Positions 1 through 32,863 of a stretch of DNA of 32,863 nucleotides are shown here, in pieces. The stretch is taken from contig JAHKKZ010000008.1 of assembly GCA_029856685.1 (NCBI GenBank), positions 1-32,863 of the forward strand, given 5' to 3'. Positions within the stretch are counted from its first letter, which is position 1. Each line of letters begins with the position of its first letter. The DNA comes from Candidatus Njordarchaeota archaeon. Its GTDB lineage: Archaea > Asgardarchaeota > Njordarchaeia > Njordarchaeales > Panguiarchaeaceae. The translations under genes and the position numbers were made by a program. The notes under the pieces are model-generated. The model worked only from the letters and a program-made list of their open reading frames with translations, did not search any database and was not told the DNA's origin.

Positions 1-9
1 TAAAGCTGC

Positions 10-849
10 ATGATTTATTGGTTGCGGTGGCACATAGAAATGCTGATTGGGTTCCTAGTGTTTCTAATAGCATTTCTAGCTGCGTTGCTAGGACCGATAT
101 TCGGCATCGGCGGGGGGACAATATTCATCCCTCTTCTCGATATCTTCAGCGAACTAGATATAAAGAGGATAATGGCTCTTAGCCCAGTATTAGGTTTGAC
201 ACTCTCTCTTAGAAGCAATGCTAGATATTTTAAGAGCGGAATAGCAAATGTAAGATTCGGTGTGCTAATGACAAGTTTTGCTATTCTAGGTGCTTTTATC
301 GGAGCATCGGTGATGATATGGGCTCCCCGAAATATTCTACGGGTAGCATTCGGAATTTTACTTCTCTACGTAGGGTTTAGGGTGTTGCGGAGAAAAGCAG
401 TGAAGTGGAAACAAACAGCTAATGGAAACTCCTCCTTTGCGGATCGTTATTATGATGAGGGTGAAGGTCAAGTATTAGAATATAATCCAAGAAATCTTGA
501 GATAGGTATTCCGTTGATGTTCTTTGGAGGCTTCGTAGCAGGCCTACTAGGGATAGGTGGGGGTGCTATTTACACGCCAGTCCTAATATTAGTGTTTATG
601 GTTCCTTCAAGAATAGCTGTTACAATGAGTATGTTTCTGATAAGTTTCAGTTCAACAATTAGCTCAATTGTATACCTATCGGAAGGTCTCATAGAGCTAG
701 ACTTAGTTGCATACGTTGTTGTTGGCTCCCTTATAGGCGCAACGATAGGATCGAGACTTGCTCTTAAGATAAAAGATGTAACTCTTAAAAAATTGATCGC
801 AGTCTATTTTCTAGTTGTGGGTGTAAGGATGATAGTGTCAGCGCTCTAA
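10..849 (+). CDS. TauE/SafE-family membrane transporter
   Basis: Polytopic membrane protein of 279 aa, the usual size of the TauE/SafE (sulfite exporter / anion permease) family. Two internally repeated halves each carry the family's glycine signature: GPIFGIGGG at residues 28-36 and GLLGIGGG near 178-185, each followed a few residues later by a proline. About eight hydrophobic segments are visible, with a charged loop around residues 125-165. An in-frame TAA at position 1 makes ATG 10 the first possible start; ATG 40 is an alternative, with a GGTGG about 10 nt ahead of it. Substrates in this family include sulfite, sulfoacetate and other organosulfur anions, and the sequence does not show which applies. 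It ends 79 bp before the GTP cyclohydrolase gene, which has its own TATA box, so the two are probably not co-transcribed. Confidence 0.85.
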   Translation: MIYWLRWHIEMLIGFLVFLIAFLAALLGPIFGIGGGTIFIPLLDIFSELDIKRIMALSPVLGLTLSLRSNARYFKSGIANVRFGVLMTSFAILGAFIGASVMIWAPRNILRVAFGILLLYVGFRVLRRKAVKWKQTANGNSSFADRYYDEGEGQVLEYNPRNLEIGIPLMFFGGFVAGLLGIGGGAIYTPVLILVFMVPSRIAVTMSMFLISFSSTISSIVYLSEGLIELDLVAYVVVGSLIGATIGSRLALKIKDVTLKKLIAVYFLVVGVRMIVSAL

Positions 850-871
850 AAAGGTGGTATTTAGACTCATT

Positions 872-879
872 TTTATATA
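872..879 (+). promoter_or_regulatory. TATA box for the GTP cyclohydrolase gene
   Basis: TTTATATA lies about 26 bp before position 901, which would give a leader of about 28 nt to the GTG at 929. The spacer 850-916 holds nothing else that I recognise. Confidence 0.5.
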
Positions 880-928
880 GCTCTCTTTTTGATTTTCTAA
901 TACTTCTTCTTTTCCCTTGGTGGTAGCG

Positions 929-1507
929 GTGATTGATAAAGAAAAGATAAAGAAGGCAGTTAGACTAATCATAGAGGCAATAGGTGAGGATCCAGAGCGC
1001 CCTGGGCTTCGTGAAACACCACAGCGAGTAGCTGATATGTATGAGGAAATATTCTCGGGATATACAAACTCAGATGAACTGGTTGGCTTCGAATATTTCT
1101 CAAACATGGTAATACTCCGAAACATAAGGTTTTATTCTATGTGCGAACACCACATATTACCTTTCTATGGCACTATTGATATTGCCTACATACCAAATGG
1201 CAAGGTCATAGGAATCTCTAAAATAGTGCGGATAGTCCAGAAGTATGCGAGGAGACTTCAAGTCCAAGAAAAGATGACTGCAGAGATAGCTGATGAGATA
1301 TATAACAGTGAGTACAGACCTAAGGGTGTTCTCGTGGTATGTAGAGCTAGGCATATGTGTATGATTATGAGAGGTGTTAAAAATCCTAGCATAATAGTAT
1401 CAGTAGTATATAGAGGCATTTTCGAAGAAGATAATACTCTTAAAAGCCAAGCTCTTCTTCTCCTAGCAAGAGGCGTAGGTTACCAAGAGGCAGATATTGT
1501 TGGCTGA
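929..1507 (+). CDS. folE: GTP cyclohydrolase I (FolE type IA)
   Basis: Converts GTP to 7,8-dihydroneopterin triphosphate, the entry step to pterins and to 7-deazaguanine (archaeosine) precursors. The family blocks are clear: GLRETPQRVADMYEE near the N-terminus, the zinc-site CEHH, the KIVRIVQKYARRLQ helix, and RHMCMIMRG with the third zinc cysteine. Spacing between the first and last zinc cysteines (about 72 residues) matches the E. coli enzyme (Cys110/Cys181). Several in-frame starts exist: TTG 917, GTG 920 and GTG 929. I chose GTG 929 because GGTGG at 919-923 sits 5 nt upstream. Many archaea use the unrelated MptA (type IB) enzyme instead, so a type IA enzyme is worth noting. The gene overlaps the following Nudix gene by 11 bp, implying translational coupling. 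Confidence 0.93.
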   Translation: MIDKEKIKKAVRLIIEAIGEDPERPGLRETPQRVADMYEEIFSGYTNSDELVGFEYFSNMVILRNIRFYSMCEHHILPFYGTIDIAYIPNGKVIGISKIVRIVQKYARRLQVQEKMTAEIADEIYNSEYRPKGVLVVCRARHMCMIMRGVKNPSIIVSVVYRGIFEEDNTLKSQALLLLARGVGYQEADIVG

Positions 1508-1988
1508 ATCCGATAGGATCTACCCAAAACGTCCAATAGTTGCTGTTGGAGCTCTGATATACGACGAATCAGAGCGAAAAATCCTTCTAATAAAACGGGC
1601 AAATCCCCCTGGCAGAGGAAAATTCAGTATTCCTGGGGGCCTGGTGGAGTTGGGAGAGAACATAATTGATGCTGTAAAAAGAGAAGTTAGAGAAGAGGTA
1701 AACATTGATTGCGAAGTAATAGGAGTTATAAGTATATCAAATCTTGTTGTGAGAGACCGCGAAGGAAATGTTAGGTGGCATTACGTCATAATAGATTTTC
1801 TGGTGAAACCAAAAAGTAAAAGTGTTAAGCCACAGAGCGATGCTTTGGAAGCCGTATGGGTTCCAATAGATGAGGCTATGAACCTCACATTAACATCGGC
1901 GACTAGGAGACTACTAGAAAAATTTAGGGCGATGTTAATCAATAAAAATATAGTTAAGGTAGATGTAGAGAATCTCATTTATAGTTAG
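1497..1988 (+). CDS. Nudix hydrolase
   Basis: MutT/Nudix-fold pyrophosphohydrolase of 163 aa. The Nudix box runs from G48 to about residue 70: G48, E54, then REVREE at 62-67 supplies the metal-binding glutamates. The usual Gly two residues after the last Glu is Asn69, a small departure from the GX5EX7REUXEEXGU consensus. An aromatic and proline-rich segment precedes the box, as in ADP-ribose or nucleoside-diphosphate-sugar hydrolases. The start overlaps the folE end; TTG 1497 and TTG 1500 are both possible and share the GAGG at 1487-1490. Coupling to GTP cyclohydrolase makes dihydroneopterin triphosphate pyrophosphohydrolase an attractive role, because Nudix enzymes do that step in some bacteria. 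That is inference from context; the generic Nudix assignment is firm. Confidence 0.88.
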   Translation: MLAESDRIYPKRPIVAVGALIYDESERKILLIKRANPPGRGKFSIPGGLVELGENIIDAVKREVREEVNIDCEVIGVISISNLVVRDREGNVRWHYVIIDFLVKPKSKSVKPQSDALEAVWVPIDEAMNLTLTSATRRLLEKFRAMLINKNIVKVDVENLIYS

Positions 1989-1991
1989 AAC

Positions 1992-3060
1992 TCAGCGTTT
2001 TTCAACATGGTATCCTATATCTTCTATCTTGCTCATTAGAATCTCTAGTGTCTCTGAGATAGGTATCTCAGCAACGATCTCAACCTTGACCTTCTGCGAC
2101 TCTACATGCGGCGAATACTTATTCTATATCAACATCAACAACGTTTATTCTCGTCTGAGCAAGGATGTCTAGTAGCCTTGATAGTGACCCAGGTATATTA
2201 GGCATAACAACGGTAAGTCTAATCAATCTCCTCTGACGAACTAGCCTCTGCTCCCTCAACAACAGTTTTAGCTCTCTCAAGTAGCATGGATATGGCATAT
2301 ACCATTTCATCATCATTTACTGTTACAATATTATTGACGAGATCTCCAATGATGATTGTTGTTAATTTCCTGGGGTTTTTTATGGAGTGCTAGTTTAGCT
2401 AGTACTCCTGGATATGCTTCCGTCTGAACACCAATTATCCTTACTCTTTCCTTAAGCTTCTTCTTAAGGGCTATCGAGATGCCAGATAAGACCCCTTCCT
2501 CCGACGGGTACTACCACAATGTCGGGCTCCTTGAGATCCTCTAAGATTTCTAATTCTATTGTACCTTGCCCTGCTATTATAAATTTATCATCGTATGGGT
2601 GGATAAAAGAATCCTTCCCTCACCCTCAATAATCTCTCTAGCTTTCTCAGCATCATCAAATGTTAATCCGTGAAGAATTACTTAAGCACCGTAGCTTCTA
2701 GTCGCTATTATCTTCGAGATTGGCGTGAATATAGGCATAACTTTTTTCGCTGAAACGTTCTGTATTGATGTTGCGTATGCTACTCCCCGAGCATGATTAC
2801 CCGAACTCACAGCGATAACTCCCCGTGATTTTTCTTCTGGTGACAAGTCATATATCTTATAATAAGCGCCACGTGGTTTAAAAGACCTGTTTTCTGCAAG
2901 TTTTTGAGTTTCAAATAAACATTCTTAGCCCCTAGAAATCTTAGTAAAAGTTTCTGAACGGTCTAAAGGTGTTTTATGGACAACATTACGTAAAACTTTT
3001 CTTGTCTTCTTATGTGTGCTCATATATCTCATCCGTAAGCGAAGGCATTCTATTCACCAT
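1992..3060 (-). pseudogene. Decayed threonine ammonia-lyase with ACT domain
   Basis: No intact frame exists, but translating the minus strand in pieces recovers the PLP-dependent threonine dehydratase family in order. The pieces are: ATG 3060 start; a PLP-lysine block near 2870-2885; VIAVSSGNHARGVAYA near 2770-2820; [25 protein letters not shown] near 2560-2605; VVVPVGG near 2500; GVQTEAYPGVLAKLALHK near 2400; then a C-terminal ACT domain ending VEKR-stop at 1992-1994. Lesions seen: in-frame stop and frameshift at 3010-3012, one-base losses near 2930 and 2880, nonsense TAA at 2682-2684, frameshifts near 2605, 2485 and in the C-run 2372-2375, an internal deletion of about 45 codons near 2250 (TVVEGA joins directly to LVRQRRLIRL), and a frameshift near 2120. 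The intact enzyme (about 400 aa) makes 2-oxobutanoate for isoleucine synthesis. The deletion argues against simple sequencing error. Confidence 0.92.
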
Positions 3061-3174
3061 AGTAGAAGAGAAAAATTGTTAAAATCTTCGTGTGTGATGA
3101 GAGAGATAGATTTTTGACCATATATTCTGTTTTTTCCTCAACTTTTATTGGTAAAATGCTCCTAGGTGATTTTC

Positions 3175-4599
3175 ATGCTGGATGAGGATGTTGCTATAAG
3201 AGCTGTTGATATGGCGCAGGAAAGAGGAGTTGACTATGCCGAAGCACGAATCCAAATAGATGAGGTAGAGGCTATCTATGTTAGAAACGGTATTGTTGAA
3301 TCATACTCAATAGCGATAAATGGAGGATTAGCTGTGAGGGTTCTTAAGAATGGAGCTTTTGGCTTTGCAGCAACGGATGATCTCTCTGTGGAATCTATTG
3401 GAAGAGTTGTTGATGCCGCTGTGAAACTAGCTGAATCTCAGAAGAAGGGTGCTAGCTCCCTGTCTGAGGAACCTAATTTCAGTGTTAGATACGAACTTAT
3501 TTCACGGAAAAATGTGTTTGAGATACCTCTTGAAGAGAAAATTGGGTTGTTGGTCGAAATAGACAAGCAGCTGCAGAATCTCCAGGACGAGGTGAAAGTA
3601 CCATTCCGTAACATAGATATCTCAGCCTATCATACATATAAGTTTTTTGTGAACTCTGAGGGGACGAGTATCAGGAGTTTTGTTCCTAGACTCTCTGTAG
3701 GGGCCTATTTTGTTCTATCATATAAAGATCGTACAATAACAAGGCATACCTCTGTTGGTGGTGCGGTGGGATGGGAAAAAATCCCTGTCTGGGATCCCAT
3801 AAAAAGGTTTGTGGATGACGCAAAAGCTCTAAAAAAAGTAATAATGGAAGCTAAGATTCTCAAAACAGATAAATATGATGTAGTTCTAGGGCCTGAGGTA
3901 AGTGGTTTAGCTACACATGAATCTTGTGGACACCCATTTGAGCTTGATAGGATAATGGGTCGTGAAGGTGCTCAGGCGGGAGAATCATACGCATCATTAG
4001 ATTTGCTGGGCAAGAGAATGGCTAAGGAGGTGGTAACGATAATTGATGATCCAACAATACCAGAATCTTATGGTTTCTATCTTTATGATGATGAGGGGGT
4101 CCGAGCAAGACCTCGATATTTAATATTCAAAGGTGTTGTGGATGAGTTTCTTATGAATCGGGAATACGCTGCTAAACTGGGCCTTCATAGTAATGCTGCT
4201 GCACGTGCTTCAAGCTACAATAGGGAGCCCATAATAAGAATGGCCAACACATATATTGCTCCTGGCGACTACACCTTCGAGGAACTGATAGGAGAGATTA
4301 AGAGAGGTATCTACATGAAAACTTTTGGCGAGTGGAACATTGATGATAGACGTTTCAATCAGAGATATATAGGCCAGGAGGCCTACCTAATAGAAAATGG
4401 TGAGATTAAAGAGCCTGTTTGGCGCCCAGTACTAGAAATAACAACACCAAGGTACTATGCTAGCATAGATGCTGTTGACAAGAACCTCAAATTCTTACCT
4501 GCCACTTGTGGGAAGGGAGACCCAGGCCAGGGAGTTCCAGTATTTGCTGGTGGGCCTAATGTTAGGCTGAGAAAAGTTAGAATAAGTTTTGGGAGGTGA
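3175..4599 (+). CDS. tldD: TldD metallopeptidase subunit
   Basis: Zinc-metalloprotease subunit of the TldD/TldE (PmbA) heterodimer, which degrades peptides inside a closed cavity in the cytosol. The catalytic HExxxH appears as HESCGH at residues 248-253 (two zinc histidines and the general-base glutamate). Other family marks are the N-terminal RNGIVES and GGLAVRVL region, the DDEGV stretch, and the C-terminal CGKGDPGQ. About 474 aa is normal. An in-frame GTG lies at 3166, but GGTGAT at 3165-3170 is an ideal Shine-Dalgarno 4 nt before ATG 3175, so I place the start there. AT-rich TATA-like sequence lies at 3118-3126 and 3143-3150. The stop overlaps the ribosome-binding site of tldE, so the pair is an operon. 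Confidence 0.93.
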   Translation: MLDEDVAIRAVDMAQERGVDYAEARIQIDEVEAIYVRNGIVESYSIAINGGLAVRVLKNGAFGFAATDDLSVESIGRVVDAAVKLAESQKKGASSLSEEPNFSVRYELISRKNVFEIPLEEKIGLLVEIDKQLQNLQDEVKVPFRNIDISAYHTYKFFVNSEGTSIRSFVPRLSVGAYFVLSYKDRTITRHTSVGGAVGWEKIPVWDPIKRFVDDAKALKKVIMEAKILKTDKYDVVLGPEVSGLATHESCGHPFELDRIMGREGAQAGESYASLDLLGKRMAKEVVTIIDDPTIPESYGFYLYDDEGVRARPRYLIFKGVVDEFLMNREYAAKLGLHSNAAARASSYNREPIIRMANTYIAPGDYTFEELIGEIKRGIYMKTFGEWNIDDRRFNQRYIGQEAYLIENGEIKEPVWRPVLEITTPRYYASIDAVDKNLKFLPATCGKGDPGQGVPVFAGGPNVRLRKVRISFGR

Positions 4600-4604
4600 T
4601 CTCA

Positions 4605-5942
4605 GTGAGTGAGATAGAAGATTTGCTAGATAAGGTATTTGGTAAAGCCAAAAAAATTGGCGATAGGGTTGCGGTTTTTGCTCAAAAGAAGGTTAGCAGA
4701 CAAGTGAGGTTCTCAGTGAACAAAATTGATGTAGCTAAGGAGTGGCATGAATATTCCATTGACGTGTTGGTAGAGAAAAACAACAAGACTCATATATTCA
4801 GCATAAGCTTTAAAGGTCTAGAGCGTCTTGACGAAGTGCTTAAGAGAATAGAAAAAGCACTCGAACTTACGCCCCCCAAGCCATACTCTGCTCCTCTACC
4901 TGAACCAGCTAAAAGCTATCCATCGATACCAGACGTCTTCGATAAGGAGATCTTAGGAGACCCAGATCACTTAATTGAAATAGCCAAAGGGGCTATTGAC
5001 TCTGCAATAAGTGAAGGTGTGAAAAAAGTTGCAGGTGCAATATATACAAATGCTTACTGGATCGGTCTTAAAACAACATCAGGTTTTGAGATGACGCACA
5101 GCTATACAAACACATATCTGGATGTAAGAGCTTTTCACGGGCCGCTAGAAACGGGTCACTCATCCATAGCCTCAAGGGCCCTTAAAAATATCGATCCCAA
5201 AAAAGTAGGGGAAACAGCCGCATACTATGCCAATTTATCTAGAAATCCCAAAACTTTGGGAGCTGGGGAATACACAGCTTTATTCACACCCGATGCTGTG
5301 GCGTCAATCTCAAATTTTGTAGGCATGATGGCGTCTGGCTTTGCCGTGATCGCGGGATATAGCTCATTCGCTCAGAAATTAGGACAAAAGATAGCGTTTG
5401 AAGAACTCAAAATAAGCGATAATCCATTGTTCACTGATAGCTATAACCCAGTAATATTCGACATGGAAGGCGTCCCAACACGGGAAAACATAATTTTGGA
5501 TGGTGGTGTTCTCAAAACATATCTACATAATAGGATAACCGCAAAGCTTCTCAACGCAGAACATACAGGAAATGCTGGTTGGATTTTCCCGACACCCTGG
5601 AACTTAGTTATCGAGCCAGGCGATATGAAGTTCGAAGAGATGATCTCCGAGATAAGCGAAGGTCTGATTATTGGCAACGTAACATACATAAGATTCCAAG
5701 ACTATGTTAAGGGGGACTTTTCTGGCGTTATCCGTGATGGCGTTATATACGTGAAGAACGGTGAACCAAAATATGGCGTGAAGGGGCTAAGACTTAGTGA
5801 TAACCTGCTTAGATGGCTACAAAATATTAAGGGTATAGGTAAAGAGCGGAGACAGATATACCATTGGTGGCTCGAAATGGGTATACCAGTAGTGTCAACA
5901 TATATATTAGTTGAAAAGGCAAGGTTTACAGAGGCTCTATAG
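4605..5942 (+). CDS. tldE: TldE/PmbA subunit
   Basis: Partner of TldD in the heterodimeric metallopeptidase. TldE has the same fold but no HExxxH, and none is seen here. It carries the family glycine and alanine blocks (GAGEYTALFTPDAVA, FDMEGVPTRENIILDGG, a C-terminal KGDFSGVIRDG). An upstream GTG at 4596 is in frame, but GGAGGTGAT at 4592-4600 is a near-perfect Shine-Dalgarno 4 nt before GTG 4605, which gives a protein of 445 aa. The ribosome-binding site lies across the tldD stop codon, so translation is tightly coupled and 1:1 stoichiometry is plausible. Confidence 0.92.
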   Translation: MSEIEDLLDKVFGKAKKIGDRVAVFAQKKVSRQVRFSVNKIDVAKEWHEYSIDVLVEKNNKTHIFSISFKGLERLDEVLKRIEKALELTPPKPYSAPLPEPAKSYPSIPDVFDKEILGDPDHLIEIAKGAIDSAISEGVKKVAGAIYTNAYWIGLKTTSGFEMTHSYTNTYLDVRAFHGPLETGHSSIASRALKNIDPKKVGETAAYYANLSRNPKTLGAGEYTALFTPDAVASISNFVGMMASGFAVIAGYSSFAQKLGQKIAFEELKISDNPLFTDSYNPVIFDMEGVPTRENIILDGGVLKTYLHNRITAKLLNAEHTGNAGWIFPTPWNLVIEPGDMKFEEMISEISEGLIIGNVTYIRFQDYVKGDFSGVIRDGVIYVKNGEPKYGVKGLRLSDNLLRWLQNIKGIGKERRQIYHWWLEMGIPVVSTYILVEKARFTEAL

Positions 5943-5943
5943 C

Positions 5944-5970
5944 CTCCCTTTTTCCTTTTTTCTTTTATTT
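5944..5970 (+). terminator. T-rich terminator after tldE
   Basis: A run of T tracts broken only by C, just after the tldE stop. Archaeal RNA polymerase terminates at oligo-T, and the convergent gene ends at 5989, so a stop for the plus transcript is expected here. No stem-loop was seen. Confidence 0.5.
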
Positions 5971-5988
5971 CTGACAATGATTTACGCC

Positions 5989-6333
5989 CTATAGAAAGAA
6001 TAATCTAAATGCGATGACGAGTATTATTGCTATTAGTCCTAGTAGAGATGCCAAAGCAGGCACTTTGTCTCCCCTATAGAGATATAGGACTGTAAGTGTA
6101 GTCAATAAGATAAGCGGTGTGACCTGCATTACGTATAGTCCATAGATTATAAATATGTCTGATGCAAGCGGAGCTCCAAAGAATTTGCTGAGAGTTTCTA
6201 GGATTAAGCCAAATATTTGGAATGCTACACCAACGGAAAGACCAGAGATATATACATAGTATGCGACTCTTTTGTCATGTTTCATATAATTCCCCAAGAC
6301 AACTAACCATGGATGGCATAGATAATTTTTCAC
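5989..6333 (-). CDS. Small membrane protein, function unknown
   Basis: A hydrophobic protein of about 114 aa with three likely membrane segments (roughly residues 24-47, 56-82 and 92-113 from the GTG start) and short polar connections such as KHDKR and YRGDK. No family is recognised. GTG 6333 opens the frame; ATG 6285 is an alternative start that loses 16 residues and begins just before the first membrane helix, with a GGGG ahead of it. The gene is convergent with tldE and divergent from the pantoate kinase gene. Composition and codon use match the neighbours, which supports a real gene, but there is no other evidence. Confidence 0.5.
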   Translation of the reverse strand: MKNYLCHPWLVVLGNYMKHDKRVAYYVYISGLSVGVAFQIFGLILETLSKFFGAPLASDIFIIYGLYVMQVTPLILLTTLTVLYLYRGDKVPALASLLGLIAIILVIAFRLFFL

Positions 6334-6365
6334 AGTTATATTGAGCCAATATGTATCTATTTTTG

Positions 6366-6425
6366 GTTTAGTGATGAAAACGCCACCGACAGACTAGATG
6401 AAGAAGCTCGGAAGTTCTGATCTCA
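6366..6425 (+). ncRNA. Candidate C/D-box sRNA
   Basis: An exact C box GTGATGA at 6371-6377 is followed by 12 nt, then CAGA at 6390-6393 (a D' box with one change from CTGA), a C'-like TAGATGA at 6395-6401, 15 nt, and an exact D box CTGA at 6417-6420. GTTT before the C box and AAAC after the D box could pair as a short terminal stem. Overall size of about 55-60 nt is typical of archaeal C/D guide RNAs, which direct 2'-O-methylation. The D' guide contains CGCCACCG, complementary to CGGTGGCG, a conserved stretch of 16S rRNA as I remember it. It lies in the spacer between divergent genes. The imperfect D' box and the short D'-C' spacing keep confidence moderate. Confidence 0.42.
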
Positions 6426-6513
6426 AACAATCTGAGAAATACTCATTTTTTTCAAATTGTTTTTTGATAGCTTACAGCCAAAAAGACTATTGGTGTTATT
6501 CTCGGTGATACCT

Positions 6514-7416
6514 ATGGCAAAGGTTATCGTGCCAGGTGGCATATCAGCGATTTTTGAGCCATGTATATATGAGAACCCTCTAATGACTGGAGCGAGAGGA
6601 GCAGGGATAGGCTTCAAAGACGCTGTTGAAATCGAACTAAAAGTTTTCTCCTCAGAGGGTCTTAGGGTAGAAAACATGATAAATGGAGAGCGAATAGTTG
6701 GGGGGGTCGGGGAAACTGCTGTTAAAACTTTCTTCGAAATTCTAGGGATAGAACCGAACTACAGTATTGAGATTAGACAGAATATACGAATTCCGATAAG
6801 CTCTGGATTTGGAACCAGTGCTGCATCAGCATTAGGTATAGTATTGGCTCTTTCAAAAGAACTTGATGTGCCTTTAACGATTATTCAGGCTGGTGATATC
6901 GCACATATAGCTGAGATCAGAGCGGGATCGGGTCTTGGTACGGTATCGGGTCTTGCTTATATAGGTGACATAGTAATAATCGCACATCCGGGAGCGCCCT
7001 CCGTATGTTTAGTAGATAGAATTCCTCTCCCTGCTTCAGATCTTAGACTAGTTGTAGCATCCAAAGGCCGTATAGAAACTGCAAAAGCGTTAGAAGATAA
7101 GGATCTTGTTGATAATGCGATGAGACTTGGAAAAGTTGCTGTTGATATGCTTATGAAGAAGCCAACTATAAATAGCTTCTTCAAACTCGCCCGATGGTTC
7201 GCAGAAAGTATTGGATTGCTCACAAAAAGCATATCTGATCTTCTTAATGAGCTAAATGAGTTTGCAATAGGAGCGGCACAAGCTATGATTGGGGACTCGA
7301 TTTTTGCTCTTGCTTTTAAGGAGGATGTCGATGAGATTACCAGGATAATAAGTGATCGATGGGGAGTAAAAGGAATTGTTGGTCATCCCGTTGTTTCTGG
7401 TATATATGAGTCATGA
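6514..7416 (+). CDS. Pantoate kinase (archaeal CoA pathway)
   Basis: GHMP-family kinase that phosphorylates pantoate to 4-phosphopantoate, the archaeal route to coenzyme A, acting before phosphopantothenate synthetase. The GHMP ATP loop is PISSGFGTSAASALG at residues 94-108. The family-specific AEIRAGSGLGTVSG and the N-terminal APGG-like VPGGISAIFEP are present. The frame is open from TTG 6457, but GGTGAT at 6504-6509, 4 nt before ATG 6514, marks the start and gives 300 aa, the usual size. The 3' end overlaps the convergent membrane protein gene by 34 bp. No phosphopantothenate synthetase gene is next to it in this window. Confidence 0.9.
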   Translation: MAKVIVPGGISAIFEPCIYENPLMTGARGAGIGFKDAVEIELKVFSSEGLRVENMINGERIVGGVGETAVKTFFEILGIEPNYSIEIRQNIRIPISSGFGTSAASALGIVLALSKELDVPLTIIQAGDIAHIAEIRAGSGLGTVSGLAYIGDIVIIAHPGAPSVCLVDRIPLPASDLRLVVASKGRIETAKALEDKDLVDNAMRLGKVAVDMLMKKPTINSFFKLARWFAESIGLLTKSISDLLNELNEFAIGAAQAMIGDSIFALAFKEDVDEITRIISDRWGVKGIVGHPVVSGIYES

Positions 7417-8024
7417 TTCGCTGCAGAACTCTCCTTTCGTATTTCAAGGATTTTTTTCCATAGACTAACAGCCGCTTCTCTTAATTCTTCCTCTCTGCAT
7501 AATCCTCCTAATCTAGCTATTATCCTATCCTTATGATCCATTATTAGAATTTCCAGAATCTCTAGTTCTAACTTCTTAAACCATGGAAATAAAGGCCTTT
7601 TAATTATACCTATGCGTCCTATAGTTTCTAGGGGTACCGCGAGAAAGCTTCGGCCCCTAGGAAAATAGTCTGTAAAGATCACCAAACTTGGAAAACCTTT
7701 TGGGGGGCTATGTATAAGTATCTTGTGTCTTATCGGGAAGGCCCGTGGTCTTCTGAAGAGAAAGAGACTTATAATCATTAGAAATATATATGATGCTGTA
7801 ATCATCGCTAAGAAGCCAAGCAGTGGCGATTCAAGTTGTCCAATTATATAAGACGTCACAAGTACTAATGCAACAACGGAAGCCAATATGAGCATATGAA
7901 AAAGATATGTTTTTCGCCGTGCCCCTCTAATAAAGCTTCTGATAAGCTCTATTTTTTCACTATCGGGACCCACTGTGAAACTGAAGATAATATTAGATGT
8001 TGGAAAACTAATATTTTTTCCCGA
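7383..8024 (-). CDS. Two-TM membrane protein, function unknown
   Basis: About 213 aa. After a soluble N-terminus of about 40 residues come two membrane helices (roughly residues 41-62 and 68-88) joined by a short loop, then FRRP and a soluble, beta-rich C-terminal domain ending in a charged helix. The arrangement resembles membrane-anchored PH-like proteins, but no diagnostic motif was seen. ATG 8024 lies inside the last codons of proS (17-bp overlap), so it is probably translated from the proS transcript. The frame extends upstream into proS to 8063, but nothing supports the longer start. The 3' end overlaps pantoate kinase on the other strand. Function unknown. Confidence 0.6.
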   Translation of the reverse strand, partial: SGKNISFPTSNIIFSFTVGPDSEKIELIRSFIRGARRKTYLFHMLILASVVALVLVTSYIIGQLESPLLGFLAMITASYIFLMIISLFLFRRPRAFPIRHKILIHSPPKGFPSLVIFTDYFPRGRSFLAVPLETIGRIGIIKRPLFPWFKKLELEILEILIMDHKDRIIARLGGLCREEELREAAVSLWKKILEIRKESSAANHDSYIPETTG

Positions 8025-9441
8025 CATAGAAGTAGTATTTGGCTTCCTTTCCGCACACAACACAGCTCCCTTCTATTTTTTCCCTAGGATTATAGCCTAG
8101 GCCCTCAAGCCCCAGTTTTTCCTCGATAGCAAGTCCACATTGATCTTCCCCACACCAAGGTACCCGTACTATTCCGCCGCCTACATCATTATATTTCTTG
8201 GCTGCGTCCTCTATAGAAGTAGCTGTGATTATATTCGAGTCTAACCATTCTTTTGCTCGTCTGTATAGCTCATCAGAAATCTCTTTGAAGAGCACTTTAA
8301 TGGCTTCCTCAAGCTCATCGTCATTGACAACGATTCGCCTCATAAGGTCTCTCCTCGCTATTGTGACCTTTCCTTCCTTTACTTCCTTTTCACCAATCTC
8401 TATTCTTAATGGGACCCCTCGGAACTCCCACCAGAAATACTTGCTACCAGGCGTCATATCTGGCCTATCATCAAGTTTTACTCGGAAACCTGAGGCTCTT
8501 AGTTTTTCTTCGATTTTCCTGGCTTTGTTCAATATGCTGTCGAACATCGTCTCTGAGGGAATAGGCACTATAACTATCTGTATTGGAGCGACGATGGGTG
8601 GCCAAATAATACCTCGGCTGTCTCCGTGTATCGATAATAGGACTCCAATTACGCGTTCAGACACACCATAGCATGTCTGATAAACGTATTTCCATTTTCC
8701 ATCTTGATCTTGGAATTTTATTTCGAAGGCGCGGGCAAATTTTTGACCTAGATTGATAACGGAGCCTAGCTCGATGGCTTTTCTATCAGGCATAACTGTG
8801 AAGAAATCATAATTGTACTCAGCTCCAGCGAAGGTGTCCCATTTTGGTGTTTTGAGAATTATATAGGGTATTAGCAACGAATCGAAAAATTTGCTATAAA
8901 TCTCTATTGCCTCCTCAATCTGCTTGTTGGCTTCTTCTAATGTCTTATGTACGGTATGTGCCTCATTGAACCTTACAATTTCTCTGACTCTAATTATTGG
9001 CTTTGTCTGCTCAGTCTCATACCTAAACACATTAACTGTTTGGTAAAGTTTGATCGGCAGATCCCTATACGACGTAATCCAAATACTGAACATATAGTAC
9101 ATTACAGTTTCGGACGTTGGTCTGAGCAGAAGCTTCCGATTGAGCTTCTTAGATATTGTTCTCTCAACAACAAAGGTTTCTCCACTGAAGCCCTCCAAAA
9201 AATCTTTTTCTCGTGCGAAAACCTCCTCGGGAACGAGCATAGGGAAATATGCTTCTTCATGTCCATATTCATCCAAAAGCTTTTCCAAGATCTGCATGGT
9301 CAGTTTGAGAGCCTTAAAACCATATGGCTTCCAAACGATCATACCTTTTAGGGGGTATCTCTTATCTATAATATCGGCTTCCTCAATAACGGCGTCATAC
9401 CAAGCACTGAACTCCCTATGTTTGTCTGGAAGCTTACTCAT
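8008..9441 (-). CDS. proS: Prolyl-tRNA synthetase, archaeal/eukaryal type
   Basis: Class II aminoacyl-tRNA synthetase charging tRNA-Pro. Class II motifs are visible: the motif 1 region around YGFKALKLTMQILE, motif 2 (LRPTSETVMYYMF with VFRYETEQTKP) and motif 3 (GVSERVIGVLLSIHGDSRG). The anticodon-binding domain follows. The C-terminal zinc domain, diagnostic of the archaeal/eukaryal form, has cysteines at 430, 435, 460 and 463. The C-terminal aromatic YYFYVGKKY ending is also typical. At 477 aa it has no editing insertion, as expected for this type. ATG 9441 is preceded by GGGTG at about 9449-9453 and a TATA box near 9485-9492. The downstream membrane protein gene overlaps its 3' end. Confidence 0.96.
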   Translation of the reverse strand: MSKLPDKHREFSAWYDAVIEEADIIDKRYPLKGMIVWKPYGFKALKLTMQILEKLLDEYGHEEAYFPMLVPEEVFAREKDFLEGFSGETFVVERTISKKLNRKLLLRPTSETVMYYMFSIWITSYRDLPIKLYQTVNVFRYETEQTKPIIRVREIVRFNEAHTVHKTLEEANKQIEEAIEIYSKFFDSLLIPYIILKTPKWDTFAGAEYNYDFFTVMPDRKAIELGSVINLGQKFARAFEIKFQDQDGKWKYVYQTCYGVSERVIGVLLSIHGDSRGIIWPPIVAPIQIVIVPIPSETMFDSILNKARKIEEKLRASGFRVKLDDRPDMTPGSKYFWWEFRGVPLRIEIGEKEVKEGKVTIARRDLMRRIVVNDDELEEAIKVLFKEISDELYRRAKEWLDSNIITATSIEDAAKKYNDVGGGIVRVPWCGEDQCGLAIEEKLGLEGLGYNPREKIEGSCVVCGKEAKYYFYVGKKY

Positions 9442-9484
9442 CCAATAACACCCGCTAACTACATAATCTAAATTCCCACCTTAA

Positions 9485-9492
9485 TTATAAAG
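9485..9492 (-). promoter_or_regulatory. TATA box for proS
   Basis: TTTATAAT on the minus strand lies about 45 bp before ATG 9441, predicting a leader of about 20 nt that contains the GGGTG ribosome-binding site. Confidence 0.45.
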
Positions 9493-9521
9493 AATGGAGA
9501 GTTCTTGGAGAATAAATTAAG

Positions 9522-11321
9522 CTACTTTTCTAGATATCTATACCTAAGTTTTCTGAAGTATTCCTCTACGCGGTAGTGGAGATACTTCATTATATCTCGA
9601 AATGAAACCTCGCCTATGAGCCCTCCTGTTCTTCGATCGACAACAGGTATCTCAGGTATCTCGTGTGTCAAGATTTTGTATAGAGCTGTAAGAAGTGAGT
9701 TATCTGGATGCACAAACATGAATTTGCATCTCACAATATCATGGATTCTCCTAATGTCCCATTCTTCTGGGGGTATGCTTAGAATATCCTCGAGTGTTAC
9801 TATTCCTATAAAACGTCCCTCAGCATTTACAACTGGAAGTGCTAGCCGATGGGATTTGATGAATATACCTTCAGCTTCCCTAATCGTAGCATCATCTCTG
9901 ATTATTGTCACGTCGGGTGTGGCAATCCTCCCAACCTTGAGACTTTCTAAAAGCCCAGCAATGATCTCTCCCTCATGTATCGGTGATATATATCGTGTGT
10001 CCAACTGTTCATATATTGATTCCTCCCCAGAAATCAAGTATGCAAGTATAGATGCCAAAAAAGCTGCGGGTAGTACGTTGTAATCTCCTGTCATTTCCGC
10101 TACCATAATTATAGATGCCAAAGGAACTTTTGCCGCGGCCGCGAAGAAGCAGCCCATCCCAATCAATATGTAGATTCCTATGGGGCCTATATATTCGATG
10201 AGAGGGGGTGGGAGGATAATATAGAGTATGTATGCGAAGGCCCCGCCCAGGAATCCACCTATTACCAAACTAGGGGCGAATAAGCCCCCAGAGCCTCCGC
10301 TTCCCACAGTGAGAGATGTCGAGATTATCTTTGCGAAGAGTGCTAGGAAAAGCAACTCAACCGTGATTCTTCCCCAAATTGCGAGTTGGATCCAACCGTA
10401 GCCGGTTTCCAAAGCAGGGGGCACGAAAACACCAATAATTCCGACTATAAGTCCTGCCAACGTTGTCTTCAGGAATAGTGGTATTCTCCAACTATTAAAT
10501 TTGTGTTGAGTGCGACGGTATATTCCTATATAGGCCCGAGCTAGAAGCCCTGCAATGATCCCTAAAATTGTAAAGAAAGCTAGTTGGGAAGGATGAAAGC
10601 TATATTGTGGTGTTTCAAATATATTACTCCAACCTAATACTAGGCAATATACTATGTAAGCAACGAAAGTAGAGATAACTGCTGGTACCAGTGCTTCAAC
10701 TTCATAATCACGCTTATAGAGAACCTCTATTCCAAAAATCGAACCTCCAAGAGGCGATTTAAAGATACTCCCGATGCCCGCCGCAAGACCTGCTATACTG
10801 AGAATTTCGCGTTCTCGATCTGAAAGTCTGAATCTCGTAGCTATAAAAGAAGCGATACCCGCACCTATTTGAGAGATAGGTCCCTCTCTACCAGCAGAAC
10901 CACCCGCACCTATAAGTATTGATGAGGTAATCGCTTTAAGGGGAGGAACGCTAGGGCTTATCCTAGCGGATCTATGATGTATAGCTCTGATCGCAGCATC
11001 AGTACCGTCCCCTACAGTTGTAGGTGCTAACTTATATGAGATATAGCCACTTATAAGCCCCCCAAACGCAGGAATAAAGACAAGCAGGAGATCTCGCAGA
11101 AATTCATTTTTAGTGAGAGGCTCAGGATGGATAATGCTTATTGCCTCACCAGCAGGATCTGGCGGGGAATATCCAGCAAGCCCCAAGAAGAGTTCGGTTG
11201 TGATCTTCAAAAGGTAGAAGAATAACACAGAACCTAGCCCTGCTAATATCCCTATCAAGATGGATATCAGTAAGAGTTTTGTTGTGAAAACAAGCCTTGG
11301 AAGCTCTCTCCTATTAGGCAT
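9522..11321 (-). CDS. CLC chloride channel/transporter with CBS pair
   Basis: Membrane CLC protein of 599 aa: a polytopic CLC domain (to about residue 450) followed by two cytosolic CBS domains that may sense adenine nucleotides. Selectivity-filter motifs: GREGP (gating Glu146), GSGGSGGLFAP (GxFxP), and the conserved tyrosine in GEESIYEQL. The first filter motif, GSGIP in CLC-ec1, is GDGTD here. The residue aligned with the proton-pathway Glu203 of CLC-ec1 is Val200 (in FGIEVLY), the residue found in CLC channels. The frame opens at GTG 11330, but ATG 11321 with an AGTGAT site 4 nt upstream is preferred. The gene lies 80 bp downstream of the proS start on the same strand, and its transcript would run into the proS promoter. 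Confidence 0.93.
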   Translation of the reverse strand: MPNRRELPRLVFTTKLLLISILIGILAGLGSVLFFYLLKITTELFLGLAGYSPPDPAGEAISIIHPEPLTKNEFLRDLLLVFIPAFGGLISGYISYKLAPTTVGDGTDAAIRAIHHRSARISPSVPPLKAITSSILIGAGGSAGREGPISQIGAGIASFIATRFRLSDREREILSIAGLAAGIGSIFKSPLGGSIFGIEVLYKRDYEVEALVPAVISTFVAYIVYCLVLGWSNIFETPQYSFHPSQLAFFTILGIIAGLLARAYIGIYRRTQHKFNSWRIPLFLKTTLAGLIVGIIGVFVPPALETGYGWIQLAIWGRITVELLFLALFAKIISTSLTVGSGGSGGLFAPSLVIGGFLGGAFAYILYIILPPPLIEYIGPIGIYILIGMGCFFAAAAKVPLASIIMVAEMTGDYNVLPAAFLASILAYLISGEESIYEQLDTRYISPIHEGEIIAGLLESLKVGRIATPDVTIIRDDATIREAEGIFIKSHRLALPVVNAEGRFIGIVTLEDILSIPPEEWDIRRIHDIVRCKFMFVHPDNSLLTALYKILTHEIPEIPVVDRRTGGLIGEVSFRDIMKYLHYRVEEYFRKLRYRYLEK

Positions 11322-11415
11322 TATAATCACTTTTCTTAGAATTTTCTAAGCAATTAGCTAACGAAAAGCATTAGGATTCGAAGTAGTAGGTTTCTAATTC
11401 ACATTAAGTTAGACG

Positions 11416-11423
11416 TTTATATG
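11416..11423 (+). promoter_or_regulatory. TATA box in the CLC/reverse gyrase spacer
   Basis: TTTATATG has its centre about 27 bp before ATG 11447, the spacing expected if transcription begins at that ATG (leaderless). It could instead drive a long reverse gyrase leader. Confidence 0.4.
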
Positions 11424-11446
11424 CACTACTTAATGGTCTCCAAGAC

Positions 11447-11542
11447 ATGCGGATGCTTCCGAATATGGTTAGATTCTTAAAAATAACACAATTAAATAGC
11501 CTAAGAATTCTTTTATTAAGTATTTATCTTCGGGATGGCTAG
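11447..11542 (+). CDS. Possible 31-aa leaderless microprotein
   Basis: A short frame beginning ATG 11447 and ending TAG 11540-11542. The peptide starts MRMLPNMVRF and has a basic, then hydrophobic second half (LRILLLSIYLRDG), so it could associate with membrane. There is no Shine-Dalgarno, but the TATA box at 11416-11423 sits at leaderless distance. Against it: short length, no recognised family, and a 118-bp gap before the next gene. This is a low-confidence candidate reported because the promoter spacing is good. Confidence 0.22.
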   Translation: MRMLPNMVRFLKITQLNSLRILLLSIYLRDG

Positions 11543-11599
11543 ATTGTCTATGTTGTTTTGTGATGCTTCGTTTCGACAACCTAATAAAAATAGGGCGTA

Positions 11600-11607
11600 T
11601 TTAAATA
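11600..11607 (+). promoter_or_regulatory. TATA box for reverse gyrase
   Basis: TTTAAATA is 53-60 bp before ATG 11660, predicting a leader of about 30 nt. A second TATA-like TTTATATC at about 11619-11626 would give a leader of about 12 nt; both leave the AAGGAT ribosome-binding site at 11651-11656 inside the transcript. Confidence 0.4.
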
Positions 11608-11659
11608 ATGCATAGAGATTTATATCTGAATCTTTCGGGTTTAGTGCTGTAAGGATAGG

Positions 11660-14600
11660 ATGGCGGTCTTTGGGATGCGTAATACATATGTAATTCTTAG
11701 CGACGTGCCGGAAATAATATTTAGGAATTCGTGTCCAAACTGTGGAGGGGAAATCGATAGCAAAAGATTAGCTCTCGGTGTTCCCTGTAAACTTTGTTTG
11801 CCTCTCAGCACAGAGGAAATAGAACAAGCTAAAGAGAAGATGAGTAAGCTTGAGTTTTTAAAATATATAGCATCGAAGATCCGATTGGAGCGGGGAAGAC
11901 GATTTAAGGAATATATTGATCTAGAATTAGAAGCAGAGAAAATGAATGAATTATCGCGGCTGATAAGTGGAAATAAACTTTATGATGCCCAGCTAACTTG
12001 GGCTAAGAGGCTACTTAAAGGAATTAGCTTCTCAATAACCGCGCCTACTGGTCTCGGTAAAACATACTTTGGGATAATAGCGGCAATATACTACGCTATG
12101 AAGGGCAAGAAAACACTTTTTGTTGTTCCAACAGCAGCATTAGTGTCGCATATATTGGGTAGATTCTCTGAGGCATTGAGGAAGATCAAGAATAATAAGA
12201 TAGCAGTTGTGGGTTATCATGCTAGAATGCCTATAGCTAAGAAGCGGAGTTTCATGGAGTGTATCAAGAATGGAAAATTCGACATTGTGGTTATAACATC
12301 TCGTTTTCTCGCAACAAATTTTGATATCCTCAAAAAATATGTTTTTGATCTAATATTTGTTGATGATGTTGACGCATTACTAAAATCGTCAGAGAACATA
12401 GATAGAGTGCTCTATTTGATTGGTTTCAAAAAGAAGCATATCGATAAAGCGCTCAGGTTGGTGAAAAGAAAACAGAACTTTGCAGTTCTCAGAACGGGCT
12501 CAAGGAAAAAACTTCTAGAAGACACAAGAAAATTCAGAGAAGAAATCACTGAATATAAACGGAAGAATAAGATAGGCCAAATCATAGTTTCGTCAGCAAC
12601 GGGAACTACTCGCGGATTAAGGGTAAAGATTCTCCGTGAGCTTCTAGATTTCACTATAGGCTCTGTCCGAGGAGGATTAAGAAATATTATCGATGCTTTC
12701 TATCTGATTAAGCCTGGTGAAAAGAATGTCGTTGTTAATCTTGTTAGAAAGCTTGGAAGAGGAGGCGTTATCTTCCTTGATAGGATCCGCAGAGGGTTTG
12801 TGGATAAACTAATAAAAAGTCTCGAAAAAACTGGTTTTAGGGTTGGGGATGCGACGAAACCAACGAATATAGATAAGCTCATAGAAGCATTCGCTAATGA
12901 GGAACTGGATATACTTATCGGCGCAGCATCGTATTATGGAAAACTAGCTCGAGGTCTGGACATACCACAGATGATAAGATACGCAATTTTTGTTGGTGTT
13001 CCGCATTTCAAATTTCCGCTAGAAATAACAGATAAGACACATCCTTTTAGAGGATACGTTATTCTTAATGAGATCGTTGAGTTTGTCGAAGATAGAAAGA
13101 AGCAGATGGGGATCTTAAGGCTTATCAGCAATTTTAGAAGGAGATTTATGAGACTTAAATTCGCCACAAGACAATTAATCTTAAATTCGATTTTCAATGG
13201 GACACCTCTGCCTACTAAGAAGCTGGAAACAATAAAAGAGCTATGCTTGAATATTCTGAGAACGGCCAAAGAATTACTCTCAGACGAAAAAATTGTGAAT
13301 AGACTCAAGGAAAGTCCATTTGTTGAGGTAAAAGAGATTAAAGGAAGACTATACATATACATCCCAGACGCAAAAACATACATACAAGGATCGGGAAGAA
13401 CTTCTCGTTTGTACCCTGGTGGGATAACAAAAGGACTCGCAGTGATAGTTACGCATAGACAAAAATTGCTAGATGGTCTTCGGCGTAGGGCCAGAATATA
13501 TGCTGATATCTCCGAGTGGTATGATTTCAGAGAGCTGGACATAGATAGTGTTTTAAGGGAGATCGATAGGGATAGAGAAAAACTTAGAAAAATTATTAGC
13601 GGGGAGATCACACCCGAATTCAAGGAGCTTATGCGTTCCGCGTTGGTAGTAGTTGAATCACCTACAAAAGCCAAGACAATAGCGAGGTTTTTTGGAAGAC
13701 CAGCAAGGCGGATTATCAGAAACTTTGTTGTGTATGAAGCATCTACTGGTAAATATATTCTAAATATTATGGCGACGAGAGGACATGTTTTTGATCTGAT
13801 TCTGGAGGATGTTGAGGTCTCAGATATTTCGGCTATGAGAAAATTTTTTGATGTTGACAAGAATCTATATGGTGTCAGAATCATAGGCGCAGATGGCTAC
13901 GTCAAATATGTCCCAGAATACGACATAATGGGGATATGCAAGGATTGCGGTAAAAGATTTACTGGTCTTCGTCGAAGATGTCCGAGGTGCGGAAGTGAGA
14001 ATGTTATACTTCAAAGTGACGTTTTGGAGGCTCTATGCGAAATCGCAAGTGAGGTTAATGAAATCCTAATAGCAACGGATCCTGATGCTGAGGGAGAGAA
14101 GATAGGATTTGATATAGCTCTTGCCCTCGCACCATATGCCGAGAAAATAAGTAGAATAGAGTACCATGCTGTTACCCCATCTGAGTTCAGAAAAGCTCTT
14201 GAAAACCCACGTGGAATAGATCTCAACAGGGTCAAAGCGCAGCTTGTAAGAAGAATTGTTGATAGATGGGTAGGATTCACATTTAGCCATCTACTATGGA
14301 AACTTAAACACATAAAGAAGAAGTTTTTCTCCTACTCGGCAGGTAGAGTACAGACACCTGTCCTCGGCTGGATAATAGAGAGGTTCGACGAATATAAGAA
14401 GAATAAGATAAATGTGTATTTCATACATTTGTCCAACGGATATTTTGTGAGTCTCGAAGAAAATAGCATTCCCAAAGAAGTATGGCAGTCCCTCGTTGGG
14501 AAGAAGGTTAAAGTAAAAATAGTTAAAGCACACGATGAAGTCCTTAATCCGCCACCACCGTATACAACAGCAGATCTCCTAAAAGATATATCTGCTCAGC

Positions 14601-15712
14601 TTAGAATAAGAAGCACAGAAACAATGAGAATTCTTCAGGAGCTTTTCGAATCTGGTCTGATCACATACCACAGAACGGACTCAACAAGAGTGAGCCCAGA
14701 GGGCATAAATGTTGCGAAAGAGTTCATCAGAAACGAGTTTGGAGATATGAGTCTATTCCAACCCAGGGCTTGGGGAGGCCAGGAGGAGGGAGCACATGAA
14801 TGTATACGTCCAACAATGCCGATAACCGCTAATACTCTTATAAGGATGCTACAGACCGAGGAACTAGTGTTACCAATAAGATTCACTAAGAAGCATTTTG
14901 CTGTGTACCAGCAGATATTCAGGAGATTTATTGCTAGTCAAATGAAACCTGCGAAGATCAGAAAGGGGTGTATAGAACTTATCTTTGACAGTAGAATAAA
15001 GCATAGGCTAGAGGGAATACTAGACATCTTGGAACCTGGATTTATGGTGATATATCCATATAATACTCTTCCGAAGTTCGACAATGTGAAAGTAGAGCGT
15101 GTACAGAGCTTGAAAATAAGTAAGGTTCCTCTCTATAATGAAAGTGAGATAATAGACAAAATGCGTGCAGAGGGTATAGGTCGGCCATCAACATATGCGA
15201 TAATCCTCGACATATTGTTCAAAAGAGGCTATATCAAAACGAGTCTGTATAGAAACAAAATTTTCCCTCTGAAGAGAGGCATAATGATCTACACATCACT
15301 AATAAGGAACATTGAGTCCTATGCTAAGAAGCTCGAAAGACAAAATAAGAAACTTGCAGAACGCTTAAGAAGTTTCATCACAGTTGAAGGTACAAGAGAT
15401 CTTGAAAGAGAGATGGATAAGGTCGAAAAAGGCAAGGTAGATTATCAGCGTGTTCTAAAGAAAATCCATGAAGTTCTCTCGATGATTCTTAAGGATCTGA
15501 GCAAATATTACACTAGGGAGCTAATACCAGCTATAGAGAGGATGGTGAATTCATTCAACAATGAAAACAAAAAACAAGGTGCTGGCTCTATATCTAAAAA
15601 TGATGAGCAAGGAAGTGTGTTGAATACTGGCAAAACAGACTCTAGGAAAAAGAAGACTAAAAACTCATCCTCTAGAAGAAGAACTTCAAATAAAAGAAAA
15701 AAGAAATCATAG
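11660..15712 (+). CDS. rgy: Reverse gyrase
   Basis: Hyperthermophile-specific enzyme that introduces positive supercoils; a helicase-like domain fused to a type IA topoisomerase. Order: N-terminal zinc finger (C25, C28, C43, C46); Walker A TGLGKT at 130-135; DDVD at 235-238; SSATGTT (motif III); GKLARGLDIP (motif V); QGSGRTSRL (motif VI); topoisomerase start VVVESPTKAKT near 663-673; second zinc finger (C760, C763, C774, C777); Toprim acidic triad D807, D809, E811; FSYSAGRVQTPV; catalytic Tyr1003 in ITYHRTDS. No intein is seen. At 1350 aa it exceeds many homologues, partly because of a C-terminal tail of about 50 residues that is very rich in Lys, Arg, Ser and Asn. The gene is convergent with the SAM hydrolase gene, with a 6-bp overlap. 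Confidence 0.98.
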   Translation: MAVFGMRNTYVILSDVPEIIFRNSCPNCGGEIDSKRLALGVPCKLCLPLSTEEIEQAKEKMSKLEFLKYIASKIRLERGRRFKEYIDLELEAEKMNELSRLISGNKLYDAQLTWAKRLLKGISFSITAPTGLGKTYFGIIAAIYYAMKGKKTLFVVPTAALVSHILGRFSEALRKIKNNKIAVVGYHARMPIAKKRSFMECIKNGKFDIVVITSRFLATNFDILKKYVFDLIFVDDVDALLKSSENIDRVLYLIGFKKKHIDKALRLVKRKQNFAVLRTGSRKKLLEDTRKFREEITEYKRKNKIGQIIVSSATGTTRGLRVKILRELLDFTIGSVRGGLRNIIDAFYLIKPGEKNVVVNLVRKLGRGGVIFLDRIRRGFVDKLIKSLEKTGFRVGDATKPTNIDKLIEAFANEELDILIGAASYYGKLARGLDIPQMIRYAIFVGVPHFKFPLEITDKTHPFRGYVILNEIVEFVEDRKKQMGILRLISNFRRRFMRLKFATRQLILNSIFNGTPLPTKKLETIKELCLNILRTAKELLSDEKIVNRLKESPFVEVKEIKGRLYIYIPDAKTYIQGSGRTSRLYPGGITKGLAVIVTHRQKLLDGLRRRARIYADISEWYDFRELDIDSVLREIDRDREKLRKIISGEITPEFKELMRSALVVVESPTKAKTIARFFGRPARRIIRNFVVYEASTGKYILNIMATRGHVFDLILEDVEVSDISAMRKFFDVDKNLYGVRIIGADGYVKYVPEYDIMGICKDCGKRFTGLRRRCPRCGSENVILQSDVLEALCEIASEVNEILIATDPDAEGEKIGFDIALALAPYAEKISRIEYHAVTPSEFRKALENPRGIDLNRVKAQLVRRIVDRWVGFTFSHLLWKLKHIKKKFFSYSAGRVQTPVLGWIIERFDEYKKNKINVYFIHLSNGYFVSLEENSIPKEVWQSLVGKKVKVKIVKAHDEVLNPPPPYTTADLLKDISAQLRIRSTETMRILQELFESGLITYHRTDSTRVSPEGINVAKEFIRNEFGDMSLFQPRAWGGQEEGAHECIRPTMPITANTLIRMLQTEELVLPIRFTKKHFAVYQQIFRRFIASQMKPAKIRKGCIELIFDSRIKHRLEGILDILEPGFMVIYPYNTLPKFDNVKVERVQSLKISKVPLYNESEIIDKMRAEGIGRPSTYAIILDILFKRGYIKTSLYRNKIFPLKRGIMIYTSLIRNIESYAKKLERQNKKLAERLRSFITVEGTRDLEREMDKVEKGKVDYQRVLKKIHEVLSMILKDLSKYYTRELIPAIERMVNSFNNENKKQGAGSISKNDEQGSVLNTGKTDSRKKKTKNSSSRRRTSNKRKKKS

Positions 15713-16510
15713 TTTCTTTCTTTTAATAATCACGAGATCGCCAGATTTAACGTTTAATATATCTTTGGCGGACGCCATGTTAGCTGCGAGTTCTAGATAG
15801 CCATGTGATGTCCTCCTAATAATGACGAGTTCCCCTGGAGGAACATCACCAAAAGTATATCCGACCTTTGCTTCCTTCTTTGTTTCCTTGGTTTTCACTA
15901 TAACTTCTGCTCCAATAGGTTCCTTGAACATCTCGGTAGGGATATTAAGAAAAATATTTCCAAAGCTATCTGATGTTATGACTTCCGCCTCATATGTATC
16001 CTCTGTAATTTTCGGCGGCGCTATTCCAACCCTTACTAAGGTCGAAGAATCGACTACAGGGCCAAACATAGTTATTGGAACTCCCCTAGAGATGTATGCT
16101 GAGACTGGAGCAAAAATATCTCTGCCATGAAAAGTAGTGCTTATTTCTGGGAGCATGAACTCTCTGTTCTTAAGCTCAACAGCAACTATAATACCATCAT
16201 CCAAAGCGGCCATCGAAAGACAACCATTGTCGGGGCCGACAAAGAAATAGTTTCTAGTCTTAATTGCTACTCCCCGGCGTGTGGTTCCGACGCCAGGGTC
16301 AACAACACAACAAAAAATAGTTCCTTTGGGGAAATATTTGTAGGATATTTTCAATATGAATGCTGCATGTCTAATATCGAAGCTTGGAAGGTCATGCGCG
16401 AGGTCAACAATTCTGACTACTGGATTTATTCCATAGATCACTCCTTTCATAACTCCTATAAATGGGTCTTGTGTCTTGAAATCGGTTAGGAGTGCTATTA
16501 TGCTGCTCAT
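15707..16510 (-). CDS. SAM hydrolase (DUF62 / SAM hydroxide adenosyltransferase)
   Basis: The family hydrolyses S-adenosylmethionine to adenosine and methionine using water or hydroxide. Family blocks are in order: LLTDFKTQDPFIGVMKG at the N-terminus, VVDPGVGTTRRGVA, FFVGPDNG, STTFHGRDIFAPV, then the C-terminal beta domain with DSFGNIFLNI. The catalytic-site Asp of LTDF and the HGRD motif are retained. At 267 aa the length is normal. ATG 16510 is preceded by GGGGAT just inside the end of the E1-like gene, whose stop lies 4 bp upstream, so the two genes are an operon. The cellular purpose of this activity in archaea is not settled. Confidence 0.92.
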   Translation of the reverse strand: MSSIIALLTDFKTQDPFIGVMKGVIYGINPVVRIVDLAHDLPSFDIRHAAFILKISYKYFPKGTIFCCVVDPGVGTTRRGVAIKTRNYFFVGPDNGCLSMAALDDGIIVAVELKNREFMLPEISTTFHGRDIFAPVSAYISRGVPITMFGPVVDSSTLVRVGIAPPKITEDTYEAEVITSDSFGNIFLNIPTEMFKEPIGAEVIVKTKETKKEAKVGYTFGDVPPGELVIIRRTSHGYLELAANMASAKDILNVKSGDLVIIKRKKL

Positions 16511-16514
16511 ATGT

Positions 16515-17234
16515 CTATCCCCAGCACATATCTAGGCATTCTTTGGTTGGTTTGAGCTCCACTATATTAAACTCCATCGAATAGCCATCATAGATAAGCA
16601 TCTTATTTATTAGGGGCTGGCCAACACCAGTCACAAGCTTTATTACCTCCGTAGCCTCTATAAGACCTATAATCCCAGGCGTCGTGCCTAGGACTGGTAT
16701 GAATTCCTTCTCTTCCGGTTTACCAATTAGGCATCTAAGACACATGGTTTTGTAGGGCACAATAACAGTCACTTGTCCATATAGCCCCTCAACCCCTCCA
16801 TGCACCAAAACTTTCTTTTCTTCGCAGATCGCTTTGTCTAGTATAATTCTTGTTCTCCAGTTATCAAGACAATCCACAACTATGTCGATGTCTCGAATGA
16901 GCTTACTGGCATTTTCCTCAGTTATTTGTGTATCGATAGCCACAACATCAACTTCAGGATTAAGCCCCCGTAACCGCTCTTTAGCTACAACCACCTTTTT
17001 TCTGCCGATATCCCTCCAGCTATAAAGTATCTGCCGATTTAGATCTGAAAGCTTCACAGTGTCGGAGTCAACAATTATGAGTCTTCCAACACCTGCAGCC
17101 GCCAAATAAATGCTCACAGCGGAACCAAGCCCTCCAACTCCCGCGATAAGTATTTTTGAGCTTCTAAGTTTTCTTTGTCCGTCGGCTCCAAGTATTGGAA
17201 GTTGGCGATTATATCGCCCAGTATTTTCAGCCAT
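16515..17234 (-). CDS. E1-like adenylyltransferase (MoeB/ThiF/HesA family)
   Basis: Activates a ubiquitin-like sulfur carrier or SAMP C-terminus by adenylation, serving molybdopterin, thiamine or tRNA thiolation, or protein conjugation. Visible features: N-terminal RYNRQ; nucleotide-binding GVGGLGSAVSIYLAAAGVG near residues 33-51; the DSDTVKLSDLNRQ block with the catalytic Arg; DCLDNWRTR; and a structural zinc site with CLRC and, at the C-terminus, CLDMC. The latter is CxxxC rather than the usual CxxC. At 239 aa it has no rhodanese domain. It sits 4 bp upstream of the SAM hydrolase and 13 bp downstream of the coiled-coil regulator. No ThiS/MoaD-like carrier gene is in the window, so the partner is unknown. 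Confidence 0.88.
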   Translation of the reverse strand: MAENTGRYNRQLPILGADGQRKLRSSKILIAGVGGLGSAVSIYLAAAGVGRLIIVDSDTVKLSDLNRQILYSWRDIGRKKVVVAKERLRGLNPEVDVVAIDTQITEENASKLIRDIDIVVDCLDNWRTRIILDKAICEEKKVLVHGGVEGLYGQVTVIVPYKTMCLRCLIGKPEEKEFIPVLGTTPGIIGLIEATEVIKLVTGVGQPLINKMLIYDGYSMEFNIVELKPTKECLDMCWG

Positions 17235-17247
17235 AAATCATACCACT

Positions 17248-18423
17248 TCATATCCTAGATGCTCCCATGAATATATGCGAAAACTCACTTTGCAAAAAAG
17301 AAACCCATGCTTCATCATTCGTTGTGATGCCTAATACTCTATGCGGATCCACTACAGTCTCAGGAATCGCACTTACTAGTGCTTCTCTCATATCCGCAAC
17401 CACACCGAATACTCTGATATTCCTCATGCTTCGTAGCTGCGTTGTGGGGCCCCGCGATCTAAGTCTCTCTAATATTTGCTGGTGTGTTGGGAAAAGCTCA
17501 GCTACTATCTGGACACGTACCCTTGGTGCAAGGCTTAGTATGATATCCGCAGGAATATAATCAAATGTTGGAGCCACAATAATCACATAGTTCTGAGTCC
17601 TCTTTACTATGTCATATGCCTGTCCCTTAATTTTATCTAAGCCTCTGATGACCTGAATCTCGTATTCACGTCTAACCTCCTTCTCAAAGCCTTTAACGAT
17701 CAAAGCATCTATAGCACCTATACTAAGCTCGAACAGATTTATTATATCCTCCAATTTGCGTTTAGTTTTCTCCTGGAGCGTCTCTCTAATATGATTAATA
17801 AGTTTTTGTGTCGCTAACGTAGTCTGTGTGGAGAGGCGGCGAGTGTTCTCATCCACAGAATTCCTAAAGGTAGAGATTATCGTATTTCTGAGGGCTGCCA
17901 ACCGCTCGGCTGTATTTTTCTTAGATTCCTCCAGTATCTTACTAAAAACATCTTCAAGGATTCTTGTGACGTTGTCAAGTAAAATTTCCGTGAGTATGTT
18001 CTCTAATGCCTCACCAACATTTATAACTGCATTTTCAAAGCTTCTAGATATGTTCTCAGAGAATGCTTTAAGACTCTCTGATAGAACATCTATGCTCTCC
18101 CGAACACTTCTTGTAAGATCACTTTCAAATTCCCTAACCGAGTTTATAAGCTCCTCGATTTGAAGTTTCATAAGAGAATATGGTGGAAGGGCTTCATATA
18201 GTGTTGGTCTACCAGGTATTTCTCTCGCAAGCTTAGCCACTATCAGCTCTTTCACAGCCCTCTCAGCGGTCATATGATCCAGCCCCGTTAGATTTACGAT
18301 CTCTCCTAGAGACCTAGGTCTGAGGCCTATTAGCGCACTATAGACAAGCATAGCATTCTCAGAGATATTCGCATACTTAAGAAGATGCTTAAGAGATTCG
18401 ATATGGCTTGGCAATTTGTGCAC
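17248..18423 (-). CDS. TrmB-like HTH protein with long coiled coil
   Basis: Protein of 391 aa in three parts. Residues about 15-80 form a winged helix like TrmB/HTH regulators (SLGEIVNLTGLDHMTAERAV followed by a wing and LYEALPP). Residues about 85-275 are a long, highly charged coiled coil with heptad-like hydrophobics. Residues about 280-391 form an alpha/beta C-terminal domain (YVIIVAPTFDYIPADII, then RVQIVAELF) resembling the phospholipase-D-like half found in TrmB regulators. The coiled coil is much longer than in ordinary TrmB proteins. The GTG start at 18423 has no Shine-Dalgarno and lies about 29 bp from a TATA-like TTTAAA, so it may be leaderless. It is divergent from the GTPase gene. 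DNA binding is likely; the ligand and target are unknown. Confidence 0.72.
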   Translation of the reverse strand: MHKLPSHIESLKHLLKYANISENAMLVYSALIGLRPRSLGEIVNLTGLDHMTAERAVKELIVAKLAREIPGRPTLYEALPPYSLMKLQIEELINSVREFESDLTRSVRESIDVLSESLKAFSENISRSFENAVINVGEALENILTEILLDNVTRILEDVFSKILEESKKNTAERLAALRNTIISTFRNSVDENTRRLSTQTTLATQKLINHIRETLQEKTKRKLEDIINLFELSIGAIDALIVKGFEKEVRREYEIQVIRGLDKIKGQAYDIVKRTQNYVIIVAPTFDYIPADIILSLAPRVRVQIVAELFPTHQQILERLRSRGPTTQLRSMRNIRVFGVVADMREALVSAIPETVVDPHRVLGITTNDEAWVSFLQSEFSHIFMGASRI

Positions 18424-18448
18424 CTTAATTGATTTTCTTCTACTTCGA

Positions 18449-18454
18449 TTTAAA
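18449..18454. promoter_or_regulatory. Bidirectional TATA element
   Basis: TTTAAA is self-complementary and sits about 26-29 bp from both GTG 18423 (minus) and ATG 18477 (plus). One element could serve both divergent genes. The plus gene also has a TATA-like TTAAATATT at 18492-18500. Confidence 0.35.
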
Positions 18455-18465
18455 AATGTAATAAA

Positions 18466-18490
18466 GTAGCGATATAATGAACTATGCTAC
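18466..18490. repeat. Inverted repeat in the divergent promoter
   Basis: GTAGC at 18466-18470 is mirrored by GCTAC at 18486-18490, and the arms extend inwards (ATA/TAT) with one bulged base. It overlaps the predicted start of the GTPase transcript, so it could be an operator, perhaps for the neighbouring HTH protein, or a 5' hairpin. Confidence 0.35.
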
Positions 18491-18515
18491 CTTAAATATT
18501 AAAACTGTGATGTTC

Positions 18516-19613
18516 ATGTCGCTGAGAATAAGAGTAATCATTTATGGCCCTCCAAAGAGTGGTAAATCTCTTTTTTTGAGGAAAATATATGAACTGTACA
18601 GAGATGCTAGTATGCATGAAATAAGACATTTCGGAGGGGGAAGCGCAAGCGGGGTAGACTACTGCACATTTCAAATAGGAGATATCATTTATGAGTTTTA
18701 TGCGCCTCCAGGGGCATCAACATTAAGGGTTTTTAGGGAGAAACTTATAAAAAATGCAGATGCCGTTATTTTCATAATACCTATGGCTAAGGCCCACTTA
18801 GATAGAACAGCATCTTTTCTCCTTGAATTGAAACGTGCCTTATTCACAAAATTTGGTCCAGAGGCAGATAAATTTCCCGTCATATACGCTCCTAACAGCA
18901 CTCGGAGGATATTTAGCATGGACATAGAGTCGAGCGATCTAGTCGATATTCTTAGACTGCCATCGGATTCGATAATACGTCCCCTAGACCTAGACAACGA
19001 GCTTTCAGTTCGCAGGATATTTGGACTCGTAATCCATCTATCGCTTCTATGGCATGTCGATAAAAAACAATATTTTGTTGAATTTGACAGGGAGGTTAAC
19101 ATAACTAAGAATCTGTATTTCAAAGAGGCGGCCATCCCTCCAGAGGAAGCTCTGGCTCAGATCGTAGAACTAATGCGTGCAGAAGCTGGCAAAATAGGGG
19201 GAGAAGCCTTCTCAAAGGAGATGCTACTTGGATTCCCAGATGCGCTCAAAAATAAGTTGCTTAGAAACTATGTAAATGAGGTTGTTCTGGTAGGCTTCGA
19301 TAGGACCATAGGATTTATACCTCTTGGATACGCCTTTGGCCTCGGCAAAGTAATAGACTATATCAAGGATCCCGCTAGGGTGGTTGAGCTTTCAATAATA
19401 GTAAAGCACTCTATGGGTTTCCTTCTCTCGGATGGCTTCACATTTCTAGGCCTCATACCCTTCAAGGATCAAGGGTTCCTAATTCTTGAGACAACATCGT
19501 CGCACATCAAAAAAATGATAAATCTTGTCAAGTCTCTAAAGAAGAAAATGTCTACTCTCACCACCGGAGACACTAAAAGAATAATGGAGATTCTAGATAG
19601 GGTTCTTACATAA
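18516..19613 (+). CDS. P-loop GTPase-like protein (MglA/Arf-like) with C-terminal domain
   Basis: A small-GTPase-like N-terminal domain has the P-loop GPPKSGKS at residues 11-18 and APPGAST in place of the DTPG switch II motif, as in MglA/SR-beta-like proteins. A possible G4 region is VIYAPNSTRR, where the NKxD signature is not recognisable. After about residue 180 comes a domain of about 185 residues with a helical part and a beta-rich part (EVVLVGFDRTIGFIPLGYAFG onwards) that could be roadblock- or longin-like; that is only a guess. The frame opens at ATG 18477, but GTGAT 4 nt before ATG 18516 and the conserved beta strand right after it favour 18516. The gene is divergent from the HTH/coiled-coil gene. 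Role unknown. Confidence 0.7.
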   Translation: MSLRIRVIIYGPPKSGKSLFLRKIYELYRDASMHEIRHFGGGSASGVDYCTFQIGDIIYEFYAPPGASTLRVFREKLIKNADAVIFIIPMAKAHLDRTASFLLELKRALFTKFGPEADKFPVIYAPNSTRRIFSMDIESSDLVDILRLPSDSIIRPLDLDNELSVRRIFGLVIHLSLLWHVDKKQYFVEFDREVNITKNLYFKEAAIPPEEALAQIVELMRAEAGKIGGEAFSKEMLLGFPDALKNKLLRNYVNEVVLVGFDRTIGFIPLGYAFGLGKVIDYIKDPARVVELSIIVKHSMGFLLSDGFTFLGLIPFKDQGFLILETTSSHIKKMINLVKSLKKKMSTLTTGDTKRIMEILDRVLT

Positions 19614-19639
19614 ATAATTTCTAAGCATATAACTCCTTT

Positions 19640-20209
19640 CTATCTTTTCTTTAAGAGGGCTTCAATCACCTCGATGATTTCTGCTTCTCTTGTCCTTTCA
19701 AACTCCTCATCGTTCCACCTAACAATCTCGAATCTTACTCCCAGCATCCCAAAGATCTCCTCGAAAATCTCTGAGAAAATGGGAAATATCCTATCATAGT
19801 CAACCATAAGTATCTTGCTTATCCTCTTAGCCATAGCTAGTCCAATCAGTTTAGATATGCTCCTCCTGCTAATTAAGCCGATATCCGTAACAATCTCGAC
19901 AATGTTATATCCCTTCTCCTTAGCATAATTCCTAAGAAACTCTATCTGACGATCTAGTAGTCCTCTCTCAGCAAGCGCCTTACTGATGACCCGGGCATAT
20001 ATAGCAACATCCATAGGGTTCTCCACCATAGACTTTAACCTCATAATCTCGGAGAGAGGATACCTCAATCTCCCAGTAGGAGTCCGAATGTATTTTATTT
20101 TTCCTCTCTTAGCCCAGCGATACAAAGTTACAGGATGAACACCGAGGAGTCTGGCAGCTTTCTTAGCTGGTAAGTAAACTTCTTCTTCCTGAGACCCCAA
20201 AGCCGACAC
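19640..20209 (-). CDS. IS607-type serine recombinase homologue, catalytic serine lost
   Basis: Protein of 189 aa built like the IS607 transposase TnpA: a MerR-type DNA-binding domain (residues about 11-60, with HPVTLYRWAKRGKI and RTPTGRLRYP) followed by a serine-recombinase fold (residues about 66-189). In active relatives the YARVSS block holds the nucleophilic serine. Here it reads YARVIS, with Ile75 at that place and Ser76 beside it. The DR-x-x-R arginine pair is reduced to D139 R140 with Pro143 for the second Arg, and the DxGSG turn is DIGLIS. The frame is intact, and the helices and DNA-binding domain look well kept, so this is probably a non-catalytic DNA-binding protein and not debris. 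No tnpB neighbour or terminal repeats were seen. GTG 20209 lacks a Shine-Dalgarno; a TATA box is at 20255-20262. Confidence 0.8.
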   Translation of the reverse strand: MSALGSQEEEVYLPAKKAARLLGVHPVTLYRWAKRGKIKYIRTPTGRLRYPLSEIMRLKSMVENPMDVAIYARVISKALAERGLLDRQIEFLRNYAKEKGYNIVEIVTDIGLISRRSISKLIGLAMAKRISKILMVDYDRIFPIFSEIFEEIFGMLGVRFEIVRWNDEEFERTREAEIIEVIEALLKKR

Positions 20210-20254
20210 CTAGGAAAAATGTTCCGAATGAGAGCAAGTGATAAACAAAAAACG

Positions 20255-20262
20255 CTTATATC
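20255..20262 (-). promoter_or_regulatory. TATA box for the recombinase-like gene
   Basis: GATATAAG on the minus strand predicts a start near 20232 and a leader of about 23 nt. Its plus-strand reading (CTTATATC) could also serve the TIP49 gene with a 69-nt leader. Confidence 0.4.
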
Positions 20263-20308
20263 CCACTTGCCTCATAGTCATAATGCTATAGTTGGTTCTT
20301 AAATTTCC

Positions 20309-20317
20309 TTAAAATAT
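20309..20317 (+). promoter_or_regulatory. TATA box for the TIP49 gene
   Basis: TTAAAATAT predicts initiation near 20339, leaving a leader of about 15 nt that contains GGTGAT at 20343-20348, 5 nt before ATG 20354. Confidence 0.45.
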
Positions 20318-20353
20318 AGTTGAGGAAAACATTTGGGATGAAGGTGATGCCTA

Positions 20354-21709
20354 ATGGCGTCAACCATAGGAACATTTGCGAGGGTCGGAGCGCATTCTCA
20401 CATAAAGGGTCTCGGTCTTAATGACAAAGGCAAAGCAAAATTTATTGGGGACGGTTTAGTTGGGCAGATAAAAGCTCGGGAAGCGGCGGGACTGATAGTT
20501 CGTCTAATAAAAGAGGGAAAAATGGCAGGTAGAGCGATACTGCTAGCAGGTCCTCCAGGAACTGGGAAAACAGCGATAGCTGTTGGCATCGCAAGAGAAC
20601 TTGGAGAAGATGTACCATTTGTTCAGCTTTCAGGTTCACAAATATACTCAGCAGAGGTTTCCAAAACGGAAGTTCTTATAAGAGCACTTAGAAAAGCTAT
20701 CGGTGTAAGATTCAGGGAATATAGACGAGTCCTTGAGGGTGAGGTCGTCAAGTTCGAACCTCACTTTGCTCCCCACCCATACAATCCTTACCAGCGCATT
20801 GTGCGGGAAGCGAAATTGACTCTGAGAACTAAGAAGGAACGTGTAACACTAACAGTGGGCCCATCAGTAGCCCAAGAGATGATTGCGAAGGGCGTAGAAG
20901 AAGGTATGGTCATAATGATTGATAAAGAAGGAGGTCATGTTAGTGTTCTAGGAATAAGTAAGGAAGCATCAGTTCCAAGATATGATGTTGGGAGAATACC
21001 AGAAGTAGATGTCCCAGATGGTCCAGTGGAAAAAGAAAAAGAATTTGTATACCTAACAACACTAGATGAGCTAGATGAGCTCTTTCATAAGAGGTACTCT
21101 GGGGGTGGGTTCTTTAGCCTGCTATTCGGAGGCCGGGAGGAGAGAAAGGAGATAGATCCCGAAACCCGTATGCAAGTCGATAAATTTGTGAAGGAAGCAG
21201 TTGAATCTGGAAAGGCTGAGATTATACCTGGGGTGCTATTCATAGATGAAATCCACATGCTAGACATTGAGAGTTTTAGCTTCTTAAACAGAGCATTAGA
21301 ATCCGAATTAGCACCAATAGTGATAATGGCGTCGAATAGGGGTTTCACGAAGATTCGTGGAACAGACATAGTTTCGCCACATGGAATGCCCCTGGATATA
21401 CTAGATAGAGTCCTAATAATTCCAACAGAACCCTACAAACCAGAGGAGATAAAGGAGATACTTAAAATAAGAGCACGCGAAGAAAAGATAAATATATCTG
21501 ATGAAGCCCTAGAACTCCTAACTAAGTATGGCGCAGAGATAAGCCTTAGATATGCGATACAGCTGATGGCTCCAGCATGGGAGCGCGCAAAGTTTCATGG
21601 AAGAGATGCCGTAAGCGTTGAGGATGTAGAAGCAGTTAGAGAGCGCTTCGCAAGTATAGAAGAAAGTGTTAGACATCTCAAAGAGTGGGAGGAACGTTTT
21701 CTTAAATAG
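20354..21709 (+). CDS. TIP49/RuvB-like AAA+ ATPase
   Basis: Archaeal homologue of eukaryotic RuvBL1/RuvBL2 (TIP49, Rvb), hexameric AAA+ DNA-dependent ATPases of chromatin-remodelling and assembly complexes. The N-terminus VGAHSHIKGLGL is the TIP49 signature. Walker A is GPPGTGKT at 66-73. The TIP49-specific insertion domain (residues about 120-280, OB-like) lies between Walker A and Walker B LFIDEIHML (D298, E299). Sensor 1 (IVIMASNRG), the arginine-finger region (HGMPLDILDRVLII) and sensor 2 (ISLRYAIQLM) follow. At 451 aa the length matches the family. GGTGAT lies 5 nt before ATG 20354. It shares its upstream region with the recombinase-like gene. Confidence 0.97.
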   Translation: MASTIGTFARVGAHSHIKGLGLNDKGKAKFIGDGLVGQIKAREAAGLIVRLIKEGKMAGRAILLAGPPGTGKTAIAVGIARELGEDVPFVQLSGSQIYSAEVSKTEVLIRALRKAIGVRFREYRRVLEGEVVKFEPHFAPHPYNPYQRIVREAKLTLRTKKERVTLTVGPSVAQEMIAKGVEEGMVIMIDKEGGHVSVLGISKEASVPRYDVGRIPEVDVPDGPVEKEKEFVYLTTLDELDELFHKRYSGGGFFSLLFGGREERKEIDPETRMQVDKFVKEAVESGKAEIIPGVLFIDEIHMLDIESFSFLNRALESELAPIVIMASNRGFTKIRGTDIVSPHGMPLDILDRVLIIPTEPYKPEEIKEILKIRAREEKINISDEALELLTKYGAEISLRYAIQLMAPAWERAKFHGRDAVSVEDVEAVRERFASIEESVRHLKEWEERFLK

Positions 21710-21723
21710 AATCTAATCCTCTG

Positions 21724-21730
21724 TTTTTTT
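21724..21730 (+). terminator. Oligo-T tract after the TIP49 gene
   Basis: Seven consecutive T residues 15 bp after the stop. It may terminate part of the transcripts, although the next gene starts only 26 bp on. Confidence 0.3.
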
Positions 21731-21755
21731 CTAATAATCTACTTGGTGGACATGA

Positions 21756-22496
21756 TTGCCAAAAACAACGTTAATAGTAGCGACAGATATCGATGGTACG
21801 CTTACAGATAAAAACAGAAAAATAAGCCTAAGGGCAGTAGAACTTCTAAGAGAACTTCAGAAGCTAGGGGCGGTGGTAATTCTTATCTCAAGCCACGCAT
21901 TCCCGGCCGTAAGTACTCTTGCTGATTATCTAGGAATAGAATTCATGGTCGCAGAGACTGGGGTATGCGGCGGAAGACCTTGGCGACCAATATATGTTAA
22001 ACCCATTCAAGCAAGAGAAGAAGTGGTCAGAATGGTGGTCGAAAGAGGGTTCATCCCAACGGAATCTAACAATTTTAGGCTTGGTGATATATCGCTATAC
22101 CCACCTAAGAATATGGGTATCGACGAGGCATTAGAACTGCTACGAGACATATTAAAGTGCTATGACCTCGATTTCACATACTCTGGGTTCGCAATCCATG
22201 TTTTCCCACGCGGCGTCAACAAGGGATGGGGGCTTAAGACACTACTCAAATATATAGAAGTAGAGGGAGAAATATTGGCCCTCGGAGACGGCGAAAATGA
22301 TATCCCTCTTTTTGAAGTCGCTGACCTATCCATAACATCCATTCATAGTCCAGAAAAACTGAGAAGCGCTGCAGATATAGTATTGCCCTACAGCAATATA
22401 AGCACTACTTTATATGTGTTAGAATTTATTGAAAAACTTCTTAGACTAAGGGGAGGAATAAGCTTAAGAGATATAAAACGAATTTTGGTATCGTGA
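21756..22496 (+). CDS. Phosphoglycolate phosphatase (archaeal HAD type)
   Basis: HAD-superfamily phosphatase with a type-C2 cap, like the Thermoplasma enzyme that removes phosphate from 2-phosphoglycolate. Catalytic DxD is DIDGTLTD with D11 and D13; motif II is SSH in VVILISSHAF, where Ser is usual followed by Gly; the C-terminal acidic motif is GDGENDIPLF with D178 and D182. The YSGFAIHVFPRGVNKGWGL segment is typical of this group, which also resembles mannosyl-phosphoglycerate phosphatases, so substrate assignment is not certain. The start is TTG 21756 with GGTGGA at 21745-21750; the ATG at 21752 is out of frame. The following winged-helix gene starts 6 bp after the stop. Confidence 0.85.
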   Translation: MPKTTLIVATDIDGTLTDKNRKISLRAVELLRELQKLGAVVILISSHAFPAVSTLADYLGIEFMVAETGVCGGRPWRPIYVKPIQAREEVVRMVVERGFIPTESNNFRLGDISLYPPKNMGIDEALELLRDILKCYDLDFTYSGFAIHVFPRGVNKGWGLKTLLKYIEVEGEILALGDGENDIPLFEVADLSITSIHSPEKLRSAADIVLPYSNISTTLYVLEFIEKLLRLRGGISLRDIKRILVS

Positions 22497-22502
22497 ACAA
22501 CA

Positions 22503-23006
22503 TTGTCGAGAGGAATGGAAGTTGTATTGACCTACATCCTAAGCAAACTTGGTGGAAAAGCAACATTAAATGACATTCATAGAGCAACAAGAGTTCCCAA
22601 AAACATACTCAAAAAATATCTATGGTATTGCCAACGAAGAAAATTAGTAAAAAGAGATATTGGTACCTACTACATAACAAACGTTGGATGGGAGGTCGTT
22701 CGAAACAACAGAATAATAAGCATAAAAGACAAAATCTTTATTGTGAGCCTTGACGATGAAATCCAACTTGTCACCCTAGGCAAAAAAACGAGGAAAAGAG
22801 CAGTGAAGAAAGATCTAATACTTAAACTAATAAATAAAGGATGCATAACAAAAAGAGAAATAAAAAATTCTCCAGACAGAAGAGCTTTATCAGCGGCGCT
22901 TCGAATACTTCGAATGCTCAAAGTGGCGAAAGCTCGAGGAGAAAATATCTGCATAGCCACAAACAACCTAGCAAAACTTCGGATCCTAGGCATCAACATT
23001 GATTAG
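22503..23006 (+). CDS. Winged-helix domain protein, function unknown
   Basis: A basic protein of about 167 aa. Residues about 5-60 look like a winged helix-turn-helix (YILSKLGGKATLNDIHRATR, a recognition helix, then a wing with YYITNVG). A second helical unit at residues about 100-150, with TKREIKNSP and an alanine/leucine-rich helix, may be another HTH-like fold. No named family is recognised. TTG 22503 opens the frame; ATG 22515 is an alternative with GAGAGG close upstream, and neither site has ideal spacing. It is 6 bp from the phosphatase gene and probably co-transcribed. Codon use is unusually A-rich towards its end (many AAA and ATA). Confidence 0.65.
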   Translation: MSRGMEVVLTYILSKLGGKATLNDIHRATRVPKNILKKYLWYCQRRKLVKRDIGTYYITNVGWEVVRNNRIISIKDKIFIVSLDDEIQLVTLGKKTRKRAVKKDLILKLINKGCITKREIKNSPDRRALSAALRILRMLKVAKARGENICIATNNLAKLRILGINID

Positions 23007-23058
23007 ACTCAACCTGCAAAAGCACAGAAAAGTGTCTCCTCTACATATTTCTATATGT

Positions 23059-23070
23059 CTTTAAAAATAT
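23059..23070 (+). promoter_or_regulatory. TATA box for the stomatin gene
   Basis: TTTAAAAATATG predicts a start near 23090 and a leader of about 28 nt carrying AGGGGGAT at about 23106-23112, 5 nt before ATG 23118. Confidence 0.45.
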
Positions 23071-23117
23071 GCAAATAAAATTTGACCTAATAGTATAACC
23101 AGGTTAGGGGGATAACC

Positions 23118-24038
23118 ATGGATAAGTCTGAATCCCGCTTTCTAACCCCAATAACACCTTTTTTTGTCCCAGCAATATTTGCCATCCTAATAGTAGCTCT
23201 TGAAGCAGCAGTTGAAGTGATAGTAACCGCATATGAAATGATAATTGTTTTCTTATACATATACCTGTGGCTACTACTTTTCTTAGGATTACCACTATTC
23301 TTAGCAGGAATAAGGATAATACCAGAGTACGAAAGAGCAGCAGTCCTCAGACTAGGACGATACAAAGGAATGTTAGGCCCAGGAATGATTGTGATGGACC
23401 CAATACTTGACAGGTCATATAGATTCGATCTACGTGTACAAACAGTAGACATCCCACAACAAGAAGTCCTAACAAAAGACAACGTGAATATAAAAGTTGA
23501 CGCTGTCATAATCTATAGAGTCTTTGATCCCGGCAAAGCATTCATAACAGTACAAAATATTAGGCAAGTCCTATACCAATATGGCCAAGCAAACCTAAGG
23601 GAAGTATTAGGAGTCCATGACCTCGATGAAATCCTTCAGAAAAGAGAGGAAATGGCAAAAATAATACAGGAAGAAGTCGATAGAGTCGTCGGTGAATGGG
23701 GAATAAAAATAATTTCAGTTGCCCTACAACAAATATATCTACCCGAAAATATGGTCAGAGCTATGGCGATGCAAGCTGAGGCAGAAAGAGAGCGGCGTGC
23801 AAAGATTATTAGCGCTGAAGGCGAGAGACAAGCAGCACATATAATGGCTGAGGCTGCGGAATACTATGTGAAGAATCCTGTTGCTCTTAGGCTTAGAGAG
23901 CTAACCACGTTGGTTGAGATTGCCAAGGAGAAGAATGTTGTTGTGTTGTTCCCTACGACATTCGGTCATCTTGAGCAGACACTTGCTACGGTTCTTGCGG
24001 TGGGAAAAGCGGCAGCTAAGAAGGAGAATAGGGGCTAA
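23118..24038 (+). CDS. Stomatin/prohibitin-family SPFH membrane protein
   Basis: A band 7 / SPFH-domain protein of 306 aa that forms membrane-associated oligomers. Two hydrophobic segments lie at residues about 12-38 and 42-66. The stomatin motif follows (IIPEYERAAVLRLGRYKGMLGPG), then the SPFH domain with FDLRVQTVDIPQQEVLTKDN, and a C-terminal coiled coil rich in Ala and Glu (AMQAEAERERRAKIISAEGE) plus the PTTFG ending. A strong Shine-Dalgarno precedes ATG 23118. It is followed 77 bp later by a short NfeD-type gene, the classic stomatin-NfeD pairing. The membrane-bound ClpP-like protease sometimes found with such pairs is absent here. Confidence 0.94.
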   Translation: MDKSESRFLTPITPFFVPAIFAILIVALEAAVEVIVTAYEMIIVFLYIYLWLLLFLGLPLFLAGIRIIPEYERAAVLRLGRYKGMLGPGMIVMDPILDRSYRFDLRVQTVDIPQQEVLTKDNVNIKVDAVIIYRVFDPGKAFITVQNIRQVLYQYGQANLREVLGVHDLDEILQKREEMAKIIQEEVDRVVGEWGIKIISVALQQIYLPENMVRAMAMQAEAERERRAKIISAEGERQAAHIMAEAAEYYVKNPVALRLRELTTLVEIAKEKNVVVLFPTTFGHLEQTLATVLAVGKAAAKKENRG

Positions 24039-24115
24039 TAGACTCAAAGATTCAATTATGTGGAAATGGCTTTTAGGATGATATTATCACTTAAGGAAGA
24101 GAGGTGGGACGGGAT

Positions 24116-24517
24116 ATGGATATTGTAGGTCTCTTCTTTTTCATAGTTTTCTGGGCGCTACTTCTCATAGTATTTGTGATTATAAGCAAAGGCATTGCAA
24201 TCTCCATATTATTCATGGTGTTCCTATCAGCAATTATTCTTCTTATGCTTTATTTACTCATGAGATATTCTGGTAAGGTAACGCCAGAACCCATTACTCC
24301 TGCACATGAGCATCCATTACCGCTAATAGGAGGAGTCTGCGAAGTTCTCGATGAGATTTCGCCCATGAGAAGTGGATGGGTGAGGTACAGAGGAGAGCTC
24401 TGGAAAGCATTCTCGGTTCGAAGCACATTCAAGAGAGGAGACATAGCATACGTTATTGATGCTAGAGATAGATTCTTGATAATAGAAAGGGAATTCCCGC
24501 TTAGAGGCAAATCCTAG
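24116..24517 (+). CDS. Short NfeD-like protein
   Basis: About 133 aa. Two or three adjacent membrane helices (to about residue 47) are followed by a linker with PITPAHEHP and a C-terminal OB-fold (residues about 75-130). The OB fold shows the pattern GGVCEVLDEISP, SGWVRYRGELWKAFS, FKRGDIAYVIDA, then a final strand, as in NfeD proteins that partner stomatins. GTG 24104 is in frame, but GAGGTGGG at 24101-24108 is better placed for ATG 24116 (7-nt spacing). Gene order supports interaction with the upstream SPFH protein in membrane-domain organisation or quality control; the exact role is not known. Confidence 0.82.
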   Translation: MDIVGLFFFIVFWALLLIVFVIISKGIAISILFMVFLSAIILLMLYLLMRYSGKVTPEPITPAHEHPLPLIGGVCEVLDEISPMRSGWVRYRGELWKAFSVRSTFKRGDIAYVIDARDRFLIIEREFPLRGKS

Positions 24518-24554
24518 CTTTTTAAGATCTTTTCCTACATTTTTATGAGCTAAG

Positions 24555-25781
24555 ATGAATGCGAAAGAGAGGCTCACAGAGTTTCTAACGAGTGAGGATT
24601 TAAACCCAATAAAGGTAGTTTCTGCACCTGGAAGAGTGGATTTTTTGAATACACATCAGGACTACAAAGGATTGCCAGTAGTCGCGATAGCGGTCAATAG
24701 GAGAATGTATATGGCTGCTGTTGAGGAAACGGGAAGACACTTTGTTATTGAATCATTAGACCTTGAGAGCAGACCTAAAAAAGTTTTTGATGTGACAGAT
24801 TTTGTCCCGCAGGGAAAGGATTTTGATGATTATATAAAAGCATGCATATACTCACTGATCATGATGACAAAAGTAGCAGTTAATGAAGGCTACAGAATAA
24901 TAATAAGTTCTGACATACCCATAGGTGGGGGGATGGGTAGTAGTGGTTCTCTAGAAGTAGCCTTTCTAAAACTGATAGCAGAACTTCTGGAAATTCATAT
25001 CCCAACGATGGTGCTAGCGGAAATAGCATTTAGGGCGGAGAATAGGATTATGAAGATACCATGTGGTAGACTAGACCAATATGCAGCGGCGTATGGAGGT
25101 GTTATGTATCTGAAGCCTACTTGGATGCCGACTGTTGAGAAGCTTAGCCCTCCTCCATTTTGTATGATTGTTGTTGATTCTGGGATAGAACATAGAACAG
25201 CAAAGATTCATCCTATAAGACAAGAAGAACTTAATAGGGGTATTCAACAACTATTGGATTTAGACCTGCCAGAGGAGCTTAGGGAAAAATTAGGCGATAG
25301 TTTTGATAGTACTGCGTGGGATAGGATAAGGGAGGAGGAAATATTACCATTTCTCAGTAGCGTAGAGGAAATCCCGGCGAAGAGAATTCTTTTCACAATA
25401 AGGATGAACGATTTAACAAAAATAGCTGTAAGGATTCTGAGAGGAGAAGCACTTAGAGCAAACGATTTGTATAGACTTAGGCAACTAGGAATACGTACTG
25501 AGAGACCGAAGGAGGTTCTATGCGGAATAATAAATAAGCAACATGAACTGTTGAGAGATCTCTATGATGTAAGTCTCCCAGAAATAGAGAAAATAATAGA
25601 GGCAGCATTCGAAGCGGGAGCTTGTTGTGCCAAGATTAGTGGTGCTGGACTCGGAGGAACGATAATTGTGTTTACTGATATTAAAGATAAAATCAGCAAG
25701 ATTATAGATGAGGTCTTAGCTGAGGGTGCGAGAAGAGCATGGTATGTTAAGCCCGATGAGGGAGTCAGAGTGGAGGTGTGA
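24555..25781 (+). CDS. Galactokinase-like GHMP kinase
   Basis: A GHMP sugar kinase of 408 aa. It shows the GHMP motifs: N-terminal APGRVDFLNTHQDY (residues 24-37), ATP loop PIGGGMGSSGS near 122-132, D174 in RLDQYAAAYGG as candidate catalytic base, and C-terminal KISGAGLGGTI. True galactokinases carry GEHTDY where this protein has NTHQDY: the Glu that contacts the sugar is Thr33, while Asp36 and Arg27 remain. The sugar may therefore differ from galactose (for example another hexose or a uronic acid). ATG 24555 begins 37 bp after nfeD. Its stop lies 3 bp before the next start, which uses a Shine-Dalgarno inside this gene. Confidence 0.82.
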   Translation: MNAKERLTEFLTSEDLNPIKVVSAPGRVDFLNTHQDYKGLPVVAIAVNRRMYMAAVEETGRHFVIESLDLESRPKKVFDVTDFVPQGKDFDDYIKACIYSLIMMTKVAVNEGYRIIISSDIPIGGGMGSSGSLEVAFLKLIAELLEIHIPTMVLAEIAFRAENRIMKIPCGRLDQYAAAYGGVMYLKPTWMPTVEKLSPPPFCMIVVDSGIEHRTAKIHPIRQEELNRGIQQLLDLDLPEELREKLGDSFDSTAWDRIREEEILPFLSSVEEIPAKRILFTIRMNDLTKIAVRILRGEALRANDLYRLRQLGIRTERPKEVLCGIINKQHELLRDLYDVSLPEIEKIIEAAFEAGACCAKISGAGLGGTIIVFTDIKDKISKIIDEVLAEGARRAWYVKPDEGVRVEV

Positions 25782-25784
25782 TTC

Positions 25785-26627
25785 GTGAGAAAGGAGACCA
25801 AGAAATATATCTTATGTTTCGTAGTCTTTGTGGTATGCGGTATTCTTTATGGTCTCCTCTACAGTTTTGATGGGCGTGTCAGGGGGCTTATAGAGCATAT
25901 AGATATCACCACGTGGCTAACAATATACATTATTTGGCGGTCCATAGAATTTTTCTTTGCCGGGATTTTGGTTGGCTTCTTAGGAATACCAATAATGTTT
26001 TTGTTCCATAGATATCTTCTCCTAGGTGAACTTTGGTTTGAATCGAAAGTTTTTAGATCACAGATCGTCGTGTTAGATAGAACCCCGAAGTTATCTATAA
26101 CTTTTCCGTTTAAAAGTGCCTACATACTGTTCGGCCCAATAGTGATTCTGACAAAGATCTTGCTGACAATAACCAATATTAGTGGGTTCGACGCAGTCCG
26201 ATATTATTATTTGATAGGAGAACTAGTAACTCAATACTTCTGGTACGTAATACTGATCGTGGTTCCATTCTATATAATTATTGAGGTCTCAAGGATAAGG
26301 GAGTTAGACTCTAGAAAACTAATACTAAGGTACCCAAGCAAAATTCTCAATTGGATCCTAATATTCGTCATTGGTGCAGGCTCGATAGCCTCTCTAGTTC
26401 CGATGTACTATGACCTACTTGAAATACTCGGCGACCCGCAAATCGTGATGTATCTATTCTTTCTACTAATCTTATACTTCTACTTACCCGCGCTAGGAGG
26501 CATATTGGGATTTCTGTTAGTAGTACTTGGCCTTATGGGTAGAGAAACAAGGAGAATTCTTCTGGGTCTTGAGAACTCTCTAATTAGATATGATATAGCC
26601 AAACAATCAAAAATAGAGGTCATATAA
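25785..26627 (+). CDS. Polytopic membrane protein, function unknown
   Basis: A 280-aa protein with about six hydrophobic segments (near residues 8-26, 55-76, 108-132, 144-166, 188-206 and 218-245) and short charged loops; the N-terminus is basic (MRKETKK). No family is recognised. GTG 25785 follows GGAGGTG at 25772-25778, located in the last codons of the kinase gene, so translation is likely coupled to it. This could point to a sugar- or envelope-related role, but only by context. Confidence 0.6.
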   Translation: MRKETKKYILCFVVFVVCGILYGLLYSFDGRVRGLIEHIDITTWLTIYIIWRSIEFFFAGILVGFLGIPIMFLFHRYLLLGELWFESKVFRSQIVVLDRTPKLSITFPFKSAYILFGPIVILTKILLTITNISGFDAVRYYYLIGELVTQYFWYVILIVVPFYIIIEVSRIRELDSRKLILRYPSKILNWILIFVIGAGSIASLVPMYYDLLEILGDPQIVMYLFFLLILYFYLPALGGILGFLLVVLGLMGRETRRILLGLENSLIRYDIAKQSKIEVI

Positions 26628-26684
26628 AGGTGTCCATAACTTGCATAAGATTATCTAAAAATGGTTGCTTAGTACCTCACAGCT

Positions 26685-27620
26685 TTAACGAATTATTTTT
26701 GTTCCTGCTTTTCCCTCAATGACATCTAAGGCCCTCTCTAAATGTCCGATTACAGCTATTTTACCACCAGCCTCAAGAAACTTTATAGCTCCCAAAACTT
26801 TGGGCCCCATGCTGCCCAGTGGAAAATGACCTTCCTCATAATATCGTTTTATCTCATCAAGTTTTACTTCTTTGAGAGGCTGTCTTCTGGTTTTATCCTC
26901 AAAATTTAGGTATACGTAGTCGACATCGGTGAGTATTACAAGCATATCTGCCTTTATAAGCCTAGCTAATAACGAAGACGCTAAGTCCTTATCTATAACA
27001 GCCTCAACGCCTCTATATTGACCATTCTCATAAATAACTGGGATCCCTCCACCTCCAACAGTTATCGGAATAACTCCCTGACCCAACAACCTAACAATGG
27101 TTTCCTTCTCCACGATGTCGATTGGTTCAGGCGAGGGTACGACGCGGCGCCACCCTCCCCTTGGATCCCTCTTCATAACCCATCCTTTTTCGCGCATAAG
27201 TCTCTTAGCTTCCTCCTCTGTATAGTACGGTCCTATAAATTTGGTTGGATTCTGAAACGCGGGATCATCCTTCCTCACAACAACTTGGGTCACAAGTGCT
27301 ATGACCTCGCGATGTATTCCTCTCCTAATAAATTCATTTCTGAGGGATTGCTGAAGCATGTATCCTATGAGTGCCTGGGTTTCCGCATTTATTACATCTA
27401 ATGGCATAGGAGGTATGAGATCCCTAGCGGCATCGTTCTGTACGGCAATTGCTCCTGCTTGGGGCCCATTCCCATGTGTAATTATTAAGTCATATCCTCT
27501 CTCAACGATGTCAGCCAGAAACTTGGCTGTTCGTAGAGCATTGTTAAACTGTTCCTCATAAGTTCCTTTTTGGCCCTTTCTAAGAAGAGCGTTTCCGCCC
27601 AAAGCAACAACTATGCGCAT
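26685..27620 (-). CDS. arcC: Carbamate kinase
   Basis: Amino-acid-kinase-fold enzyme interconverting carbamoyl phosphate + ADP and carbamate + ATP. Family features: MRIVVALGGNALL at the start, ITHGNGPQAGAIAVQ, DVINAETQALIGYMLQQ, PITVGGGGIPV, the DKDLASSLLA block, ILTDVDYVY, and the C-terminal GSMGPKVLGAIKFLE. At 311 aa the length is standard. The frame extends upstream to 27665, but GGTGAT lies 6 nt before ATG 27620 and the protein family starts there. No arginine deiminase or ornithine carbamoyltransferase gene is adjacent, so whether it makes ATP or carbamoyl phosphate cannot be said from context. Confidence 0.95.
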   Translation of the reverse strand: MRIVVALGGNALLRKGQKGTYEEQFNNALRTAKFLADIVERGYDLIITHGNGPQAGAIAVQNDAARDLIPPMPLDVINAETQALIGYMLQQSLRNEFIRRGIHREVIALVTQVVVRKDDPAFQNPTKFIGPYYTEEEAKRLMREKGWVMKRDPRGGWRRVVPSPEPIDIVEKETIVRLLGQGVIPITVGGGGIPVIYENGQYRGVEAVIDKDLASSLLARLIKADMLVILTDVDYVYLNFEDKTRRQPLKEVKLDEIKRYYEEGHFPLGSMGPKVLGAIKFLEAGGKIAVIGHLERALDVIEGKAGTKIIR

Positions 27621-27734
27621 AGATAAATCACCAAAATTGAACAAGATAAATCCGATATGTTTCAATGCTTATTAGTATGAAGATATTACATTAAGGTAGT
27701 CTCAGAATAGCATGGTTATCTGAAAGTTAACGTG

Positions 27735-27745
27735 CTTAAAATATG
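27735..27745 (+). promoter_or_regulatory. TATA box for the FtsX-type permease gene
   Basis: CTTAAAATATG predicts initiation near 27765 and a leader of about 16-20 nt holding GGTGA at 27771-27775 before TTG 27781. Confidence 0.4.
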
Positions 27746-27780
27746 GTTTCTATTGAATAATATCTTAGTGGGTGAAAAAT

Positions 27781-29019
27781 TTGTCGATGAGAGCTATAGG
27801 CAAAGGATTTGTTCTCGCCAAGAGGTCTAAGAAAACTTGGGTTTTCACGATTCTCTTCACGCTGCTAGTATGGCTAACCATAACAAATATAAACGAAATC
27901 CATAAGCTTGATACTGATAACCTACTTAATCTGAGAGGTGTCTCGATATCGTTTAGGGGCGGCAATATTATGACAGAAGAAGAGTTTGATGAAAGTGATT
28001 TTGCTAAGAACATACTTAGCGAAGTAGCGGAATATGCGCGTGGTATCTACCTGGTATGTGGATCTGTAATAGATCTTGGATCAACGAGGATAGGCATTGT
28101 CTGGATTAAACCCCACAGATATAAACTCTACAGCTCGGAGATGCCTTGGATTGTGCAGGAGATCAAACCAACAAAAATAATTGAGGGCCGCTCTTTAGAT
28201 ATGAGTTCTCAGGACGAAGCAGTGGTTGGAAAAGCTTTCTCTCTCTACTTCCAGATTGGCGGCAGAAACGTTTATGTCTCGGCGAATGTTGGAAGCAAAA
28301 TTACTTTTGAGTTTGGAAGCGTTGTAGCACCCTTAACAATTGTCGGCGTTTCAATCGATGATTTTAACTTCTTTGCTGAATCACTGAGCGACGCTTTCGG
28401 CTATGAGATCAACGCATCATCAATTTTATTCACAACGCAGAACTTTATTGAGAGGCTTGGAGGTGAGCTTATAAGTAGGGCAAATACGTATGTTTTGAGA
28501 GTGATTATCACCGCAGGTGGTGAGATTGGGCTTCTAAATATACTCACAGCGGGGGACATGATAGATAGGAATAGAGATAGGATAAAGAACATAATAGTGG
28601 ATAGCGGATATAGCGATCTGATGGATACAATAACACCAGAAATCTCTGGGCAGGAATATGAGCAGTCAATAACGATAATAGTTGTGTCAACCCTAATAAT
28701 GCTTCTAATAACAATGATATATGCATTTATTCTTGTAAGCTTTAGGAAGACGGATATTGCGACTCTAAGAGCCATAGGTTGGGGCTCAAAGCATATATTC
28801 TCGTTGGCCCTAGGGGAATTTATATTAACGATCCTACTAGGATACTTCTTGGGTGCCCTCTTCAGCACAGTATTCTTCATGTATAACAGAATACCATTTT
28901 CTGGTTGGATATATCTAGTGGCATTCGGAATAATCTTCATATCAATATTGGTCGGCCTAACAATAATTCATCGGAGAGTTCTTAGAATCCCTCCGATGGA
29001 AGCATTTAGAGCGCGTTGA
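27781..29019 (+). CDS. FtsX/MacB-type ABC permease
   Basis: About 412 aa with the MacB/LolC layout: one N-terminal membrane helix (residues about 20-37), a large extracytoplasmic domain of about 240 residues, then three helices (near 298-320, 345-370 and 378-400). The FtsX-type loop RKTDIATLRAIGWGSKHIF joins the first two of the C-terminal helices, and the protein ends with the usual RRVLRIPPMEAFRAR. GTG 27772 is in frame, but GGTGA at 27771-27775 sits 5 nt before TTG 27781; ATG 27787 is also possible. No matching ATPase is adjacent, although such permeases normally pair with one. The substrate is unknown. Confidence 0.8.
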   Translation: MSMRAIGKGFVLAKRSKKTWVFTILFTLLVWLTITNINEIHKLDTDNLLNLRGVSISFRGGNIMTEEEFDESDFAKNILSEVAEYARGIYLVCGSVIDLGSTRIGIVWIKPHRYKLYSSEMPWIVQEIKPTKIIEGRSLDMSSQDEAVVGKAFSLYFQIGGRNVYVSANVGSKITFEFGSVVAPLTIVGVSIDDFNFFAESLSDAFGYEINASSILFTTQNFIERLGGELISRANTYVLRVIITAGGEIGLLNILTAGDMIDRNRDRIKNIIVDSGYSDLMDTITPEISGQEYEQSITIIVVSTLIMLLITMIYAFILVSFRKTDIATLRAIGWGSKHIFSLALGEFILTILLGYFLGALFSTVFFMYNRIPFSGWIYLVAFGIIFISILVGLTIIHRRVLRIPPMEAFRAR

Positions 29020-29098
29020 CTCATGGAAACCTTTTAAAGAAAAAGTTAAGTTAATTTTATTTTTTAGTCCTCTTAACAATCTTATTGAGGTAATCATA

Positions 29099-29947
29099 AT
29101 GAGGAAGCTTCTTAAGGGTGAAAAAGTTCTAGAGGTTGTGTCGCCGCACCCAATAAGCTTTTGGCCGTACTATGCTTTCTTTCTTTACTACATAGTTATC
29201 GGCGGATATATGTACAGCAAATATGACGATCTTCTCCAAAGCCTAATGAACATTGTGGGAAACAGTCTCATAGCAAGCATTCTCCTAGTAGCTTTGTGGT
29301 GGCTCATACTCATAATTCCAGCGGTGATATTTGCTCTACTACAGATCTCATCCAAGTGGGTTATTTTGTACACGCTAATCGCCGTGATAGGAACATATGC
29401 ACTGACAACACATAAGATAGCGCTTGGCCATATATGGCTAATAACAATAGGTCTTGGTGTTCTCGGTGTTATCTTTACGGAACTCTACAGACGAGCCCAC
29501 AAATATATAATAACAGACAAAAGAATAATCATGGGCACATACTTGGGCTTGTTCGGGACATATGAAAGAGACATACTATACTCAAAAATAGAAGATTTAG
29601 TACTCAAACAGGGATTCCTAGGAAAAATATTTAACTATGGAACAATAGTTCCAGCAACAGCAAGCGGTCTTGGAACAGGTATTGATGTTGCCAAGGCGGA
29701 AGCAGGCGTAGGTGTCGGTGCAGGAAAGGAGGGCGTGGGAGTCGGAGCTGGTATAGCTGTTGGGGGAGAAAGAGGAGTTGTTATGCCTAGAGGTCGATCC
29801 TGGTTCATTCTGTATGGCGTACCCGATCCTCAGCGGATTTATGACTTATTAATAGCGCAGATGCAGGAGAGAGAACCAGCTCAGTATCTACAGAAGCAGG
29901 TTGAACTACTGGAAAAACTTGTTGAGAAAAAGGAGGAGGAAGAATAA
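29099..29947 (+). CDS. Membrane protein with bacterial-type PH domain
   Basis: A protein of 282 aa with an N-terminal set of about four hydrophobic segments (residues about 22-40, 55-80, 83-100 and 107-128), then a bPH2-type domain starting KYIITDKRIIMG and continuing through RDILYSKIEDL. The domain is interrupted at residues about 202-223 by a glycine-rich low-complexity repeat in which VGVGAG occurs twice. It resumes with GRSWFILYGVPDPQRIYDLL and ends in a charged helix. GAGGT at 29087-29091 precedes ATG 29099. A TATA-like TTTTAAAG lies near 29032. The role is unknown; bPH proteins are generally membrane-associated scaffolds. Confidence 0.75.
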   Translation: MRKLLKGEKVLEVVSPHPISFWPYYAFFLYYIVIGGYMYSKYDDLLQSLMNIVGNSLIASILLVALWWLILIIPAVIFALLQISSKWVILYTLIAVIGTYALTTHKIALGHIWLITIGLGVLGVIFTELYRRAHKYIITDKRIIMGTYLGLFGTYERDILYSKIEDLVLKQGFLGKIFNYGTIVPATASGLGTGIDVAKAEAGVGVGAGKEGVGVGAGIAVGGERGVVMPRGRSWFILYGVPDPQRIYDLLIAQMQEREPAQYLQKQVELLEKLVEKKEEEE

Positions 29948-29950
29948 AGA

Positions 29951-29970
29951 TTTTATTCTTTTTTTATTGT
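29951..29970 (+). terminator. T-rich terminator after the PH-domain gene
   Basis: A T-rich stretch just past the stop codon, with a run of seven T. It would separate this gene from the metal-transport operon that starts near 30110. Confidence 0.5.
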
Positions 29971-30080
29971 TCTACGTGAACATGCTCTTCTAATGACCGA
30001 CTTTGATATCCGCTTTTAGGTTCTTAATGTCTCCAATATCGCTATTTCTACGAACATACAGGAATTCTTCTATGAAATTC

Positions 30081-30088
30081 TTAAATAT
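30081..30088 (+). promoter_or_regulatory. TATA box of the metal-transport operon
   Basis: TTAAATAT has its centre about 26 bp before position 30110, which would leave a leader of about 20 nt to ATG 30130. Confidence 0.55.
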
Positions 30089-30094
30089 AGATCA

Positions 30095-30111
30095 ATTAGG
30101 GTTATCCTAAT
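30095..30111. promoter_or_regulatory. DtxR/MntR-like operator
   Basis: A perfect inverted repeat: ATTAGG (30095-30100), five bases GTTAT, CCTAAT (30106-30111). The half-sites match the TTAGG...CCTAA theme of DtxR/IdeR boxes. It starts 7 bp after the TATA box and covers the predicted transcription start, so a bound regulator would block polymerase. The first gene of the operon encodes a DtxR-like protein, consistent with autoregulation. Confidence 0.6.
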
Positions 30112-30129
30112 AATATTTGGGTGTTCCTA

Positions 30130-30561
30130 ATGGCAGAAAAATTGCTCACCAGGAGAGAGGCTATGGTTCTTAGATACATTTATGGGGAGTTGAAGAATAA
30201 ACCTATAATTGGTGTAAAAGAAGTTGCGAAGTTTTTAGGAGTCTCATCGGCATCAACATTTGAGATTCTCAATAGGCTTGTTAATAAAAAATTATTGCGG
30301 AGGATTGAGAGGCGTGGTTACATACTGACTCCGTGCGGAGCTAAGATTGCTGAGAAGCTGGTATTTACGCATAGAGTTGTTGAGTATGTTTTCTTTAAGG
30401 TGTTTGGTATGAGTCCAAGCTGTGCATGTGAGTTAGCAACATATATTGATTACCTCATAGACTTGCGTAGTGCGAATGAGGCATTTAAATTCTTCGATTT
30501 TCCAAGGCGCTGTCCATGCAACAAAGAAATTCCTAGGATCCAAATGGTGAATGAAGAATGA
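30130..30561 (+). CDS. DtxR/MntR-like metal-dependent regulator
   Basis: A 143-aa protein with an N-terminal winged helix (residues about 5-70: VKEVAKFLGVSSASTFEILNRL, wing RRGYILT) and a DtxR-type dimerisation and metal domain. H81 and E85 match DtxR H79 and E83, but the residue aligned with His98 is C100, and the primary-site Cys102/Glu105/His106 align with T104, D107 and Y108. Five cysteines (69, 98, 100, 128, 130) are present; the last two lie in RRCPCNKEIP, the equivalent of the DtxR CPHG..IP loop. No SH3-like C-terminal domain is present. GTG 30121 is in frame, but GGGTG at 30119-30123 is spaced for ATG 30130. The stop overlaps the next ATG. Probably represses this operon when metal is plentiful. 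Confidence 0.82.
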   Translation: MAEKLLTRREAMVLRYIYGELKNKPIIGVKEVAKFLGVSSASTFEILNRLVNKKLLRRIERRGYILTPCGAKIAEKLVFTHRVVEYVFFKVFGMSPSCACELATYIDYLIDLRSANEAFKFFDFPRRCPCNKEIPRIQMVNEE

Positions 30562-31613
30562 ATAGTAGACGTATGGTTGTCTTCATTTTGTTTCTTCTGG
30601 TAGTGTTTCCCAGAAGCTCCTTAGGTAACCAAATGGCTGGAGATGAGCAAAAAATTTTTATTGTATGTAGTTTAGAGGCTTTCGCAGGTATTGCCCAGCG
30701 AATTGGTGGCGATTATGTTGTCACAGATTACATAGTTCCAGAGGGCATGGATCCGCATAGCTACTCTTTATCTCCTGACGATGTTGAGAAAGCTGGTAAG
30801 GCTGATATAATAGTTCTTGCTAACAGCAGATTTTTGAGTCTGGAGGCGGATCTTAAGGAAGCGATTCAAGAAATGAATCAGAGTAAGATATTTTTGGATT
30901 TTGATGATTATGATTATTATGGCATCACAATACTACCAGCACCAGGTATAGAGGAGAATTATCATGGTTATTGGTTATATCCCGACAATGCTATTGCAAT
31001 CGCAAAAGCCATAAAAAATGCGTTAGTTATGCTCATGCCTTCCTATGTCGATGTATTTGAAGCAAATCTTAACGAATTCATCCGGGAGGTTGAGGCACTA
31101 AAATCGGAAATGCTAAATCTAGCTGAGGAAAAAGGACTTCGACAGAAAGGTGTTTTGTTGGCGGTTCCCGCAACCGCGTATATAGCCCTATCTTTCGGTA
31201 TGATTCCTAAAGCCATGATACTTAAGGCTCCTGGTAGCTACGCAAGCTCGCAAGAGATCATGAATATCGAAGAGAAAATAAAAAGTGGCGAGATAGTATT
31301 AGCTCTCTGTCCAGAGAATATGAGGAATTCAAAGCCAGGGCAGATTCTGAGGGATATTCAGTCTAGAACAAGTGTGCCCATAGCATATGTTCGTGTCTTC
31401 GCGTTGAGTGGTCTTAAAGACTATGTAAGTCTACTAGCATACAATCTAGGAGTAATAGGGTCTCTAGACGCGCAAAGTAGAGTGGCGTCTGATGTTAAGG
31501 AACTCTGTGCATATCTCGGCATAGCTCTACTATTTGTTGCGATGATCGCTATTGTGGAGGCCTTCATAATTTTTCGTATGAGACGATCAGCTGAGGAGGT
31601 GCTCTATGAGTAA
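30558..31613 (+). CDS. Metal ABC transporter substrate-binding protein, membrane anchored
   Basis: A ZnuA/PsaA-type cluster A-I binding protein of 351 aa. It has an N-terminal signal sequence (residues about 5-22) and, unusually, a C-terminal transmembrane helix (about 320-341, followed by RMRR) as an anchor, in place of a lipid-linked cysteine. H67 in DPHSYSLSP and probably H136 in YHGYWLYPDNA match the first two metal ligands. The third ligand (Glu or His in PsaA/ZnuA) aligns with the VPATAYIALSFG region, which has neither. The fourth aligns near CPENM. The His-rich loop of zinc binders is absent. ATG 30558 overlaps the regulator stop codon; the 3' end overlaps the ATPase gene by 8 bp. Likely metals are Mn, Zn or Fe. 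Confidence 0.85.
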   Translation: MNSRRMVVFILFLLVVFPRSSLGNQMAGDEQKIFIVCSLEAFAGIAQRIGGDYVVTDYIVPEGMDPHSYSLSPDDVEKAGKADIIVLANSRFLSLEADLKEAIQEMNQSKIFLDFDDYDYYGITILPAPGIEENYHGYWLYPDNAIAIAKAIKNALVMLMPSYVDVFEANLNEFIREVEALKSEMLNLAEEKGLRQKGVLLAVPATAYIALSFGMIPKAMILKAPGSYASSQEIMNIEEKIKSGEIVLALCPENMRNSKPGQILRDIQSRTSVPIAYVRVFALSGLKDYVSLLAYNLGVIGSLDAQSRVASDVKELCAYLGIALLFVAMIAIVEAFIIFRMRRSAEEVLYE

Positions 31614-32394
31614 CAAACTAATAAAAGTCATAAATCTCGCCGCAGGATATGATGGTACCCCCGTAATTATGGATATAACGTTCCATGTTGAGCGTGGGGA
31701 GATCGTTGCGATTATGGGTCCAAACGGAGCAGGTAAATCAACACTTCTAAGAGCGATGCTAGGACTAGCTAAGATATTTTCTGGGTCCGTAGAGATCCTT
31801 GGTTATTCGCCAGAGAGGGATCTCAGTATTATCAGAAAGCTTGTTGGTTATGTTCCACAAAGGGAGAATATATCGTTAAACATACCAATAAGGGTTAAAG
31901 ATGTTGTTCTTTCGGGGATACTACTTCGAAGAGGGCCTCTTTCACTTCCTACAAAAAAGGATATGCTGAGAGCTAAGGAAGTTCTCAAAAGTGTGGGTCT
32001 GCCCAAAGATCTGTGGTCGAAAAAGTTTAGTGAGCTGTCTGGTGGGCAGCAACAGAAAACTTTGCTGGCAAGAGCCTTAATTTCGCGACCACGAATATTA
32101 TTACTTGACGAGCCATTCTCAGCAATTGATATAAAGTCTCAGAGGGAGATAATGCGTTTTCTAGATATGCTTAAGAGGGAGGAAGGGATTAGTGTCCTCC
32201 TTGTCGTACATGACATAAATGAAATCGCAGATTACATTGACAAGGTTATTCTGATAAACAGAAGAATGATAGCTTGGGGAAAACAAAGTGAGGTTCTCAC
32301 ACCAGAGAACCTAAAAGAAGCCTACGGAGCTGAAGTGGAGGTAATAATCTATAGAGATAAGTGTTTAGCCTTAATAGGCGATAGACATGCTTGA
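31606..32394 (+). CDS. Metal ABC transporter ATPase
   Basis: Nucleotide-binding subunit (ZnuC/MntB type) of 262 aa, cytosolic face. Walker A GPNGAGKS starts at residue 38, the Q-loop lies in VGYVPQRENISLN, the signature is LSGGQQQK at 144-151, Walker B is ILLLDEPFSAID with D168 and E169, and the switch His is in VVHDINEIA. The wording of the Q-loop and signature is typical of the metal-uptake branch. The start overlaps the binding-protein gene and the stop overlaps the permease gene by 8 bp, so the genes form one tightly packed operon. Confidence 0.95.
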   Translation: MSNKLIKVINLAAGYDGTPVIMDITFHVERGEIVAIMGPNGAGKSTLLRAMLGLAKIFSGSVEILGYSPERDLSIIRKLVGYVPQRENISLNIPIRVKDVVLSGILLRRGPLSLPTKKDMLRAKEVLKSVGLPKDLWSKKFSELSGGQQQKTLLARALISRPRILLLDEPFSAIDIKSQREIMRFLDMLKREEGISVLLVVHDINEIADYIDKVILINRRMIAWGKQSEVLTPENLKEAYGAEVEVIIYRDKCLALIGDRHA

Positions 32395-32863
32395 CGGGAT
32401 ATTAGCGATACTTCTCAACCCATTATTTTACAGAGCCTTAATATCGGTGATACTAATAAGTATAGTAGCTTCCACGATTGGGAGTGTTATAGTCTTTAGG
32501 GGTATGAGTTTTTTGGTCTCAGCCATAGCGCATTCCGCCTTAGCGGGAGCTGCTCTAGCAATAATTCTTGACCAGTACAATATCGTTAAGGACATAAATC
32601 CAACGCTTGGAGCTCTCATCTTTGGGATAGCAATGGCTATGTTCATTGGAACTTATGGTAAGGCCGAAATACGAGAACAAATGGAGATTGTCATTGGGAT
32701 ATCATTCGCTCTTTCAATGAGCCTCGCAGTGCTTTTCATATCAATAATGAGAGAGTACTCGACATCTGTCTGGGCACTAATACTAGGCGACATCTTATTG
32801 TTGTCAATAGAAGATGTTATTCTTCTTGCCGTAATATCAATATTTGTATCATTTGTCTTTGTA
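32387..32863 (+). CDS. Metal ABC transporter permease (partial, runs off the window)
   Basis: ATG 32387 begins an open frame that reaches the last base (159 codons, no stop). It encodes a polytopic ZnuB/MntC-type permease: N-terminal FYRALISVILISIVASTIGS, then the family's GMSFLVSAIAHSALAGAAL block (usually HAALPG), then further hydrophobic helices. Complete proteins have about 270-290 aa, so roughly half is missing. It overlaps the ATPase gene by 8 bp, and it completes a regulator, binding protein, ATPase, permease order. Confidence 0.9.
   Translation, partial: MLDGILAILLNPLFYRALISVILISIVASTIGSVIVFRGMSFLVSAIAHSALAGAALAIILDQYNIVKDINPTLGALIFGIAMAMFIGTYGKAEIREQMEIVIGISFALSMSLAVLFISIMREYSTSVWALILGDILLLSIEDVILLAVISIFVSFVFV

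Follow-up and report, generated by a model that had tools for sequence, protein, structure and literature searches.

Probable domestication of an IS607-type transposase in Njordarchaeales: an orphan TnpA family with an eroded active site

Why would an archaeon keep an intact transposase gene whose active site has eroded? The question is raised by a short gene in the window, a 32,863-nucleotide stretch of contig JAHKKZ010000008.1 from a Candidatus Njordarchaeota archaeon. The gene lies between a protein of 378 amino acids and a divergently transcribed TIP49 gene. The features that bear on its origin and possible role are as follows.

19640-20209 (-): orphan IS607 TnpA-like gene, catalytically degenerate; open reading frame of 189 aa with Pfam and NCBIfam matches, one of eight Njordarchaeales orthologues
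20036-20179 (-): MerR/BldC-type winged helix-turn-helix (HTH), residues 11-58, the most strongly conserved part; from Pfam, identity comparison and Foldseek matches to BldC-DNA complexes
19649-20011 (-): serine-recombinase catalytic-like domain, residues 67-187, with an eroded active site and an end inside helix E; from Pfam, alignment and AlphaFold/Foldseek
19985-19987 (-): Ile75 (codon ATC) at the nucleophilic serine position; from direct residue count and alignment
19874-19879 (-): G111-L112, a three-residue deletion of the D-x-x-S-G turn; from residue count and alignment
19781-19783 (-): Pro143 (codon CCC) at the second arginine of DRLxR; from residue count and alignment
20210-20353 (no strand): divergent intergenic region with TATA-like boxes at 20256-20261 (-, orphan) and 20309-20317 (+, TIP49), read from the sequence as putative promoters
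20354-21709 (+): TIP49 (RuvB-like AAA+ ATPase), the divergent neighbour; Pfam TIP49 at 457 bits, neighbourhoods compared in eight genomes

Domain architecture and active-site losses

The window gene is an unbroken frame of 189 codons with a GTG start and a TAG stop. Pfam finds HTH_17 (1.8e-10), MerR (1.4e-7) and Resolvase (1.7e-7) in its product. An N-terminal MerR-like HTH is followed by a serine-recombinase fold, the domain order that marks an IS607 TnpA, and the NCBIfam IS607 transposase model NF033518 scores 103.9 bits, slightly below its cut-off of 110. The AlphaFold model (mean pLDDT 88) finds its best structural match in the catalytic domain of ISC1926 TnpA (6dgc, E 2.4e-9), while its N-terminus matches DNA-bound BldC (6ama/6amk) with a target TM of 0.84-0.88. 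The protein therefore shares domain order and fold with the IS607-family TnpAs of ISC1926, IS1535 and ISC1904. It differs from them in lacking the nucleophilic serine, the second DRxxR arginine, the DxGSG turn, the distal part of helix E and an accompanying tnpB, and in being single-copy.

The catalytic serine of IS607 TnpA, in the motif YxRVSS, is required for transposition (PMC6188088). Direct counting of the window protein gives Y71-A72-R73-V74-I75-S76 (YARVIS) and D139-R140-I141-F142-P143 (DRIFP), and D109-I110-G111-L112 stands where canonical proteins have D-x-x-S-G-x. The remaining arginines are R140 (one of DRxxR) and R73 (YxR). The first-pass annotation had reported an intact frame with HTH and recombinase fold retained, together with Ile75, Pro143 and the lost turn, and frame, residue counts, Pfam and AlphaFold/Foldseek all agree with it. 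To these losses we add a C-terminal truncation of helix E. Its distal part ('LYGxRS' and the next ~20 residues) is missing from all eight orphans but from only one of 19 canonical proteins. The window genome also encodes two canonical IS607-type TnpAs, G000:C190 (L044) and G000:C232 (L045), each adjoining a TnpB homologue; the G000:C190 copy reads YARVSS.

Across the family, Y71 and R73 are invariant, and only one of the eight members still has the catalytic serine. The annotation had looked to conservation of Ile75 as a mark of domestication, but Ile is shared by the window protein and its sister (G001) only, with Ala in G006, Pro in G002, G003 and G007, Tyr in G008 and Ser in G005. G005, the one protein with the serine, has lost both DRxxR arginines. 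The full DRxxR pair is found in G006 alone, together with DVGSG, and because of these two proteins we can only infer that every orphan is fully inactive.

One family across Njordarchaeales

The host is an Asgard archaeon of the order Njordarchaeales and not a crenarchaeote, even if the sister genome bears the name 'Crenarchaeota archaeon' in its deposited record and the first reading had proposed crenarchaeal homologues for comparison. The order is represented by ten genomes, which are incomplete MAGs; G000 is the window genome (1.93 Mb) and G001 a sister species of the same genus. When a profile of the orphans was run against 228 Asgard genomes, seven full-length copies scored 264-293 bits and a contig-split copy in G003 scored 180 bits, while any other TnpA reached at most 159 bits. 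This gap in scores yields exactly one copy in each of eight of the ten order genomes, and the same search did not find the family in the remaining ~218 Asgard genomes. The G003 copy consists of two contig-edge fragments that overlap by ~92 bases with one mismatch, a single gene cut by assembly. The orphan is missing from G004 (0.9 Mb) and G009 (12% contamination), as is TIP49. No copy lies beside tnpB, and no TnpB homologue was found in the window or at any orphan locus. Family loci occur in records named JZ-1.bin_83 (same genus), AUK152, and Guaymas B77_G9, B6_G17 and B7_G17 (Candidatus Njordarchaeota).

A maximum-likelihood tree puts the eight orphans together in a clade with 100/100 support, apart from 26 canonical TnpAs; this canonical set includes tnpB-linked TnpAs from the same genomes or order. 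The splits G000+G001 and G002+G007 are supported and recur in the TIP49 tree, and the locus is conserved within sub-clades only. Viral relatives are limited to four distant matches with 28-50% local identity.

Conservation is concentrated in the DNA-binding domain. Mean identity among seven orphans is 72% in the HTH versus 39% in the catalytic domain; canonical TnpAs average 44% and 46%, respectively. Pair by pair, the HTH exceeds the catalytic domain in identity in all 21 orphan comparisons but in just 115 of 276 canonical ones, and although such pairs are not independent, the reversal is large. The orphan proteins of G002 and G007 are 92% identical, with dN ~0.05, dS >1.5 and dN/dS ~0.02-0.04, values that are rough because dS is saturated. 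TIP49 (96%) is the one G002/G007 pair in the comparison with higher identity, and adjacent genes share 38-68%. Between G000 and G001 the orphans share 54% identity, close to the 52% of their neighbour at 18477-19613. Ahead of the G002 and G007 orphans lies an upstream block of 45 bp with 93% identity, but it is no special evidence for an operator because some control promoters are equally conserved.

These results bear out the first-pass proposal of domestication with selective loss of catalysis: eight orthologues form one clade without tnpB, their HTH is preferentially conserved, and dN/dS in the G002/G007 pair falls below 1, as that proposal had anticipated. We regard domestication of IS607 TnpA in Njordarchaeales as well supported.

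A candidate DNA binder without recombination

What such a protein might do is suggested by two known systems. Dimers of IS607 TnpA occupy four phased direct repeats of 9 bp, spread along the DNA and capture a second end, and throughout they have a conformation that cannot carry out the chemistry (PMC6188088). BldC, a MerR-like regulator of Streptomyces, also recognises 9-bp direct repeats, on which its molecules line up head to tail (PMC5859096). The orphan winged HTH closely resembles that of BldC (39% identity, 1.0 A rmsd) and keeps key DNA contacts. Among the base- and phosphate-contact residues of BldC, T27, R30, W31, K33 and R48 are kept, and K26, T29, H46 and R47 are changed. BldC itself has no recombinase-like domain, and the orphan is not a BldC, since it scores 45.4 bits against an NCBIfam cut-off of 77.

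The reading we favour, and consider likely, is that the orphans are domesticated IS607 TnpA proteins, a family specific to this order, and that they have abandoned recombination and act in trans as cooperative DNA binders. It is the most economical account because the family keeps the parts used for DNA binding and loses those used for cleavage. In the Njordarchaeales ancestor, an IS607-type tnpA would have shed both the accompanying tnpB and the distal half of its helix E. The host would have kept this gene in single copy, and its active site would then have decayed differently lineage by lineage. This order of events, with truncation and tnpB loss ancestral and active-site substitutions lineage-specific, is suggested by the distribution of the losses. 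What was left would be a dimerisation domain of recombinase fold that carries a strongly constrained BldC-like winged HTH. If IS607 TnpA and BldC are a guide, DNA binding, cooperativity and bridging may all be properties of the family. Most likely the protein binds short direct repeats cooperatively and works in trans on transcription or DNA architecture, with its own promoter probably among its targets. A scan of the regions upstream of seven orphans for phased direct repeats of 9 bp gave nothing significant, G006 alone being weakly unusual (p ~0.02, several tests). A scan for bacterial sigma-70 promoters and terminators gave matches at or below chance.

A bolder version would have the IS607 filament turned into a genome-wide bridging or nucleoid-type protein that keeps filament formation and end capture, and that organises the chromosome or silences foreign DNA. 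We consider this rather unlikely. Since IS607 TnpA filaments form in the inactive dimer state (PMC6188088), the favoured family of trans-acting binders would amount to a natural separation-of-function case, with filament and bridging retained and cleavage removed. It would also add a candidate chromatin or regulatory factor to Asgard archaea, the archaeal group nearest to eukaryotes, in members whose thermophily is reflected by the reverse-gyrase-like gene of the window.

Transposase domestication is familiar from eukaryotes. Benler and Koonin review many recruitments of mobile elements in prokaryotes and do not mention IS607 (PMC8987985), and the open-licence literature searched held no description of an archaeal order in which a catalytically dead TnpA of the IS607 type has become fixed. 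The closest parallel is found in Saccharomyces kluyveri, where two of the IS607-type recombinase genes have Gly for the catalytic serine and two further copies have another residue for an arginine; their N-terminal DNA-binding domain is highly conserved and dN/dS is ~0.19 (Rolland et al. 2009, PMC2715888). Those genes are recent, species-specific paralogues, intact and dead, that stem from a horizontal transfer, whereas the orphans are a single-copy clade spanning an archaeal order. The stand-alone IS607-like protein MJ0014 of Methanocaldococcus (PDB 3lhk) is likewise archaeal and shares the recombinase-core fold; unlike the orphan, its matched stretch has a YARVSF serine motif and DRLTRFG. 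Two Hadarchaeota/Hadesarchaea genomes encode proteins (L119:286-879 (+) and L120:6067-6654 (+)) in which an IS607-type MerR HTH is fused to a C-terminal region without a recombinase domain, so that the DNA-binding domain of IS607 may have been put to new use there independently.

Gene neighbourhood and alternative roles

The first-pass annotation had suggested that the protein regulates itself and TIP49 from the shared divergent promoter at 20210-20353. The divergent arrangement, with two TATA-like boxes within 144 bp, invites this idea, and both genes occur in the same eight of ten genomes. In the window genus the orphan sits between the 378-aa protein and TIP49, in a block that is collinear from a reverse-gyrase-like to a stomatin-like gene, so adjacency persists in the sister species. 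There, however, the orphan is inverted relative to the window and lies 536 bp from TIP49. In G002, G005 and G007 it adjoins a MoCF/CinA-type gene instead, in both orientations (G005 opposite to G002 and G007), and in G006, G008 and G003 it lies at other locations. The TIP49 genes of G002, G003, G005, G006 and G007 have no orphan neighbour (that of G003 is on a different contig from its orphan), and that of G008, at a contig edge, has none on the visible side. The co-occurrence of the two genes rests on small numbers and incomplete genomes, the two lacking both being the 0.9-Mb and the 12%-contaminated ones. Synteny with TIP49, raised as a possible mark of a domesticated family, thus holds within one genus only. 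Because adjacency is so limited and the orphan lies elsewhere in other genomes, local control of TIP49 cannot be the family's general role, and as a reading of the gene we judge it improbable. Nor can a regulon be read from synteny, because the context of the gene varies across the order.

The orphan could instead restrain active IS607 elements as a trans-dominant repressor, either by covering the ends of the elements or by drawing active TnpA into mixed dimers that are dead. It shares fold and dimer domain with TnpA, and canonical TnpA+TnpB elements are present in G000, G002 and G006. Yet G001, G005, G007 and G008 keep the orphan with no canonical full-length TnpA matched, and the orphan HTH is conserved across the order while canonical HTHs vary, the opposite of what tracking of changing elements would produce. 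These observations make a repressor a less probable role still.

That the protein remains an active recombinase is very improbable. It could act through Ser76, which the first reading had offered as a stand-in nucleophile, or as a specialist in rare inversions, with the flipped gene as its footprint. In matching neighbourhoods the gene alone is flipped, in G000 relative to G001 and likewise in G005 relative to G002/G007 (window 19640-20209 versus L035:8225-8785; L040:8655-9230 versus L039:8289-8867), and the invariance of Y71 and R73 could be taken in the same sense. Ser76, however, is Asp in the sister species (YARIID) and variable elsewhere; the arginine, the turn and the distal helix E are gone; and inverted repeats were sought in the flanks of the window gene and none found.

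Just as hard to credit is a decaying, functionless remnant: the active site is gone and identity between the window protein and its sister is as low as 54%, but the frame is open in eight genomes at one per genome, the closest pair combines 92% identity and very low dN/dS with saturated dS, and genuine TnpA fragments in the same genomes contain stops, unlike the orphan frames.

Several neighbours deserve mention in their own right. The 378-aa protein (18477-19613 (+)) starts with a P-loop-like GPPKSGKS, is ~50% identical to its sister and matched no Pfam or NCBIfam family. Long predicted coiled-coil proteins adjoin the orphan or lie two genes away, such as L040:4979-8653 (+) of G005, with 1224 aa; near the window gene, 17248-18423 (-) encodes a predicted coiled-coil protein of 391 aa with a TrmB domain. 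The reverse-gyrase-like gene is included in the window. Finally, TIP49 adjoins an actin-family gene in G006 (L081:6287-7453 (-)) and in G003 (L082:3753-4880 (+)), the G006 copy matching PF00022 at 380 bits.
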